DNA from: Jatrophihabitans endophyticus
GTDB lineage: Bacteria > Actinomycetota > Actinomycetes > Mycobacteriales > Jatrophihabitantaceae
Assembly: GCF_900129455.1 (NCBI RefSeq)
Contig: NZ_FQVU01000004.1
Span: 124,001 to 188,000, forward strand
DNA length: 64,000 nt
Reading direction: 5' to 3'
Part shown: positions 1 to 64,000 of the stretch, piece after piece
Layout: the number at the start of each line of letters is the position of its first letter
How positions within the stretch are numbered: position 1 is the first letter of the stretch
Notes under the pieces: generated by a model
Databases searched by the model: none
Told to the model about the DNA's origin: nothing
Seen by the model: the letters and a program-made list of their open reading frames with translations, nothing else
Program-made: the position numbers and the translations under genes

Positions 1-671
1 CGCTGTCGCTCACCCGGGTGCCCGACACCGTGTCGATGCGGCAGGCGGCACTCCTCGCCGACGCCGTCGCCACGCCCTACGGCGCGGTCGTCAACACCGC
101 GCAGCTGCGCGTCGGCGAGTCCGTCGGCGTGTGGGGACTCGGTGGCGTGGGCACGCACATCGTCCAGATCGCGCGGCTGGTCGGCGCCGCACCCATCATC
201 GCCCTCGACCTCGTCCCCGAGGTCCGGGAACGGGCGCTCGAACTGGGTGCCGACCTCGCCGTCGACCCCACCGCACCCGACGCCGCCGACCGCATCCGCG
301 AGGCGACCGGCGGTCGCGGTCTCGACACCGCGTTCGACGCGGTCGGCGTCCCCGCGACGTTCGAGCAGGCACGCTGGTCGGTGCGCGTGGGCGGCCGCCT
401 CGTCGTGGTGGGGATGAGCAACCAGAGCATCGAGCTCGGCGACACGATGACCCTCGGTCTCGCCCGAGTCGCGATCCTCGGTCATCTCGGTTACAAGAAC
501 GAGGACATCGCGACGTTGGCCGACCTCGTCGCGCGCGGCCGTCTCGACCTCTCGCGCTCGGTCAGCGACGTCGTCGCGCTGGACGACGTGGCCGACGGCA
601 TCCGCCGTCTCGAGCAGCACGAGGGGAACCCGATCCGCATCCTCGTCCGCCCCGGCGACGACGTCGACTGA
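1..671 (+). CDS. Zinc-type alcohol dehydrogenase-like protein, C-terminal part (5' end outside window)
   Basis: The reading frame is open from base 3 and ends with TGA at 669-671, so the gene starts upstream of the window. About 222 residues remain. They hold the Rossmann NAD(P)-binding half of a medium-chain dehydrogenase: a glycine motif GLGGVG near residue 45, an acidic end of strand 2 (ALDLVPE) and the typical FDAVG and VVVGM strands. The GroES-like catalytic domain with the zinc ligands lies outside, so substrate and zinc dependence cannot be judged. The family oxidises alcohols or reduces enones and quinones with NAD(P)H. The internal GTG at base 18 is not a credible start because it falls inside the conserved fold. 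Confidence 0.85.
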   Translation, partial: LSLTRVPDTVSMRQAALLADAVATPYGAVVNTAQLRVGESVGVWGLGGVGTHIVQIARLVGAAPIIALDLVPEVRERALELGADLAVDPTAPDAADRIREATGGRGLDTAFDAVGVPATFEQARWSVRVGGRLVVVGMSNQSIELGDTMTLGLARVAILGHLGYKNEDIATLADLVARGRLDLSRSVSDVVALDDVADGIRRLEQHEGNPIRILVRPGDDVD

Positions 672-686
672 CGCGCCCGGGGCGGG

Positions 687-1127
687 TCAGCTCCCGGCGG
701 GCGTCGGATCGGCGCCGGCGACGCCGCGGGGCCCCGCGTCGGCCGGCTCCAGCAGCGCCAGCATGTCGTCGAGCCCGAAGAACCGCGCGACGTCCAGTGC
801 CGAACGCGGGCCGGTGCGCGGATCGGCGCCGGCGGCGAGCAGCGCCGACACGCCCGCCCCGGAGCGGCGGAAGGTCGCGGCGGCGAGCGCCGTCTGCCCG
901 CGGTCGTTGACCCGCTCGGGATCCGCCCCGGCGGCGAGGAGCGCCTGCACGGTGGCGGGGTGATCGTGGTACGCCGCCAGCACCAACAACGTGTCGCCGG
1001 ACTCGTTGGTCAGGTTGGCCGGCACCCCGGCGTCGATCGCGGCGCGCAGCTCGGCCGTCCGACCCTCGCGGGCGAGGTCGAACATGCCGGCCAGGAAGGC
1101 AAGCTCGTCGTCGGTCAATTCGGTCAT
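687..1127 (-). CDS. Ankyrin-repeat protein
   Basis: A 146-residue protein made almost wholly of ankyrin repeats: roughly residues 20-50, 52-85 and 86-118, each with the TPL/TAL-like turn and the LLAAGADP loop. Such small cytosolic ankyrin proteins usually act as protein-binding scaffolds; no catalytic domain is present and the partner is unknown. A good ribosome site (GAGGAGG) lies just before the ATG at 1127. It is convergent with the dehydrogenase and divergent from the radical SAM gene, so the 100-bp gap before the latter probably serves both. Confidence 0.8.
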   Translation of the reverse strand: MTELTDDELAFLAGMFDLAREGRTAELRAAIDAGVPANLTNESGDTLLVLAAYHDHPATVQALLAAGADPERVNDRGQTALAAATFRRSGAGVSALLAAGADPRTGPRSALDVARFFGLDDMLALLEPADAGPRGVAGADPTPAGS

Positions 1128-1225
1128 CGTCGTCCTCCTCTCCGAGTGGGATTACCCGGATGCCGGTGCTGCATGCGTCGCGCGTCCGGCGGAAGTTCGG
1201 CCGACCGCTGGGCGTTGGAGCGGAC

Positions 1226-2341
1226 GTGACGAACGCCGGCGCACCCGACGACGCGGTCGAACCGTCCGGCGCCCCGCCGCGCCGGTGGGTGCCGCGGCAC
1301 GTGCTCGTCACCCGGTCGGCGGCCCTGCTGCCCCACGGAGCACAGATGCTCGCGCGGTGCGAGGCGGCCGGCGTGCGGGACGTCGCCGTGCTCGCCGGTG
1401 ACCGGCTGCCGAGCCTGCGCGGTTCCGAGCGCGAGGTGTACGCCCGCGCGAAGCAGACCCTGGCGGTCGTCGTCGCGCCGCCGAGCGCGCTGCGTCCGCA
1501 ACCGATCCCCCCGAGTGCCGACTGGCGGCTCGACCTCGCCAAGGGGTGCCCGGCGCACTGTCAGTACTGCTATCTCGCCGGGTCGCTGTCGGGGCCGCCG
1601 ATCACCCGCGCCTACGCGAACCTCGACGACGTCCTCGCGCCGATACCGGGCCACGCCGGGCGGGGCAGCGTCACGACCGGGGACGCGCGTCGCGGCCGCG
1701 AGGGCACCACGTTCGAGCTGTCCTGTTACACCGACCCGCTCGGGCTGGAGGCCGTCACCGGCTCGCTGTCGACGGCCGTCGCCCGCGTCGGCCGTGGCGA
1801 GTTCGGCGACGGTGTCGGGCTGAGGTTCACGACCAAGTTCGATGACGTCGCGCCGCTCGTCGGGTTGCCGCACGGCGGGCGCACCCGCGTGCGGATGTCG
1901 GTCAACTCGGCCGCCGTCGCGCAGCGCTTCGAGGGCGGTACGGCGACTGTCGCCGCGCGGCTCGCGGCGTTGCGCGCGCTCGCGGCGGACGGTTACCCCG
2001 TGGGCCTGACGGTCGCCCCGGTGATGCCGCTGCCCGGCTGGCGCGAGGAGTACGCGGCGCTGCTGCGCGACGCCGCCGCGGCGCTGGCCGGCATCCCCGC
2101 GCCGGACCTGACGGTCGAGCTGATCACCCACCGGTTCACCGACGCCAGCCGTGCGGTGCTGCTGGGCTGGTACCCGCGCACCCGACTCGACCTCGACGAG
2201 TCCGCCCGCACCGTCAAGCGGACCAAGTTCGGCGGCGCGAAGTACGTCTACCCCGCACCGCTGATGCGCGAGCTGCGGGGCTGGTTCGAGCGGGAGCTCG
2301 CGGCCACCCTGCCCGGGGCACGACTGCTCTACTGGACGTGA
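1226..2341 (+). CDS. Spore photoproduct lyase family radical SAM protein
   Basis: The 371-residue protein carries the radical SAM cluster motif C-x3-C-x2-C (GCPAHCQYCY, about residues 107-116) and, about 55 residues later, SCYTD. The Cys of SCYTD matches the hydrogen-donor Cys of Bacillus spore photoproduct lyase (Cys141), which repairs the UV thymine dimer 5-thyminyl-5,6-dihydrothymine. The C-terminal tyrosine-rich segment (KYVYP) also fits SplB. I chose GTG 1226, which has a GGAG five bases upstream; an ATG at 1160 would add 22 residues without similarity to the family. Actinobacterial members occur in organisms without endospores, so the substrate is unproven here. Confidence 0.8.
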   Translation: MTNAGAPDDAVEPSGAPPRRWVPRHVLVTRSAALLPHGAQMLARCEAAGVRDVAVLAGDRLPSLRGSEREVYARAKQTLAVVVAPPSALRPQPIPPSADWRLDLAKGCPAHCQYCYLAGSLSGPPITRAYANLDDVLAPIPGHAGRGSVTTGDARRGREGTTFELSCYTDPLGLEAVTGSLSTAVARVGRGEFGDGVGLRFTTKFDDVAPLVGLPHGGRTRVRMSVNSAAVAQRFEGGTATVAARLAALRALAADGYPVGLTVAPVMPLPGWREEYAALLRDAAAALAGIPAPDLTVELITHRFTDASRAVLLGWYPRTRLDLDESARTVKRTKFGGAKYVYPAPLMRELRGWFERELAATLPGARLLYWT

Positions 2342-2357
2342 CGGCCGGGTCCGCCGC

Positions 2358-2813
2358 TCAGCCCTCGACGACGCGCCCGGGCAGCAGGGTGGTCAGCGCC
2401 TCCTGCAGTTGGTCGGGGCTGTTGGCGCGGTAGAGGTCCACGACCGTCGACGTGCCGTCGGTGAAGGTCATCGCGAGTCGTCGCGCGATCGTGGTGCGGC
2501 TGACGACGATCGACGCGACGGCCTCGAGCGGAGTCTCGCCGCGCAGCGACTTCGGCGTCGAGTTCCAGTACCCGACCCCGAAGTAGACGAGGCGACGATT
2601 GGTCGCGCCGACCCAGAACACCCGATCCTGCGGAACGACACCGGCCCACCCGCCGGCCCCGGGACCTTCTCCCATCTCGACACCGGTCGCGCTGCTCGCC
2701 ATCGCCTTCATCGGTGCGTTCTTGCCCGCCGCCTTGCACCCGCCGAGCAGTTCCTCGCCCGGTGCGAGCAGCGGCGTCATCGGCTTCGTCAGCGTGGTCT
2801 TCCCGTCGGCCAT
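2358..2813 (-). CDS. Conserved hypothetical protein, 151 residues
   Basis: I do not recognise a named family. The protein has no signal peptide or membrane segment. It starts MADGKTTLTK, contains a basic stretch near residues 25-37, and from about residue 60 to the end looks like a beta-rich PH-like fold (DRVFWVGATNRRLVYFG, then a strand run ending DLYRANSP and a C-terminal helix LQEALTTLL). This layout resembles bacterial PH-like or YdhI-type lipid/protein-binding modules, but that is inference. The gene is convergent with the radical SAM gene (16-nt gap) and divergent from the acetyltransferase. Confidence 0.6.
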   Translation of the reverse strand: MADGKTTLTKPMTPLLAPGEELLGGCKAAGKNAPMKAMASSATGVEMGEGPGAGGWAGVVPQDRVFWVGATNRRLVYFGVGYWNSTPKSLRGETPLEAVASIVVSRTTIARRLAMTFTDGTSTVVDLYRANSPDQLQEALTTLLPGRVVEG

Positions 2814-2891
2814 GGCGACGATCCTGGCGGCAACGCGCGGCGTGGTCCAGACGGGTGTCGCCGCGGTCGCGCATCTGGGACGGTGGTCACC

Positions 2892-3458
2892 GTGTCCATC
2901 TCCCTGCGACCGGTCGACGCGGCGTGTTTCGACGACGTCCAGCTCGTGTTCGGCACGAGGGGGCAGGCAGCTCGTTGCCAGTGCCAGGGCTACCGACTGG
3001 GCTGGTACGACCAGCACTCCGACGACGTCGCGGGTCGGCGCGAGCTGCTGCGCGACCAGGTGATCGAGGGGCACGGGCTGCTGGCCTACCTCGACGACGA
3101 GCCGGTCGGTTGGTGCTCGCTCGCCCCACGCCGGGACTACCCCTACCTGCGGCAGACCACGTGGAAGGGACGCAGCGAGGACAAGGACGACCCGGACGTC
3201 TGGGCGGTCACGTGCTTCGTCACCAGAGCGGGGTGCCGCAAGCAGGGCGTGGCCCGTGCGCTCGCGGTCGGCACGGTCGACGTCGCGCGCGACGGCGGCG
3301 CCCGCACGGTCGAGGCGTACCCGATGAAGCCGGCGCCGGGCAAGGACGTCCCGTGGGGGGAGATGCACGTCGGCTCGCTGGGCATGTTCCTCGCTGCGGG
3401 CTACCGGGTCGTGCACACGCCGTCGTTGCGCCGCGCGGTCGTCCGCTACGACCTCTGA
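2892..3458 (+). CDS. GNAT-family N-acetyltransferase
   Basis: A 188-residue protein with the GNAT acetyl-CoA-binding region: strand CFVTRAGCRKQGVARALA (about residues 111-128), in which the loop RKQGVA matches the R/Q-x-x-G-x-A motif A. N-terminal residues RCQCQGYRLGW are typical of a frequent actinobacterial GNAT subgroup. It would transfer an acetyl group from acetyl-CoA to an amine; the substrate is unknown. The start is GTG 2892, about 11 nt after GGGA; GTG 2883 is an alternative adding three residues. Confidence 0.75.
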   Translation: MSISLRPVDAACFDDVQLVFGTRGQAARCQCQGYRLGWYDQHSDDVAGRRELLRDQVIEGHGLLAYLDDEPVGWCSLAPRRDYPYLRQTTWKGRSEDKDDPDVWAVTCFVTRAGCRKQGVARALAVGTVDVARDGGARTVEAYPMKPAPGKDVPWGEMHVGSLGMFLAAGYRVVHTPSLRRAVVRYDL

Positions 3459-3475
3459 GCGGCGGATCGCCTCGG

Positions 3476-4147
3476 TCAGCCGCCGAAGCAGTCGTCGCCG
3501 GAGCGCGGCTGATCGACGTGCGTCGTGCGCGCGGCCACCTGCGCGGTCAGGCACTCGTCGCCGTAGCGGATCCACACGTAGTGGGGGAGCTGCCGCCCGA
3601 CGGTGACCGTGTAGTCGGACCCGAGGGCCGCGACGAGCGCGGCGCGCACCGCCGCGGCCCGCGCACGGTCGCCGTGCAGGCCGGCGAGCGTGCGGACCGT
3701 GACCACCCGGGTCCGGGCGGTGACGCCGGCGGGCATCGCCGGGTGTTCGACGTCGAGCGGACGGGTCGTCGGGCACGTCGTCTCGTGCGCCTTGCCCCAG
3801 TCCGACGCGCGGGGGTAGGCAAAGGAGTAGCGGTAGCACCGGGTGGCGGTGCTGCCGCGGACGTCGACCGCGTGCCGGTTCACGACGATGCGCAGGACGA
3901 CGCTGCCACCCCACGTCGAGCCGCGCACCGCCATGGCGTCGATCGTGGTGTCGGCGGCCGTGCCGGTGACGCTCGCGGCCGCGACCCGGGCCGGGATCGG
4001 CCCCCGCACCCGAGTCATCACGACGCCGGCGGTGTCGGCGTGCTGCTGCACCGCGTCCGCCGCGGGCGAGGAGCAGGCCGCGAGCACCGCGACGCCGATG
4101 GACGACAGTGCGACGACGGCGTCGAACCGCACGCGGATGACGGCCAC
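3476..4147 (-). CDS. Putative lipoprotein, unknown function
   Basis: A 223-residue protein with a lipoprotein signal: basic N-terminus, hydrophobic run and lipobox VLAAC at about residue 25, so it should be anchored to the outer face of the membrane. The mature part has several Cys residues (for example near SGDDCFGG at the very end) that could form disulphides. No enzyme motif is recognised. The GTG at 4147 is chosen because a TAGGGT box (4154-4159 on this strand) ends six bases before it, the pattern of a leaderless promoter; TTG 4153 would lie inside that spacer. Confidence 0.65.
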   Translation of the reverse strand: MAVIRVRFDAVVALSSIGVAVLAACSSPAADAVQQHADTAGVVMTRVRGPIPARVAAASVTGTAADTTIDAMAVRGSTWGGSVVLRIVVNRHAVDVRGSTATRCYRYSFAYPRASDWGKAHETTCPTTRPLDVEHPAMPAGVTARTRVVTVRTLAGLHGDRARAAAVRAALVAALGSDYTVTVGRQLPHYVWIRYGDECLTAQVAARTTHVDQPRSGDDCFGG

Positions 4148-4228
4148 GGCCAAACCCTAGGCACCGGGGGTGTCGTGTCGGCCGTCCGTGACCCGATCGG
4201 TATTCGCGCGGTACGTCCGGGCGACGTG

Positions 4229-4684
4229 TCAGTTGCCCACCCGTCGGGCCAACCGGTCGAGCCCGTCGCGGACGAGCCGGGCGTATCCGTCGTCGCCGAG
4301 CGACGCGGTGGCGGCGAGCCCGAGGCGGGCGTGCTCGGCGGCCCGCGCGCGGTTGCCGAGCCGGCGGTGGCACTCGCCGACGTTGAGGTGCAGGGACGGG
4401 TACAGCGCGGCGGCCGAGGCCGCCATCCCGCTCGCCGTCACGCGCTCGTCGGTGACCTCGCCGGCCGCGGCCAGCGCGCGTTCGTCCCAGCGCAACTCCT
4501 GCGCGACGTCGTCCTGCACGTCGGCCAGCGCGTGCGCGACGGCGCAGCGGTGCAACGGATCGCCGGTGTCGGCCCCGATGTCGGCCCACAGCTCGTCGAG
4601 CAGCTCGCGCGCCCGCGCCGGGTCGGCGACGACCGCGGCCCCGACCCGGGCGAGTACCGGGTCGGGGCCGTCGGGCGGTGTCAT
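4229..4684 (-). CDS. Hypothetical TPR-like helical protein
   Basis: A 151-residue, Ala/Leu-rich all-helical protein. The end (LHLNVGECHRRLGNRARAAEHARLGL) is a tetratricopeptide-like helix pair, so a small protein-binding role is likely; nothing points to catalysis. The start at ATG 4684 is supported by TACGGT at 4692-4697 (minus strand), exactly seven bases upstream, which fits a leaderless promoter. A longer start at 4714 would nearly abut the MFS exporter stop. It follows the exporter gene on the same strand. Confidence 0.6.
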   Translation of the reverse strand: MTPPDGPDPVLARVGAAVVADPARARELLDELWADIGADTGDPLHRCAVAHALADVQDDVAQELRWDERALAAAGEVTDERVTASGMAASAAALYPSLHLNVGECHRRLGNRARAAEHARLGLAATASLGDDGYARLVRDGLDRLARRVGN

Positions 4685-4718
4685 GTGCGCGACCGTATGC
4701 GCTACGGCCGACATCGGG

Positions 4719-6209
4719 TCAGACGAGCGACCCCAGCTCCGCGGCGTGCTCGAGTTCGGTCTCGCCGCTCGCGTCCGCGGTCGGCGAGCGATGGGCGGTG
4801 ACGAGCACCAGCGCCAGCACGGTGGCCAGGACGAGCGCGCCCAGCCCCCACGTGAACGCGACCGTGTAGCCGTGGACGAGGCCGGCGGGGGCGGCCTTCG
4901 CGCCGTGGTCGGCGATGTAGTGCGTGGTGGCGGTCGCGGCGATGGTGTTGAGCAACGCGGTGCCCAGCGAGCCGCCGACCTGCTGCGTCGTGTTGACCAG
5001 CGCGCTGGCCACGCCCGCGTCCCGGTGGTCGACGCCGATGAGCGCGGTGCTCGACAGCGCCACGAAGGCGAAGCCCATGCCGAGGCTCATGACGATCTCC
5101 GCCGGCAGCACGTGGGAGGCGAAGCCCGAGTCGACCTTCAGCTGGGTGAAGAGCACCATGCCGATCGCTGCGGCGGCGGTGCCGCCGGCCATGAGCGGAC
5201 GCGGGCCGATGCGGGGGAGCAGATTGCTCGCGAGCCCGGCCGCCACGACGATGCCCGCGCTGAAGGGCAGGAACGCGAGTCCGGACTTGAGCGCGCTGTA
5301 CTGCAGCGTCCCCTGCATGTAGTAGACGAGGAACAGGAACATGCCGAAGAGCGACAGGCCGATCAGCAGCGAGACGAGGAACGCTCCGGCGCGGTTGCGT
5401 TCGGTGAAGACGCGGGGCGGCAACAGCGGCTCGGCGGTGCGGCTCTCGATCACGACGAACGCGAGCAGCAGCACCACGGCCGCGGCGAGCAGCACGATCG
5501 TGCTGGTGGCCGACCAGCCGCTCTCGTTGGCCTTGGTGAACCCGTAGACGAGGGCGAGCAGGCCGAGCGTGCTCGTCACGACGCCGGGAATGTCGTAGCG
5601 CGGCTTGCCCTCGGCGCGGCTCTCGTGGACGACGAGGAAGCCGGCGATGGCGGTCGCGATGGCGATCGGGGTGTTGACCAGCAGCGTCCAACGCCAGGAC
5701 GCGTACTCGGTGAGCACGCCACCGAGGATCAGGCCGAGGGCGGCGCCGCCGCCGGAGATGCCGCCATAGACGCCGAAGGCCTTGGCGCGTTCGCGTGGCT
5801 CGGTGAAGGTGACGGTGATCAGCGACAGGGCCGCCGGTGCCATCAGTGCGGCGAACGTCCCCTGCAGTGCGCGGGCGGCGAACAGCTCGCCCTGGTTCTG
5901 GGCGATGCCGCCGATCGCCGAGGCGATGCCGAAGCCGACGAGGCCGATGACGAAGGCGCGCTTGCGGCCGATGAAGTCGGCGATGCGGCCGCCGATGAGC
6001 AGCAGGCCACCGAACGCGAGCGCGTAGGCGGTGACGACCCACTGCCGGTTGGCGTCGGAGATGTGGAGGGCGTGCTGCGCCGACGGCAGCGCGATGTTCA
6101 CGATGCTGGCGTCCAGCACGACGATCAGTTGGGCGACGGCGATGACGGTCAGCGCCAGCCAGCGGCGCGGGTCCTTCGCGACGTACGGGTCGCGGGCTAC
6201 GGAACTCAT
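4719..6209 (-). CDS. MFS multidrug exporter, DHA2 (EmrB/QacA) family
   Basis: A 496-residue integral membrane protein of DHA2 length (14 helices expected). Diagnostic motifs are visible: VVLDASIVNIALPS in helix 1 (motif D1), GRIADFIGRKRAF between helices 2 and 3 (motif A) and the antiporter motif C glycine run GGGAALGLILGG in helix 5. It should expel hydrophobic drugs in exchange for protons. It is transcribed divergently from a MarR regulator 148 bp away, the usual arrangement for a repressor-controlled efflux pump. A minus-strand promoter is visible in that gap. Confidence 0.9.
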   Translation of the reverse strand: MSSVARDPYVAKDPRRWLALTVIAVAQLIVVLDASIVNIALPSAQHALHISDANRQWVVTAYALAFGGLLLIGGRIADFIGRKRAFVIGLVGFGIASAIGGIAQNQGELFAARALQGTFAALMAPAALSLITVTFTEPRERAKAFGVYGGISGGGAALGLILGGVLTEYASWRWTLLVNTPIAIATAIAGFLVVHESRAEGKPRYDIPGVVTSTLGLLALVYGFTKANESGWSATSTIVLLAAAVVLLLAFVVIESRTAEPLLPPRVFTERNRAGAFLVSLLIGLSLFGMFLFLVYYMQGTLQYSALKSGLAFLPFSAGIVVAAGLASNLLPRIGPRPLMAGGTAAAAIGMVLFTQLKVDSGFASHVLPAEIVMSLGMGFAFVALSSTALIGVDHRDAGVASALVNTTQQVGGSLGTALLNTIAATATTHYIADHGAKAAPAGLVHGYTVAFTWGLGALVLATVLALVLVTAHRSPTADASGETELEHAAELGSLV

Positions 6210-6265
6210 GATGTCTGGTCTTCTTCCGACGATCGGGACGGCCCGCAGACGTGGGGCCGGAGGAG

Positions 6266-6294
6266 ACGCTACGAAGTCCGATCGTCCGAGTCAA
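6266..6294 (-). promoter_or_regulatory. Promoter for the DHA2 exporter
   Basis: On the minus strand TTGACT (6294-6289), 17-bp spacer, TAGCGT (6271-6266). It lies 57 bp before the exporter start. GTCCGA is repeated at 6276, 6284 and 6315 (and ATCCGA at 6299), placing repeated hexamers over and upstream of this promoter, plausible MarR contacts. Confidence 0.5.
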
Positions 6295-6321
6295 GACGAT
6301 CCGATTGCAAGTGGTCCGACT

Positions 6322-6350
6322 TTGACCTATCTAGGTTCGGGTCGTATCAT
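6322..6350 (+). promoter_or_regulatory. Leaderless promoter of marR-type gene with overlapping operator
   Basis: TTGACC (6322-6327), 17-bp spacer, TATCAT (6345-6350), with an ATG beginning seven bases further on at 6358. The -10 box includes the ATG at 6349, so that codon cannot start the transcript. A palindrome ACCTA-TC-TAGGT (6325-6336) overlaps the -35 box and spacer, where a bound repressor would block polymerase: a likely MarR operator. Confidence 0.6.
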
Positions 6351-6357
6351 GCGCGAT

Positions 6358-6852
6358 ATGGGCACCCGTTCCGCTGCTGCGTCGGCCGACGCGCTGCCCA
6401 TGTTCTGCAGCGGGGGCCGTCCGGCGGACCTGATGATGCTGTTGCATGCCGCCGCCGACCGGATGACCGTCGACCTCGACCGTGCCGCCGTGGCGATGGG
6501 GCTCAGCGACGTGCGCGACTGGTTCATCCTCGCCGTGCTCTCCGACGACGCCGACCGCACGCAGCTCGAGCTGAGCCGGATGGTCTGCATCGACAAGACG
6601 ACGCTGATTGCCGTCCTCGACCGCCTCGAACGCCTCGAGCTGATCGTGCGCACGGTGAGCCCGACCGACCGCCGCGTGCGCATCCCGCGCATCACCCCGG
6701 CCGGGCGCAAGGCGTACGCGAAGTTCGCCGTCGCGCGCGATCGTGCCGAGTCCGACGCTCTCGACGGCATCGAGCCCGAGCAGCGGGCCCTGCTGCTCGA
6801 GCTGCTGGGCCGCATCGCCGACCGGCAGACCGCCGCGCAACCGGTGACCTGA
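6358..6852 (+). CDS. MarR-family transcriptional regulator
   Basis: A 164-residue winged-helix regulator. The recognition region reads LELSRMVCIDKTTLIAVLDRLE, followed by the wing TVSPTDRRVRIPRITPAGR with the conserved DxRxxR pattern, then a C-terminal dimerisation helix. It probably represses both itself and the divergent DHA2 exporter, with release by a drug-like ligand. The start at ATG 6358 rather than 6349 follows from the promoter, which would begin the transcript at or one base before this codon. Confidence 0.85.
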   Translation: MGTRSAAASADALPMFCSGGRPADLMMLLHAAADRMTVDLDRAAVAMGLSDVRDWFILAVLSDDADRTQLELSRMVCIDKTTLIAVLDRLERLELIVRTVSPTDRRVRIPRITPAGRKAYAKFAVARDRAESDALDGIEPEQRALLLELLGRIADRQTAAQPVT

Positions 6853-6878
6853 GCCCGCCGGTACGGCAGGATCGGGCC

Positions 6879-7115
6879 ATGTCGTCGTCACGGTGGTCGA
6901 TCCGCTCGCAGGACTCGTTCCTCTGCATCGGCTCGAAGGGCTCGGTGCTCTCGATCGGGTCCGTCGGCTCCTTCGCGTCGATCGGCTCCGTGGGCTCGGC
7001 GTTCTCGGCCTTCTCGGTCGGCTCGTTCGCGAGCGTGCTGTCGGTGCTCGCCGACCGTTCCGACCGCGCGCTGATGTCCTCGCGGTCGCGACGGGGCGTG
7101 CTGACCGCGCGCTGA
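6879..7115 (+). CDS. Small GS-repeat protein, 78 residues
   Basis: A 78-residue protein built of repeated short units of the type (S/F)xSIGSVGS: CIGSKGS, SIGSVGS, SIGSVGS, followed by FSVGS. The period is about six to eight residues with Ile/Val-Gly-Ser at the turns, which could form a narrow beta-solenoid-like strip. It ends with an Arg/Ser-rich tail. No signal peptide or membrane helix. Similar small SIGSxGS proteins occur in other actinobacteria but I know no function for them. It starts 26 bp after the MarR gene and may be cotranscribed. Confidence 0.6.
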   Translation: MSSSRWSIRSQDSFLCIGSKGSVLSIGSVGSFASIGSVGSAFSAFSVGSFASVLSVLADRSDRALMSSRSRRGVLTAR

Positions 7116-7154
7116 CGCGACATCGACGTGGGGCGTCCTTCCCCGACGTCGCGT

Positions 7155-7200
7155 TGATCAAGAGCGGCTTGTGGTCGCTATAGCGACCACAAGCCGCTCT
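7155..7200. repeat. 46-bp palindromic element, copy 1
   Basis: Bases 7161-7200 form a perfect 20-bp inverted repeat with no loop (centre CTATAG), and the outer GATCA/TGATCA bases extend pairing after one mismatch. It lies in a non-coding gap. A related 46-bp copy is at 7466-7511; the two agree at 36 of 46 positions by my alignment. Confidence 0.75.
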
Positions 7201-7270
7201 CGATCATGTGTCACTCGCTCGATGCGCAACGTGATCGCGTCAGGCTGCGTCGCTCTGACAGAGTCACGGG

Positions 7271-7468
7271 GTGCCCGTCGCCCGCGTCTCCCCGGACGTC
7301 CAGATCGCCTACGACACGGTGGGGAGCCCGGACGACCCGGCGGTCCTGCTGGTCATGGGGTTCGGCACGCAGTTGATCGCCTGGCACGACGAGCTGTGCC
7401 GGTTGCTCGTTGAGCGCGGCCGCTACGACGGATGGCTCCCTACACCGCACCCGCCCCGGTGCGCATGA
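7271..7468 (+). pseudogene. Alpha/beta-hydrolase remnant (N-terminal third only)
   Basis: From GTG 7271 the frame encodes the first strands of an alpha/beta-hydrolase: IAYDTVG, then VLLVMGFGTQLIAW with the oxyanion-hole region, then CRLLVERG. In intact relatives this is followed by a FDNRD-like segment and the Ser nucleophile; here similarity stops near 7415 and about 18 unrelated residues lead to a stop. The catalytic Ser, Asp and His are all missing (intact enzymes have 270-300 residues). The fragment sits between two related 46-bp elements. Confidence 0.6.
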
Positions 7469-7511
7469 TCAAGAGGGGGTTGTGGCCGCCCCGGCGACCG
7501 CTACCCGCTCT
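7466..7511. repeat. 46-bp element, copy 2 (degenerate)
   Basis: Same length and same ends (TGATCAAGAG ... CCGCTCT) as the palindrome at 7155-7200, but ten substitutions, mostly in the centre and right arm, have destroyed the symmetry. It lies just after the hydrolase remnant and about 77 bp before the next gene. Confidence 0.6.
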
Positions 7512-7587
7512 TGGTCACGGGTCGGTCGGCGGCCGTACCTGCTAGCGTCCGCGTCCACCACACGTCACGATCAGTCGGGAGGTCCGC

Positions 7588-8193
7588 GTGTCGGACACGA
7601 CGTGTCACATGTCGATCTCGCTGGACGGTTTCGTGGCCGGGCCGGAGCAGAGCCGCGACAACCCGCTGGGCAAGCGGGGGCAGGAGTTGCACGGCTGGCA
7701 CATCGGCGACCCCCGGGCGACCGAGGCCGACCAGGTCGCGGCCGGCTGGCTCATGCGGCCGCGGGGCGCGTACGTCATGGGGCGCAACATGTTCGGCCCG
7801 GTCCGGGGCGAGTGGGACGAGGACTGGACCGGCTGGTGGGGCGACGAGCCGCCGTACCACGTGCCGGTGTTCGTGCTGACCCACCACGGGCACGACCCGA
7901 TCGAGCTCGCCGGCGGGACGACGTTCCACTTCGTCACCACCGGGTTCGACGCCGCCTACGCCGCCGCGGTCGAGGCCGCCGGTGACGGCGGCGTGGACAT
8001 CGCGGGTGGGGCGTCGACCGTCCGGCAGGCGTTGCGGGCCGGGGTGGTCGACGAGCTCACCCTCGACATCGCGCCCGTGCTGCTCGGGTCGGGGGAGCGC
8101 ATCTTCGACGGCGGCGAGTCCTTCGACTTCGAGCCGGTGGAGGTGCTGCACTCGCCGCTCACCACCCACGTCCGCTACCGCCGTACCGGCTGA
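7588..8193 (+). CDS. RibD C-terminal / dihydrofolate-reductase-like protein
   Basis: A 201-residue protein with the RibD-C/DHFR fold: start MSISLDGFVAGP, the loop YVMGRNMFGP, the strand VFVLTHHG and the nucleotide-binding strand VDIAGGASTVRQALRAGVVDEL. Stand-alone members of this family are NADPH-dependent reductases of unproven substrate; they are not the folate or riboflavin enzyme by default. GTG 7588 is preceded by GGGAGG at proper distance. The gene is convergent with the E1 dehydrogenase gene (24-bp gap). Confidence 0.8.
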   Translation: MSDTTCHMSISLDGFVAGPEQSRDNPLGKRGQELHGWHIGDPRATEADQVAAGWLMRPRGAYVMGRNMFGPVRGEWDEDWTGWWGDEPPYHVPVFVLTHHGHDPIELAGGTTFHFVTTGFDAAYAAAVEAAGDGGVDIAGGASTVRQALRAGVVDELTLDIAPVLLGSGERIFDGGESFDFEPVEVLHSPLTTHVRYRRTG

Positions 8194-8217
8194 GCCCGCC
8201 ACGACGGCGCGGACGCG

Positions 8218-10395
8218 TCAGCGGGCGAGCAGCGTGCGGGCGGCGGTCTCGATCTCGGGCTCGCCGAGCAGGACGAGGTTGGCGGCGTCGCCGAGCGGGA
8301 TGTAACTGTCGCGGCTCGCGACGCGGGCGATCGGGCCGCGGTGACCGGCGTCGACGAGTCCGGCGACGACGCCTTCGCCGACGCCGCCGGACGCCCGGGT
8401 CTCGTCGACGACGAGGACGCGTCTGGTGCTCTCGGCGGCGCGCACGACCTCGGCCATGGGAAGCGGAGCGAGCCAGCGCAGGTCGAGCACGCGGACGCCG
8501 TGACCTTCGCGCGCGAGCCGCGCGGCCACGCGCAGGCTCATTCGGACGCCGTTGCCGAAGGTCACGATCGTGAGGTCGTGCCCGTCGCCGTGCAGGCGCG
8601 GCGTCCCGATCGGCGCGACGTCGGTCGGGGAGTAGCGAGCGAGCCAGCCGCGGTCGCCGGGCTCGTGCAGGTCCTTCTCGTGGTACAGCGCGATCGGCTC
8701 GAGGAACACGCTGACGCGACCGTTCTCGGCCGCGGCCGCCAGGCAGGCGCGCAGCATCGGACCGGCGTCGTCCGGCCGGGACGGGACGGCGACCGTGAGG
8801 CCGGGGACGTCGCGCAGTACGCCGACGGCGTTGTCGTTGTGGAAGTGCCCGCCGAAGCCCTTCTGGTACGCGAGGCCGGCGACGCGCACGACCATCGGGT
8901 TCGTGTACGCGCCGCCGGAGAAGAAGCGCAGTGACCCGGCCTCGCCACGCAGCTGGTCCTCGGCGTTGTGCAGGTAGGCGAGGTACTGGATCTCGGGGAC
9001 GGGCAGCATCCCGCTCAGCCCCAGCCCGAGCGCGAAGCCGAGGATCGACTGCTCGTCCAGCAGGGTGTCGAAGACGCGGGGACTGCCGAACTTTTGCGCA
9101 AGTCCGCGCGTAAGCCCGTACACACCGCCCTTGCGGCCGACGTCCTCACCGAACACGAGCACGTCCTTGCGTGCAGCCATGGCGTCGGTCAGCGCCGCGT
9201 TGATGTTCTGCGCCAGTGTCATCGGGCCGGCGTCCTCGGGCAGCCGGCCGCCGAACGTCGCGACCCGCGTCTCGTGGGACGCCGGGGGGATCGTCGTGCG
9301 GGTCGCCGCCGGGGCCAGCGGTGCCATGGCGGCCGCGGCCGAGTCGAGGGTGGGGGTGTCGGCCAGCTCCTCGGCGATGGCCTCGATGCGCTTCGCGATC
9401 CCGGCGTAACGCTCGCCGAGGCCGACGACGTCCAATCGGCGGCCGAACGCGACGAGCGGGTCGCGCTCGCGCTCGGCGTCGATGGCGGAGCCCACGCGGT
9501 AGGCGGTCTCGACGTCGGTGCCGGCGTGGGCGAGGTAGCGCACGGTGCGCAGGTGCAGCAGCGCGGGGCGGCGGGTGCGCCGCACGGTCTCGGCCGCCTC
9601 GCGCGCCGCGTCGAGCGCGCCGTCGGGGTCGTCGCCGTCCGCCCGCACGTAACGGATGCCCGGACGCTGCGCCGCCTGCTCGACCCAGCCACGCGGCGTC
9701 GGCACCGAGATGCCGATGCCGTTGTCCTCGCAGACGAACAGCAGCGGCAGCGGCAGCCCCTGCGTGACGCAGTAACCGGCCGCGTTGAGGGCACCGGCCG
9801 CCGTCGAGTGGTTCAGGCTGGCGTCGCCGAACGAGCAGAGGACGACGGCGTCGAGGGGCCAGCGGTTCTCGACGCCGATCCGCTTCGCGCGCGCGAGCGA
9901 CAGCGCGACCCCGAGCGCGCGGGGGAGGTGCGAGGCGATGGTGGACGTCTGCGGGATCACCGCCAGCGACTCGTCACCCCACACCTTGTGCCGGCCGCCG
10001 GAGGCGGGGTCGGCCGTGCTCGCCAGCATGCTGAGCAGGACGGCCCGGACGGCGTCGTCCAACGTCCGGCCGGCCTGCAGCGCGCGGGCGAGGAAGAAGC
10101 CGCCCGAGCGGTAGTGCAGCAGGGCGGGGTCGGTGGGCCGCAGCGCCGCGGCGACGTACGCGTTGGACTCGTGACCCGCCGACCCGATCGTGTAGAACCC
10201 GCGGCCGGTCTCGCGCATGCGCCGCGCGTGGATGTCGAGCAGCCGGCTCGCCGCCATCGCGTCGAAGAGGTCGAGCGTGCCGCGGTCGACCGACGACGTG
10301 TCGGCCCCCGACCCGATCGCGTCGAGCTGCGCGTGGACGCGGCGGTCGAGCTCGTCGTGCGGGGTGGAGCCGGTCGTCGTCACCCCGCCGATCAT
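8218..10395 (-). CDS. Fused E1 alpha-beta 2-oxoacid dehydrogenase component
   Basis: A 725-residue fusion. Residues 1-370 are an E1 alpha subunit with the thiamine-diphosphate motif GDA...N (FGDASLNHSTAAGALN) and the HYRSGGF entry region; residues about 380-725 are an E1 beta subunit (FGEDVGRKGGVYGLT, DEQSILGFALGLGLSG, VVDETRASGGVGEGV). Together they would decarboxylate a 2-oxoacid and acylate a lipoyl domain, as in pyruvate or branched-chain dehydrogenases. No E2 or E3 gene is in the window, so the partner must be elsewhere. The gene is divergent from a MarR gene whose operator lies between them. Confidence 0.85.
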   Translation of the reverse strand: MIGGVTTTGSTPHDELDRRVHAQLDAIGSGADTSSVDRGTLDLFDAMAASRLLDIHARRMRETGRGFYTIGSAGHESNAYVAAALRPTDPALLHYRSGGFFLARALQAGRTLDDAVRAVLLSMLASTADPASGGRHKVWGDESLAVIPQTSTIASHLPRALGVALSLARAKRIGVENRWPLDAVVLCSFGDASLNHSTAAGALNAAGYCVTQGLPLPLLFVCEDNGIGISVPTPRGWVEQAAQRPGIRYVRADGDDPDGALDAAREAAETVRRTRRPALLHLRTVRYLAHAGTDVETAYRVGSAIDAERERDPLVAFGRRLDVVGLGERYAGIAKRIEAIAEELADTPTLDSAAAAMAPLAPAATRTTIPPASHETRVATFGGRLPEDAGPMTLAQNINAALTDAMAARKDVLVFGEDVGRKGGVYGLTRGLAQKFGSPRVFDTLLDEQSILGFALGLGLSGMLPVPEIQYLAYLHNAEDQLRGEAGSLRFFSGGAYTNPMVVRVAGLAYQKGFGGHFHNDNAVGVLRDVPGLTVAVPSRPDDAGPMLRACLAAAAENGRVSVFLEPIALYHEKDLHEPGDRGWLARYSPTDVAPIGTPRLHGDGHDLTIVTFGNGVRMSLRVAARLAREGHGVRVLDLRWLAPLPMAEVVRAAESTRRVLVVDETRASGGVGEGVVAGLVDAGHRGPIARVASRDSYIPLGDAANLVLLGEPEIETAARTLLAR

Positions 10396-10437
10396 GCCCG
10401 CCGAGTCCGCCCGCGGCGAGGAGGCGGTCGGATCGGG

Positions 10438-10471
10438 TGGCGAGATACATAAGCGAGTTATATAATCGCTT
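10438..10471 (+). promoter_or_regulatory. Leaderless promoter and MarR operator
   Basis: TATAAT (10461-10466) is a perfect -10 box ending six bases before ATG 10473; a weak -35 (TGGCGA, 10438-10443) is 17 bp upstream. The inverted repeat AAGCGA-N9-TCGCTT (10451-10471) covers the -10 box and start site, so a bound dimer would block transcription. The AT-rich patch stands out in this GC-rich DNA and also lies in the upstream region of the divergent E1 gene. Confidence 0.65.
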
Positions 10472-10472
10472 T

Positions 10473-10919
10473 ATGAGCTTGCGACTGACGGACGTCCGCG
10501 CGCTCGCGGCGGGCATCGAGCGCCTCACGATCTGGCTCCGACGGCAGACGCCGACCGAGGTCAGCTCGACCACGCTCACCGCCCTGGACCGGCTCCGTCG
10601 GGAGGGGCCGCTGCGCGTGTCGGAACTCGCCGCTCGTGAGGCCATGACCCAGCCGGGGGTGACGATCCTGGTCAACCGGCTGTCCGACGCCGGGCACGCC
10701 GAGCGACTGCCCGACCCCACCGACCGGCGCGCCACCCTCGTCCGGATCACCGCCGCCGGCGAGGACGTCCTGACGCGGCGCGAAGCCGCCCGCGCCGAGG
10801 TGCTGCGCGCCCGGCTCGCCGAGCTCAGCGACACCGACCGGACCCTGCTCACCGCCGCCCTGCCCGCCATCGAGCGGCTGGTGGCCACCGGCAACGAGGA
10901 ATCGAGGAAGACCGACTGA
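10473..10919 (+). CDS. MarR-family transcriptional regulator
   Basis: A 148-residue winged-helix protein: LRVSELAAREAMTQPGVTILVNRL is the helix-turn-helix, LPDPTDRRATLVRITAAG the wing with the conserved DRR. The start at ATG 10473 fits the leaderless promoter; an upstream frame-open start would read through the operator. Its TGA overlaps the ATG of the MFS gene (10917-10921), so the two are translated together and the regulator probably controls that transporter and possibly the divergent E1 gene. Confidence 0.85.
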   Translation: MSLRLTDVRALAAGIERLTIWLRRQTPTEVSSTTLTALDRLRREGPLRVSELAAREAMTQPGVTILVNRLSDAGHAERLPDPTDRRATLVRITAAGEDVLTRREAARAEVLRARLAELSDTDRTLLTAALPAIERLVATGNEESRKTD

Positions 10920-12202
10920 TGAGTGCCCACGCACACCACGACAGCGCTGCGACCGGCAGCCCGTTCCGCCAGCCCAAGGCGGTCTGGGCGGTGGCGTTCG
11001 CCTGCGTCATCTCCTTCATGGGCATCGGGCTGGTCGACCCGATCCTGCCGTCGCTGCGCGAGCAGCTCGGCGCCACGACCGACCAGATCTCGCTGCTCTT
11101 CACGAGCTACCTCGTCGTCACCGCGGTGGCGATGCTGGTGACCGGGTGGGTGTCGAGCCGGCTCGGCGCCAAGCGCACGCTCATCGCGGGTCTCGTCCTG
11201 ATCGTCATCTTCGCCGCCGCGGCCGGGGCATCCGGCTCGATCGACGGCATCGTCGGCTTCCGGGCCGGCTGGGGTCTCGGCAACGCGCTGTTCATCGCCA
11301 CCTCGCTGGCCGTCATCGTCGGCTCGGCGTCGGGCGGGTTCGCCGGCGCGATCATCCTCTACGAGACCGCCCTCGGCATCGGCATCGCGCTCGGCCCGCT
11401 GGTCGGCGGCGAGCTCGGCTCGATCAGCTGGCGCGGCCCGTTCTTCGGCGTCTCCGTCCTCATGGCGATCGCGCTCGTCGCGACCGTGTTCCTGCTGCCG
11501 ACCCAGCCGACACCTGCGCGCCGCGAGCGGATCACCGAGCCGATCCGCGCGCTGCGGCACCGCAGCCTCGCGACCACCAGCGTCGTCGGCCTGCTCTACA
11601 ACTGGGGCTTCTTCACCCTGCTCGGCTACTCGCCGTTCCTGATGGGTGACCTCTCGCCGCAGCAGCTGGGCCTCGTCTTCTGCGGGTGGGGCATCCTCGT
11701 CGCCGCGTTCGCGGTGTGGGGCGCGCCGTGGCTCAAGGCGCGCTTCGGCACGGCCCGCACGCTCTACGGCAACTTCGTGCTCATGGCCGCGGACCTCGCC
11801 GTCATCGGCATCTGGTCGGACCGGCCGACGGTCATCATCGTGGCCGTCATCGTCGCCGGCATCTTCATCGGCGTGAACAACACGCTCGTCACCACCGCGG
11901 TCATGAGCATCGCGCCGGTCGAGCGGCCCGTCGCCTCGGCGACCTACGGTTTCGTCCGCTTCATCGGCGGCGGTCTCGCGCCGTTCTTCGCCGCCAAGCT
12001 CGTCACCGCGTTCAACACGCACGTGCCGTTCCTGTTGGGTGCCGGCACCGTCCTGCTCGCCGCGATCGTCCTCGCCACCGTGCACCGCGCGCTCGCCGCG
12101 GCCGACCGGGGCGAGACGCCGCAGCCCGAGCTCGACGACCTCGACACCGCCGAGCGCGTCGAGGCCGACCGCGTCGGCGCCGGGATCGGCAACACCGACT
12201 GA
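10919..12202 (+). CDS. MFS transporter (DHA1-like)
   Basis: A 427-residue, 12-helix major-facilitator protein. Helix 1 reads ISFMGIGLVDPILPSL, and motif A is seen as GWVSSRLGAKRT between helices 2 and 3. Similar proteins export drugs or small metabolites by proton antiport. The C-terminal 25 residues are acidic and cytoplasmic. It overlaps the MarR gene by three bases, which suggests a ligand-induced efflux operon. Confidence 0.85.
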   Translation: MSAHAHHDSAATGSPFRQPKAVWAVAFACVISFMGIGLVDPILPSLREQLGATTDQISLLFTSYLVVTAVAMLVTGWVSSRLGAKRTLIAGLVLIVIFAAAAGASGSIDGIVGFRAGWGLGNALFIATSLAVIVGSASGGFAGAIILYETALGIGIALGPLVGGELGSISWRGPFFGVSVLMAIALVATVFLLPTQPTPARRERITEPIRALRHRSLATTSVVGLLYNWGFFTLLGYSPFLMGDLSPQQLGLVFCGWGILVAAFAVWGAPWLKARFGTARTLYGNFVLMAADLAVIGIWSDRPTVIIVAVIVAGIFIGVNNTLVTTAVMSIAPVERPVASATYGFVRFIGGGLAPFFAAKLVTAFNTHVPFLLGAGTVLLAAIVLATVHRALAAADRGETPQPELDDLDTAERVEADRVGAGIGNTD

Positions 12203-12225
12203 GCCGGACGGGCCCTCGACGGGTG

Positions 12226-12271
12226 GATCTTCAGGCGACGCGAGCGTTCGAGGTCGTGGTGCCTGAAGATC
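12226..12271. terminator. Hairpin between convergent genes
   Basis: An 11-bp perfect inverted repeat, GATCTTCAGGC (12226-12236) with GCCTGAAGATC (12261-12271), around a 24-nt loop. It sits in the 81-bp gap between the convergent MFS and DoxX-like genes and could end both transcripts; there is no U-tract. Confidence 0.5.
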
Positions 12272-12283
12272 GCGGGGCGGCGA

Positions 12284-12655
12284 TCAGGCGTCGCGGTAGA
12301 CGCGCCAGGCCCAGACGATGAGCGGGGCCTGCAGCGGCAGCCGCAGCAGCGTGCCGGTGCGGTAGGCGGGGGAGTCGCTGCGCCGGGCGTCCAGGGCCAT
12401 CTTGACGTTGCCGGGCAGGACGCCGACGAAGAGCGCCGCCGCGGCGAGCGCTCCCCAGCGTCGGGTGGCCGGCACGAGGACGGCGGCGCCGACGCTCAAC
12501 TCGAGCGCGCCCGAGCCGATCGTCCAGGTGCGGGCTGTTCCGGGCAGGGCGTCGGGGATCATCGCGTCGAAGATGCCCGGCACGGCGAAATGGGTGGCAC
12601 CGGCACCGGCGAGCAGGCCGGCCAACGCGGTCGCGCGGGTGCGGGTGACGTCCAC
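12284..12655 (-). CDS. DoxX-like small membrane protein
   Basis: A 123-residue protein with four hydrophobic segments (LAGLLAGAGATHF, IGSGALELSVGAAVLV, ALAAAALFVGVLPG and LIVWAWRVY). The order and the GNVKMALD loop resemble DoxX-family proteins, inner-membrane proteins linked in some bacteria to redox stress and thiol homeostasis. Function here is not shown. It starts with GTG at 12655, divergent from the kinase gene. Confidence 0.65.
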   Translation of the reverse strand: MDVTRTRATALAGLLAGAGATHFAVPGIFDAMIPDALPGTARTWTIGSGALELSVGAAVLVPATRRWGALAAAALFVGVLPGNVKMALDARRSDSPAYRTGTLLRLPLQAPLIVWAWRVYRDA

Positions 12656-12747
12656 GTCGCCAGCTTCTCACGATCCGGACGAACCCGCCGGGGCAGGACG
12701 GCCCGCGTTGCTACGCTCGCAAGGATGACGCAGGGGAGGTGACGGCC

Positions 12748-14703
12748 GTGGCGCGAACGCGCCGGTCCCAGGCTGCCCACCACGACCTCTTCCCGGGTTT
12801 CGCCGATGTCACCGAGGTCGGCGCGGGGGCGATCGCCACCGTGTACTCGGCCCGCGAGACCGCCACCGATCGCCAGGTCGCGCTCAAGCTGCTCGCCGTG
12901 CGCGACGCCTCCCCGCAGACGCTCGAGACGTTCGAGCGCGAGGCCGCGGTGCTGGGCGCGCTGAGCGCGCACCCGAACATCGTCACCCTGCTCCGGACGA
13001 TGCGGACGCCCGACAACCGTCCGGTGCTCGTGCTCGAGCTCTGCGACGGCTCCGTCGGCGACCGCCACCGGCCGGGCTACGGCCTGCCGGTGCGCGACGT
13101 CGTCGCGCTGGGCGGCAAGATCGCCGGCGCGCTCGAGACCGCTCACCGCGCCGGCGTCCTGCACCGCGACGTCAAGCCGCAGAACATCCTCGTCACCCGC
13201 TTCGGCGAGCCCGCACTCGCGGACTTCGGCGTGGCGCGGTTGCAGTCGTCCACCCAGCTGACGAACGGCCTGTTCGACTTCACGACGCTGCACGTCGCGC
13301 CGGAACTGCTCGAAGGCGGCCCGGCCGGCCCTGCCACCGACGTCTACGAGCTGGCCTCGACGATGTACCAGCTCGTCGCCGGCTGGTCGGCGTTCCGGGC
13401 GTTCGAGGGGGAGGCGCCGGCGTCGGTGATCCTGCGCATCCTGCGCGACCCCGTGCGTCCGCTCGCCGAGAACCGCGCGCCGACGGCGCTGTCGGACCTG
13501 CTGATCCGCGCGATGGCCAAGCGGCCCGAGCAGCGACCGGCCAGCGCAGCGGAGTTCGCGAGCGCGCTGACCGAGGTCGAGGCCGCCTACGGCTGGCCGC
13601 GCACCGTCGCCGTGGTGGGTGCCGCCGCCGATCCCGCGGACGCGCGCAGCTTCGCCTCGCTGCCCGACGGCCTGCCGCCGCAGCCCGCCCCGGTCGTCCC
13701 CGTGAGCACGGCCGACTGGTCGGCGCCGACGCTCACCCAGCACGCGGGTGACGCCGCTCCCGAGCCGACGCCCCCGCCGGCCGAGGTGACGGTGCGGCGC
13801 TCGACGCTGCCGGGTGTGCCGCCCGCGGCGCCGCCGCCGGGGGTGCCGCCCGTGGTGCCGCCGCCCGGCGAGCCGCCGGCGGTACCGACGCCGGAGCCGG
13901 TCGTACCGACGCCGGAGCCGGTCGTGCCGACGCCGGAGCCGGTCGTGCCGACGCCGGAGCCGGTCGTGCCGACGCCGGAGCCGGTCGTGCCGACGCCGGA
14001 GCCGGTCGTGCCGACCCCCACGCCGGAGCCGCCGCCCGTGGAGCCCACGCCCGAGCCCACCCCCGAGCCGGGACCCCCGTCCGCCGCGCACAGCCCCGGC
14101 GTGCCGGCCGCCGAGCAGACGGTGCGTCGCTCGGCGCTGGCCGCACCGGCGACGGCGCGGCACGCGGCGCCGCCGACCGACGAGCCGTCCACCCGGCAAC
14201 CGGCCGCGGAGGAGACGGTGTCGCGCAGCTCGTTGCGCCACCTCGCCGTCGCCCCGGCACCCACGCCGGGCACGCAGGAGACGGTGTTCCGCTCGTCCCT
14301 CGACGGGTCGCGGGCGTTCCCGCCGCCCGCCGCGACTCCACCGCCGGTCGCGACTCCGCTGCCGGTCGCAGCGGCCACGCATCCCGACCTCGCCCTCGAC
14401 CCCGCCGCACTGCGGCGGCGCGTCACCATCCGAGCCGGCTCGGCGTCTTTGCAGGTGGACGAGCAGCGGCTCGTGCTGCGCTCGTGGCTGCGTCGCAGCG
14501 AGATCGCGTGGGCGGACGTCACCGGGTTCGAGACCCGTCACGAGGGCGTCGGGGCGCAGGGCAGCGGTGGTCACCTCGTCGCGCTCACCCGCACCGGGCC
14601 GGTCGAGCTGCCCGCCACCCGCCGCTCGATGGCCGACCTGCGCTACATGCAGGCCCTGCTCGAGGCCTACCGGCAGCGCGCGCAGTCCGGCGTGCGGCTG
14701 TAG
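12748..14703 (+). CDS. Serine/threonine protein kinase with repeat-rich tail and C-terminal PH-like domain
   Basis: A 651-residue kinase. Residues 15-275 form a Hanks-type domain: glycine loop GAGAIATVY (25-33), Lys47 in VALKLL, catalytic HRDVKPQN (139-146), DFG (159-161) and an APE motif. Residues 280-560 are Pro/Thr-rich and probably disordered, with six tandem TPEPVVP units and four TVxRSxL motifs. Residues about 565-650 look like a bacterial PH-type domain (VTIRAGSASLQVDEQRL). No membrane helix is present, so it should be cytosolic, unlike PASTA kinases. GTG 12748 is chosen for the GGGGAGG eight bases upstream. It faces the MoxR/DUF58/transglutaminase genes tail to tail. Confidence 0.85.
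   Translation: MARTRRSQAAHHDLFPGFADVTEVGAGAIATVYSARETATDRQVALKLLAVRDASPQTLETFEREAAVLGALSAHPNIVTLLRTMRTPDNRPVLVLELCDGSVGDRHRPGYGLPVRDVVALGGKIAGALETAHRAGVLHRDVKPQNILVTRFGEPALADFGVARLQSSTQLTNGLFDFTTLHVAPELLEGGPAGPATDVYELASTMYQLVAGWSAFRAFEGEAPASVILRILRDPVRPLAENRAPTALSDLLIRAMAKRPEQRPASAAEFASALTEVEAAYGWPRTVAVVGAAADPADARSFASLPDGLPPQPAPVVPVSTADWSAPTLTQHAGDAAPEPTPPPAEVTVRRSTLPGVPPAAPPPGVPPVVPPPGEPPAVPTPEPVVPTPEPVVPTPEPVVPTPEPVVPTPEPVVPTPEPVVPTPTPEPPPVEPTPEPTPEPGPPSAAHSPGVPAAEQTVRRSALAAPATARHAAPPTDEPSTRQPAAEETVSRSSLRHLAVAPAPTPGTQETVFRSSLDGSRAFPPPAATPPPVATPLPVAAATHPDLALDPAALRRRVTIRAGSASLQVDEQRLVLRSWLRRSEIAWADVTGFETRHEGVGAQGSGGHLVALTRTGPVELPATRRSMADLRYMQALLEAYRQRAQSGVRL
13884..14009 (+). repeat. Six tandem 21-bp coding repeats
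   Basis: Six near-identical 21-bp units (ACC/GCC-GACGCCGGAGCC-...) encode VPTPEPV repeats in the kinase linker; a seventh, altered unit follows. The units differ by one base at their first position only, so expansion is recent and copy number may vary between strains. Confidence 0.9.
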
Positions 14704-14743
14704 CCGACCCCGACCCCGACCCCGACGCCGGCCTCGCGCCGTG

Positions 14744-17245
14744 TCAGTGCCGGCGGTGCCGCCCGCGTCGCGTCCGTCGCGGCCGGCGCCGCGACTCCCG
14801 CCGCTGCGCCATCGACTCCGCCCACGACGCGGGGCCCGCCACCGCAGCGCCCGTCCGGACCCGGTGGTAGCGCAGGCCCGAGCCGACGCGCTGGCGCAGC
14901 GTCTGGGCGTGACGTACCCGACGGCGCAGGTCGGCGTGCTCGCGCCAGGCGGCGTCGGCCTCCGCGACGCCCACCGTCGAGGCGGGGTCGAAGATGGCGC
15001 GGTTGGCGGCGTCGCCGACGGCCCGGGTGCGCGCCGCGGTCTCGCCGTCGAACCGGCGCGCGGTCGCCTCGCCGACCTCGGCGCTGGTGAAGCTCGTCGC
15101 GTCGCCCAACCCCGACTCGGCGAGGACGTCGAGCGTCTCCTGCCACGCGCCGATCACCTGCTCGCGCGGCGCGCCGCGGCGGCGTCGTCGCAGCCGCAGT
15201 TGCTTGCGCAGCAGCAGCGCGACGGGCACGAGCAGCAGCAGTACCGCGACCACCACCACGGCGATCAGCCACCACCCGGCCGACGGGCCGCGCGAGCCCG
15301 GGACGTCGCTGCGCGGGGCGACCGCGTTGCCGTTGTCCGACGGCGCCTGGGTGGCGAGCGCGTTCGGCGTGGACGACGGGCTCGGCGACGGGGTCGGCCG
15401 AGCGCTCACGCTCGGCGCCGGGCGCTGGTTGGAGTAGGTCGAGGGGGTCGCGTCCAGCACGACCCACCCGCGCCCGGCGATGGGGATCTCCACCCACGTC
15501 CAGGCCTGCTTGTCGGTGACGTCGTAGGTGCCGGCGGGCACGGTGTCGCCCGTGCCCGAGCCGAGGCGGAAGCCGGACACGAGCCGGGCCGGCACCCCCT
15601 GGGCGCGCGCCAGCAACGTCACCAGCGTCGCGTACTGCTCGGGCGTCGCGGAGCGGGTCGGTCCGAGGATCGAGGCGAGCACGCCGGCGAACGCGGTACC
15701 GCCCGTGCTCGGGTTGGTGCTCGTCGAGCGGGTCGGTGCCGGCGTGGTCGACGCCGGCGCCGTGGCCGACGTCCCGGCCGAGGGTGCCGTGCTCGCCGGG
15801 CCGCCCGAGAGCGAGTAGTGGGTGCGCAGGTCGCGTACGAGCGCCCGCAGGAACGTCACCGCCGACGCGCCCCGCGTCTTCGTCTCGTTCTGCAGCGAGG
15901 TCAGCACGGTGCCCAACGAGCGGCGGACGGACGGCGGCAGGGCGGTGTCCGCCGGTGGGGCGGACGTCCCCGGTGTCGCCGAGCGCGGCAGGCTCTCGAA
16001 ACTGCCGCGCGGCGTGGCCGACATGACGGTGTAGCTCTGCCCGGCCCGCAGTGGCTCGCCGGGCACGATCATGCCGCTGGTGGGCTCGGTGGCGATCGGG
16101 ACGCCGCTGACGTCCTGCGGCCGGTACTGGAAGGGCAGCCACGGCGCGCCGGCGAGCGGGCCGGCGTCGATCGTGTAGCGCTGGGCGACCGAGCCGCCCT
16201 TCGGTCGCAGGCTCGGGTCGGTGTCGGCGGGGACGACGCCACCGGACGGCCGGAACTCGCGCTCGAAGGCCCAGGCGTCGCCGTCGTACACGTCGGTGTC
16301 GGCGATCGCGACGTACCGCGACGCGGTCTCTTCGAACGAGACGCCGAAGAGCCGGTGCGCCCGCGCCCGCGGATCGGTGGGCCGCAGTCCCGCGACGAAG
16401 GCGACCGGGGTCAGCGGGCCGCTGCGCTCGACGGGGGGCAGCCGCTCGGCCGAGGCCGGCGACCCCGAGAACGCACTGCTCTGCACGACCAGTGCCGCGA
16501 CCGCCGCGACCGCGACGGCGACGCCCGCGCCGGCGGCGAGCGTGCGCAGCGGCAGCACCACCCGATCGGTCGCGACCGGCAGCCCGGTGAGGCTCGGTGC
16601 CGAGCGCGGCGCCTGCTGACCCTGCGCGACGGCGTTCGCCGCGCTGGTGCTCGCGTCCTGGTCGAGCCACGCCTGGACGGCGCGCAGCACCAGCAGCGTC
16701 GCCAGCAGTGCACCGGCGAGCAGCGTGTCGTAGCACCGGCCGTCGTCGGCGTCGGTGATCGCGCGCGTCGTCGCCGCGTACGCGAGGCCGAACGTCACCA
16801 GGGCGGTCGCCGACGGCACGAGCGTCGGCCAGCCTCGACCGAGGCACTCGCCGATGATCGCGCCGCACAGCCAGCACAGCGCGATCGGGGCGACCAGCAA
16901 CGTCCGCGGGCTGACCAGGGGCAGCGCGAAGGTGAGGATCTGCGACGGGCCGTGCACCAGCCCGTCCCACAGCGAGGAGAAGCCGAACGGCTCGCGCAGC
17001 GTCACGAGCGTCGTGAAGAACACGAACCCGGCGAGGTCGACGAGCGCGGTCAACCACAGCGTGCGGACGCCGATCGCGACGACGACGACGGGGAGCAGCA
17101 CGCTGATCAGCGCCGTGCCGACGAGCGGCACCGCCATGACGTCGGCGGGGAACGCGCGCAGCCAGGGCGCGCTCGCGAGCACGCACAGGACGAGGGCCAG
17201 GGGCAGCACGAGTAGCGGCAGGGACCGGCGCAACCGCGTGTTCAC
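14744..17245 (-). CDS. TgpA/DUF3488-type membrane protein with inactive-looking transglutaminase domain
   Basis: An 833-residue protein: about six N-terminal helices (to about residue 190), another helix near 205-255, a large outer domain, a transglutaminase-like core (about 495-610), a Pro/Ser linker, a further helix (WWLIAVVVVAVLLLLVPVALLL, about 640-665) and a basic cytoplasmic tail. In active members the core has GxCxQ(F/Y)A and HAW(T/V)EV. Here the first reads ATPEQYATL and the second KQAWTWVEI, so catalytic Cys and His are Pro and Gln; the Asp strand (GWVVLDATP) remains. It is probably a non-catalytic binding module. Its GTG overlaps the DUF58 gene stop by four bases, showing coupled translation. 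Confidence 0.8.
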   Translation of the reverse strand: MNTRLRRSLPLLVLPLALVLCVLASAPWLRAFPADVMAVPLVGTALISVLLPVVVVAIGVRTLWLTALVDLAGFVFFTTLVTLREPFGFSSLWDGLVHGPSQILTFALPLVSPRTLLVAPIALCWLCGAIIGECLGRGWPTLVPSATALVTFGLAYAATTRAITDADDGRCYDTLLAGALLATLLVLRAVQAWLDQDASTSAANAVAQGQQAPRSAPSLTGLPVATDRVVLPLRTLAAGAGVAVAVAAVAALVVQSSAFSGSPASAERLPPVERSGPLTPVAFVAGLRPTDPRARAHRLFGVSFEETASRYVAIADTDVYDGDAWAFEREFRPSGGVVPADTDPSLRPKGGSVAQRYTIDAGPLAGAPWLPFQYRPQDVSGVPIATEPTSGMIVPGEPLRAGQSYTVMSATPRGSFESLPRSATPGTSAPPADTALPPSVRRSLGTVLTSLQNETKTRGASAVTFLRALVRDLRTHYSLSGGPASTAPSAGTSATAPASTTPAPTRSTSTNPSTGGTAFAGVLASILGPTRSATPEQYATLVTLLARAQGVPARLVSGFRLGSGTGDTVPAGTYDVTDKQAWTWVEIPIAGRGWVVLDATPSTYSNQRPAPSVSARPTPSPSPSSTPNALATQAPSDNGNAVAPRSDVPGSRGPSAGWWLIAVVVVAVLLLLVPVALLLRKQLRLRRRRRGAPREQVIGAWQETLDVLAESGLGDATSFTSAEVGEATARRFDGETAARTRAVGDAANRAIFDPASTVGVAEADAAWREHADLRRRVRHAQTLRQRVGSGLRYHRVRTGAAVAGPASWAESMAQRRESRRRPRRTRRGRHRRH

Positions 17246-18381
17246 GCCGTCACCTGCAGGTTCCAGGCAGCGGCCGCCTCGTCGGCGTCCTTGGCCACGA
17301 GCACGCGCACGCCGTGCGGCACCGGCCCGTCGCCGCGCTGCTCGGGGTCGAGCGAGACGAGGACGATGCGCTCGAAGCGCCGCCGCAGCCCGGCGAGGTA
17401 CGGCAGGCCGGCCGCGTCCAGGGCGCCGGTGACGACGACGAGCGAGGTCCCGCCGCGGGTCTGGCGCAGCGCCGTCAGCACCGTCTGCAGCGACCCGTCG
17501 GCGTCGGCGGAGAGCCCGGTCAGCTCGTCGACGAGCTCGGTGGGGTCACGCAGCCACGGGCCGCCGACGACGGTGCCGTCGGTGAGGCGCAGCTCGACCG
17601 GCGCGCGGTCGGTCGCCGCGGCGACGACCACCGACGCGGCGACGTCGACGGCCTCCTCGAACGACTCCTCGGTGTAGAGCCGGGGCCGCTGGTCGAACAC
17701 CACGACGGTGTAGGGCTGCGAGGTGTCGACGTTGTGGCGCACGAGCAGCCGTCCCGCACGGGCGGACGAGCGCCAGTGCACGAGCCGTACGTCGTCGCCC
17801 TCGGCGTACTCGCGCAGCCGGTGGAAGGTGACGTTGCCCTGGGGCGAGGAGTCCGAGGACGGCCCCTCGAGGTGACGGGTACGGCCGACCGGCAGCTGGC
17901 GCAGCCCCAGCACGCGCGGGTACACCCAGATGCGCTCGGTCCCGGCGTGGTGGCGGGAGAGCCGGAACAGCTCGAACGGGTCGCGGCGGGTGAGCTCGAG
18001 CGGCGGGACGTCGAAGATGCCGCGCCGCGTGGTGGGCAGCCGGTAGGCCCGGGTGCCGCTCTCGCCGCCGCGCAGGCGCGGGATCACCGTGCGCACCCGC
18101 TGCGAGCCGAACGGCTGGGTCGCGACGGCGACGGGGTGGCTGCGGCGGCTGCGGTTGGCGAAGGTGAGGAACGCGATGGCCGGTGAGCCCTTGGGGACCC
18201 GCGGCGGCTGGATCTCGCGCCCGATCGACAGCGGGGTGGGCCGGACGACGGTCGCGAGGCCGAGCAGCACGGCGGCGAGCAGCCCCAGGCCGAGCAGGTC
18301 GAAGGCCAGCCAGTCCAGCACCAGACCGAGCACCAGCGACGCGACGCCCGCGACGAGCGCGGCGATGCCGTAGGGCGTCAC
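17242..18381 (-). CDS. DUF58 domain protein
   Basis: A 379-residue protein with two N-terminal helices (ALVAGVASLVLGLVL and DLLGLGLLAAVLLGL) and a DUF58 domain (about 195-290) shown by the motif LVHWRSSARAGRLLVR. DUF58 proteins resemble von Willebrand A domains and nearly always lie beside a MoxR ATPase, as here. They are thought to be assembled or remodelled by MoxR at the membrane. The four-base overlap with the next gene and 31-bp gap after MoxR indicate one operon. Confidence 0.85.
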   Translation of the reverse strand: MTPYGIAALVAGVASLVLGLVLDWLAFDLLGLGLLAAVLLGLATVVRPTPLSIGREIQPPRVPKGSPAIAFLTFANRSRRSHPVAVATQPFGSQRVRTVIPRLRGGESGTRAYRLPTTRRGIFDVPPLELTRRDPFELFRLSRHHAGTERIWVYPRVLGLRQLPVGRTRHLEGPSSDSSPQGNVTFHRLREYAEGDDVRLVHWRSSARAGRLLVRHNVDTSQPYTVVVFDQRPRLYTEESFEEAVDVAASVVVAAATDRAPVELRLTDGTVVGGPWLRDPTELVDELTGLSADADGSLQTVLTALRQTRGGTSLVVVTGALDAAGLPYLAGLRRRFERIVLVSLDPEQRGDGPVPHGVRVLVAKDADEAAAAWNLQVTA

Positions 18382-18412
18382 GGTGTGCGGTCCCGCCGGT
18401 TCACGACGTCGC

Positions 18413-19384
18413 TCAGCTTGCCGCGACCGCGCGCGGCACCTGGACCGACTGCACCGCCCGGGCGACGAGCTCGGTGCCGGTGCGGCCCTGCAGCTCGGCG
18501 TCGGGCTGCAGGATCACGCGGTGCGACAGCACGACCGGCGCCATCGCCTTGACGTCCTCGGGGATGACGTAGCTGCGTCCCGTCGCCGCGGCGCACGCGC
18601 GTGCCGCGCGGAGCAGGGCGAGGCTGCCGCGCGGCGAGACCCCGAGCCGCAGCTCGGACATCGTGCGGGTCGCCGTGGCCACGCCGACGATGTACTGCTC
18701 CAGCGCGGGCGCGACGTCGACGTCGCGGACGACGTCGATCATCGAGCGGACGTCGGCGTCGCTGAGAACCGGCGAGAGCTGCGCGACCGTCGAGCCCGAC
18801 TTCTGGGTGCGCAGGATCTCGGCCTCGGCCTCGGCGCTCGGGTACCCGACGGACACCTTCATCAGGAAGCGGTCGAGCTGGGCCTCGGGCAGGACGTAGG
18901 TGCCCTCCATGTCGATCGGGTTCTGCGTCGCCACCACCATGAACGGCCGCGGCATCTCGTAGCCGATGCCGTCGGCGGTGAGCGTGCCCTCCTCCATCAC
19001 CTCGAGCAGCGCCGACTGCGTCTTGGGCGAGGCGCGGTTGATCTCGTCGGCGAGCACCACGTTGGCGAAGACCGGGCCGGGCTTGAACTCGAAGCGCTGC
19101 GTCGCCTGGTTCCACACCGAGACGCCGGTGACGTCCGAGGGCAGCAGGTCGGGCGTGAACTGGATGCGGTGCCACGACAGCGAGATGGACGACGCGAGCG
19201 CGCGGGCCAGCGAGGTCTTGCCGGTGCCGGGGACGTCCTCGAGCAGCAGGTGCCCCTCGGCGAGCAGGCAGATCACGGCGTTGCGGACGACGTCCGGCTT
19301 GCCCTGCAGGACGTGGCCGATGTTCTGGCAGAGCCGGTCGACCCCGTGAGCGACGCGGGCGAAGCCGTCGGCGGGACCGGTCAC
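18413..19384 (-). CDS. MoxR-family AAA+ ATPase
   Basis: A 323-residue AAA+ ATPase with Walker A GTGKTSLARAL (about residues 55-65), Walker B VVLADEINRA (about 115-124), sensor 1 VVATQNP and the C-terminal GVSPRGSLALLRAARA lid. MoxR proteins act as chaperone-like remodelling factors for partner proteins with DUF58/VWA domains. A CCAGGAGG ribosome site precedes the GTG at 19384. It lies 58 bp after the large FN3 protein on the same strand, so all four genes may form one transcript. Confidence 0.9.
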   Translation of the reverse strand: MTGPADGFARVAHGVDRLCQNIGHVLQGKPDVVRNAVICLLAEGHLLLEDVPGTGKTSLARALASSISLSWHRIQFTPDLLPSDVTGVSVWNQATQRFEFKPGPVFANVVLADEINRASPKTQSALLEVMEEGTLTADGIGYEMPRPFMVVATQNPIDMEGTYVLPEAQLDRFLMKVSVGYPSAEAEAEILRTQKSGSTVAQLSPVLSDADVRSMIDVVRDVDVAPALEQYIVGVATATRTMSELRLGVSPRGSLALLRAARACAAATGRSYVIPEDVKAMAPVVLSHRVILQPDAELQGRTGTELVARAVQSVQVPRAVAAS

Positions 19385-19442
19385 GGCTGGCCTCCTGGAG
19401 GATTCGGTGGGTGGGGGAACGGACTGAGTCTGCCGCCCGCGA

Positions 19443-22400
19443 CTACGACGTGGGGGGATCCCCGGTCACGGTGGGCTTCGCGTCGCCGCTGGTGCCGTTC
19501 GGGTTGTTCCACGAGACGGCGACCGACCAGTCACCGCTGCTGGGGGCGGTGCCGCAGGTCAGCGTGATGTTCGGCGCGGGCGAGTCCGCGGGCGATCCGG
19601 TCGTCGTGCCGCAGGACGTGCCGTCCGGGGCGAGCAGCTCGTATCTCCAGCCGGTGCACCCGGCGAGCGAGCCGGTGGCGCCGACGGTCACGCCGTCGGC
19701 GATCGTCGCACCCCAGGTGGCGGTCACGTCGCTCGCCGCGACGGTGCACGGCTGGTAGCTCGGCGGCCCACCGCTCAGCGGGATCCTGTCGACCGAGTGC
19801 CCGCCGCCGTCGGTGGTGTTGCGGTAGGTCAGCGAGACGTACCAGCCGCTCTGGTCGCCGTAGGGCTGCACGCAGTCGCCGGCCGAGACGGTCGTCGGGT
19901 TCGGCTCGCTGTTCGACGTGCCGCAGACGCTGCCGTCGGGGGCGTGCAGCGTGAGCGCCCAGCCGGTGGTGAGCGCGTCGAGGTTGGCGCTGCCGGTGTA
20001 GTTCACGCGGGCGCTGGAGCCGGAGTCCGGCCAGGCGGCGGCGAAGTCGCCGGCGGCGAGGTCGAGCGACGCCGGCGCGCCGAGCGAGACGTCGACGGTC
20101 TTGAGTGGCGACGGAACGCCGCCGTAGAGCAGCGTCCCCCCGGACGTCTCGACGACACCGGCGGTGACGGTGCAGCTGCCGTAGTAGTTCTGCAGCTGCG
20201 ACACACCCTTGACGGTGGCCGTGAGCGAGCCGCTGTCGAAGCTGCCGTCGGTCAGCCGCAGCGTGGCCTCGCCGCAGCGCAGCACGCTGCCGTCGGCCAG
20301 CGCGAACGTCTCGCCGTTCGTCGGGAACCCACCCAGCGTTACGGCAAGGGTGCAGGTGAGGTCGAGTGACGACGAGCGCGGGCACGACGCCGAGACCGAC
20401 GGGGTCGGCCAGGTGGCGCGGGCGGTCACGCCGTCCGCGGTGACCGACACCGCGGCGGCCGGGTGCCCGGGCGGGCTCACCGTCGCCTTCGCGGTGTAGG
20501 TGACGCCGGGCTTCGCGTCGGCGAAGGTGTGGGTGAGCGTCGACGCCCGTCCGCTGACGACGGTGGTGTAGGTCTGGTCGCTCCCGCCGCCGCTCAGCGT
20601 GAAGGTGACCTTGGCGCCGACACCGCCGACGGCGGCGATCGGGTCGCTGCCCAGGCTCAGGCTCACCGTCGTCGAGCTGGTGGCGCCGACCGCGGCGTCG
20701 GCCGGCTTGCTGGCGGTGAGGCGCAGGTCGCCGGCGCGCGGCGGCGCCCAGCTGGTGACGCAGCCGGTGCTGGCCGAGGGGGTGCCGACGGTGCCGTCGG
20801 TGCCGATGCCCTCGACCTGGAAGCGCAGGCCGCGGCCGAGCAGCGCGCTGCCGCCGCGCAGGACCGCGGCGGGTTGCACCGTCGTGGTCGGGTCGGCCGG
20901 GGCGTCGATCGCCGCCGGGGCGGTCGAGAGCCCGAGGCCGTCGCAGAACTGCGGGACGACCCGCCACGACGCGCTCGGGACGCAGCCGGCCGACACCGTG
21001 CCGCAGGAACGCCAGCCGATGCTCCAGTTGCCGGAGCTGTCGGCCCGCGCGGTGACGGTGCGCGGTGCGGCCGGGCCCTCGGGACCGGTGGTGACGCGGA
21101 TCGGGGCGGACGACGTCCCCTTGCCGTTGATGTAGGCCGTGACGGTCAGCTCGTACAGCGTCGAGGGGAACAGCCCGGCGAGGTTCACGCTCTGCTGGCC
21201 GTCCACCGTCACGCGCGACGGCGGTTGCGGCGCGCCGGCCCGCAGCGATCGCACGGTGACGACATACGTCCTCGGGACACAGTCGGTGCGGTCGGTGATG
21301 GGATACGTCCACGCCAGCGCGACCGAGCGGGAACCGGGGGTGGAGGTGGTGAAGGCCGGGATGTGCGGCTTCTGCGACGTCGTCGAGCAGTCGACGAGGT
21401 TGGTGACCGGCGCGACCGGCTTCGGCGCGGCGGTCGACCGGCCGGGCTGCGGTGTCGGCACGTCGTCGTTGCGGCTGCGGGTCAACGCCTCGGCGCCGCC
21501 CCCGCTGGAGATCGTCACCGCGGCGCTCTTGTCGATGCGCACCGGCCGCCGGCTGCCGTCGGTGAAGACGCCGACCGCGAGCTGGTGGTTGGGGGAGTTG
21601 ACGATGACCCGCGGCCCGCGTGCCACGACGTACGCGTCGCCGAAGCCCGCGGCCTCGACGGCGCGACCGTCCTGGCGGGCGACGGGGTAGGAGGCCAGGC
21701 CGGGCAGGCGCTCGGCGCTCCCGTCGAGGCCGATGCGCCAGAGGCCGCCGGACGCGGCGCCGAGGGTGTACAGCGACCCGCCGCTGACGGCGGGCGTCAC
21801 CAGCCGCGCGCCGGCCGGGACGTTGCCGAGCGGCGTCGGGCCGCGCAGGCCCGTGCCGTCCGGCGCGACCGAGACGACGCTCCATCCCCTGCTGCCGTGC
21901 AGCAGGAACGCGATGCGCGACGAGGCGTTGGTGGCCGCGAGCACGGTGTCGACGCCGGCCGGCGCCGCGTACCGGGCGGTGCGCTGCTGCCCGTCGCCCC
22001 AGAAGACGGTGATGTGGTCGCGGGCGGCGACGGCGACCGGGCTGTCGACGGTGCCGGTGGTCTTGACGTCGGTGGTGGCGTTCGCGACGCCGGTGAACTC
22101 GTCGAGCGAGGCGACCGCGGCCGGGCCGTCGACGGTCGCGGCCCGCTGCGAGCGCAGCCGCGCGCCGGTGGCGCTGTCCGCGGGCAGCGACAGGTGCCGC
22201 AACGTACGGGTCGAGCCGGTGCCGGCCAGCACCCACAGGTCGTTGCCGGCCGTGGCGGCCGTGCCCGGGGCGCTGCTGACCTGATCGGGCAGCGAGAGGA
22301 ACGCGCGCGGTCGGGCGGTGGCGCCACTCGCCGCGCCCTGCACGGTCGTCGCGCCGACCAGGTAGACCGACGTTCCGGTCGGTCCCGTGCGCTGCACGTA

Positions 22401-22892
22401 GGCGAAGTCGCGGGCGGCGACGGCGCTCGCGCCCGTGGCGCCGGCGCGTCGCGGCAGCGGCACACCGCCGTCCTTCTTGAGCACGAAGCCGGTCGAGTCG
22501 ACGATGTTGAACTCGCCGGTCTGCTTGTCCAGCAGCAGGGCGCCGTCGGCCATCGGCTCGACGGCGACGTCCTCGGCGCGCTGCGCGCCGACCTGCGCGC
22601 TGGCGTCCACCAGGCGCACGGTGGGCCGGCCCGAGGCGAGGTCCACCGACACCGGTGCGACCGCGTCGGCGAGCAGCACCGACCCGCCGAACAGGTCGAA
22701 GGAACGGGCGTCGTCGGGCTCGACGAGGTAGGAGACCGCGGCGACGCTGCCGCAGACGACGGCGAGGGCGGCCAGCAGGGCGACGGCCTGGCGTCGGGAC
22801 GGGCGAGCGGCGAGCGACCCGTCGGTGCGCCGCGAGCCCGACCCGGGAGCGGTCGAGAACGCCGCGGCGTCGCGCCATCGCGCTCCCACCAT
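19443..22892 (-). CDS. Large exported FN3/Ig-like repeat protein
   Basis: A 1149-residue protein. A single hydrophobic segment near residues 35-55 (AVALLAALAVVCGSVAAVSYL) after a basic cytoplasmic tail makes it a type II membrane-anchored or signal-anchored protein. Residues about 60-480 form a beta-propeller-like series of repeats; about 505-600 and 605-720 are fibronectin type III domains; the rest is Ig-like, with many Cys pairs. No enzyme motif is seen. ATG 22892 is chosen for its GAGGAGG; an upstream start at 22955 is possible. Its place before moxR suggests the envelope-exposed partner of that system. Confidence 0.75.
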   Translation of the reverse strand: MVGARWRDAAAFSTAPGSGSRRTDGSLAARPSRRQAVALLAALAVVCGSVAAVSYLVEPDDARSFDLFGGSVLLADAVAPVSVDLASGRPTVRLVDASAQVGAQRAEDVAVEPMADGALLLDKQTGEFNIVDSTGFVLKKDGGVPLPRRAGATGASAVAARDFAYVQRTGPTGTSVYLVGATTVQGAASGATARPRAFLSLPDQVSSAPGTAATAGNDLWVLAGTGSTRTLRHLSLPADSATGARLRSQRAATVDGPAAVASLDEFTGVANATTDVKTTGTVDSPVAVAARDHITVFWGDGQQRTARYAAPAGVDTVLAATNASSRIAFLLHGSRGWSVVSVAPDGTGLRGPTPLGNVPAGARLVTPAVSGGSLYTLGAASGGLWRIGLDGSAERLPGLASYPVARQDGRAVEAAGFGDAYVVARGPRVIVNSPNHQLAVGVFTDGSRRPVRIDKSAAVTISSGGGAEALTRSRNDDVPTPQPGRSTAAPKPVAPVTNLVDCSTTSQKPHIPAFTTSTPGSRSVALAWTYPITDRTDCVPRTYVVTVRSLRAGAPQPPSRVTVDGQQSVNLAGLFPSTLYELTVTAYINGKGTSSAPIRVTTGPEGPAAPRTVTARADSSGNWSIGWRSCGTVSAGCVPSASWRVVPQFCDGLGLSTAPAAIDAPADPTTTVQPAAVLRGGSALLGRGLRFQVEGIGTDGTVGTPSASTGCVTSWAPPRAGDLRLTASKPADAAVGATSSTTVSLSLGSDPIAAVGGVGAKVTFTLSGGGSDQTYTTVVSGRASTLTHTFADAKPGVTYTAKATVSPPGHPAAAVSVTADGVTARATWPTPSVSASCPRSSSLDLTCTLAVTLGGFPTNGETFALADGSVLRCGEATLRLTDGSFDSGSLTATVKGVSQLQNYYGSCTVTAGVVETSGGTLLYGGVPSPLKTVDVSLGAPASLDLAAGDFAAAWPDSGSSARVNYTGSANLDALTTGWALTLHAPDGSVCGTSNSEPNPTTVSAGDCVQPYGDQSGWYVSLTYRNTTDGGGHSVDRIPLSGGPPSYQPCTVAASDVTATWGATIADGVTVGATGSLAGCTGWRYELLAPDGTSCGTTTGSPADSPAPNITLTCGTAPSSGDWSVAVSWNNPNGTSGDAKPTVTGDPPTS

Positions 22893-23316
22893 CGAGCCTC
22901 CTCGCTCTCCCGTCACCGCCGTCACTGCACCTCGGGGCACCCGCCGTGCGGGCACTGCGGCGGCGGCCGCGACACGTCACCGGCATGACGTGGGGCCGCG
23001 GTTAAGAGAGTAGTCGAGGAAACGAAGATTTCACCTCACCCGTCCAAATCGGGACGAGATCGCGACCGCGCGCCCGCGGACGGGCTCCCGAACCACGCGG
23101 CGGACGTCGCCGCGCGCCCCCCGGGGCCCGCCGGTTCGCGTGCGGATCGCGGCCACCCCCCGGCCCTCGTGCCGCGGTGCGGGACTATTCTTCGGTGGAC
23201 GTGCGCGACCGACGTGGTGGAGTGCGTCGAGCAGCGGCCGAGCGGTTGCACCGCGAGCGCACGACCGAGCACGAACCAGGCACCGAACCAGGCACGCAGC
23301 ACAGCAAGGGGACCGT
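22893..23316. other. 424-bp divergent intergenic region
   Basis: Separates the FN3 protein from ctaD. It is less GC-rich around 23000-23040 (GTTAAGAGAG ... GAAGATTTCACC), where the minus-strand promoter for the FN3 gene is likely. For ctaD a TATTCT box at 23186-23191 is a candidate -10 without a good -35, which would give a leader of about 120 nt. No ORF or RNA that I can support. Confidence 0.4.
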
Positions 23317-25101
23317 GTGACCACCACCGCCGAGCCGACCCCGGCCGGAGCCGACGCCATCGGCCCGACCCCGATCGTCGCCCGCCCGTTCCCTACCCGC
23401 GCCACGACGAAGGGCTCGGCGCTCAGCTACTACCTGCGCACGACCGACCCCAAGGTCATCGGGCGCATGTACCTCGTCACCTCGATCTTCTTCTTCGCCG
23501 TCGGCGGCGTGATGGCGCTGCTGATGCGCATCGAGCTGGCCCGGCCGGGCCGGCAGCTGCTGTCGCAGGAGCAGTACAACCAGCTGTTCACGATGCACGG
23601 CACGATCATGCTGCTGTTCTTCGCGACGCCGATCCTGTTCGCGTTCGCCAACCTGGTGCTGCCGCTGCAGATCGGTTCGCCCGACGTCGCCTTCCCGCGG
23701 CTCAACGCCTTCTCCTACTGGCTGTACCTGTTCGGCGCGATCACCGCGTCCGCGGGCTTCTTCACCCCGAACGGCGCCGCCGACTTCGGCTGGTACGCCT
23801 ACTCGCCGCTGACGAACGCCGTGAACTCGCCCGGTGCCGGTGCCGACCTCTGGATCCTCGGTCTGGGCATCTCCGGCCTCGGCACCATCCTTGGCGGCGT
23901 CAACATGGTCACCACCGTGATCACGCTGCGGGCGCCCGGCATGACGATGTTCCGGATGCCCATCTTCACCTGGAACATCCTCGTCACGAGCCTGCTGATC
24001 CTGCTCGCGTTCCCGATCCTCACGGCCGCGCTGCTCGTCCTGTACGTGGACCGGCACATGGGCTCGCAGGTGTTCGAGGCGAACAACGGCGGTGCCATCC
24101 TGTGGCAGCATCTGTTCTGGTTCTTCGGCCACCCCGAGGTCTACATCATCGCGCTGCCGTTCTTCGGCATCATCACCGAGATCATCCCGGTCTTCAGCCG
24201 CAAGCCGCTGTTCGGCTACAAGGGCATGGTGCTGGCGACGCTGTCGATCGCCGCGCTCTCGCTGACGGTGTGGGCGCACCACATGTTCACCACCGGCGCG
24301 GTGCTGCTGCCGTTCTTCTCGGTCATGACGTTCCTGATCGCCGTCCCGACGGGCATCAAGTTCTTCAACTGGATCGGGTCCATGTGGCGCGGCGCGGTCA
24401 CGTTCGAGTCGCCGATGCTCTTCTCCGTCGGCTTCCTCGTCACGTTCCTCTTCGGCGGCCTCACCGGGGTGCTGCTGGCCAGCCCGCCCATCGACTTCCA
24501 TGTCGCCGACAGCTACTTCGTCATCGCCCACTTCCACTACGTGCTCTTCGGCACGATCGTGTTCGCGGTATACGCCGGGATCTACTTCTGGTTCCCGAAG
24601 TTCACCGGACGCTACCTGGACGAGCGGCTCGGCAAGTTCCACTTCTGGCTGACATTCGTGGGCTTCCACATGACGTTCCTCGTCCAGCACTGGCTAGGTG
24701 CCGAGGGCATGCCGCGCCGCTACGTGGACTACCTGCCCACCGACGGCTTCACCGGCCTGAACACGTTCTCCACGATCGGCTCGTTCGTGCTCGGTGCCTC
24801 GCTGCTGCCGTTCCTCTACAACGTCTACCGCTCCTACCGCTACGGCGAGATCACGACCGCCGACGACCCGTGGGGTCACGGCAACTCGCTGGAGTGGGCG
24901 ACATCGAGCCCGCCGCCGCGGCACAACTTCACCTCCATCCCGCGCATCCGTTCCGAGCGGCCCGCCTTCGAGGCGCACTACCCGCACCTGCTCGAACGGC
25001 TGGAGGCCGAGGCACACGCGGGCGGACGCCGGCACAAGAACCCGCAGCCGGCGGTCGCCGACGGCCGTCAGGGCCAGAAGGACCCGACGCCGGGCGGCTG
25101 A
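23317..25101 (+). CDS. ctaD: Cytochrome c oxidase subunit I (aa3 type)
   Basis: A 594-residue heme-copper oxidase subunit with 12 helices. Visible ligands: His in FTMHGTIML (heme a), HPEVY (CuB His and the cross-linked Tyr), WAHHMFTTG (CuB His pair) and HFHYVLFG (heme a3 and heme a). It reduces oxygen to water and pumps protons in the cytoplasmic membrane. As in mycobacteria, subunit I is apart from the ctaC/qcrCAB genes and is followed by serB. GTG 23317 is preceded by AAGGGG; the longer upstream frame has no start with a ribosome site. Confidence 0.97.
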
Positions 25102-25107
25102 GCCGCG

Positions 25108-25127
25108 CCGTCGGCTCGTGCCGACGG
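25108..25127. terminator. Hairpin after ctaD
   Basis: CCGTCGGC (25108-25115), loop TCGT, GCCGACGG (25120-25127): a perfect 8-bp stem, extendable by a G-U pair, starting six bases after the ctaD stop. No U-tract. It may end or attenuate ctaD transcription before serB. Confidence 0.5.
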
Positions 25128-25155
25128 TCGTCGCCCTGGCGGAGACCGAACCTCG

Positions 25156-26376
25156 ATGCAGCCCACCTCGGTGCTGGCGACCCTGACCGGACGTGACCGG
25201 CCGGGGGTGACGGCGTCTTTCTTCGCCGCGCTCGCCGCCCACGACGTCGACGTCAAGGACGTCGAGCAGGTCGTGATCCGCGAGCGGCTGGTGCTGGCCG
25301 TCCTGTTCGACCTGCGCGGCGACCCGGCCGCCCTGCGCAACTCGGTCACCAAGACCGCGCACGCGCTGGGCATGGAGTGCGAGGTCGCCGTCGCCGACGA
25401 TCCCGCGCCGCGGCGACCGGCACGTTCGAGCCGCAGCCACGTCATCGTGCTCGGCCGGCCGTTGCGTCCGGGTGCGCTGAGCCACGTCGCCGGCTACATC
25501 GCCGAGGCGGGCGCGAACATCGAGTCGATGACGCAGCTGTCCACCGAGCCGGCGTCGAGCGTCGAGATGATCGTCGGGGCCGCCGACCCGACGCGGCTGC
25601 GCGCGGCCCTGGTGCGCGCCGCCGACGACACCGGGCTCGACATCGCCGTCGAGCCGGCCGGGTTGCGGCGCCGGGCCAAGCGGCTCGTCGTGCTCGACGT
25701 CGACTCCACGCTGATCCAGGACGAGGCGATCGACGTGCTCGCCGAGCGGGCCGGGGTCGGCGGCGAGGTCGCGGCCATCACCGAACGCGCGATGGCCGGC
25801 CAGCTCGACTTCGCCGAGTCGCTGCGCGCCCGGGTCGCGCTGCTGGCGGGACTCACCGTCGCCGACCTCGACGTGGTGCGCGACGGGCTCCGGCTGACGC
25901 CGGGGGCCAGGACGTTCGTCCGCACGCTGCGCCGCCTCGGTTTCCACGTGGGCGTGGTGAGCGGCGGTTTCACCTTCGTGACCGACCGGTTCGTCGCCGA
26001 GCTCGAGCTCGACTTCGCCGCGGCCAACCAGCTCGAGATCGTCGACGGCGTCGTCACCGGCCGGCTGGTCGGCGACATCGTCGACCGGCCGGGCAAGGCC
26101 GCCGCGCTCGCCCGCTTCGCCGAGCGCTACGGCGTGCCGTCGTCGCAGACGGTCGCGGTGGGCGACGGCGCGAACGACATCGACATGCTCGAGGCGGCCG
26201 GCCTGGGCGTCGCCTTCAACGCCAAGACCGCGCTGCGCCGGGCCGCCGACACGTCGGTGAACCTGCCCTACCTCGACACGATCCTGTTCGTCCTCGGCAT
26301 CTCCGACTCCGACGTCGCCGAGGCCGCCGCCGACGATCCCGCCGCCGACGACCCCGCCGACGCCGCGACGGGCTGA
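25156..26376 (+). CDS. serB: Phosphoserine phosphatase with N-terminal ACT domains
   Basis: A 406-residue enzyme. Residues 1-80 and 95-170 are two ACT domains (LATLTGRDRPGVTASFF; HVIVLGRPLRPGALSHVAGYI), which in this family bind serine or other amino acids for feedback control. The HAD phosphatase domain starts at VVLDVDSTLIQDEAID (nucleophile Asp), with VVSGGF and GDGANDIDMLEAAGLGVAF as later motifs. It makes L-serine from phosphoserine, the last step of serine synthesis. The arrangement equals mycobacterial SerB2, also next to ctaD. The C-terminal Asp/Ala-rich tail is disordered. Confidence 0.95.
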   Translation: MQPTSVLATLTGRDRPGVTASFFAALAAHDVDVKDVEQVVIRERLVLAVLFDLRGDPAALRNSVTKTAHALGMECEVAVADDPAPRRPARSSRSHVIVLGRPLRPGALSHVAGYIAEAGANIESMTQLSTEPASSVEMIVGAADPTRLRAALVRAADDTGLDIAVEPAGLRRRAKRLVVLDVDSTLIQDEAIDVLAERAGVGGEVAAITERAMAGQLDFAESLRARVALLAGLTVADLDVVRDGLRLTPGARTFVRTLRRLGFHVGVVSGGFTFVTDRFVAELELDFAAANQLEIVDGVVTGRLVGDIVDRPGKAAALARFAERYGVPSSQTVAVGDGANDIDMLEAAGLGVAFNAKTALRRAADTSVNLPYLDTILFVLGISDSDVAEAAADDPAADDPADAATG

Positions 26377-26448
26377 GCGGCCGCGCGGCCGAGCAGCTGG
26401 TCGCGTCGTCGGTTCGCAGCCCCGCGGCGTGCCGGGCCGGCAGCGGCG

Positions 26449-26991
26449 TCAGCTCTGGTCGGGGCAGCTGCTCCACACGCTGATCGTGTCCTCCGCGGCC
26501 GACCAGGAGACCAGGCCCGGCCGGCTGACGTCGACGGCATCGCCGGTCCGCAGCTCGTGATCCTGGCCGTCGACGTGCACCACGAGTCGGCCCGACAGGA
26601 CGTACAGGAACAGGTCGCGGCCCGCGACCTCGACCGGCGGGTCGCCGGTGTCGCCGGCGACGGACCTGATCACCGCGTTGCGCAGCTGCAGCAGCGGATG
26701 GCTCACCGTCGCCGCCCCGGCTCCGTCGGACGGCACCGCGCCCACGACCGCGTGGGGGCTGCCCTCGTCGGCCAGGACGGCCGGGATGCTCGCGCCGAGG
26801 GCCTCGGTCACGGCGGCCAGCACCTGCAGCGACGGCAGGTTGACGCCCTTCTCGACCGCCGACAGGTAGGACACCGAGATCCCCGCCCGGCCGGCCAGCG
26901 TCGCGAGGGTCAGACGCTGCCCCGTGCGCAGCGCCCGCAACCGGGCGCCGATGCGCAGCGCCAACGAGGCGTCGGCCCGCGTGTCGGTCAC
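26449..26991 (-). CDS. XRE-cupin transcriptional regulator (second of pair)
   Basis: A 180-residue regulator: an XRE helix-turn-helix at about 12-66 (LTLATLAGRAGISVSYLSAVEKGVN) and a cupin small-molecule-binding domain at about 100-178 (GRDLFLYVLSGRLVVHVDG, GDAVDVSRP). GTG 26991 is chosen because it overlaps the stop of the preceding regulator gene (GTGA, 26988-26991). Two-domain XRE-cupin proteins commonly control amine or amino-acid uptake; here the divergent peptide importer is the likely target. Confidence 0.8.
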   Translation of the reverse strand: MTDTRADASLALRIGARLRALRTGQRLTLATLAGRAGISVSYLSAVEKGVNLPSLQVLAAVTEALGASIPAVLADEGSPHAVVGAVPSDGAGAATVSHPLLQLRNAVIRSVAGDTGDPPVEVAGRDLFLYVLSGRLVVHVDGQDHELRTGDAVDVSRPGLVSWSAAEDTISVWSSCPDQS

Positions 26992-27548
26992 AGCAGCGCC
27001 GGCGTCACGACCCACAGGATCTGCGCCGGATGGTCGGACACCACGCGCAGCCGGTGATTCGGATGCGCCGAGTAGTGGATCATCTGCCCGGCCCCGAGCC
27101 GGTAGGTCGTCGTGTCGATCTGCAGCTCGATCGCGCCGGTCAGCATCACCAGGAACCGCTCGCCGAAGAAGCTGTAGGTCGTGTCCTCCGCCGCGGGCCC
27201 GATGTCCTCGATGAGGCCGGTGAAGTTGGGGGCGACCGAGCGGGCGGACAGGATCGTGTACGTCTCGTTGCTGCCCGCGGCGATGCGCAGGTGGTCCTCG
27301 CCGGCCGCCCGGTGCACGTGCACGTGGCCGCGGGTCGTCGTCGGGAAGAAGACCGACATGTCCGAACCGAGCACGGCCGCGATGGTGGCGAGCGAGCTGA
27401 GCGACGGGGACGTGGTCCCGCGCTCGACGCTGGACAGGTAGCCGTCGCTGAGCCCGGTGTGCCCGGCGAGCTCGGCCAGGGTCAGGCCCCGTGACTGGCG
27501 CAGCAGTCGCAGCTGCCGACCCGCCGTCTCGATGACCTCGTCGACCAC
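26988..27548 (-). CDS. XRE-cupin transcriptional regulator (first of pair)
   Basis: A 186-residue protein with HTH at about 10-64 (LTLAELAGHTGLSDGYLSSVERGTT) and a C-terminal cupin (FLVMLTGAIELQID, HYSAHPNHRLRVV). It is a paralogue of the next gene, sharing layout and motifs, but its middle part is longer. GTG 27548 follows AGGGGGAC at suitable distance; the frame stays open to 27620, but that stretch encodes a palindrome and an Arg-rich segment unlike the family. It is divergent from the ABC importer operon. Confidence 0.8.
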   Translation of the reverse strand: MVDEVIETAGRQLRLLRQSRGLTLAELAGHTGLSDGYLSSVERGTTSPSLSSLATIAAVLGSDMSVFFPTTTRGHVHVHRAAGEDHLRIAAGSNETYTILSARSVAPNFTGLIEDIGPAAEDTTYSFFGERFLVMLTGAIELQIDTTTYRLGAGQMIHYSAHPNHRLRVVSDHPAQILWVVTPALL

Positions 27549-27600
27549 CGGTGCCGTCCCCCTGCCTGCCCGGGCGCCTCGTCCCGCCGTCGCGCGACGC

Positions 27601-27621
27601 CGTGCGGACCTGGTCCGCACG
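27601..27621. promoter_or_regulatory. 21-bp palindrome upstream of the XRE-cupin genes
   Basis: CGTGCGGACC-T-GGTCCGCACG is a perfect 10-bp inverted repeat around one base. It lies 53-73 bp before the chosen start of the first XRE gene, so it is either an operator for a dimeric regulator or a hairpin in the leader. Confidence 0.55.
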
Positions 27622-27651
27622 TTACAAGTGCGTCAACTGGCCCGCGGACCG

Positions 27652-27680
27652 TTGACAGTGCGTGGCGCGCTACCTAATGT
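27652..27680 (+). promoter_or_regulatory. Promoter of the peptide ABC importer operon
   Basis: TTGACA (27652-27657), 17-bp spacer, TAATGT (27675-27680): near-consensus and unusual in this GC-rich sequence. Transcription would start near 27687, giving a leader of about 105 nt. On the opposite strand TTGACG (27636-27631) mirrors it within the inverted repeat GTCAAC-N13-GTTGAC. Confidence 0.65.
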
Positions 27681-27688
27681 CCTGTCGC

Positions 27689-27705
27689 ACTAGAGCTTAT
27701 CTAGT
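27689..27705. promoter_or_regulatory. Operator-like palindrome at the transcription start
   Basis: ACTAGA-GCTTA-TCTAGT, a perfect 6-bp inverted repeat with a 5-base spacer, covers about +2 to +18 of the predicted transcript. Its AT-rich make-up stands out. It is the best candidate for binding by one of the XRE-cupin regulators. Confidence 0.6.
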
Positions 27706-27792
27706 CAGGCAGGAATTCCGGCCCTGCGAGCCGGATACTGCCGAGACCGTAGCGGCTCGCGAGCCCTGCGGCTACCGCCCCGGGGGGTCGCG

Positions 27793-29361
27793 TTGAGGTT
27801 CCGTTGGATGTCCGCGCTGTGCGTCACGGCGCTGTCGGCCACGTCGCTGGCCGCGTGCGGCGGCGGTGACGCGTCGTCGGCCGGGGGCGGCACGCTGATC
27901 GTCGAGACGTCGTTCAACCTGAAGACGAGCGACCCGGGCCGGATGTTCGAGCCGACCGGGCTGCTGGTCGACCGCGCCGCGTACGACACGCTGCTGACCT
28001 TCGCCAAGGGCGACATGACCAAGCCGGTGCCCGATCTCGCGACGTCCTTCACGGCGTCGCCCGACGCCACGACGTTCACCTTCACCCTGCGCGCCGGCGC
28101 GACCTTCGCCGACGGCACGCCCGTCACCGCCGCGGACGTCGTCTTCTCGCTGCGGCGGGTCGCCAACCTGAAGGGCAACCCGTCGTTCCTGATGGCCGGC
28201 ATCACCGTCAGCGCGCCGAACGCGCGGACCGTGGTCCTGCGCTCGGCCACCCCGAACCCGGCCATCCCCTTCATCGTGCCCAACCCCGCGCTGGGCATCG
28301 TCAACTCCAAGGTCGTCAAGGCCGCCGGGGGCACCGACGCGGCCGGCGCCGACAAGGCCGACAAGGCCGAGTCGGCGTTGAACAAGGCGTCGGCCGGCTC
28401 GGGCCCGTACGTCATCTCGTCGTTCAACCCGGCCAGCAGCGTCTCGTTGAAGCGCAACCCGAAGTACTGGGGCGCGAAACCGAAGTACGACACGATCGTG
28501 GTGCGCAACGTGGCCGCCAACGTGCAGAAGCTCGACGTGGTCAAGGGCACGTCCCAGATCGCGGTCGACCTCTCACCCGCGCAGGCGCAGGGCCTCACCG
28601 GCGTGACGGTGCAGCGCGCCGCCTCGCCGAACGTCTTCTTCGTCTACACCAACTCCAGCGCGCAGGTGTCGAAGGCGACGAGCAACCCCGACTTCCAGGA
28701 GGCCGTGCGCTACGGCATCGACTACCAGGGGCTGCTGCAGCTGGCGGGCACGGGCTCGGTGCAGGCCGCCGGCGTCATCCCCAGCATGTTCCTGGGCTCG
28801 CTGCCGGCCTCGCAGGCGGTCAGGCGCGACGTCACCCGGGCCAAGGCCGCCCTCGCCCGGTCCGGGCTCGGCCGGCCGACGGTGACGATGTCCTACCCCA
28901 GCGACCTGCAGGTCAACGGTCTCAACTTCGGTGACCTCGCCGCCCGCGTGAAGCAGAACCTCGCCGACGTGGGCATCACCGTCGACCTCAAGCCCGCCCC
29001 CACCCAGACCGCGCTGGACACGTACCGCAACGGCAAGGACCAGATGGGTCTCTGGTACTGGGGTCCGGACTTCCCGGACCCGAGCGACTACCTGGCCTTC
29101 CTGCCGGGGGCGACGGTCGGCCTGCGCGCGAAGTGGGCCAAGGGCGCGGACGCCGCGCTCGAGGCGCTGGGAGCGAAGGCCCAGCAGACCACCGACAGCA
29201 CGCAGCGCCGGGCGCTGTACACGCGGATCCAGACGACCCTGAACGACAAGAGCCCGTTCATGCCGCTCATCCAGCCCGCCCAGCTGCTCGTGAACGCGAA
29301 GTCCCTCACCGGCGTGCACAGCAACGCCCTCTGGCAACTGGACCTCAGTGACGTCCGCTGA
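27793..29361 (+). CDS. Peptide ABC transporter substrate-binding lipoprotein (family 5)
   Basis: A 522-residue extracytoplasmic binding protein. Signal peptide with lipobox SLAAC (about residue 23) for lipid anchoring; the mature part follows the DppA/OppA plan, with LIVETSFNLKTSDPGRMFEP, FTLRAGATFADGTPVTAADVVFSLRRV and GSGPYVISSFNPASSVSLKRNPKYWG. It should catch a peptide or peptide-like compound and pass it to the permeases downstream. TTG 27793 is used as start; ATG 27808 is the alternative and leaves a shorter signal. It is the first gene of a seven-gene operon. Confidence 0.88.
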   Translation: MRFRWMSALCVTALSATSLAACGGGDASSAGGGTLIVETSFNLKTSDPGRMFEPTGLLVDRAAYDTLLTFAKGDMTKPVPDLATSFTASPDATTFTFTLRAGATFADGTPVTAADVVFSLRRVANLKGNPSFLMAGITVSAPNARTVVLRSATPNPAIPFIVPNPALGIVNSKVVKAAGGTDAAGADKADKAESALNKASAGSGPYVISSFNPASSVSLKRNPKYWGAKPKYDTIVVRNVAANVQKLDVVKGTSQIAVDLSPAQAQGLTGVTVQRAASPNVFFVYTNSSAQVSKATSNPDFQEAVRYGIDYQGLLQLAGTGSVQAAGVIPSMFLGSLPASQAVRRDVTRAKAALARSGLGRPTVTMSYPSDLQVNGLNFGDLAARVKQNLADVGITVDLKPAPTQTALDTYRNGKDQMGLWYWGPDFPDPSDYLAFLPGATVGLRAKWAKGADAALEALGAKAQQTTDSTQRRALYTRIQTTLNDKSPFMPLIQPAQLLVNAKSLTGVHSNALWQLDLSDVR

Positions 29362-30457
29362 CGCACTCGTCCCGCCCGGCGAGGCCGGCCCCCACGACGG
29401 CCTCGCCCCCGGCAGGTCGCCGCGCCGGGAGGGGCGCGGCGACCTCGCCCGGTATCTGACGAAGCGGCTCGCGATCGGCGTGCTGCTCGTCCTCGGCACC
29501 ACGCTGATCGCGTTCCTGCTCACCCAGCTCGTGCCCGGCGATCCGGCCGCGGCGAACCTCGGGCAGCAGGCCATCAACGATCCGGCCGCCGTCGCGGCGT
29601 TCCGCGAGCAGAACGGTCTCGACCGCTCGTTGCCGGCGCAGTACGGGATCTACCTGGGTCACCTGGTGCAGGGCGACCTCGGGACCTCGCAGCAGAGTCA
29701 TCGCCCGGTGGCCACCGACCTGTCCGAATACGTGCCGGCCACGGCCGAGCTGGCGCTGTTCGCCATCGCCGTCAGCCTCGTCCTCGGTGTCGTCTTCGGC
29801 GTCGTCGCCGCGCTGACCCGCGACCGCTGGCCCGACCAGGTCCTGCGGGTCGTCAGCCTCGCCGGCGTCTCGACCCCGACGTTCTGGATCGCGCTCGTCG
29901 CCTTCTACGTGTTCTTCTTCAAACTGGGCTGGTCACCGGGCGGCGGCCGGCTCGACCCCGGGCAGCCGCCGCCGGCCCACGTCACCGGCATGTACACCCT
30001 CGATGCCCTGCTGCGCGGCGAGTGGAGCCTGTTCGGCTCCGCGCTCGGCCACCTCGTCCTGCCCGGTCTCGTCCTCGCCATCTACACCGTCGGCATGCTG
30101 CTGCGCTTCACCCGCGCATCCGTGCTCGAGGTCATGGGCAGCGACTACATCCGCGCCGCGCGCGCCAAGGGGCTGCCCGAGCGCGTGGTCGTCGTCCGCC
30201 ACATCCTGCGACCCGCGCTCGTCGGGATCATCACGGTCGCGGGCGTCGCGTTCGGCAGCCTGCTGTCGGGGACCGTGCTGGTCGAGAACATCTTCGGCTG
30301 GCCGGGCATCGGCCAGTACGCGTTCCGCAGCGCCACCAACCTCGACCTGCCCGCGATCATGGGCGTCAGCATCGTGGTCGCCGTCGTCTACATCGTCATC
30401 AACATCGCCGTCGACGTGCTCTACGGCGTCATCGACCCGAGGATCCGGCTGTCGTGA
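29348..30457 (+). CDS. Peptide ABC transporter permease (DppB type)
   Basis: A 369-residue permease with six helices. The N-terminal helix LAIGVLLVLGTTLIAFLLTQLVPGDPA is typical of DppB, and the cytoplasmic EAA loop reads DYIRAARAKGLPERVVVVRHILRPAL, which contacts the ATPases. It overlaps the end of the binding-protein gene by 14 bases. An unusual 38-residue hydrophilic N-terminal extension precedes the first helix. Confidence 0.9.
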   Translation: MTSADALVPPGEAGPHDGLAPGRSPRREGRGDLARYLTKRLAIGVLLVLGTTLIAFLLTQLVPGDPAAANLGQQAINDPAAVAAFREQNGLDRSLPAQYGIYLGHLVQGDLGTSQQSHRPVATDLSEYVPATAELALFAIAVSLVLGVVFGVVAALTRDRWPDQVLRVVSLAGVSTPTFWIALVAFYVFFFKLGWSPGGGRLDPGQPPPAHVTGMYTLDALLRGEWSLFGSALGHLVLPGLVLAIYTVGMLLRFTRASVLEVMGSDYIRAARAKGLPERVVVVRHILRPALVGIITVAGVAFGSLLSGTVLVENIFGWPGIGQYAFRSATNLDLPAIMGVSIVVAVVYIVINIAVDVLYGVIDPRIRLS

Positions 30458-31331
30458 CCGCACTGGAGCAACTCGCGAGCCGCGCCGCCCGGCGCAGCGA
30501 ACGCCGGCAGGCCCGCTCGCCCTGGCGACAGCCGCTGGCCGTCGTCGGCCTCGCCGTCGTCGTGCTCTGGGTCGTGGTCGCGATCTTCGCCCCGCTGGTC
30601 GCGCCCGCCGATCCGATCGCCCAGCGGGCCGCGCTGTTCGTGCCGCCCGGCGCTGCCCACTGGTTCGGCACCGACGAGCTCGGCCGCGACGTGCTGAGCC
30701 GGGTGGTGTTCGGCAGCCGCATCTCGCTGCCGCTCGCGGCGCTGCTCGTCCTCGCCTCGATGATCATCGGCGGGCTGCTCGGCGGGATCGGCGGGCTCGT
30801 CGGCGGCGCGGTCGACGCCGCCGTCATGCGCCTCGCCGACCTGGTCTTCGCCTTCCCCGGCATCATCCTTGCGATGGCGGTCACCGCCGCGCTCGGCCCG
30901 CAGCTGCGCAACGCGGTCATCGCGGTGGTGGTCGTCAGCTGGCCGGCGTACGCGCGGCTCGTGCGGGGGCTCGTCCTGTCGGCGCGCACGAGCCAGTACG
31001 TCATCAGCAGCCGACTGCTCGGGGCGTCCTCGATGCGCACGCTGCTCGTCGACATCCGACCCAACGTCGCCGGGCCGGTGCTGGTCATGGCCGCCCTCGA
31101 CATGGGAAACGCGATCCTGTTGCTGTCGGGCCTGTCGTTCCTCGGGCTGGGCGCGCAGCCCCCGGCCGCCGAGTGGGGCGCCATGGTGGCCGCGGGCGCG
31201 GCGAACTTCGACAAGTGGTGGATCAGCCTGTTCCCCGGCCTCGCCATCCTGACCGTGGTGCTCGCCTTCAACTTCGTCGGCGACACGCTGCGCGACGCTC
31301 TCGACCCGCGCACCGCGCGTGCGCTGCGGAC

Positions 31332-31335
<4 letters not shown>
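30454..31335 (+). CDS. Peptide ABC transporter permease (DppC type)
   Basis: A 293-residue second permease: helix 1 near residues 25-45, the DppC hallmark HWFGTDELGRDVLSRVVFGSR, and the EAA loop SSRLLGASSMRTLLVDIRPNV. It pairs with the DppB-type subunit to form the membrane channel. The GTG start overlaps the stop of the previous gene (GTGA, 30454-30457). Confidence 0.92.
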
Positions 31336-32331
<996 letters not shown>

Positions 32332-32339
<8 letters not shown>

Positions 32340-33381
32340 CCTGCACCCCCACGACACCACCGCCCGGGACGATGCCGCGGTGACCGCCCCGGCGTTGCGG
32401 GCCGAGGGGCTCGCGGTCGAGTACGGGCCGCGCCGCCGGCGGGTGCGCGCCGTCGAGGCCGTCGACCTGCAGGTGGGCCCGGGCGAGGTCCTCGGGCTCG
32501 TCGGCGAGTCCGGTTGCGGCAAGTCCTCGCTGGGGCGCGCGTTGGTCGGGCTGGAGCCGGCCGCGACGGGCTCGGTGCACTTCCTCGGCCATCCCGTGAG
32601 TCCGATGACGCATCGACGGCGGCCCGCCGCGCTGCGGCCGCTGCAGATGGTGTTCCAGGATCCGTACGCCTCGCTCAACCCGCGCCGCCGGGTCGGCGAC
32701 CTCATCGCCGACGGCGTTCGCCTGCGCGACGGCTCGCGCAGCGAGGCCGAGTGGCTGCCCGGCGAGCTGCTGACCCGCGTCGGGCTGGGTGCGGACGCGG
32801 TCGAGCGCTACCCCCACGAGTTCAGCGGCGGCCAGCGGCAGCGGATCGCGATCGCCCGCACGCTCGCGGCCCGGCCGCGCTGCATCGTCGCCGACGAGCC
32901 GATCAGCGCACTGGACGCGTCCGCGCAGGCGCAGGTGGCGAACCTGCTGCTGACGCTGGCCCGCGAGGACAGGATGGCGATGGTCTTCATCTCCCACGAC
33001 CTGTCGGTGGTGCGCCAGATCGCCGACCGGGTCGCGGTCATGTACCTCGGCCGCATCGTCGAGACCGGCACGACGGCCGCGGTGTGGTCGCAGCCCGCCC
33101 ACCCGTACACGGAGGCGCTGATCTCGGCGATCCCGCGCGCCGACGGAGCCGGCACCGTGCCGCTCGACCTGCCCGGCGACGTGCCCGACCCGGCTCGGCC
33201 GCCGCGGGGGTGCCGCTTCCACCCGCGCTGCCCGCTCGTGCAGGACCGGTGCGCCACCACGGTCCCGATGCTGGCCACCGTCCCCGCCACCGTCCCCGCC
33301 GACGCGCCCGCCGACGTCGCCGCGGACGTGCCTTCGGAGCACGCCGCCGCCTGTCTCGTCCGCGTCCCCACCCGCTCGTGA
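32332..33381 (+). CDS. Peptide ABC transporter ATP-binding protein (DppF type)
   Basis: A 349-residue second ATPase: Walker A GESGCGKSS, Q-loop MVFQDPYASLNPR, signature FSGGQRQRIAIA, Walker B CIVADEPISALD and C-terminal CRFHPRCPLVQDRC. Near its end (about residues 310-330) is an Ala-Asp-Val/Pro-Ala rich repeat (VPATVPADAPADVAADV) not usual for the family. It forms a heterodimer with the DppD-type subunit. It overlaps the previous gene by eight bases. Confidence 0.92.
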
Positions 33382-33398
33382 TCGCCCGGAGGTCCACC

Positions 33399-33944
33399 GT
33401 GTGGCTGCGCGATGCCACCGTCGTCGAACGCGACGGTTCGGCCCGACCCGGCCGCTGGGTCGAGGTCGTCCCGACCGGTCGTCATCAGGAGGGGCACGAT
33501 CGGCCGGCGGCCGACGCCCAGATCCTCGACGCGGCCGGCCTCGAGATCGTCGCGGCACCCCACGACGCCATCGCCGACGCCCTGCTCGCCGCGATCGTCG
33601 GCGGCGACGTCGCGGCCGCGGCCGCCCTCTACGCCGACGATCTCGTGGTCTGGCACAACCACGACGGGATCGACCGGGACAAGGCCGAGAGCCTGGAGCT
33701 GATCGCCGCGATGGCGCGGACCTACCGCGCGCTCGAGGCCACCGACGTGCGGCGCGACCACCTGGCCGACGGCTACGTGCAGCGGACCGTCTTCCGGGCC
33801 GTCGACGCCGCGGGCAACGACGAGATCGTGGACACGATGATGCGCGTCTGGGTGGCGGACGCACGCATCACCCGCATCGAGGAATACGCGGTCGGCGGCG
33901 CCGCCGCGGAGGGGGAGGGGCGAGATGGCGAACATCGGACGTGA
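33399..33944 (+). CDS. SnoaL-like / NTF2-fold protein
   Basis: A 181-residue protein. Residues about 55-170 have the NTF2/SnoaL pattern: helix LLAAIVGGDVAAAAALYADDLVVWHNHDG, then strands with YVQRTVFRAVDAAGNDEIV and MRVWVADARITRIEEY. Members are small cavity-containing enzymes or binding proteins, often isomerases or hydrolases. The first 50 residues are extra. GTG 33399 is chosen because CGGAGG ends seven bases before it; GTG 33378 would overlap the previous stop. Its place inside the importer operon suggests it acts on the imported compound. Confidence 0.7.
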   Translation: MWLRDATVVERDGSARPGRWVEVVPTGRHQEGHDRPAADAQILDAAGLEIVAAPHDAIADALLAAIVGGDVAAAAALYADDLVVWHNHDGIDRDKAESLELIAAMARTYRALEATDVRRDHLADGYVQRTVFRAVDAAGNDEIVDTMMRVWVADARITRIEEYAVGGAAAEGEGRDGEHRT

Positions 33945-35409
33945 GGAGCTGGCCGGAGCGCACGACGCGTCGGTGCCGAAGGCCTTTGCCGACCTGATGA
34001 CGCAGGGCTGGCGCGAGCGGGACGTCGACACCACCCCGGTCCCGCACGCCACGCACCTCGCCCGGCGTCGCGCGCGGCTCTCGACCGCCTTTCCCGGCGA
34101 GACCCTGGTCGTGCCGACGGGCGCCGTCCGCTGGCGCACGTTCGGAGCGCCGTACCCGTTCCGGGCCGGCAGTGACCTCCTCTGGCTCACCGGCGACCAC
34201 GATCCGGACTCGGTGCTCGTCCTGCACCCGACGGCCACCGGGCACGACGCCGTGCTCTACGTGCGGCCGCGGTCGGACCCGTCCTCGGGCCTGCAGTACC
34301 TCGATCGCGTCGACGGCGAGGTCTGGCACGGCCGACGCCTCTCGCCGGCGGAGAAGGAGCTGCGGCTGCAGGTGCCGACCGCGCCGCTCGCCGATCTCCC
34401 CGGGGCGATCGGTGCGGTCGTGGCGGCCCGGCGCGCGGTGCGCGTGCTGCGCGGTTACGACGCCGGCATCGACACCGCGCTGCTGCCGGTGACCCCGGAC
34501 AACGCCGAGCGCGACGCGCTGCTGGCGAGCGTGCTCTCCGAGCTGCGCCTCGTGAAGGACGAGTGGGAGCTCGCGCAGCTGCAGGACGCGGTCGACGCCA
34601 CCGTCCTGGGCTTCGAGGACGTCGCCCGTCGCCTGGCGCCGGACGTCCCCACGCCCGAGCGACTCGTCGACGGCGCCTTCGCGTGGCGGGCCCGCGTGAA
34701 CGGCAACGCCGTCGGCTACAGCTCGGTCGTGGGCGGTGGCGAACGCACCGCGATCCTGCACTGGGCGCACAACGACGGCGTGGTGCGGCCCGGTCAGACC
34801 CTGCTGCTGGACATGGGCGTCGAGAACGACCACGGCTACACCGCCGACGTCACCCGCGTCCTGCCCGTCTCCGGCACATTCGGCACCGCGCAGCGCGACG
34901 TCTACGACATCGTGTACGCCTCACGCTGCGCCGGGCTCGCGGCCGTGGCGCCCGGGGTGGCGTTCCGCGAGGTCCAGCTGACCTGCATGCGCGTGCTCGC
35001 CGAGGGCCTGTCCGCACTCGGGATCCTGCCCGGCAGCGTCGACGAGGCGATGGACCCGGAGCGCACGACGTACCGCCGGTGGACGCTGCACGGTTTCGGT
35101 CACATGCTCGGGCTGGACGTGCACGACTGCGGGCACGCGCGACCCGAGGCCTACGGCGACGGGGTGCTCGCCGAGAACCACGTGCTCACCATGGAGCCGG
35201 GGCTCTACCTGCAGCCCCACGACGAGCTCGTCCCCGCGGAGCTGCGCGGCATCGGCGTGCGCATCGAGGACGACGTGCTGGTCACCGCGACCGGCAACCA
35301 GGTGCTGTCCGCGGCGTTGCCCACCCGGGCCGACGAGGTCGAGCGCTGGCTGGCCGACCAGCGGCAGGCAGGCCCGCGCGCGCCGTCGCGCGACGACGTC
35401 GTCGGGTGA
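33925..35409 (+). CDS. M24 aminopeptidase P family (Xaa-Pro-type) metallopeptidase
   Basis: A 494-residue protein. The N-terminal half is a creatinase/prolidase-like domain; the C-terminal pita-bread domain keeps the five metal ligands: Asp in LLLDMG, Asp in GYTADVTRV, His in HGFGHMLGLDVHD, Glu in LTMEPGLYL and Glu in GVRIEDDVLV. It would remove the N-terminal residue from peptides with proline at position 2, or cleave an imported dipeptide. ATG 33925 has a strong purine-rich ribosome site. It overlaps the SnoaL gene by 20 bases and closes the operon. Confidence 0.9.
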   Translation: MANIGREELAGAHDASVPKAFADLMTQGWRERDVDTTPVPHATHLARRRARLSTAFPGETLVVPTGAVRWRTFGAPYPFRAGSDLLWLTGDHDPDSVLVLHPTATGHDAVLYVRPRSDPSSGLQYLDRVDGEVWHGRRLSPAEKELRLQVPTAPLADLPGAIGAVVAARRAVRVLRGYDAGIDTALLPVTPDNAERDALLASVLSELRLVKDEWELAQLQDAVDATVLGFEDVARRLAPDVPTPERLVDGAFAWRARVNGNAVGYSSVVGGGERTAILHWAHNDGVVRPGQTLLLDMGVENDHGYTADVTRVLPVSGTFGTAQRDVYDIVYASRCAGLAAVAPGVAFREVQLTCMRVLAEGLSALGILPGSVDEAMDPERTTYRRWTLHGFGHMLGLDVHDCGHARPEAYGDGVLAENHVLTMEPGLYLQPHDELVPAELRGIGVRIEDDVLVTATGNQVLSAALPTRADEVERWLADQRQAGPRAPSRDDVVG

Positions 35410-35415
35410 CGCGGG

Positions 35416-36027
35416 TCAGACCTTGCGCGGGCCGATGGCCGCGCCGACGCCGATGAGGACGAAGCCCACGACGGCGAGGTAGAAGCCGACGCGCGCGTCG
35501 GCCAGCCAGTCGACGTAGCTGCGGCTGTCGGTGACCTGGATGGCGAGGAAGCTCAGCCCGGCGGCGGCGAAGGCGGCCACGACGCCGACGACCCGCAGCG
35601 CCCGCAGCGCCGGGGACGGGAAGCTCGAGCCCACCGCCGCGACGACGGAGACGAGCAGGAACACCCACGCGAACCAGCCGAAGTAGGCCGACGCGAACCC
35701 GGTCGCGTCGCCGCGGCCGTCGAGCAGGTCGCCGACGTCGCCGAAGGACAGCGTGCCGTGCCGGTCGGTGCTGAACCAGTCGAGCGCGGTGAGGCAGACG
35801 ATCAGCAGGATCGCGCCGAGCAGCGCGCACACCATGCCGCCGATGCCGAACTGCTCGTTGCCCTCGGTGCCGAAGGGATTGTTGGCGCCGTACGGTCCGC
35901 GCTGCTGCTGCGGCGGGCCCTGCGGGGGCACCTGACCGTAGGGGTCGCCCGCCCGTGGGTCGGGACGGAACTGCCGCGTCGGGTCGTGCTGCCGCGGATC
36001 GCCCTGTCCGTCGTTCCATTGGCTCAT
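35416..36027 (-). CDS. Four-helix membrane protein with Pro/Gln-rich N-terminus (paralogue A)
   Basis: A 203-residue protein. Residues 1-60 are hydrophilic, rich in Gln, Pro and Asp (RQFRPDPRAGDPYGQVPPQ), then four helices at about 65-85, 120-140, 145-170 and 180-200. The loop before helix 2 holds YFGWFAWVF. It is a clear relative of the protein at 37968-38489. Function unknown. A TAGGGT box (36040-36035) seven bases before ATG 36027 suggests its own leaderless promoter, although it also follows pncA by only ten bases. Confidence 0.65.
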   Translation of the reverse strand: MSQWNDGQGDPRQHDPTRQFRPDPRAGDPYGQVPPQGPPQQQRGPYGANNPFGTEGNEQFGIGGMVCALLGAILLIVCLTALDWFSTDRHGTLSFGDVGDLLDGRGDATGFASAYFGWFAWVFLLVSVVAAVGSSFPSPALRALRVVGVVAAFAAAGLSFLAIQVTDSRSYVDWLADARVGFYLAVVGFVLIGVGAAIGPRKV

Positions 36028-36037
36028 GGCACGGACC

Positions 36038-36607
36038 CTAGTGGTCACCGGCCGGCGAACCTACGAGCGCGACGCCCGCCTCGCGCAGTTCGGCCAGCGC
36101 CCGTTCGACGGTCGCGGGGGCGACCCCGGCGGTCAGATCGAGGCGGACGGTCGTCACGAACCCCGCGCGGGCGGCGTCCAACGCGGTGGCGCGCACGCAG
36201 TGGTCGGTGGCGATCCCGGTGATCTCGACCTGCTCGACGCCGCGCTCGCGCAGCCAGTCGGCGAGGCCGACCCCGTCGGCGTCGCCCTCGAAGCCGGAGT
36301 AGGCGGCGACGTACTCGCCCTTGTCGAACACGGCCTCGATGCGGCCGGTGTCGAGGTCGGGATGGAAGTCGACGCCGCCGGTGCCGACGACGCAGTGGCG
36401 CGGCCAGGTGTCGACGAAGTCGGGCTCGGCCGAGAAGTGGCCACCGGGGTCGATGTGGTGGTCGCGGGTGGCGACGGCGTGGTCGTACCCGCCCTCGGCG
36501 AGCCGGCTGCTGATGCGGCGCGCGACCTCCCCGCCGCCGGCGACGGCGAGCGACCCGCCCTCGCAGAAGTCCTGCTGCACGTCGACCACGATCACCGCGT
36601 TCGTCAT
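36038..36607 (-). CDS. pncA: Nicotinamidase
   Basis: A 189-residue isochorismatase-fold amidase. The catalytic set is intact: Asp9 in VVDVQQDF, Lys in FDKGEY and Cys in ATDHCVRATA; metal ligands are seen in TRDHHIDPGGHF. It turns nicotinamide into nicotinate for NAD salvage; in mycobacteria this enzyme activates pyrazinamide. TAGCCT (36619-36614) six bases before the ATG marks a likely leaderless promoter. The gene follows pncB by 29 bp, so both steps of salvage are together. Confidence 0.95.
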   Translation of the reverse strand: MTNAVIVVDVQQDFCEGGSLAVAGGGEVARRISSRLAEGGYDHAVATRDHHIDPGGHFSAEPDFVDTWPRHCVVGTGGVDFHPDLDTGRIEAVFDKGEYVAAYSGFEGDADGVGLADWLRERGVEQVEITGIATDHCVRATALDAARAGFVTTVRLDLTAGVAPATVERALAELREAGVALVGSPAGDH

Positions 36608-36636
36608 GGCCCCAGGCTAACGGCGGCCCGTCGGGC

Positions 36637-37923
36637 TCAGTCGTGGGTGAAGCGGGTGGGGATCGCGGGCTCGCCCCGCGAGAGCTTGAGGCCGTCCCAC
36701 GGCAGGGTCACGGTGGCCTCGCGCAGGTGCCGGCGCGCCTGTTCGAGCGTCGGCAGGCCGGCCACCCGTTCGCCGCCGCGGACGAGCGGCAGTTGCAGCG
36801 GCCGCTCGTCCTCGCCGGGCGTGACGTCGCGCTGCGCGACCACGATCTCCTCGACCGCCGTCCCGCTGGGCTTGTGCGAGCGCAGCGCCGTCTTGCGACC
36901 ACCGTGGCTCTGCTTGTGCGCCGAGCGCTTCTCGACCGGCCGGCCGTCGACCTCGACGAGCTTGTAGACCATCCCCGCGGTCGGGGCGCCCGACCCGGTG
37001 ACGACCGCCGTGCCCGCGCCGTACGAGTCGACCGGCGTGGCGCCGAGCGAGGCGATCGCGAACTCGTCGAGGTCGCCGCTCACCACGATCTTGGTGCCGG
37101 TCGCGCCGAGCCCGTCGAGCTGCTCGCGGGCGTGGCGCGCCATCACCCCGAGGTCGCCGGAGTCGATGCGGACCGCGCCGAGGCCGGGGCCCGCGACCTC
37201 GACCGCGTGCTCGATGCCGCGGGCGATGTCGTAGGTGTCGACGAGCAGCGTCGTCCCCGCGCCGAGCGCGTCGACCTGCGCGGCGAACGCGGCGCGCTCG
37301 TCGTCGTGCAGCAGCGTGAAGGCGTGGGCGGCGGTGCCCGCGGTGGGGACGCCGTAGCGGCGCGCGGCCTCGAGGTTGGACGTGGACGCGAACCCGGCGA
37401 GGTACGCGGCGCGGGCCGCGGCGACGGCGGCCTGCTCGTGCGTCCGGCGCGATCCCATCTCGATGATCGGACGCCCGGCGGCGGCGGTGACCATCCGGGC
37501 CGCCGCCGACGCGATCGCGCAGTCGTGGTTGAGGATCGACAGCGCGAGCGTCTCGAGCACGACGGCATCGGCGAACGTCCCGCTGACGGTGAGGACGGGG
37601 GAGTGCGGGAAGTAGAGCTCGCCTTCGGGGTAGCCGTCGACGTCGCCCTGGAAGCGGTAGCCGGCCAGGTGGTCGGCCGTCGCGTCGTCCACGGCGTCGA
37701 TCTCGCGCAGCGTCGTGACGGTCTCGTCGTCGAAGCGGAAGTCGGCCAGCGCGTCGAGCAGCCGCCCGGTGCCGGCCACGACCCCGTAGCGGCGCCCCTC
37801 GGGCAGCCGGCGGGCGAACACCTCGAACACGCACTCACGGTGCGCGGTGCCGTCACGCAGGGCCGAGCCGAGCATGGTGAGCTCGTAGCGGTCGGTGAGC
37901 AGCGCCGTGGTCGGCAGGGTCAT
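36637..37923 (-). CDS. pncB: Nicotinate phosphoribosyltransferase
   Basis: A 428-residue enzyme that joins nicotinate and phosphoribosyl pyrophosphate to give nicotinate mononucleotide. Family landmarks: TDRYELTMLGSAL at the start, GSRRTHEQAAVAAARAAYLAGFASTSN with the autophosphorylation-type His, LVDTYDI and VRIDSGDLG. The C-terminal extension with RKTALRSHKPSGTAVEE is usual in the actinobacterial long form. Its product partner pncA lies directly downstream. The same gene heads this neighbourhood in mycobacteria (pncB1 beside clpS). Confidence 0.95.
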   Translation of the reverse strand: MTLPTTALLTDRYELTMLGSALRDGTAHRECVFEVFARRLPEGRRYGVVAGTGRLLDALADFRFDDETVTTLREIDAVDDATADHLAGYRFQGDVDGYPEGELYFPHSPVLTVSGTFADAVVLETLALSILNHDCAIASAAARMVTAAAGRPIIEMGSRRTHEQAAVAAARAAYLAGFASTSNLEAARRYGVPTAGTAAHAFTLLHDDERAAFAAQVDALGAGTTLLVDTYDIARGIEHAVEVAGPGLGAVRIDSGDLGVMARHAREQLDGLGATGTKIVVSGDLDEFAIASLGATPVDSYGAGTAVVTGSGAPTAGMVYKLVEVDGRPVEKRSAHKQSHGGRKTALRSHKPSGTAVEEIVVAQRDVTPGEDERPLQLPLVRGGERVAGLPTLEQARRHLREATVTLPWDGLKLSRGEPAIPTRFTHD

Positions 37924-37967
37924 GGCCCGATCGTGTCAGACCGCGGGCGACGTCTGGTCGGGCGGCG

Positions 37968-38489
37968 TCACCCGCGCCGCGCGCCGAGCGTGCCGCCGAG
38001 CAGGATCAGCGCGAACCCCGCGAACACCGCCCAGAAGCCGAACGAGGCGTTGTGCACGACCGAGTGGGTCGACCCGCCGGCGACCCGCTGGGCGTCGAAG
38101 AGCTGGGCCAGCGCGTAGTACGTGGCGACGAGGCCGAGGACCGCGAGCAGGAACGCGGCCACGCGCAGGACGTCGGTGACGGGGGACGGGACGTTGGCGG
38201 CCAGCGCGACGACGCCCGCCGCCACGAACACCGTCCAGCCCAGCCAGTCGAAGTACGCTCCCGAGACCGCCGCGTGCAGGCTCGTCGCGTTGGCGTGCAG
38301 GTCGGTGAACGTGAAACCGGTGCCGGCGGAGTTCACGCCGCCGCCGTCGGCGGTGTACCACTGCAGCCCGCCGAGCGCGGCGAGCACGAGCGCGCCGCCG
38401 AGCAGCACCAGCACGACGTTGCGGCCACTGACACCGGGCCGCCCGCCGGTGGCCGCCGCGCCGTCGGGCGTGCTCTCCGCGGTGCTCAC
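37968..38489 (-). CDS. Four-helix membrane protein (paralogue B)
   Basis: A 173-residue protein with a short hydrophilic N-terminus and four helices (about 25-45, 85-110, 115-140 and 150-170). It shares the layout and spaced motifs of the protein at 35416-36027: a Trp-rich end of helix 1 (LQWYT versus LDWFST), YFDWLGW versus YFGWFAW before helix 2, then an NVPSP / SFPSP turn. GTG 38489 is chosen; longer frames read into the clpS promoter region. It lies 44 bp before pncB on the same strand. Confidence 0.6.
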
Positions 38490-38547
38490 CGGACCGCCGC
38501 GCCCACGTCGCTCACAGGGGCACGGTAGCCGCATCCCCCGTGCCACC

Positions 38548-38853
38548 ATGGAGCCCATGCCGGGAACGCTCACGCCGCAACGCGAGGAGGCGACGGCCGG
38601 CGACACCGTCGTCGACCCGGATCGGCCCTGGATCACGATCGTCTGGAACGACCCGGTCAACCTCATGTCCTACGTGACGCACGTCTTCATGACCGTCTTC
38701 GGCTACGCGAAGCCCAAGGCCGAGCAGCTCATGCTCGACGTCCACCAGAAGGGTCGCGCGGTGGTCTCGTCCGGCCCGCGCGAACGGATGGAGCTCGACG
38801 TCTCGACGCTGCACGGGTACGGCCTCTGGGCCACCCTCGAACAGCAGACGTGA
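38548..38853 (+). CDS. clpS: ATP-dependent Clp protease adaptor ClpS
   Basis: A 101-residue adaptor. The core [20 protein letters not shown] carries the Asn-Asp pair and hydrophobic pocket that grip N-degron residues; [15 protein letters not shown] is the ClpC-contact helix. It delivers N-end-rule substrates to ClpCP. ATG 38548 or 38557 may be the start. Translation is coupled to the DUF2017 gene by a GTGA overlap. Confidence 0.93.
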
Positions 38854-39308
38854 GGATCCGGCGACGGCCGCTGCGGCTCGCGTTCACCGACGTGGAGGCC
38901 CAGCTGCTGACCGGCCTGCTGGACGACCTCGGGACGCTGCTCGCCGCCGAGGACGCCGACGACCCGGTGCAGCAGCGGCTCTTCCCGGCCGCCTACCCCG
39001 ACGACGGCGACGCCGAGGCCGAGTACCGCGGCCTGACCGAGTCCTCGCTGCGCGACGAGCGGGTGGAGCGGATCGCTGCATGCGTCGCCGAACTGGCCCG
39101 GGACGCGACGGTGACGCTCGGCGGCGAGGACGTCTCGCGGCGGTGGCTGCAGGTGCTCAACGACCTCCGGCTCGCCCTCGGCACCCGCCTGGGGGTCACC
39201 GAGGAGCCGCCGGCGATCGACCCGACCGATCCCGAGGCGCAGCCCTGGCTGATCTACGACTGGCTGACCGGCGTCCAGGACGCCGTGGTCACCGCGCTCA
39301 TGCGCTGA
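38850..39308 (+). CDS. DUF2017 family protein
   Basis: A 152-residue protein typical of the actinobacterial DUF2017 family always found after clpS (Rv1332 type). N-terminal [22 protein letters not shown] and C-terminal [21 protein letters not shown] are hallmarks. It is helical, acidic and cytosolic, with no catalytic motif. Its strict link to clpS suggests a role with the Clp protease, but none is established. Confidence 0.85.
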
Positions 39309-39342
39309 CCGGGCCACAGCCCGGGCCGGTATTCTCGGGCGC

Positions 39343-39759
39343 GTGCTGCGCATCGACCGGGCGATCCACGACGAGATCGTCGCCCATGCCCGCCGGGACC
39401 ACCCGGACGAGGCGTGCGGCGTGGTCGCCGGCGCCGAGGGCAGCGACGTCCCGACGCGGTTCGTGCCCATGCTCAACGCGGCCCGCTCGCCCACGTTCTA
39501 CGAGTTCGACTCGACCGATCTGCTCCAGCTGTACAAGCAGATGGCGGCGAACGACGAGGAGCCCGTCGTCGTCTACCACTCGCACACCGCGACCGAGGCC
39601 TACCCGTCGCGCACCGACATCAGCTACGCGTCCGAGCCCAACGCGCATTACGTCCTCGTCTCGACCCGCGACGACGACGCCGCCGAGTTCCGCTCCTTCC
39701 GCATCGTCGACGGCGAGGTCACCGAGGAAGACGTGCAGCTCGTGGACGGCGCGGCGTGA
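39343..39759 (+). CDS. mec: CysO-cysteine peptidase, JAMM metalloprotease
   Basis: A 138-residue Mov34/MPN+ protein with the full zinc site: Glu in DEACGVV and HSH-x7-S-x2-D (HSHTATEAYPSRTD). In mycobacteria Mec+ releases cysteine from the CysO-cysteine adduct. The neighbours cysO and cysM complete this pathway. A TATTCT box (39330-39335) ends seven bases before GTG 39343, suggesting leaderless transcription. Its stop overlaps a 22-codon ORF. Confidence 0.93.
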   Translation: MLRIDRAIHDEIVAHARRDHPDEACGVVAGAEGSDVPTRFVPMLNAARSPTFYEFDSTDLLQLYKQMAANDEEPVVVYHSHTATEAYPSRTDISYASEPNAHYVLVSTRDDDAAEFRSFRIVDGEVTEEDVQLVDGAA

Positions 39760-39824
39760 GCGCGCTCATCGAACGGGCCCTGCTCACCCACACCGTCGTC
39801 GTCGTCGACTACGACTGTCACTGA
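39756..39824 (+). CDS. Small ORF of 22 codons between mec and cysO
   Basis: GTG 39756 overlaps the mec stop (GTGA) and opens a 22-residue frame, VSALIERALLTHTVVVVDYDCH, read as V-SALIERALLTH then TVVVVDYDCH. It ends with Asp-Cys-His just before the stop. It may be a coupled micropeptide or a cysteine-sensing leader ORF for cysO, which begins 110 bp later. Both readings are inference; the ORF might also be chance. Confidence 0.4.
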   Translation: MSALIERALLTHTVVVVDYDCH

Positions 39825-39831
39825 GCCCGTC

Positions 39832-39905
39832 GGCCGATTTCGGCCCCGCGGCGCCGCGTCCTACCGTGGGACGAGAACGGCGGGCCGCAGCGTTACGTCC
39901 CGTAA
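39832..39905 (+). promoter_or_regulatory. Hairpins and candidate promoter before cysO
   Basis: Directly after the small ORF lies GGCCGA-TT-TCGGCC (39832-39845). TTCGGC (39839-39844), 17-bp spacer, TACCGT (39862-39867) is a possible promoter. TTACG-TCC-CGTAA (39893-39905) is a second hairpin or operator 30 bp before the cysO start. Confidence 0.4.
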
Positions 39906-39934
39906 GCACGCACCCGACCCAGGAGCACGACACC

Positions 39935-41201
<1,267 letters not shown>

Positions 41202-41270
41202 GCCGCCGGTCCGCGCGTCGTTCCGGCCGGACGCGTAACCCCGGCCATTCCCGCGCGATTACCGCACCGT

Positions 41271-41299
41271 GGACTCAGTGGGTCCTGACCACTGAGTCC
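41271..41299. promoter_or_regulatory. 10-bp inverted repeat between cysM and the sigma gene
   Basis: GGACTCAGTG (41271-41280), spacer of nine, CACTGAGTCC (41290-41299): perfect arms. It lies 70 bp after cysM and 69 bp before the sigma factor start. It may be an operator for the sigma operon or a terminator of cysM; its low GC compared with other terminators here favours an operator. Confidence 0.5.
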
Positions 41300-41367
41300 C
41301 ATGGTGCTGCGGCACGCCGTCTCACGCCCCCCGACGTCGGCGTGCCGCAGCCCGCCCGAGAGGTGCC

Positions 41368-41970
41368 GTGAGCGACTCCGTCGACGAGGACGTCCTCGCT
41401 GCCGCGCAGCGCGGCAGCGAGCATGCGTTCGCCCTCATCTGGCGCGAGCTGTCGCCGTCCCTGCTGGGGTACCTCGCCGCCCGTGGCGTGCCCGACCCCG
41501 AGGGGACCGCCAGCGACGTCTTCGTCACGCTGTTCCGACGTCTCGGGGAGCTCACCGGCGGGGTGGCGGGGCTGCGCACGTTCGTCTTCTCGGTCGCCCA
41601 CGCGCGCGCCGTCGACGAGCACCGCCGCCGCTCGCGCCGACCCGCCGCCGTCGAGTTCGACCGCGACGAGCACGACGGGGTGGTCGGCGCGGCGGCCTCG
41701 GCGGAGGACGAGGCGCTGCACCGGAGCTCGACCGCGCGCGCGTTCGCGCTGCTGGGCCGGCTCGCGCCGGACCACCGCGAGGTGCTGGCGCTGCGGGTCG
41801 TCGGCGACCTCAGCCTGGAGCAGACCGCGGCCGTCATGGGGCGCTCGGTCGGGTCGATCAAGCAACTGCAGCGACGGGCACTGCAGGCGCTGCGCGCCGA
41901 GCTCGGTGACCAGCCGGCCGAGCGCGCCGGCGTAACCGCGCGAGGTGCCGGGGCGATGACGCAGTCGTGA
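41368..41970 (+). CDS. ECF-type RNA polymerase sigma factor
   Basis: A 200-residue protein with sigma region 2 at about 12-80 (FALIWRELSPSLLGYLAARG, then ASDVFVTLFRRLGEL and LRTFVFSVAHARAVDEHRRR) and region 4 at about 125-178 (LGRLAPDHREVLALRVVGDLSLEQTAAVMGRSVGSIKQLQRRALQAL). Region 3 is absent, as in ECF sigmas. GTG 41368 follows GAGAGG. It overlaps the next gene by four bases, the usual sigma / anti-sigma layout. Confidence 0.9.
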   Translation: MSDSVDEDVLAAAQRGSEHAFALIWRELSPSLLGYLAARGVPDPEGTASDVFVTLFRRLGELTGGVAGLRTFVFSVAHARAVDEHRRRSRRPAAVEFDRDEHDGVVGAAASAEDEALHRSSTARAFALLGRLAPDHREVLALRVVGDLSLEQTAAVMGRSVGSIKQLQRRALQALRAELGDQPAERAGVTARGAGAMTQS

Positions 41971-42731
41971 CCGGAGCGGGCTGGGACGACGACGAGGCGG
42001 TGCTGGCCGGGCATCGTTCGTCCGGCGTGGCCGACGACGAGCTCGCCGCCGTGCTCGGAGCGCTGCGGGACGCGGGCCGGCGCGCGGCCCCGGAGCCGTC
42101 CGCCGAGCTCGCCGCCGTGTTCGCCGGGGCGACCCCGATGCGTCGCAGCCGGCGCACCGCCCAGGTGGTGCTCGGCGCCGTCGTGGTCGGTGCCACCACC
42201 TTCGCCGCCACCGGGGTGGCGGCCGCCAACGACGCGCTGCCCGGGCCCGCGCAGCACCTCGTCACGGGCGTGGTCAACGGGATCACGCCCTTCCGTATCG
42301 CCGAGCCGGCCGCGCACAGCCCCGCGGCGCGCTCCGCGCCCCCCTCGGCGCAGGGTGGGGCCGCGGGAGTGGTCCACGCGCGCCCGACGTCGCGACCGGC
42401 CGCCGCGCCGTCGCCGCCGGCGTCCCCGGTGCCGACCGGCTCGTCGGTACCGGTGACGGCGCCGCGCGCGCGGCCCACGGCCGCTCACGGCACGCCCCGT
42501 CACGACCGCGACGACGACGCTCGCGGCCGCCGCAGCACGCCCGGCCAGCACCGCACCCACGGTCACGAGGGTGAGCACCGACGGACGCGGGCCGGGCACG
42601 AACGCCGCGGCGATGCCGGTACGCGGCACGCCGGCAAGGCCTCCCGCCGCGACGACCGCAACGCCAGCGGTCGGGGCGATCGGGGCGATGCGCACCGGCG
42701 CACGCAGCCACCGCGTCACAGCTCGCGCTGA
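41967..42731 (+). CDS. Single-pass membrane protein, candidate anti-sigma partner
   Basis: A 254-residue protein translated with the sigma gene (GTGA overlap). Residues 1-60 are cytoplasmic and helical, a TM helix lies at about 68-90 (AQVVLGAVVVGATTFAATGVAA), and the rest is an outer tail first rich in Ala/Pro/Ser, then (from about 170) dominated by Arg, His, Asp and Gly. No H-x3-C-x2-C zinc motif of classic anti-sigma factors is present, and no Cys at all. Position suggests it holds the sigma factor at the membrane; the tail function is unknown. Confidence 0.65.
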   Translation: MTGAGWDDDEAVLAGHRSSGVADDELAAVLGALRDAGRRAAPEPSAELAAVFAGATPMRRSRRTAQVVLGAVVVGATTFAATGVAAANDALPGPAQHLVTGVVNGITPFRIAEPAAHSPAARSAPPSAQGGAAGVVHARPTSRPAAAPSPPASPVPTGSSVPVTAPRARPTAAHGTPRHDRDDDARGRRSTPGQHRTHGHEGEHRRTRAGHERRGDAGTRHAGKASRRDDRNASGRGDRGDAHRRTQPPRHSSR

Positions 42732-42754
42732 CCGCAGTCGCCGAGGGGTCGCGG

Positions 42755-42763
42755 TTGTCCACA
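42755..42763 (+). promoter_or_regulatory. DnaA-box-like 9-mer
   Basis: TTGTCCACA equals the high-GC actinobacterial DnaA box consensus. It is 52 bp before the HNH gene start. A single box could be chance, or mark replication-linked control of this element-like gene. Confidence 0.35.
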
Positions 42764-42778
42764 GGCTGCGTTTGACGA

Positions 42779-42807
42779 TTGTCGGGTGTCGATCCCGACA
42801 GTAGAAT
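42779..42807 (+). promoter_or_regulatory. Leaderless promoter with internal palindrome for the HNH gene
   Basis: TTGTCG (42779-42784), 17-bp spacer, TAGAAT (42802-42807), then ATG seven bases on at 42815. A perfect inverted repeat TGTCGGG-N7-CCCGACA (42780-42800) fills the space from the -35 to just before the -10 box, a place for a repressor. Confidence 0.65.
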
Positions 42808-42814
42808 CGAACGC

Positions 42815-44065
42815 ATGAGCAGCGTTGTCGACGACCTGGTGCCGGTCGATCTGGCGCGCTGCGACGACGACATGCTGTTGGAGTCGTGGCGGGAGCTGGA
42901 GTGCACGCGTAACCGGCTCGCGGCGGTGGAGCACCGGTTCGTGGCGGAGGTCGAGCGGCGGGGGTTGCCGTTCACGCACGGTGCGCGGAACACGGCGGCG
43001 TTCGTGCGGGCGTTGTTGCGGGTGCATCCGCGCGAGGCGGTGGCGCGGGTGGCTGCCGCGTCGGCGGCCGCGCCGATGACCACGTTGACCGGTGAGACGG
43101 TGCCGGCGCCGTTCCCGCGGGTCGCGGCCGCACAGGCGGCGGGCACGATCTCACCCCGGCACGCGGCGGTGGTCGTCGCCGCGGTGGAGCGGCTGCCCGA
43201 CGTGGTGCAGGTCGAGCACGGCGCCCGCGTCGAGGCCGACCTCGTCGACTACGCAACCCAGTTCGATCCCCACCAACTCGGCACGCTGGCGCTGCGGGTG
43301 ACGACGCTGCTCGATCAGGACGGCACCCTGGCCGACGTCGAGTACCGCGAGCGGCACCGGGACCTGACCATCCGGCAACGCCCCGACGGGTCCGCGTCGA
43401 TCAGCGGGGAGGCGACCGCCGAGCTCGCCGAACGACTGCTCACCATCCTGGACGCGCTGGCCGCGCCCAAACCCGCCGAAGGCGGGGTGCGGGATCCGCG
43501 TACCGCGGGGCAGCGCCGCCACGACGGCCTGCTCGACGCGCTCGACCTCGTCCAGCGCGCCGAACTCCTGCCCACGGTCGCCGGGATCTCCACGACGGTC
43601 CTGCTCACCGCGTCGGCCGCCGACTGGCAGACCGGCGACGGCGTCACGACGACCGGGCACGGCGCGATCCTCCCCACCCGCGAGGCGATCCGCATCGCCG
43701 GCGGCGACGCCCGGACGATGAGCGTCGACCTCGATGGGCACGGCGCGGTCACCGGTCACACCGATGCGCGGAGGCTGTTCACCGAGACCCAGCGCCTCGC
43801 CCTGATCGCCCGCGACGGCGGCTGCACCTTCCCCGGCTGCGACACCCCACCGGCCTGGTGCCAAGCCCACCACGTGATCGACCACGCGAACGGCGGCCCG
43901 ACGACCATCGCCAACGGCACCCTCGTCTGCGGCCATCACCACCGACACCACCAACGACAAGGCTGGCGATCGGTCATGCGGGACGGCCGCCCCGCCTGGC
44001 TCCCCCCGCCCTGGCTCGACCCCCACCAGCACCCCCGGCGGAACGCCCGCGTCCAGCCGCCGTGA
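42815..44065 (+). CDS. DUF222 / HNH endonuclease (13E12-repeat type)
   Basis: A 416-residue protein. Residues 1-320 form the DUF222 domain (LESWRELECTRNRLAAVEHRFVAEVERRG; FVRALLRVHPREAVARV). The C-terminal HNH domain has CTFPGC...CQAHHVIDHANGGPT...LVCGHHHRHHQ, with two Cys pairs for zinc and the His-His-Asn catalytic set. These genes are multicopy and mobile-like in actinobacteria (REP13E12 of mycobacteria), and serve as phage attachment targets in some; no biochemical role is proven. It lies where a rhomboid gene is found in the mycobacterial order. Start fixed by the leaderless promoter. Confidence 0.9.
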   Translation: MSSVVDDLVPVDLARCDDDMLLESWRELECTRNRLAAVEHRFVAEVERRGLPFTHGARNTAAFVRALLRVHPREAVARVAAASAAAPMTTLTGETVPAPFPRVAAAQAAGTISPRHAAVVVAAVERLPDVVQVEHGARVEADLVDYATQFDPHQLGTLALRVTTLLDQDGTLADVEYRERHRDLTIRQRPDGSASISGEATAELAERLLTILDALAAPKPAEGGVRDPRTAGQRRHDGLLDALDLVQRAELLPTVAGISTTVLLTASAADWQTGDGVTTTGHGAILPTREAIRIAGGDARTMSVDLDGHGAVTGHTDARRLFTETQRLALIARDGGCTFPGCDTPPAWCQAHHVIDHANGGPTTIANGTLVCGHHHRHHQRQGWRSVMRDGRPAWLPPPWLDPHQHPRRNARVQPP

Positions 44066-44143
44066 CGACCGCACGCGGCCGGTGCCGGCAGCGGCCGCGT
44101 CGCCTGCCGCATTCGACAGGTCGACCGCCGTATCGTGACGACC

Positions 44144-44947
44144 GTGCCCGACGTCGACGCTCCCATCGGGGTGATGGACTCCGGCGTCGGCGGGATGACC
44201 GTCGCCCGCGCCGTGCTCGACCAGCTCCCGCACGAGGCGTTGCACTACGTCGGCGACACCCGCAACAGCCCCTACGGTCCGAAGCCGATCGCGCAAGTGC
44301 GCGCTCATGCGCTCGGTGTCATGGACGACCTGGTCGCGTCGGGCGTCAAGGCGCTCGTCATCGCCTGCAACAGCGCGAGCTCGGCGTGCCTGGCCGACGC
44401 GCGGGAGCGCTACGACGTCCCGGTGATCGAGGTGATCCGCCCGGCGGTGCGCCGGGCGGTGGCCGCCACCCGCAACGGCCGGGTCGGTGTCATCGGCACC
44501 GTCGCGACGGTCACGAGCGGCGCCTACCAGGACGCGTTCGCCGCCGCCCGCGACGTCGAGGTCGTCACCGCGGCCTGTCCGCGCTTCGCCGAGTTCGTCG
44601 AGCGCGGGGTGACGAGCGGCCGGCAGCTGCTCGGGCTCGCCGAGTCCTACCTCTCGCCGCTGAACGCCGCCCACGTCGACACCCTGGTCCTCGGCTGCAC
44701 GCACTACCCGCTGCTCACCGGGCTGCTGTCGGTCGTGATGGGCGACAGCGTCACCCTCGTCTCGAGCGCGGAGGAGACCGCCAAGGACGTCTACCGCGTC
44801 CTGACCTCGCTCGACCTGTTGCGTTCCGACGACGCCCCGCCGCCGCGCCACACGTTCCGGGCGACCGGCGCGAGCGAGCCCTTCGTGCGGCTGAGCGCCC
44901 GCTTCCTCGGGCCCGAGATCGCCGCCGCTCACGACGGCGCGGCGTGA
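44144..44947 (+). CDS. murI: Glutamate racemase
   Basis: A 267-residue enzyme supplying D-glutamate for peptidoglycan. Both catalytic Cys are present: [11 protein letters not shown] and [10 protein letters not shown]; the start [14 protein letters not shown] and [11 protein letters not shown] loop are typical. GTG 44144 is chosen since TATCGT (44131-44136) ends seven bases upstream (leaderless pattern); GTG 44135 overlaps that box. It starts the second half of the conserved cluster. Confidence 0.95.
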
Positions 44948-44975
44948 GTAGGGTCACCGTCCAGGAGGCGATCAG

Positions 44976-45734
44976 ATGAAGTTGACGGTGCTCGGCTGCT
45001 CCGGCAGCGTGCCCGGGCCGGACTCGCCGGCGTCCGGCTACCTCGTCGAAGCCGAGGGCTACCGGCTCCTGCTCGACCTCGGTCACGGCGCGTTCGGGGC
45101 GCTGCAGCGTTACGTAGACCCGGCCGACGTCGACGCCATCGTCATCTCGCACCTGCACGCCGACCACTGCATCGACCTCACCGCCTACGTGGTGGCGCTG
45201 CGCTACGGCGGTGACGGGTATGCGCTGCGCGGTCCGGAGCGGCGCATCCCGCTCGTCGGCGTGCCCGGCACCCGCGACCGGCTCGAGGCCGCGTACGACC
45301 CGCTCGCCCGCAAGCTCGGCCTGCAGGGGTTGTTCGCGTTCGGCAAGCCCGTCGAGAGCGAGCTCGGACCGTTCCGGATGTCCTACGCCCGGGTCAACCA
45401 CCCGACGCCCACCAACGCGGTCCGCATCAGCTGGAACGACCGTTCGCTGGTCTACTCGGCCGACACCGGCGAGTCCGCCGACCTCGTCGAGCTCGCCGAG
45501 GGTGCGGACGTGTTCTTGTGCGAGGCCTCGGTCGGGCCGGACGAGGAGCTCGTCCCCGATCTGCACCTCACTGGGCGGATGGCCGGCGAGCACGCCGACA
45601 AGGCGGGTGTCGGCCGGTTGGTGATCACGCACGTCCCGCCGTGGAACTCCCCGCAGGTCGCGGCGGACGACGCGGCCGAGGCGTTCAGCGGTTCGGTCGA
45701 GCTCGCCCGTCCGGGTGCGGAGTTTCAGGTCTGA
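44976..45734 (+). CDS. Metallo-beta-lactamase-fold hydrolase (Rv1339-like)
   Basis: A 252-residue MBL-fold protein with HLHADHCID for two metal ions, a further His in VNHPTPTNA, Asp in SADTGES and a final His in VITHVPPW. The N-terminus MKLTVLGCSGSVPGP is characteristic. The mycobacterial homologue between murI and rph has been reported to act as a cyclic-nucleotide phosphodiesterase; that role is transferred by similarity and position only. ATG 44976 is 28 bp after murI. Confidence 0.85.
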   Translation: MKLTVLGCSGSVPGPDSPASGYLVEAEGYRLLLDLGHGAFGALQRYVDPADVDAIVISHLHADHCIDLTAYVVALRYGGDGYALRGPERRIPLVGVPGTRDRLEAAYDPLARKLGLQGLFAFGKPVESELGPFRMSYARVNHPTPTNAVRISWNDRSLVYSADTGESADLVELAEGADVFLCEASVGPDEELVPDLHLTGRMAGEHADKAGVGRLVITHVPPWNSPQVAADDAAEAFSGSVELARPGAEFQV

Positions 45735-45773
45735 CGTCCGGACCGGACTCCGCGGTCGAGCGGCGACGGCGGG

Positions 45774-46178
45774 TCAGCCCGCGAGGAAGCTCAGCCTGAC
45801 CTGCCGGACGGCGTTGTCGACGTTCGTGTCGACCAGGCAGATGGACTGCCAGGTGCCCAGCTGCGCGCGGCCGCCGATCACCGGGACGGTCACCGACGGC
45901 GCGACGAGCGCGGGCAGCACGTGGTCGCGGCCGTGCCCGGCGCTGCCGTGCCGGTGTCGCCAGCGGTCGTCACGCGGCAGCAGGTCGTCCAGGGCCGCGA
46001 GGAGGTCGTCGTCACTGCCGGCGCCGGTCTCGAGGATGGCGAGTCCCGCGGTGGCGTGCGGCACGAAGACGCTGAGCAGCCCGTCGCCCTCGTCGTGCAG
46101 GAAGCGGTCGCACTCGGTGGTGAGGTCGTGCACCTCGGCCCGGCCACCGGTCCTGACCTCGATCGTCTCGCTGCGCAT
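45774..46178 (-). CDS. YjbQ / UPF0047 family protein
   Basis: A 134-residue small enzyme-like protein. Landmarks are LLSVFVPHATAGLAILE and the end GTWQSICLVDTNVDNAVRQVRLSFLAG, plus His residues in RHRHGSAGHG that could hold a metal. Some members show weak thiamin-phosphate synthase activity and are called secondary thiamine-phosphate synthases; the true function is unsettled. It begins the block inserted between the MBL gene and rph, on the opposite strand. Confidence 0.8.
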   Translation of the reverse strand: MRSETIEVRTGGRAEVHDLTTECDRFLHDEGDGLLSVFVPHATAGLAILETGAGSDDDLLAALDDLLPRDDRWRHRHGSAGHGRDHVLPALVAPSVTVPVIGGRAQLGTWQSICLVDTNVDNAVRQVRLSFLAG

Positions 46179-46218
46179 GCAGTGATGCTGCCCAGGGCGA
46201 CCGGACGCGCAACCGTGC

Positions 46219-47556
46219 TCAGCGGGTGAGGACCGCCGCGACCTCCGGGATGGCCGCGACGTAGCCGTCGACCAGCCGCCGGGCGACCGACACGCTGTCG
46301 ACGAGCGGGTGCAGCGCGAAGGCGGTCACCGCCTCGGCCCGGCTGCCGGTGAGCGCCGCGGTGATGACGTGCCGCTCGACCGCCTTCACCTGCGCCAGCA
46401 GGCCGAGCTGGTGCAGCGTCGGCGGTGCGAGGGGGAGGGGGTGCACGCCGGTGCCGTCGACCGCGGTCGGGACCTCGACGACCGCGTCGGCGGGCAGCCC
46501 GGCGACGGTCGTCCCGTTGCGCACGTTCAGGATCATCGTGGCCGGCTCCCCGCGGCCGATCGCGGCCATCACGGCGAGCGCGACGCCGGCGTAACCCTCG
46601 TCGGCCGGCGCGGCGGGCGCGTCCCGATCGGCCTTGGCCTCGGCCATGTAGGTCGCGCTGCGGTGATCGACCGTCTGCCGCCACAGCGCGGCGACCCCGG
46701 GGCCGGCCTCGGCCACCACCCGGGCGTAGAAGTCACGCTGCGACCGGGCGAGGTAGTCACCGCGGGTCTCGGGCGCGGCGACGATCGCGGCCACCGCCTC
46801 GCGGTGGTCGTAGTAGTAGTGCAGGTACTCGTTGGGGACGGCCCCGAGGCTGCGGATCCAGTCGGCACCGAAGAGCCGCGCCTCCTCGGTGCGGCCGAGC
46901 AGGTCGTCGTCGGCGAGCAGGCGCGGCAGCATGTCGTCCCCGTCGTGGCGCAGCCCGCGCAGCCAACCCAGGTGGTTGAGCCCGACGTAGTCCGGCTCCA
47001 CCCGGGTGGGGTCCAGGCCGAGCAGCTCGGCCACGCGACGGGCGAGGCCGGACGGCGTGTCGCAGATGCCGAGGACGCGGTCGCCGAGCACCGACTGCAT
47101 GGCCTCGGTGACGATGCCGGCGGGATTGGTGAAGTTCATGACGTAGGCGTCCGGCGCCAGCCGCGCCACCGCACGGGCGACCCGCATCATCACCGGCACG
47201 GTCCGGATGGCGAACGCGAGGCCGCCCGCGCCCGTCGTCTCCTGGCCGAGGACGCCGAGGTCGAGGGCGACGTGCTCGTCGCAGCGTCGGCCGTCCAGCC
47301 CGCCGACCCGCACCGCCGCGAAGACGAAGTCGCTGCCGGCCACGGCCGCGTCGAGGTCGGTCGTCGCCTCGACCGCCGGGGCATGCGGGTCGTCGGCACC
47401 GAGCTCGGCCAGGATGCGCACCATCGCGTCCAGCCGGGCGGTGTCCACGTCGTGCAACGCGACGGTGTCGACGCGCGGCGAGGCGTGCTCGCCGAGCAGC
47501 GCCCGGTACACGGTCGGCGTGCGGAACCCGCCGCCGCCGACGATGCACAGCTTCAC
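46219..47556 (-). CDS. Family GH4 glycosidase (6-phospho-beta-glucosidase type)
   Basis: A 445-residue NAD- and metal-dependent glycosidase. NAD binding: KLCIVGGGGFRTP at the start; catalytic region: MNFTNPAG, GICDTPSG (metal Cys) and VGLNHLGW (metal His). GH4 enzymes split phosphorylated disaccharides by an oxidation-elimination route. No PTS genes lie nearby, so the source of a phosphorylated substrate is unclear. GTG 47556 follows GAGGAGG. It is divergent from the SARP regulator. Confidence 0.88.
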   Translation of the reverse strand: MKLCIVGGGGFRTPTVYRALLGEHASPRVDTVALHDVDTARLDAMVRILAELGADDPHAPAVEATTDLDAAVAGSDFVFAAVRVGGLDGRRCDEHVALDLGVLGQETTGAGGLAFAIRTVPVMMRVARAVARLAPDAYVMNFTNPAGIVTEAMQSVLGDRVLGICDTPSGLARRVAELLGLDPTRVEPDYVGLNHLGWLRGLRHDGDDMLPRLLADDDLLGRTEEARLFGADWIRSLGAVPNEYLHYYYDHREAVAAIVAAPETRGDYLARSQRDFYARVVAEAGPGVAALWRQTVDHRSATYMAEAKADRDAPAAPADEGYAGVALAVMAAIGRGEPATMILNVRNGTTVAGLPADAVVEVPTAVDGTGVHPLPLAPPTLHQLGLLAQVKAVERHVITAALTGSRAEAVTAFALHPLVDSVSVARRLVDGYVAAIPEVAAVLTR

Positions 47557-47641
47557 CGAGCAGCACCTCCTCGCGCCACGTCCGCGGCGACGACGCTACC
47601 GAGGCCGCCATCGCGGGCGGTGGCGTGGGACAGTAGGGGTC

Positions 47642-50600
47642 GTGCAGATCGCGCTGCTCGGCCCGCTCGCGGCCCGCGACGACACGGGCGCCGTGATCGA
47701 CGTGGCCGGCGCCCGGCTGCGCACGCTGCTGGCGCGGCTCGCCGTCGACGCCGATCGGCCGGTCGCGGTCTCCACCCTCGTCCACGCCGTCTGGGGCGAC
47801 GATCCCCCCGCGGAGGCGACCAACGCGCTGCAGACCCTGGTGTCGCGGCTGCGCCGGGCCCTCGGCGGCATCGCCCCGGTCACGCAGTCGCCGTCGGGCT
47901 ACCGGCTCGCCGCCGATCCGGGCGACACCGACGCCGGCCGCTTCCGCTCGCTCGCCGCCGACGGGGCGGCGGCCCTGCGTCAGGGCCGGGCCGCCGACGC
48001 GCTGGTGCTGCTCGACGACGCGCTCGCGCTGTGGCGGGGGCTCGCGCTCGCCGACACGCGGGACCTCGCCGACGACCTCGCGGCCCGTGCCGGCGAGCTC
48101 GACGACCTGCGTCTCACCGCCTCGCTCGACCGGGTCGAGGCGCAGCTGCTCGTCGACCCGTCCCGTGTCGACGCCGGCGAGCTGGAACGGGCGGTCGCCG
48201 ACCACCCGCTGCACGAGCGCCTGGCGGCGACGCTGATCCGGGCGCTCGCCGCGGCCGGGCGCACGCCCGAGGCGCTGCAGGCCTACGAGGCGCTGCGGGG
48301 CCGGCTGGCCGACGAGCTCGGCGTCGACCCGTCGGCCGAGCTGCGCGAGCTCCACCTGACCCTGCTGCGCGGCGACACGGTCACCGCCGACCCCGCCGGT
48401 CCGGACGGCGACCGGGGCGCGGCGGCGCCGCGGCGGACCAACCTCAAGGCGCAGCTGACGAGCTTCGTCGGTCGTGACGACGAGGTCGCGCGCATCGCGA
48501 AGTCGCTCGAGGCGAACCGGCTCGTCACCCTGGTCGGGCCGGGCGGCGCGGGCAAGACGCGGCTGGCGGCCGAGGCCGCCGACCGCATCCTCGACACCGC
48601 GGCCGACGGCGTCTGGCTCGTCGAGCTCGCGGCGGTCACCTCGGGCGCCGACGTGCCGCAGGCCGTCCTCGCGTCGGTCGGCCTGCGTGACATCCACGTG
48701 CTCGACCGCCGGGCCGCGGCGAATGCGCGGGACGCCATGACGCGGCTGCGGGACGGGTTCGCCCAACGCAGCGCGATCCTGCTGCTCGACAACTGCGAGC
48801 ACGTCATCGACGCCGGTGCCCGGCTGGCCGAGCAGCTGCTCGGCGAGTGCCCGGGACTGCGGGTGCTCGCCACCAGCCGCGAACCGCTCGGCATCACCGG
48901 CGAGACGCTGCTGGCGGTGCCGCCGCTGGCGTTGCCGGCCGCCGGCGCGACCGCCGTCGACGCCCTCGGGTTCCCTGCCGTACGGCTGTTCGTCGACCGT
49001 GCGACCGCGGTGCGTCCCGACTTCGTGCTGCGCGACGAGGACGTCCCCGACGTCGTCGAGATCGTGTCGCGGCTCGACGGCCTGCCCCTGGCCATCGAGC
49101 TCGCCGCCGCCCGCGTGCGCACGATGCCGTTGCCCGACGTCGCGGCGCGGCTGTCCGACCGCTTCCGCCTGCTCACGGGCGGCAGCCGCACGGCGATGCC
49201 CCGCCACCGCACGCTGCGCGCCGTCGTCGAGTGGAGCTGGGGGCTGCTGGACGACGTGGAGCGCGGTGTCGTGGAACGGCTCGCCGTGTTCCCCGCCGGC
49301 ATCACCGCGGCGAGCGCCGAGGCCGTCTGCGCCGACCTGCTCGATCCCGCCGACGTCCCGGACTGTCTGGCGTCGCTGATCGACAAGTCGCTGCTGCAGC
49401 CGGTCGGCGAGGGACGACGCGTGCGGATGCTCGAGACGATCCGCGAGTACGGCGCCGATCGGCTCGCCGAGCGTGGCGAGCTGGGCGCCGCCCGCGACCG
49501 CCACGCGACGCACTTCGCCGCGGTCCTGGCCGAGGCCGAGCCCTACCTGACGACGGCCGGGCAGCTGCCCTGGTTCGATCTGCTGCGGGCCGAGCGCGAG
49601 AACATCGTGGCCGCGCTGCGGTTCCGGTGCGAGACCGGTGATGCCGACGCCGCGTTGCGGATCGCGGTCCCGCTGTCGACGTCGGCGATGCTGCTCGGCG
49701 AGCACGCCGAGATCAGCGTGTGGACCGCGGACGCGCTGGACGTGCCCGGGGCCACGGACGAGGGTCTGCGGCTCATCGCGCGGTCGCTGCTCGCGCTGCA
49801 CTCGACGACGAGTGGCCGGATCGAGGACGTCGCACAGCTCTCGACCATGGTGGAGGAGCTGCGCGACTCGGAGGTCGACTTCGAGTCGGTGATGGTGCTG
49901 CTGCGGCCGGCGATGGCCTTCCTCGTCGGTGACGTCGAGCTCAGCAGACGCTGGCTGGAACAGAACCTCGAGGGCGGCGACGAGTGGACCCGCGCGGCCA
50001 CGCGCATGTTCCTCGCGAACTTCCACGAGAACAGCGGCGATCTGGTGGGCATGCGCCGCGAGACCGAGGCCGCGCTGGTGCTGTTCCGCGAACTCGGCGA
50101 GCGCTGGGGATTGGGCAATGCATTGCGCGGCCTTGCGCAATTGTTGACCTTCGACGGTGACCTCGCCGGCGCGCGAGCCGCGTACGAGGAGGCGCTGGCC
50201 CTCATGCGGGAGATGAGGTCGACGGAGGACGAGGTGGTCCTCTACCAGCGCCTCGCCGACCTCGCGCTGCGGCAGGACGACGTCGACGCGGCCGTGCGCT
50301 ACGTCGAGGCGGCCCATCGCAGCGCGGCGCTGGACCGCTCCCCGCTCGAGTCGGCGTTGACGACGGCGATGCGCGGCGAGATCGAGTGGCGGATGGGGCA
50401 GCACGCCGCCGGTCGGGCGCTGGCCGACGAGGCGCTGGTCGCACTGCACAACCTTCCGGTGCTCGCCCCCTCCCTGGGGCACATCCACGCCTTCGTCCTC
50501 ACCACCGCGGCCCGGATCGAGTTCGAGAGCGGGGAGGTGGAGCTCGCGCGGGCGCACCTGCGCACAGCGCTCACGACTGCCCTCGGCACGCGGGACCACC

Positions 50601-50863
50601 CCGTCGTCGCGATGGTCGGCGTGCTGCTGGCCGACGTCCTCCGCTCCGACGGCGATGCCCGGTTCGCCGCCGAGCTCCTCGGCGCGTGTAGCCGGTTGCG
50701 CGGCGCCGAGGACCTCGACGCGTTCGACGTCGCCGCGGCGCGGCATCGGCTCGTCGCCGCGCTCGACGACACCGACTTCGGCCGCGCGTACGACGAAGGG
50801 CGAGCGCTGGACGGTGTCGCAGCGCTCGCCCTGGTCGGGCAGGGTCAGGACCGCTTGCGGTAG
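47642..50863 (+). CDS. SARP/AfsR-type large regulator (wHTH-BTAD-NB-ARC-TPR)
   Basis: A 1073-residue STAND regulator. Residues 1-90: OmpR-like winged helix (VQIALLGPLAARDD; LVHAVWGDDPPAEATNALQTLVSRLRRAL); 95-245: BTAD activation domain; 270-560: NB-ARC ATPase with Walker A GPGGAGKTRLAAEAA (about 296) and ILLLDNCEHV; 600-1073: TPR-like helices. Such proteins switch on transcription after ATP and ligand sensing. GTG 47642 is the start matching the domain. Its 3' end overlaps the ABC permease gene tail to tail by 19 bases. Confidence 0.9.
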   Translation: MQIALLGPLAARDDTGAVIDVAGARLRTLLARLAVDADRPVAVSTLVHAVWGDDPPAEATNALQTLVSRLRRALGGIAPVTQSPSGYRLAADPGDTDAGRFRSLAADGAAALRQGRAADALVLLDDALALWRGLALADTRDLADDLAARAGELDDLRLTASLDRVEAQLLVDPSRVDAGELERAVADHPLHERLAATLIRALAAAGRTPEALQAYEALRGRLADELGVDPSAELRELHLTLLRGDTVTADPAGPDGDRGAAAPRRTNLKAQLTSFVGRDDEVARIAKSLEANRLVTLVGPGGAGKTRLAAEAADRILDTAADGVWLVELAAVTSGADVPQAVLASVGLRDIHVLDRRAAANARDAMTRLRDGFAQRSAILLLDNCEHVIDAGARLAEQLLGECPGLRVLATSREPLGITGETLLAVPPLALPAAGATAVDALGFPAVRLFVDRATAVRPDFVLRDEDVPDVVEIVSRLDGLPLAIELAAARVRTMPLPDVAARLSDRFRLLTGGSRTAMPRHRTLRAVVEWSWGLLDDVERGVVERLAVFPAGITAASAEAVCADLLDPADVPDCLASLIDKSLLQPVGEGRRVRMLETIREYGADRLAERGELGAARDRHATHFAAVLAEAEPYLTTAGQLPWFDLLRAERENIVAALRFRCETGDADAALRIAVPLSTSAMLLGEHAEISVWTADALDVPGATDEGLRLIARSLLALHSTTSGRIEDVAQLSTMVEELRDSEVDFESVMVLLRPAMAFLVGDVELSRRWLEQNLEGGDEWTRAATRMFLANFHENSGDLVGMRRETEAALVLFRELGERWGLGNALRGLAQLLTFDGDLAGARAAYEEALALMREMRSTEDEVVLYQRLADLALRQDDVDAAVRYVEAAHRSAALDRSPLESALTTAMRGEIEWRMGQHAAGRALADEALVALHNLPVLAPSLGHIHAFVLTTAARIEFESGEVELARAHLRTALTTALGTRDHPVVAMVGVLLADVLRSDGDARFAAELLGACSRLRGAEDLDAFDVAAARHRLVAALDDTDFGRAYDEGRALDGVAALALVGQGQDRLR

Positions 50864-51678
50864 GCGCGCAGCGCGAGCGGGACGAACACGACGAGCAGGC
50901 CGGCCATCCACGCGAACGTGATGAGCAGGTTGGTGGCGACCGGGCCGCCGATCATGAGCCCGCGCATGGAGTCCACCAGCCGGGTGATCGGGTTGACGTG
51001 GTTCCAGGCCTGCAGCCAGCCGGGCATCGTCGACGGGTCGGTGAAGACGCTGCTGCCGAACGACAGCGGGAAGATCAGCAGGAACATGACGCCCTGCACG
51101 CTGCCGGCCGTCCGCGCCTTGAGCCCGATCCACACCGAGATCCAGCAGAAGCAGAGCGCGAAGGCGATCGCGAGCGCCGCCGCGGCCACGAGCGCGAGCG
51201 GGTTCGCGTCGATGCGGAATCCGATCGCGTACCCGAAGCCGAGCGTGACGACGCACAGGATCAGGTAGCGGACGAAGTCGGCGAGCACCGCCCCGACGAG
51301 CGGCGCCGAGCGGGCGATGGGCAGGGCCCGGAACCGGTCGAAGATGCCCTTCTCGATGTCGGTGTTGAGGTTCTGCCCCAGCGCGATGCTGCCCAGGGCG
51401 ATGCCCTGTCCCAGCAGCCCGGGGAGCAGGTACTGCAGGTAGCCGTGGCGGTCGCCGCCGCCGATCGCACCGCCGAACACGTAGACGAACAGCAGGATGA
51501 AGATGATCGGCTGGATCGAGACGTCGATCAGCTGCTCCGGCGTGCGGACGGTCTTGATCAGGTTTCGCTTGGCGAGCACCAGCGCGTGGCGCAGGGTGCG
51601 CAGCGGCGGTGCGGACGTGTTCTCGCGGCTCGGGACGGTCGGCGTGCTGCCGGCCGGCTTGCTCAGGGTGGCCGTCAT
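50845..51678 (-). CDS. ABC-2 type permease (DrrB type)
   Basis: A 277-residue permease with six helices; VRTPEQLIDVSIQPIIFILLFVYVFG and GIALGSIALGQNLNTDIEKGIFDRFRALPIARSAPLVGAVLAD are the typical DrrB core. With the ATPase upstream it makes an exporter for hydrophobic drugs or lipids. Its ATG overlaps the ATPase stop (51675-51678). Convergent with the SARP gene. Confidence 0.9.
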   Translation of the reverse strand: MTATLSKPAGSTPTVPSRENTSAPPLRTLRHALVLAKRNLIKTVRTPEQLIDVSIQPIIFILLFVYVFGGAIGGGDRHGYLQYLLPGLLGQGIALGSIALGQNLNTDIEKGIFDRFRALPIARSAPLVGAVLADFVRYLILCVVTLGFGYAIGFRIDANPLALVAAAALAIAFALCFCWISVWIGLKARTAGSVQGVMFLLIFPLSFGSSVFTDPSTMPGWLQAWNHVNPITRLVDSMRGLMIGGPVATNLLITFAWMAGLLVVFVPLALRAYRKRS

Positions 51679-52655
51679 GCCGCCTCCTCGGTGTCGTCGG
51701 TGGGGTCGCCGGCCGGGGAGCCGGTGAGGGTGAAGAAAACCTCGTCGAGGCTGGGCAGGTGCAGGGACAGCTCGGTCACGGTGATCCCGGCGTCGTGCAG
51801 CCGGGCGACGGCCTGCGGCAGCGCGTCGTCGCTGGTCACCGGGACGCTCAGCGTGTCCCGGCCGTGGGGTTCGGCGTCGACGCCGGCGATGTCGCGCAGG
51901 AGCACGCCGACCTCCGCGAGCCGCTCCGGCTCGGCGGGGCGGACGGTCAACCGCTGGCCGCCCACGACGCGCTTGAGCCCGATCGGGGTGTCGTGGGCGA
52001 TGACCTGGCCGTGGTCGATGACGGTGATCTGGTCGGCCAGGGCGTCGGCCTCGTCGAGGTACTGCGTGGTGAGCAGGACGGTCGAGCCGTCGGCCACCAG
52101 GTCGCGCACGACGTCCCACATCGCCTCGCGCTTGGACGGGTCGAGCCCCGTCGTCGGCTCGTCGAGGAAGATGACGGCCGGGCGGCCGACGAGGGACGCG
52201 GCGAGGTCGAGGCGGCGCCGCATGCCGCCGGAGTAGGTCTTGGCGATGCGGTCGGCGGCGTCGGCGAGGTCGAACCATTCGAGCAGCTCGCGGGCCCGTG
52301 CCGTGGCCGCCGCGGAGCGCAGGTCGAGCAGCTGCCCGATCATGCGCAGGTTCTGCAGGCCGGTGAGGTCGTCGTCGACGGAGGCGAACTGGCCGGTCAG
52401 CCCGACCGACTCCCGCACCCGCTGCGGCTCGGTGGCGACGTCGAAGCCGGCCACGCGGGCCGACCCGGCGTCGGGCTGCAGCAGCGTCGCGAGGATGCGG
52501 ACGGCGGTGGTCTTGCCGGCCCCGTTCGGGCCGAGGACGCTCAGCACGCTGCCCTCGGGCGCGGCGAGGTCGACGCCGGCGAGGGCCTGGGTGGCATTGT
52601 TCCCCTTGCCGAAGCGCTTGGTGAGCCCCTCGGCTTCGATGGCGTAGTTGGTCAT
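51675..52655 (-). CDS. Daunorubicin-resistance-type ABC ATPase (DrrA type)
   Basis: A 326-residue ATPase: Walker A GPNGAGKTTAVRIL, signature TYSGGMRRRLDLAASLVG, Walker B VIFLDEPTTGLD, and the DrrA C-terminal region (VGVLLRDIAGVDAEPHGRD; LHLPSLDEVFFTLTG). It powers the DrrB-type permease. It is divergent from rph with 105 bp between. Together with the SARP regulator it resembles a fragment of a secondary-metabolite cluster, but no biosynthetic core gene is here. Confidence 0.92.
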   Translation of the reverse strand: MTNYAIEAEGLTKRFGKGNNATQALAGVDLAAPEGSVLSVLGPNGAGKTTAVRILATLLQPDAGSARVAGFDVATEPQRVRESVGLTGQFASVDDDLTGLQNLRMIGQLLDLRSAAATARARELLEWFDLADAADRIAKTYSGGMRRRLDLAASLVGRPAVIFLDEPTTGLDPSKREAMWDVVRDLVADGSTVLLTTQYLDEADALADQITVIDHGQVIAHDTPIGLKRVVGGQRLTVRPAEPERLAEVGVLLRDIAGVDAEPHGRDTLSVPVTSDDALPQAVARLHDAGITVTELSLHLPSLDEVFFTLTGSPAGDPTDDTEEAA

Positions 52656-52760
52656 GGGAGCACCGTGCCCCCCGTCGCTGGCACGGCGCGGTCACGCCGC
52701 TGACACGGGACGGCCCCGGCTGACAGCGGCGGCGTCGGCGGCCGTCGCTACCCTCGGCAC

Positions 52761-53483
52761 ATGCCTCGCCCCGATGCGCGCGCCCACGACCAACTGCGCC
52801 CGGTCACCATCACCCGCAACTGGCAGAAGTACGCGGAGGGCTCGGCGCTGGTCCAGTTCGGCGACACCTCGGTGCTGTGCTCGGCGTCGGTGCAGCAGGG
52901 CGTTCCGCGCTGGCGCAAGGGCAGTGGGCTGGGCTGGGTCACGGCCGAGTACTCCATGCTGCCGCGGGCCACCCTCACCCGGAACGACCGCGAGTCGGTC
53001 AAGGGCAAGATCGGCGGCCGCACCCACGAGATCTCGCGGCTGATCGGCCGTTCGCTGCGGGCGGCGATCGACCTCGCCGCCCTCGGCGAGAACTCGATCT
53101 CCCTCGACTGCGACGTGCTGCAGGCCGACGGCGGCACCCGCACCGCGGCGATCACCGGCGCCTACGTGGCCCTGGCCGACGCGGTGTCCTGGCTCGACGC
53201 CAAGGGCGCGCTGGCGCGTCCGAAGCCGCTGATCAACTCGATCTCGGCGGTGTCGGTCGGCGTGATCGACGGCGAGCCCCGTCTCGACCTCATGTACGAG
53301 GAGGACGTCCGCGCCGAGACCGACATGAACGTCGTCGTCACCGGCACGGGGGAGTTCGTCGAGGTGCAGGGGACGGCCGAGGGCGTGCCGTTCCGCCGCG
53401 ACGAGCTCGACGCGCTGCTCGACCTCGCCGTCGCCGGCTGCGCGCAGCTGACGACCCTGCAGCGCGACGCGCTGGGCGCATGA
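52761..53483 (+). CDS. rph: Ribonuclease PH
   Basis: A 240-residue phosphorolytic exoribonuclease that trims tRNA 3' ends. Seen: [61 protein letters not shown] (phosphate/RNA-binding arginines) and [30 protein letters not shown] (52749-52754) is six bases before the ATG, a leaderless promoter pattern. It overlaps rdgB by four bases. Confidence 0.96.
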
Positions 53484-54088
53484 GCGCCGGCCGCACCCGC
53501 ATCCTGCTGGCGAGCCGGAACGCCAAGAAGCTCGCCGAGATGCGCCGCATCGTCGAGCCGACGCTGCCCGACGTCCAGGTGATCGGGCTGGACGACGTCG
53601 AGGCGTACGACGAGGTCCCCGAGAGCGGTGCGACGTTCGCCGACAACGCCCTGCTCAAGGCCCGCGAGGGGCACCGGCACACCGGGTTGCCGACCGTGGC
53701 CGACGACTCCGGGCTCACCGTGGCGGCACTCAACGACATGCCCGGCGTGCTGTCGGCCCGCTGGGCCGGTGGCCACGGCGACGACGAGGCCAACCTGCAG
53801 CTCGTGCTCTCGCAGCTGCGCGACGTGCCCGACGAGCGCCTCGCGGCCGCCTTCGTCAGCGCGGTCGCCTACGTGAGCAGCGAGGGCGAGATCGTGACCG
53901 AGGGCCGCATGCCGGGACGCCTCGTGCGCGAGAAGCGCGGCGCGAACGGGTTCGGCTACGACCCGATCTTCGTCCCCGAGGGCGACGACCTGACCAGCGC
54001 CGAGCTCGACAGCGACGCCAAGGACGCCATCAGCCACCGCGGCCAGGCGCTGCGCGCGCTCGTCGACCGCCTCGTCGCCGCGCGCTGA
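53480..54088 (+). CDS. rdgB: XTP/dITP diphosphatase (RdgB/HAM1 family)
   Basis: A 202-residue house-cleaning enzyme that hydrolyses XTP and ITP to keep them out of DNA and RNA. Motifs: [55 protein letters not shown] and [16 protein letters not shown] overlap at 53480 couples it to rph, as in other actinobacteria. Confidence 0.95.
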
Positions 54089-54105
54089 GAGCCCCGGAAC
54101 GACGA

Positions 54106-54136
54106 GAGCGGCCACGAGGAGATCTCGTGGCCGCTC
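54106..54136. terminator. 13-bp GC hairpin between rdgB and tRNA-Lys
   Basis: Perfect arms 54106-54118 and 54124-54136 (core GCGGCCACGAG) around the loop GAGAT. It lies 18 bp after rdgB and 6 bp beyond the 3' end of the oppositely oriented tRNA, so it can stop both. No U-tract. Confidence 0.7.
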
Positions 54137-54141
54137 GGCCG

Positions 54142-54214
54142 TGCGCCGTCAGGGACTCGAACCCCGAACCCGCTGGTTAAGAGCCAGCTGCTCTGCCAAT
54201 TGAGCTAACGGCGC
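54142..54214 (-). tRNA. tRNA-Lys (anticodon CTT)
   Basis: Minus-strand cloverleaf of 73 nt: acceptor GCGCCGT pairs with ACGGCGC, D-arm TAGCTCAATTGGCAGAGC, anticodon loop CTCTTAA between GCTGG and CCAGC, T-arm with GTTCGAGTC, discriminator A. The 3' CCA is not encoded. Confidence 0.95.
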
Positions 54215-54310
54215 GGATCATGCGACCGGCCCACCGAGGTGGGCCGACGCGTCGACTCTAGCACGCACCGCCGTGCCGCCCGCGGGGTCGGGCGGGTCCT
54301 GCGGACGGGT

Positions 54311-54466
54311 TCAGCGCACCCGAGCGGAGGCGGTGCGCGTCCGCCGGACGAAGCTGCGCAGCGGCCGGTGCGAGGCGCGGCGACGGGTGGTCGTGGTGGC
54401 GAACGCCTGGGCGTAGGCGAGCTTGTTGGTGGAGGCCGAGAACGGACGGGCCTGGGGGGAGGTCAT
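54311..54466 (-). CDS. Small basic protein, 51 residues
   Basis: An ATG at 54466 with AGGAAG six bases upstream opens a 51-residue frame: MTSPQARPFSASTNKLAYAQ, then a Thr run and an Arg/Ser-rich tail (RRRASHRPLRSFVRR). It has more than ten Arg and almost no acid, so it may bind nucleic acid or membrane. On the minus strand a weak promoter (TTTTCT-17-GATAGT) is seen upstream. The gene is divergent from a LysR regulator. I recognise no family. Confidence 0.45.
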   Translation of the reverse strand: MTSPQARPFSASTNKLAYAQAFATTTTRRRASHRPLRSFVRRTRTASARVR

Positions 54467-54533
54467 GATGGGCTTCCTGCTGGGTCGGGGCGGGCTGACA
54501 CCACTACTATCGGCCACCGCGAAGTGAAAGAAA

Positions 54534-54559
54534 ATTGCAATCTGATCAACTTGGGTTGA
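54534..54559. promoter_or_regulatory. AT-rich palindromes between the small basic gene and lysR-type gene
   Basis: ATTGCAAT (54534-54541) is a perfect 8-bp palindrome and TCAAC-TTGG-GTTGA (54546-54559) a second inverted repeat, both in an unusually AT-rich gap just before the LysR start. They are likely contacts of that regulator with both divergent promoters. Confidence 0.5.
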
Positions 54560-54570
54560 AGCTGTACTTC

Positions 54571-55488
54571 ATGGAGCTCGATCCCCGGCGGCTGGTCGTG
54601 TTGCGGGCCGTCGACCGCTACGGCGGCGTCGTCGGCGCCGCGGCCGCGCTACGGGTGTCGCCGTCGGCGATCTCGCAGCAGCTCGCGATGCTGGAACGCG
54701 AGACGGGGTTCGTGCTGATCGACCGGTCGCGCCGTGGCGGCCAGCGCTCGGTGGAGTTCACCACGGCGGGCCGGCGGCTCGTCGGCCACGCCGACGCGCT
54801 GGTGCAGGTCCTCGACGACGCCGAGGCCGACCTCGGCACGCTCGCCGCCACCATCAGCGGCCGGGTCACCCTCGCCGCGTTCGTGACGGTCCTTCGGGCG
54901 TTCGCCGGCGCTGCCATCGTCACCGTCGCCCAGGACCACCCCGGCATCGACCTGTCGGTGCACCAGCTCGACGACTCCACCGCCGCCGAGGACCTCCTCG
55001 CCGGACGCACCGACCTCGCGTTGGTGGAGGACGACGCCCAGCGTCGCCGCTCGGTGCCCCGCGGCCTGCACTACGAACCGCTCTACGACGACCCGTTCCG
55101 CGTCGTCGTCCCGATCGACTGGCCCGAGTTCGACGACCTCGCGAGCATCGCCGAGCGGCCGTGGATCGACGGCTCGCCGGGTAGCGCGGTCGGCCAGGCC
55201 ATGCGCCGGGTCCGCCACACCAGCGCGCTGCGGCTGCCGGCAGCGCACCTGTGCCAGGACTTCACCGCGGGGCTCGTGCTCGTCTCCGCCGGCTTCGCGG
55301 CCGCGCTCGTCCCCGTGCTGGCGCTGTGGGGCGCCGACCGGGAGCGGATGCGCGACGTGGCGCTGCCCGGCCTCGGCTCGCGGCGCATCGGCGTGCTGTA
55401 CCGCCGCTCGCGCAACGAGCCCACCCCCGCGGTGCGCACCGTGCTGGACGAGCTGCGCGCCGCCGCGGCGCACTCCGCAGCGAGCTGA
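54571..55488 (+). CDS. LysR-family transcriptional regulator
   Basis: A 305-residue regulator with an N-terminal HTH (about 1-62: RLVVLRAVDRYGGVVGAAAALRVSPSAISQQLAMLERETGFVLIDRS) and a periplasmic-binding-like sensor domain (about 90-300). ATG 54571 starts the protein at MELDPRRL; the frame extends 12 codons upstream but without similarity. The divergent neighbour is a small basic protein, possibly its target. Confidence 0.88.
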   Translation: MELDPRRLVVLRAVDRYGGVVGAAAALRVSPSAISQQLAMLERETGFVLIDRSRRGGQRSVEFTTAGRRLVGHADALVQVLDDAEADLGTLAATISGRVTLAAFVTVLRAFAGAAIVTVAQDHPGIDLSVHQLDDSTAAEDLLAGRTDLALVEDDAQRRRSVPRGLHYEPLYDDPFRVVVPIDWPEFDDLASIAERPWIDGSPGSAVGQAMRRVRHTSALRLPAAHLCQDFTAGLVLVSAGFAAALVPVLALWGADRERMRDVALPGLGSRRIGVLYRRSRNEPTPAVRTVLDELRAAAAHSAAS

Positions 55489-55533
55489 CCTGCCCGCTCG
55501 TCGACGACGGCCACCGTGGTGAGGCCACGGGAA

Positions 55534-55565
55534 AGGCCTGGCCCCGACGGATCGGGGCCAGGCCT
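55534..55565. terminator. 14-bp hairpin between lysR-type gene and tRNA-His
   Basis: AGGCCTGGCCCCGA (55534-55547) and its perfect complement (55552-55565) around the loop CGGA. It starts 45 bp after the LysR stop and two bases beyond the encoded CCA of tRNA-His on the other strand; it can serve both. Confidence 0.75.
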
Positions 55566-55567
55566 CC

Positions 55568-55644
55568 TGGGGCGAGCGACGGGACTCGAACCCGCGACAT
55601 CCGCGACCACAACGCGGCGCTCTACCAGCTGAGCTACGCCCGCC
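55568..55644 (-). tRNA. tRNA-His (anticodon GTG), CCA encoded
   Basis: Minus-strand cloverleaf: 5' GGCGGGCG includes the extra G-1 that pairs with C73, TAGCTC D-arm, anticodon loop TTGTGGT between CCGCG and CGCGG, T-arm GGGTTCGAGTCCC. The 3' CCA is present in the DNA (55570-55568). Confidence 0.95.
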
Positions 55645-55672
55645 ATGCCGACGGACGTGCCGCCGAGCCCGC

Positions 55673-56311
55673 TCAGTCTACCCGGCCGCCCGCGGCGCCG
55701 TTGTCCAGCCCGGCGACCGAGTCCGCGGCGGCCCGGGCCTCCTCCAGCGTGGGGCCGGGCGGTTCGACGAAGAGCGTCCGCCGGTAGTAGCGCAGCTCGT
55801 CGATGCTCTCGCGGACGTCGTCGAGGGCGCGGTGCGTAAGGGCCTTGCGCGGCTGCGACTGGTAGACCCGCGGGTACCACCGCTTCGCGAGCTCCTTGAC
55901 CGAGGAGACGTCGACCATCCGGTAGTGCAGGTGGCCGTCGAGCGCCGGCATGTCCCGGGCGAGGAAGCCTCGGTCGGTCGCGATCGAGTTGCCGCAGAGC
56001 GGGGCCGTGCGGGCCTCCGGCACGAGGCCGCGCACGTAGTCGAGGACGCGCTGCTCGGCGTCGGCGAGTGTGACGGTGGACGCGCGCACCGCCTCGGTCA
56101 GCCCCGACGAGGCGTGCATGTCGCGCACGACCGGCAGCATCGCGTCCAGCAGCGCGTCGTCGGCGTGCACGATCACGTCGATGCCGTCGTCCAGCGGGTG
56201 CAGCTCGCCGTCGGTCACGATCGCCGCGACCTCGATCAGCGCATCGTGGCCGAGATCGAGTCCGGTCATCTCACAGTCGACCCAGACGAGCAGGTCCGCG
56301 CGTTCCGTCAC
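55673..56311 (-). CDS. orn: Oligoribonuclease
   Basis: A 212-residue DEDDh exonuclease that degrades two- to few-base RNAs, ending mRNA and cyclic-di-GMP breakdown. Catalytic residues: Asp and Glu in [11 protein letters not shown], Asp in [16 protein letters not shown], and [14 protein letters not shown] with the final His and Asp. GTG 56311 has TAGCCT (56323-56318) six bases upstream, a leaderless pattern. Next to tRNA-His as in mycobacteria. The C-terminus is about 20 residues longer than E. coli Orn. Confidence 0.95.
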
Positions 56312-56398
56312 GCCCAGAGGCTATACGGGCGGCCGGCGGCGTTGGCTAGCGTGAGACCCGGCCACCCAACCCCGGTGCCGAGGACCAGGAGGACGGTC

Positions 56399-56704
56399 AT
56401 GGCCGAACTGCTCGACCAGGACGCCATCGACGACGCGTTGACGGCACGCGCGGGCTGGAGCGGTGACCCCGCGCGCCTCACCCGCTCCATCGAGTTCGCC
56501 GACTTCCTGACCGCGGTCGAGTTCGTCGGCCGGCTCGCGCCGCGCTGCGAGGACCTCGACCACCACCCGGACCTCGACCTGCGCTGGCGTCGTGTCGACG
56601 TCTCGCTGACGACCCACAGTGCCGGCGGTGTGACGGCGAAGGACGTCGAGCTCGCCGGCGTCGTGGACGAGGTGGCCGCCGGGTTGCCGCTCGCGGGCGG
56701 CTGA
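56399..56704 (+). CDS. Pterin-4a-carbinolamine dehydratase family protein
   Basis: A 101-residue PCD/DCoH-fold protein: VEFVGRLAPRCEDLDHHPDLDLRWRRVDVSLTTHSAGGVTAKDVELA, with the conserved His-His-Pro core (DHHPD) and a later His. In animals it dehydrates 4a-hydroxytetrahydrobiopterin; in bacteria without aromatic hydroxylases the role is uncertain. A strong AGGAGG site precedes ATG 56399. Convergent with the TetR gene. Confidence 0.88.
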   Translation: MAELLDQDAIDDALTARAGWSGDPARLTRSIEFADFLTAVEFVGRLAPRCEDLDHHPDLDLRWRRVDVSLTTHSAGGVTAKDVELAGVVDEVAAGLPLAGG

Positions 56705-56718
56705 CCGGCCCTGCCGCG

Positions 56719-57348
56719 TCAGGGTTTGCTGCGCCAGGCGCCCATGCCGAGCACGATGATGCGCAGCTGCCGCTCCGCGTGGTCCAGGATCGACGTCGCG
56801 TCCTCGGGGTGCCGCTCGTCGCTCTCCAGCAGCCGCACGACGGTTCCCAGCATCGTGGTGACCATCAGGTCGGCCACCATCTCGAGGTCCTCGGTCGACC
56901 AGTCGTAACCGACCGTCAGCCGGGCGAGGTCGATCGTGAGATCGCTGGTGAACAGTCGTAGCTCGGTCGCGATCGCGCGTCGCACGCCGGCGACACCGCC
57001 GTAGCGCTCGCGGGTGAGGAAGCGGAACTGCTCCGGATGATCGGCCACCTGGCGAGCCAGGATCGCGACGGTGTCGGCGATGATGTCGCCGTGCGTGACC
57101 CGCCCCTTACGGGCGTCGCGCAGCAGTTGCCGCAACGGGCGCATGGACTCGTCGACGAGGTCGACCCCGAGCTCGTCGACGGAGGCGAAGTGGCGGTAGA
57201 ACGCGGTGGGCACGATGCCTGCCTCGCGGGCCACCTCGCGCAGGCTGATGCTGGCGAGGCTGCGTTCGGTGATGAGCCGCAGTGTGACGTCGAGCAACCT
57301 GCGCCGGGTGAGCTCCTTGCGCTCTGCCCGCGATCTGGTGTCGGTCAC
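56719..57348 (-). CDS. TetR-family regulator of the desaturase operon
   Basis: A 209-residue regulator; HTH at about 20-60 (ASISLREVAREAGIVPTAFYRHFASVDELGVDLV) and a long ligand-binding helical domain. It is divergent from the reductase-desaturase operon, so it likely represses it in response to a fatty acyl-CoA, as TetR-type desaturase regulators do. GTG 57348 has TAATCT (57360-57355) six bases upstream, giving a leaderless transcript. Confidence 0.88.
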   Translation of the reverse strand: MTDTRSRAERKELTRRRLLDVTLRLITERSLASISLREVAREAGIVPTAFYRHFASVDELGVDLVDESMRPLRQLLRDARKGRVTHGDIIADTVAILARQVADHPEQFRFLTRERYGGVAGVRRAIATELRLFTSDLTIDLARLTVGYDWSTEDLEMVADLMVTTMLGTVVRLLESDERHPEDATSILDHAERQLRIIVLGMGAWRSKP

Positions 57349-57452
57349 GGCCCGAGATTACGCGGCGTGTCGTGGGGCCGGTGTTCCGTCGCGCGACCGA
57401 CCGCGGCCCGGCGGGCCAGGGGGCGTCGTGGGCGCCGTCACGTCGACCCGCA

Positions 57453-57491
57453 TTGACACCTGTCGACACCCTCGTTTCACTGGTCAGTGAA
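57453..57491 (+). promoter_or_regulatory. Promoter and operator of the reductase-desaturase operon
   Basis: TTGACA (57453-57458) is a perfect -35 box; at 17 bp follows TTCACT (57476-57481), a weak -10. The palindrome TTCACT-GGTC-AGTGAA (57476-57491) covers this -10 and the start site, so TetR binding would shut the promoter. About 45 nt of leader precede ATG 57537. Confidence 0.65.
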
Positions 57492-57536
57492 CGGATGTGC
57501 ACTCAAATGTGACCGCCACCGACCGAGGGAGACGTG

Positions 57537-58670
57537 ATGTCGCTGCAGAGCCCCCGACGCCGCTCGCTGCCCGGCCTGCCGGGAGCCGGCGCGCTGTCGG
57601 CCCGAGCGCTCGGCGTCCTCGAGGCACTCGCGACGCCGCACGGCCTGGACCGTTACCTGGAGCTCGTCAACCCGATGCTGACCGTGCGCGAGCTGCGCGC
57701 GGTCGTCACCGACGTCCGGCACGGCTCGCACGACACCACGACGGTGACGCTGCGGCCGACCCGTCAGTGGCAGGGCTTCCGCGCGGGACAGTTCGTGCAG
57801 CTCTCGGTCGACATCGACGGCGTGCGCCGCACCCGCTGCTACTCCCCGGCCAACTCGCAGTACCGCGCCGACGGGCAGCTCGAGCTGACCGTCAAGGCGC
57901 ATCCGTACGGACTGGTGTCGAATTACCTCTACGCCCACGCCGAGCCGGGCATGGTGCTCGGGCTGTCGCAGGCCGGCGGCGGGTTCACGCTGCCCGACAC
58001 GCGCCCGGAGCGCACGCTGCTGCTCAGCGGTGGCAGTGGCATCACGCCCGTCATGGCCATGCTGCGCACGCTGTGCGACGAGGGCCACCAGGGCGAGATC
58101 GTGTTCCTGCACTACGCCTTCACCGCGAAGCACGTGTCCTATCTGGCCGAGCTGCGCGACATCGAGGCCCGACACGACAACGTGCGGGTCGTCCTCGCCT
58201 ACACCGAGCAGGAGGTCGGCGGTGACCTGCAGGGACTGTTCCACCAGCAACACCTCGCCGAGGTCGCGCCGTGGTACGCCGACGCGCAGACCTACCTCTG
58301 CGGCCCGCCCGGGCTGATGACCTCCATCCGTGCGCACTTCGTCGCGCGGGGCGTCGCCGACCGGTTGCACAGCGAGGACTTCGCGCCCACCGCCCCCGCC
58401 GTCGACACCGCGGGCGCGACCGGCGAGCTGACCTTCGCCCGCACCGGAACGACGGCGGCCAACAGCGGCAAGACCCTGCTCGAGCAGGCAGAGGACGCCG
58501 GGCTGTCGCCCGAGTACGGCTGCCGCATGGGCATCTGCTTCTCCTGCACGCAGGTGAAGCGCGCCGGCACGGTGCGCAACGTCAACACCGGTGACGTCGA
58601 CAGCGACCCGGACTGCGAGGTGCAGCTGTGCATCAACGTCCCGGTCGGCGACGTCGACCTGGACCTCTGA
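57537..58670 (+). CDS. Ferredoxin-NAD(P)H reductase with C-terminal 2Fe-2S domain
   Basis: A 377-residue electron-transfer protein. Residues 45-145: FAD domain with RxYS motif (RRTRCYSPAN); 150-265: NAD(P)-binding domain (LLLSGGSGITPVMAMLRTL; YLCGPPGLM); 290-375: plant-type ferredoxin domain with C-x4-C-x2-C...C (GCRMGICFSCTQVKR; VQLCIN). It passes electrons from NAD(P)H to the desaturase encoded next. The pairing equals mycobacterial Rv3230c with DesA3. ATG 57537 follows GAGGGAG. Confidence 0.93.
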   Translation: MSLQSPRRRSLPGLPGAGALSARALGVLEALATPHGLDRYLELVNPMLTVRELRAVVTDVRHGSHDTTTVTLRPTRQWQGFRAGQFVQLSVDIDGVRRTRCYSPANSQYRADGQLELTVKAHPYGLVSNYLYAHAEPGMVLGLSQAGGGFTLPDTRPERTLLLSGGSGITPVMAMLRTLCDEGHQGEIVFLHYAFTAKHVSYLAELRDIEARHDNVRVVLAYTEQEVGGDLQGLFHQQHLAEVAPWYADAQTYLCGPPGLMTSIRAHFVARGVADRLHSEDFAPTAPAVDTAGATGELTFARTGTTAANSGKTLLEQAEDAGLSPEYGCRMGICFSCTQVKRAGTVRNVNTGDVDSDPDCEVQLCINVPVGDVDLDL

Positions 58671-58699
58671 CCGCCTCACGCAACGTCTGGAGCGAGACC

Positions 58700-59827
58700 A
58701 TGACCTCGAAGACGATCCCCCTGACCGACGAGCAGGTCGAGGAGCTCGGCCGCGAGCTCGATGCCCTGCGCAAGCGCGTGATCGACGACCTGGGCGCCGA
58801 GGATCGCGAGTACATCGACAACGTCGTGAAGGCGCAGCGCGGGCTCGAGGTCGGCGGCCGCGCCGCCCTGATGCTCAGCGCCCTGCCGCCGTTCTGGCTG
58901 CTCGGCACCGCTGCGCTCAGCCTGTCGAAGATCCTCGACAACATGGAGATCGGGCACAACGTCATGCACGGCCAGTACGACTGGATGCGTGACCCCGCGC
59001 TCAACTCGAAGATGTTCGAGTGGGACACCGCGTGCCCGTCCGACCAGTGGCGCCACTCGCACAACTACCTGCACCACACCTTCACCAACATCGTCGACAA
59101 GGATCGCGACATCGGTTACGGCGTCCTGCGCATGGACGAGTCGCAGAAGTGGAACCCGTACTACCTCGGCAATCCGGTGTACGCCTTCCTGCTGATGACG
59201 TTCTTCCAGTACGGCGTCGCGCTGCACGACCTCGAGGTCGACAACCTGGTGACCGGCAAGCGCAAGCTCGGTGACAACAAGAAGCTGTGGCGGGGCATCT
59301 GGCGCAAGGTCGGCAAGCAGTCGCTCAAGGACTACGTGCTGTTCCCGCTGCTGAGCGGTCCGCAGTTCGCCACCACGGCCTCGGCCAACGCGACGGCGAA
59401 CCTCGTCCGCAACCTGTGGGCGTATTCGATCATCTTCTGCGGGCACTTCCCGTCCGGCGTCGCCACCTTCAGCGAGGAGGAGACCGAGAACGAGACCCGC
59501 GGCGAGTGGTACGTCCGGCAGATGATGGGCTCGGCCAACATCACCGGCGGGCGGCTGTTCCACATCCTCTCGGGCAACCTCAGCCACCAGATCGAGCACC
59601 ATCTCTTCCCGGACCTCCCGGCCCGGCGGTACCCGCAGATCGCCGGCGAGGTGCAGGCCCTGTTCGCGAAGTACGGTCTGGACTACAACACCGGCCCGCT
59701 GCACAGGCAGCTCGGCTCCACCTGGGCGAAGATCTTCCGACTGGCACTGCCGTTGCGCACCGAGGCCGGGGACGACGTGGAGGTGGCGGCGACGGCCGCG
59801 GCGGTGACGGAGCGGGTGCCCGCATGA
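58700..59827 (+). CDS. Membrane fatty-acid desaturase (DesA3-like)
   Basis: A 375-residue di-iron desaturase. Three His boxes bind iron: GHNVMH (H-x3-H), HSHNYLHH (H-x2/3-HH) and HQIEHH near the C-terminus. Hydrophobic segments around residues 50-75 and 155-175, and a weaker one near 225-255, make the membrane part. It introduces a double bond into acyl-CoA or acyl lipid, adjusting membrane fluidity; stearoyl-CoA delta-9 action is likely by similarity with DesA3. It is 29 bp after the reductase gene and under TetR control. Confidence 0.93.
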   Translation: MTSKTIPLTDEQVEELGRELDALRKRVIDDLGAEDREYIDNVVKAQRGLEVGGRAALMLSALPPFWLLGTAALSLSKILDNMEIGHNVMHGQYDWMRDPALNSKMFEWDTACPSDQWRHSHNYLHHTFTNIVDKDRDIGYGVLRMDESQKWNPYYLGNPVYAFLLMTFFQYGVALHDLEVDNLVTGKRKLGDNKKLWRGIWRKVGKQSLKDYVLFPLLSGPQFATTASANATANLVRNLWAYSIIFCGHFPSGVATFSEEETENETRGEWYVRQMMGSANITGGRLFHILSGNLSHQIEHHLFPDLPARRYPQIAGEVQALFAKYGLDYNTGPLHRQLGSTWAKIFRLALPLRTEAGDDVEVAATAAAVTERVPA

Positions 59828-59910
59828 CCGGTGTCCGGTGCGACGACGTCGTCCCGGGCACGTCACCGAGAACGCCGGCACGACCGAGCGAGGAGACCGA
59901 CGAGAGCGCC

Positions 59911-60114
59911 ATGGTGGGCAGGTTCGAGATTCAGAAGGACACGGTCCAGGTGATCGCCGAGTCCGCGGCCACGCACGTCGGCCGGATCGCCACGATCATC
60001 AGCGGCGCCGTCCGCGACGTCACGCACGAGTTCGGGGACTGGGCCTCGGACGTGTTCGAGATGCGCGAGGCCGCCGGCAAGGCCGACGTCGCGCGCCGCG
60101 CCGAGGAGCAGTGA
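59911..60114 (+). CDS. Small helical protein at the end of the desaturase operon
   Basis: A 67-residue protein from ATG 59911: MVGRFEIQKDTVQVIAESAA, an amphipathic helix with ATHVGRIATIISGAVRDVTHEFG, and a charged end. An alternative ATG 59824 overlaps the desaturase stop (ATGA) and adds 29 Pro/Thr/Asp-rich residues. The alternating pattern suggests a membrane-surface helix. No family recognised; its coupling hints at a desaturase accessory. Confidence 0.55.
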   Translation: MVGRFEIQKDTVQVIAESAATHVGRIATIISGAVRDVTHEFGDWASDVFEMREAAGKADVARRAEEQ

Positions 60115-60220
60115 CGTCGCATTCTTGACTGACTCCAGTTAGCGGAGCAAGGTGGTCGGGGTAGGTGTCGAGAAGAGGCACGCAGTCCCGAAGCCGAACC
60201 CGAGCCGAGGAGTCAGCCGC

Positions 60221-61756
60221 ATGACGACGGCACCCGAGAAGTACACCACCACCAATTCCGGCGCACCGGTCGAAAGCGACGAGCACTCGCTGACGCAGGG
60301 CGACGCCGGCGGCATCCTGCTGCACGATCACTACCTGATCGAGAAGATGGCGCAGTTCAACCGCGAGCGCGTCCCGGAGCGGGTCGTGCACGCCAAGGGC
60401 GGCGGTGCGTTCGGCGAGTTCGAGGTCACCAACCCCGACATCGCGAATTACACCAAGGCCCACTTCCTGCAGCCGGGCCGCAAGACCGAGATGCTCGCCC
60501 GTTTCTCGACCGTGGCCGGCGAGCAGGGCTCGCCCGACACGTGGCGCGACCCTCGCGGGTTCGCGTTGAAGTTCTACACCGAGGAGGGCAACTACGACCT
60601 CGTCGGCAACAACACCCCGGTGTTCTTCGTCAAGGACCCGATGAAGTTCCAGGACTTCATCCGCTCCCAGAAGCGCCAGCCCGCGTCCGGTCTACGCGAC
60701 AACAACATGCAGTGGGACTTCTGGACGCTCTCGCCCGAGTCGGCCCACCAGGTCACGTGGCTGATGGGTGACCGCGGGTTGCCGCGTTCGTGGCGGCACA
60801 TGGACGGCTTCGGCAGCCACACCTACCAGTGGATCAACGCGCAGGGCGAGCGGTTCTGGGTCAAGTACCACTTCAAGACCGACCAGGGGGTCGAGTTCCT
60901 CTCGCAGGACAAGGGTGACGAGCTCGCCGGCTCCTCGCCCGACGACCACCGGCAGGACCTCTTCGGCTCGATCGAGAAGGGCGACTTCCCGTCCTGGACG
61001 CTGAAGGTGCAGATCATGCCCTTCGCCGACGCGGAGAACTACCGCTTCAACCCCTTCGACCTGACCAAGGTGTGGCCCAAGGGCGACTACCCGCTGATCG
61101 AGGTCGGCACGATGACGCTGAACCGCAACCCGCGCAACTTCTTCGCCGAGATCGAGCAGAGCTCGTTCGAGCCGTCGAACTTCGTGCCCGGCATCGACAC
61201 CTCGCCGGACAAGATGCTGCTGGGCCGCATCTTCAGCTACGCCGACGCGCATCGCTACCGCATCGGCACGAACTACCAGCAGCTGCCGGTGAACGCGCCC
61301 AAGGCCGCGCGCTACCTCGGCACGTACAGCAAGGAAGGGTCGATGAACTACCGGTTCAACGACCCCGACCAGCCGGTGTACGCGCCGAACTCCTACGGCG
61401 GCCCGCACGCCGACACTGCGCAGCAGGACGGCCGCGGCTGGGAGGCCGGCGGCCCGATGGTCCGCGCCGCCTACGTCTCCCACGCCGAGGACGACGACTG
61501 GGGCCAGGCCGGCACGCTGGTGCGCGAGGTCATGGACGACGACGCTCGCGAACGGCTGGTGAGCAACGTGTCCGGTCATCTGCTCAACGGCGTCACCGAG
61601 CCGGTGCTCGTGCGGGCCTTCGAGTACTGGCGCAACGTCGACGCCGACCTCGGTAAGGAGATCGAGGAGTCGGTGCGCTCGCAGCAGTCCGACAGTGCCG
61701 AGAGCACGTCTCTCGGCGCCACGACACCCGGTGACGAGGCCGAGACGGTCAAGTAG
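60221..61756 (+). CDS. Monofunctional heme catalase
   Basis: A 511-residue clade-3-like catalase. Distal His in [16 protein letters not shown], distal Asn in [11 protein letters not shown], proximal heme-binding Tyr in [14 protein letters not shown]. It breaks hydrogen peroxide to water and oxygen in the cytosol. ATG 60221 follows GAGGAG. TTGACT at 60125 is a possible -35, without a clear -10; no FurA gene is adjacent. Confidence 0.96.
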
Positions 61757-61774
61757 CCGCGTCGTACGACCCGT

Positions 61775-61805
61775 CGCGCCCCGGTCCTGCTCGGACCGGG
61801 GCGCG
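61775..61805 (+). terminator. Hairpin after the catalase gene
   Basis: Perfect 13-bp arms (61775-61787, 61793-61805; core GCGCCCCGGTCC) around TGCTC, 19 bp after the catalase stop. Strong GC stem without U-tract. Confidence 0.75.
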
Positions 61806-61859
61806 CGTGCGTTTCGGACCGTGGGGCGCACGCCGCGTGCGGCGTGGTGCGATGGGCGC

Positions 61860-62147
61860 ATGGTGGAGCACACCCCCGACGGTCGGTGGATCGTCGTGGC
61901 CGGCCGGCGGTGGCGGGCCACCGACCCCGACATCCCGGACGGGCGCCGCGACGAGCTGCAGCGGATCCTGATGGCCTGGCGTCGCGAGGTGAAGCGGGCC
62001 AAGGGCACCGCCGCCGAGCCCGACGCGCGGGCCGGCGTGCAGGCGGCGAAGCTCGCCCTGGGCGAGCGGGGGACGCCCTGGTGGGAGCAGACGGCGCAGG
62101 AGCGCCGGCGCCGCTGGGAGGCCGACGTCCGGCCGCCGGGGACGTGA
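61860..62147 (+). CDS. Conserved actinobacterial protein of 95 residues
   Basis: MVEHTPDGRWIVVAGRRWRATDPDIPD opens the protein, followed by a charged helix and KLALGERGTPWWEQ. This sequence type is widespread in actinobacteria and often carries the unsupported database label 'biopolymer transporter Tol'; nothing here suggests transport, as no membrane segment is present. It is cytosolic and basic. Function unknown. Confidence 0.7.
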   Translation: MVEHTPDGRWIVVAGRRWRATDPDIPDGRRDELQRILMAWRREVKRAKGTAAEPDARAGVQAAKLALGERGTPWWEQTAQERRRRWEADVRPPGT

Positions 62148-62179
62148 CCCTCGTCGTCGGTACCGGCCCGGGGGCTCGG

Positions 62180-62252
62180 CGCCCCCGGCAGGGATCGAAC
62201 CTGCGACCAACCGCTTAGAAGGCGGCTGCTCTATCCGCTGAGCTACGAGGGC
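62180..62252 (-). tRNA. tRNA-Arg (anticodon TCT)
   Basis: Minus-strand cloverleaf of 73 nt: acceptor GCCCTCG with CGGGGGC (one G-U), TAGCTCAGCGGATAGAGC D-arm, anticodon loop CTTCTAA, T-arm GCAGGTTCGATCCCTGC, discriminator G. It reads AGA, a rare codon in such GC-rich DNA. CCA not encoded. Confidence 0.95.
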
Positions 62253-62483
62253 GGACGGATGGAGGTTACCCGGCGCGTCGGGGGCCGCCGCCGCGCGAAG
62301 GACCGCCGCGTGGCCGCTACCAGAGCGTGCCGACGAGTCGTGCCGTCGTCGTCCACAGCCCCGCCGGTCGTCCACAGTCGGGCCGCGGTGCTCGCCCCCG
62401 TCGGCGCGCGGAGGTTGGCTGGTCCTACGCCCGAACGGGCCGCCGGCACGACGTGAGCCGGCCACGACGAGACGGGGACGACG
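62253..62483. other. Upstream region of ssb with two DnaA-box-like repeats
   Basis: TCGTCCACA occurs at 62349-62357 and 62368-62376, spaced 19 bp; each differs by one base from the TTGTCCACA DnaA box. Downstream, CGACGAGACGGGGACGACG precedes the ssb ATG with only a poor ribosome site (ACGGGGA). No ORF supported. Confidence 0.35.
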
Positions 62484-63035
62484 ATGAACGAGACGACGAT
62501 GACGGTGTGCGGCAACCTGGTGGACTCGCCCCGGCTGCGCCGGACGAAGAACGGCCATCTGGTCGCGAACTTCCGGGTGGCGTCGACCCAGCGGCGTTTC
62601 GACCGCGACAAGGGCGCGTGGGTCGACGGCGACACGCTGTTCGTGTCGGTCAGCGCGTGGCGGGCGCTGGGTGAGAACGTCGCGGCGTCGCTGCAGAAGG
62701 GGCAGCCGGTGGTCGTGCACGGGCGCTACTACCAGCGCGACTACCGCAAGGACGAGGCCGTGCGCACCGCGTACGAGCTCGAGGCCGTCGCGGTCGGCCC
62801 CGACCTCAGCCGGGGTGTCGCCAGCTTCGAGCGCGTCGTGCGCCCGGTGACCCCGCAGTTCGAGGTCGACGAGACCGGCGCGCCGGCCGACGACTCCCAC
62901 GAGTACCTCGAGTTCGAGCACGAGGGCGGCGACGGGGACGGGGATTCGGCCGGCACGAGCGACGTGACGACCGACACCGGTCCGGTCACGGTCGATCCCG
63001 ACACCGGCGAGGTGCGCGAGCTCGCCCCGGTCTGA
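62484..63035 (+). CDS. ssb: Single-stranded DNA-binding protein, accessory (SsbB-like)
   Basis: A 183-residue protein. Residues 1-110 form the OB fold: TMTVCGNLVDSPRLRRTKNGHLVANFRVAS, then FVSVSAWRALGENVAASLQKGQPVVVHGRYYQRDYRKDE. The tail is acidic but ends GEVRELAPV and lacks the DDDIPF tip by which replicative SSB recruits partners. This marks an accessory SSB, in actinobacteria linked with transformation, recombination or chromosome segregation. The replicative SSB should be elsewhere, near rpsF/rpsR. Confidence 0.88.
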   Translation: MNETTMTVCGNLVDSPRLRRTKNGHLVANFRVASTQRRFDRDKGAWVDGDTLFVSVSAWRALGENVAASLQKGQPVVVHGRYYQRDYRKDEAVRTAYELEAVAVGPDLSRGVASFERVVRPVTPQFEVDETGAPADDSHEYLEFEHEGGDGDGDSAGTSDVTTDTGPVTVDPDTGEVRELAPV

Positions 63036-63160
63036 GTCACGCCGGACCGGCGCGGCCGCGGAACGGTATGCGCGTGCCCGATCACCGGATCCGGACGTGG
63101 CGATGGTCACGATCGGCGTGCCGGGGTCGTGCACTCCGGTCCGGTGCCCGTCCTTGCGGA

Positions 63161-63180
63161 GCCCCCGAGTCGTCGGGGGC
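63161..63180 (+). terminator. Hairpin downstream of ssb
   Basis: GCCCCCGA (63161-63168), loop GTCG, TCGGGGGC (63173-63180): a perfect 8-bp stem 125 bp after the ssb stop. Confidence 0.55.
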
Positions 63181-63262
63181 GGAGCGGGTCGGCTCAGCGA
63201 GCGGCCAGCGACGAACGCGGGTCCTGGTGTGGGGTGCGACACGAGACACCACGCACAGCGGT

Positions 63263-63291
63263 TTGAAACGGTCCGGTGCGTTGCTTACGTT
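63263..63291 (+). promoter_or_regulatory. Promoter of the Rpf-like gene
   Basis: TTGAAA (63263-63268), 17-bp spacer, TACGTT (63286-63291). Transcription would begin near 63298, about 213 nt before the start codon. Confidence 0.6.
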
Positions 63292-63297
63292 CGTCCG

Positions 63298-63510
63298 AGC
63301 CGCACGGCGCCAGGAGCGCCGCTGCCGCACCGGGCAGGGACGGTGCGACCGGCACGGTCATCGAAACCGCGGTGACCACGGGGGCTCCCGCGATCCCGGA
63401 ACCGAGAGAACAGCCGTCCGAGACGGCCAGGCCGCTGCGCGTCCATGCCGCGGCACCGGGGCGATCCATGTGCGGGCACGCGATGGTGCGTGCCCGTGGA
63501 GAGGCAATCG
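63298..63510 (+). ncRNA. Long structured 5' leader, candidate cis-regulatory RNA
   Basis: Between promoter and ATG I see several stems: GGCGC-CAGGA-GCGCC; CGCACCG-N8-CGGTGCG; GGTCA-N12-TGACC; GCCGTC-CGA-GACGGC (63413-63427); and a 9-bp CGGGCACGC-GATGGT-GCGTGCCCG (63473-63496) that ends one base before the ribosome site GGAGAGG (63498-63504). This last stem is placed like an expression platform. Actinobacterial rpf genes are often under the c-di-AMP (ydaO) riboswitch, but its conserved core is not visible here. Confidence 0.5.
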
Positions 63511-64000
63511 ATGAAGTCACGTTCCACCGTGCCCACCGCGGCACCCGAGGCCGCGTCGTCCGACGCGGCCGGCACCGGCTCGACGTCCTCGGGCGTCCGC
63601 CGTACCGCGGTGGCCGTCGCCGCCAGCGTGGGCGCCGCCGCGGCGATCACCACCCTGGCGACGCCGGCGGAGGCGGCGAGCAAGTTCCACGTCTGGGACC
63701 GCGTCGCCCACTGCGAGAGCTCCAACAACTGGGACATCAACACCGGCAACGGGTTCTACGGCGGGTTGCAGTTCACCGACAACACCTGGGACGCCTACGG
63801 CGGCGAGAAGTACGCCGGCCGGGCCGACAACGCGAGCCGCATGGAGCAGATCCAGGTCGCTCGCCGCGTCCTGAAGGACCAGGGCCCCGACGCGTGGCCG
63901 GTCTGCAGCGGCAAGGCCGGGCTGACCCGCAAGAACGGGCACGCGACGTCGGCGAAGCTGCCGGACAACGCGTCCACCGGCGCCAGCTCGTCCACGCACC
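63511..64000 (+). CDS. Resuscitation-promoting-factor-like transglycosylase (3' end outside window)
   Basis: 163 residues are present. Residues about 30-55 are a signal sequence ([24 protein letters not shown]); then the Rpf lysozyme-like domain: [27 protein letters not shown] with catalytic Glu and the conserved Cys, and a second Cys in WPVCSGKAG. Rpf proteins are secreted and cut peptidoglycan glycan strands, promoting growth resumption. The gene continues beyond the window, probably with a Ser/Thr-rich linker and perhaps LysM. The structured leader suggests RNA-level control. Confidence 0.9.

Follow-up and report, generated by a model that had tools for sequence, protein, structure and literature searches.

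Transglutaminase activity has been assayed on the periplasmic domain of TgpA, a membrane protein of Pseudomonas aeruginosa (PMC3507681). In Bifidobacterium, passages of the papers on the PFNA cluster give its genes as pkb2, fn3, aaa-atp, duf58 and tgm, and name tgm as a putative transglutaminase or a presumed cysteine protease. According to the same passages, the Bifidobacterium kinase phosphorylates the MoxR protein of the cluster, and bifidobacterial PFNA clusters are described as host-signal sensing systems; these passages contain no discussion of the catalytic residues of the tgm protein. For MoxR-vWA systems, a proposal in the literature has the vWA domain capturing a peptide, which is subsequently released by MoxR.

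We analyzed a stretch of 64,000 nucleotides from Jatrophihabitans endophyticus (the window; contig NZ_FQVU01000004.1, positions 124,001 to 188,000), which encodes a membrane protein of the TgpA type, hereafter called TGM. Judging from sequence comparisons and a predicted structure, TGM is almost certainly a catalytically dead transglutaminase, that is, a pseudoenzyme.

Gene cluster and domains of TGM

The TGM gene (positions 14744..17245, minus strand) is an intact open reading frame encoding 833 aa, and its assignment as a full-length TgpA-type pseudo-transglutaminase draws on the reading frame, Pfam, alignments and a structural model. It is the last of four minus-strand genes in tight, operon-like packing, following those for an FN3 protein (19443..22955, from the ORF list and Pfam), a MoxR AAA+ ATPase (18413..19384, with Walker motifs readable in the translation) and a DUF58 protein (17242..18381), and there is a 4-base overlap between its GTG start and the stop of the DUF58 gene. 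A Ser/Thr protein kinase gene on the plus strand (12739..14703) converges on TGM, with 40 bases between its end and the TGM stop. Pfam backs each of these five assignments. The kinase has Pro-rich repeats and a C-terminal bPH_6 domain, and a PVVPTPEP-type tandem repeat at positions 13814-14400 encodes the Pro-rich linker that precedes this domain. The host genome is 4.48 Mb, and its nearest named relatives are Jatrophihabitans genomes from metagenomes.

When TGM was searched as a single sequence, Transglut_core (residues 530-599, 45 bits versus a cut-off of 23) was the only Pfam family above its cut-off, and TgpA_N and DUF4129 were not matched. We also considered whether another Pfam family of inactive transglutaminases describes TGM better, and rejected this because no such match was found at E <= 1. 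A profile-profile comparison of the ortholog group with active TgpAs gave a far longer match (probability 100, E 9.5e-50, 675 columns) that spans the membrane bundle, outer domain, transmembrane helix and DUF4129 tail, and the predicted architecture is that of TgpA. The N-terminal, TgpA_N-like membrane bundle covers approximately residues 5-260 (16466..17233, minus strand, from helices in the model), the transglutaminase-like core covers residues 515-605 (15431..15703, minus strand, from Pfam, alignments and the model), and the last transmembrane helix (669-689) is followed by the DUF4129-like tail (693-795; together 14861..15241, minus strand). Positions of the core and of the catalytic columns below were counted from the TGM ORF start at 17245.

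An AlphaFold model of TGM has a mean pLDDT of 70 and a pTM of 0.45, which makes the packing of domains in this full-length model unreliable, and the core blocks reach pLDDT 76-91. Foldseek ranked TgpA first (6g49, E 2.3e-9), and VIA-align superposed the model on TgpA 6g4h with Z 17.9 and rmsd 4.0 over 242 residues (22% identity across the aligned part). The next VIA-align entry was a putative cysteine protease (3isr, Z 9.1), and erythrocyte protein 4.2 was also matched (7tvz, Z 6.2). A preliminary description, made by reading the window alone, had called TGM a transglutaminase-like envelope protein that keeps the landmarks of the fold, and both the Transglut_core score and this predicted fold agree with it.

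The catalytic columns

The column that holds the catalytic Cys in active enzymes is occupied in TGM by Pro535 (15641-15643, minus strand), within S-A-T-P-E-Q-Y-A. The catalytic His column is occupied by Trp582 (15500-15502), where TGM reads Q-A-W-T-W-V-E versus D-A-H-A-W-V-E, and the catalytic Asp is retained as Asp598 (15452-15454). When a profile of ten orthologs was compared with PDB sequences, the single confident match was P. aeruginosa TgpA (6g49, E 8.8e-9), and in this HMM alignment the TgpA segment RSGFCAHYAGAM lies opposite rsatpeqyatlv and DAHAWVEY lies opposite dawtWvei. The register of Pro535 and Trp582 was the same in this alignment, in a MAFFT alignment with active paralogs and in a profile-profile alignment with ten active TgpAs. 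In the model, P535 opens helix 535-548, strand 581-589 has W582 near its beginning, and D598 comes directly after strand 593-597; these are the places of the triad in transglutaminases.

The loss of the catalytic Cys within T-P-E-Q, as first described, is thus borne out in all three alignments. The accompanying claim that His is replaced by Gln holds for the loss of His and fails for the substitute, which is Trp582; the Gln lies two residues away. The original register was wrong because the second Trp of WTW, not the first, is the conserved Trp of the family. That two of three catalytic residues are replaced while the rest is well kept proved accurate, with Asp598 retained (a retention that may be structural) and the neighboring motifs preserved. 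A frameshift or annotation error was considered as the cause of the triad loss and rejected, since the reading frame is intact.

The error in the His register could hint that the whole result is an artefact of alignment, with the true Cys and His located elsewhere. However, the outer domain of TGM (approximately residues 278-605) has no Cys at all, and all five Cys that TGM contains fall within the membrane bundle, at residues 21-171, from where none could serve outside. An alternative Cys and His, which the preliminary description had named as a finding that would overturn it, was sought in the predicted structure and in the corrected alignments, and none was found. Together with the agreement of three alignment methods, this makes an artefact extremely improbable.

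Conservation, paralogs and gene neighborhoods

We then compared TGM with 18 relatives from the same kind of gene cluster, in an alignment of 19 rows in which the orthologs are 28-59% identical to TGM and two pairs are near-copies. The Cys column holds Pro in 18 of these rows and Ala in one, and the His column holds Trp (15/19), Thr (3/19) or Tyr (1/19). Asp is present in every row, both Cys and His are absent from every row, and 18 of the 19 outer domains are free of Cys and so have no substitute for the lost residue. The proposal of a conserved pseudoenzyme is therefore upheld. With both residues missing from all 19 rows, the loss goes beyond chance. In single-sequence Pfam searches, Transglut_core was found in all 19 orthologs, and TgpA_N and DUF4129 were each found in 6/19.

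The core is the best-conserved segment of the 19 rows, with a mean pairwise identity of 57% versus 41% for the whole alignment. When 22 active TgpAs are taken as the reference, the dead group has fixed T534, P535, T557, R560, T583 and P588, all of them core positions that surround the former catalytic site (position T557 is Ser in TGM itself), and the two groups have Q537, R547, G550, P552, R554, W584, E586 and W594 in common. The residues fixed around the old site suggest a selected surface and speak against decay. Loss of two catalytic residues is what would be expected of a gene decaying in one lineage on its way to being lost. This reading is contradicted by the conservation, because the reading frame is intact, the changes are fixed throughout the orthologs, the core is the segment most strongly kept and gene order is preserved; we give it negligible weight.

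Another possibility is that the site still supports catalysis by a mechanism that dispenses with a thiol and relies on Asp598, on Glu536 or on newly acquired residues, Arg560 among them. In favor of this idea, Glu536 and Gln537, like Asp598, are invariant among the orthologs, and the site has gained fixed neighbors of its own. However, the Pro at the start of the helix offers no nucleophile, the variation among Trp, Thr and Tyr leaves no conserved general base in the His column, and the Glu-Gln pair and the Asp position are kept in active relatives too, where Glu often takes the place of Asp. We regard catalysis of this kind as very improbable.

The host genome encodes six Transglut_core proteins above the cut-off, five of which (including TGM) belong to MoxR-DUF58 modules. 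One paralog (L046, on contig C3 at about 351 kb) has the active triad of Cys, His and Asp. Three others are degenerate, with Ser, Gln and Asp (L047), Asp, His and Ala (L048) or Ala, Thr and Ala (L049) in the triad columns and with TSEQ, DDEQ and TAEQ, respectively, replacing xCxQ; their modules lie on contigs C3 and C4. Since it has four dead MoxR-DUF58-TgpA modules beside an active one, this genome offers a natural comparison for studying the function of MoxR and DUF58.

An unrooted tree was built from 48 outer domains (22 active and 26 dead) after removal of the catalytic columns. One branch separates active from dead proteins with support of 93/96; the split was present in 95% of bootstrap trees, and none of 500 shuffles gave a value as low. 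It persisted with weaker support (88/54) when the three longest-branched rows were left out together with seven columns flanking every catalytic residue. The tree suggests one old loss of catalysis followed by diversification, which is the simplest reading of these sequences. A broader version of this proposal is that a single ancient loss gave rise to a large lineage of dead TgpAs in actinobacteria, that these proteins multiplied into several MoxR-DUF58 modules per genome and act as envelope receptors, and that the lineage includes the PFNA “transglutaminase” in general. We offer the broader version tentatively, as possible but somewhat doubtful.

Neighborhoods were surveyed by tblastn with the window proteins. 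Named contigs, some of them from Acidimicrobiaceae, contributed 12 loci with the order MoxR-DUF58-TGM, and three complete genomes from the family of the host showed this order too. FN3 and/or the kinase is present in 12 of these 15 loci, and several of the remaining loci are short contigs. In the window and in most loci, the kinase gene converges on the others from the opposite strand; in L040 and L044 it shares their strand. The contig of L044 (JAGWSF010000230.1) is labeled Acidobacteriota and carries an actinobacterial PFNA-like cluster, reflecting either transfer or mis-binning. Split matches in one genome (G006) raised the possibility of a broken gene, which was rejected because the matches lie at contig ends and the copy at L036 is open to the end of its contig.

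From a draw of 60 genomes of the phylum, 12 further TgpA loci were recovered with MoxR and DUF58 present. A full triad of Cys, His and Asp or Glu is found in 10 of these 12 loci, and none of the 12 has a match to the FN3 protein or kinase of the window. An alignment query against genome contigs yielded 16 loci, whereas a single-protein query against the same contigs yielded no matches. Viral contigs that were searched gave no match, and plasmids gave one weak match from Nonomuraea. A distant homolog of TGM lies beside MoxR and DUF58 in Embleya hyalina (L045, 10001-11275), with Val, Thr and Asp in the triad columns, and these residues place dead TgpAs in Streptomycetaceae as well.

Possible function and comparison with known systems

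Despite a name that implies an enzyme, the dead group probably serves an ATPase complex as a binding or scaffold component. We propose that the former substrate cleft in the outer pseudo-core of TGM would bind a ligand of the envelope, be it a peptide, a stem peptide of peptidoglycan or the neighboring FN3 protein, and that the state of the pseudo-core would be relayed through the transmembrane helices to the DUF4129-like tail. At the tail, the complex could then be remodeled by the MoxR ATPase and the DUF58 protein with its vWA fold, both of them possibly set by the Ser/Thr kinase. The preliminary description had likewise suggested a peptide or peptidoglycan binder controlled by MoxR and DUF58, and such a role is plausible. 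The full account, in which TGM is a dead TgpA that spans the membrane as one subunit of the MoxR-DUF58 module in a PFNA-like cluster and acts by this ligand mechanism, seems to us reasonably probable.

The model of the DUF58 protein has two N-terminal helices, a beta domain and a domain of the vWA fold (Z about 13). Its MIDAS is degenerate, with the first Asp as the only residue remaining (FDQRP), and the Ser positions are likewise lost in related loci. Judged from this motif and the model, the DUF58 partner may not bind metal.

The chief alternative to ligand binding is that the pseudo-core is a scaffold only, which, like the protein 4.2 of red cells, positions membrane partners and lacks any pocket for a ligand. 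The presence of protein 4.2 among the structural matches favors this idea, as does the conservation of the membrane bundle and tail in the 19 rows. However, the residues peculiar to the clade that surround the former cleft are fixed and have not drifted, which suggests a selected surface there, although a scaffold contact at that surface is possible. We consider a pure scaffold fairly unlikely, and the ligand-binding account remains our preferred reading.

TgpA of P. aeruginosa (PA2873; PDB 6g49/6g4h) resembles TGM in architecture and in the fold of the outer domain. It keeps the Cys-His-Asp triad, whereas in TGM the Cys is replaced by Pro and the His by Trp. The window has the same five kinds of genes as the PFNA cluster and the same fn3-aaa-duf58-tgm order, a likeness of gene kinds and gene order. 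Unlike the kinase of the PFNA operon, the kinase in the window is convergent, lies on the other strand and carries bPH_6. Our comparison, made with relatives from outside Bifidobacterium, raises the question whether “tgm”, a name that implies an enzyme, suits the PFNA clusters. If the wider family is catalytically dead, looking for substrates of the tgm product is misdirected, and this protein should be studied as a receptor or scaffold.

In the literature that we searched, which mostly excludes subscription papers, we found no account of TgpAs that are dead and belong to PFNA or MoxR-DUF58 clusters. Inactive transglutaminases of bacteria are already known from polymorphic toxins, where peptide binding has been suggested (PMC3482391), and from a 7TM inner-membrane protein of Shewanella, disruption of which raises vesicle production (PMC12096838). 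Both share with TGM a transglutaminase fold with a lost triad, and their architectures differ from that of TGM (RHS toxins and a 7TM protein). Erythrocyte protein 4.2 (EPB42) also has a catalytically inactive transglutaminase fold like that of TGM (PMC10318531; 7tvz), but it is eukaryotic and its gene context is unrelated. Against these known examples, the dead TgpA of a MoxR-DUF58, PFNA-like cluster is a new form of inactive transglutaminase.
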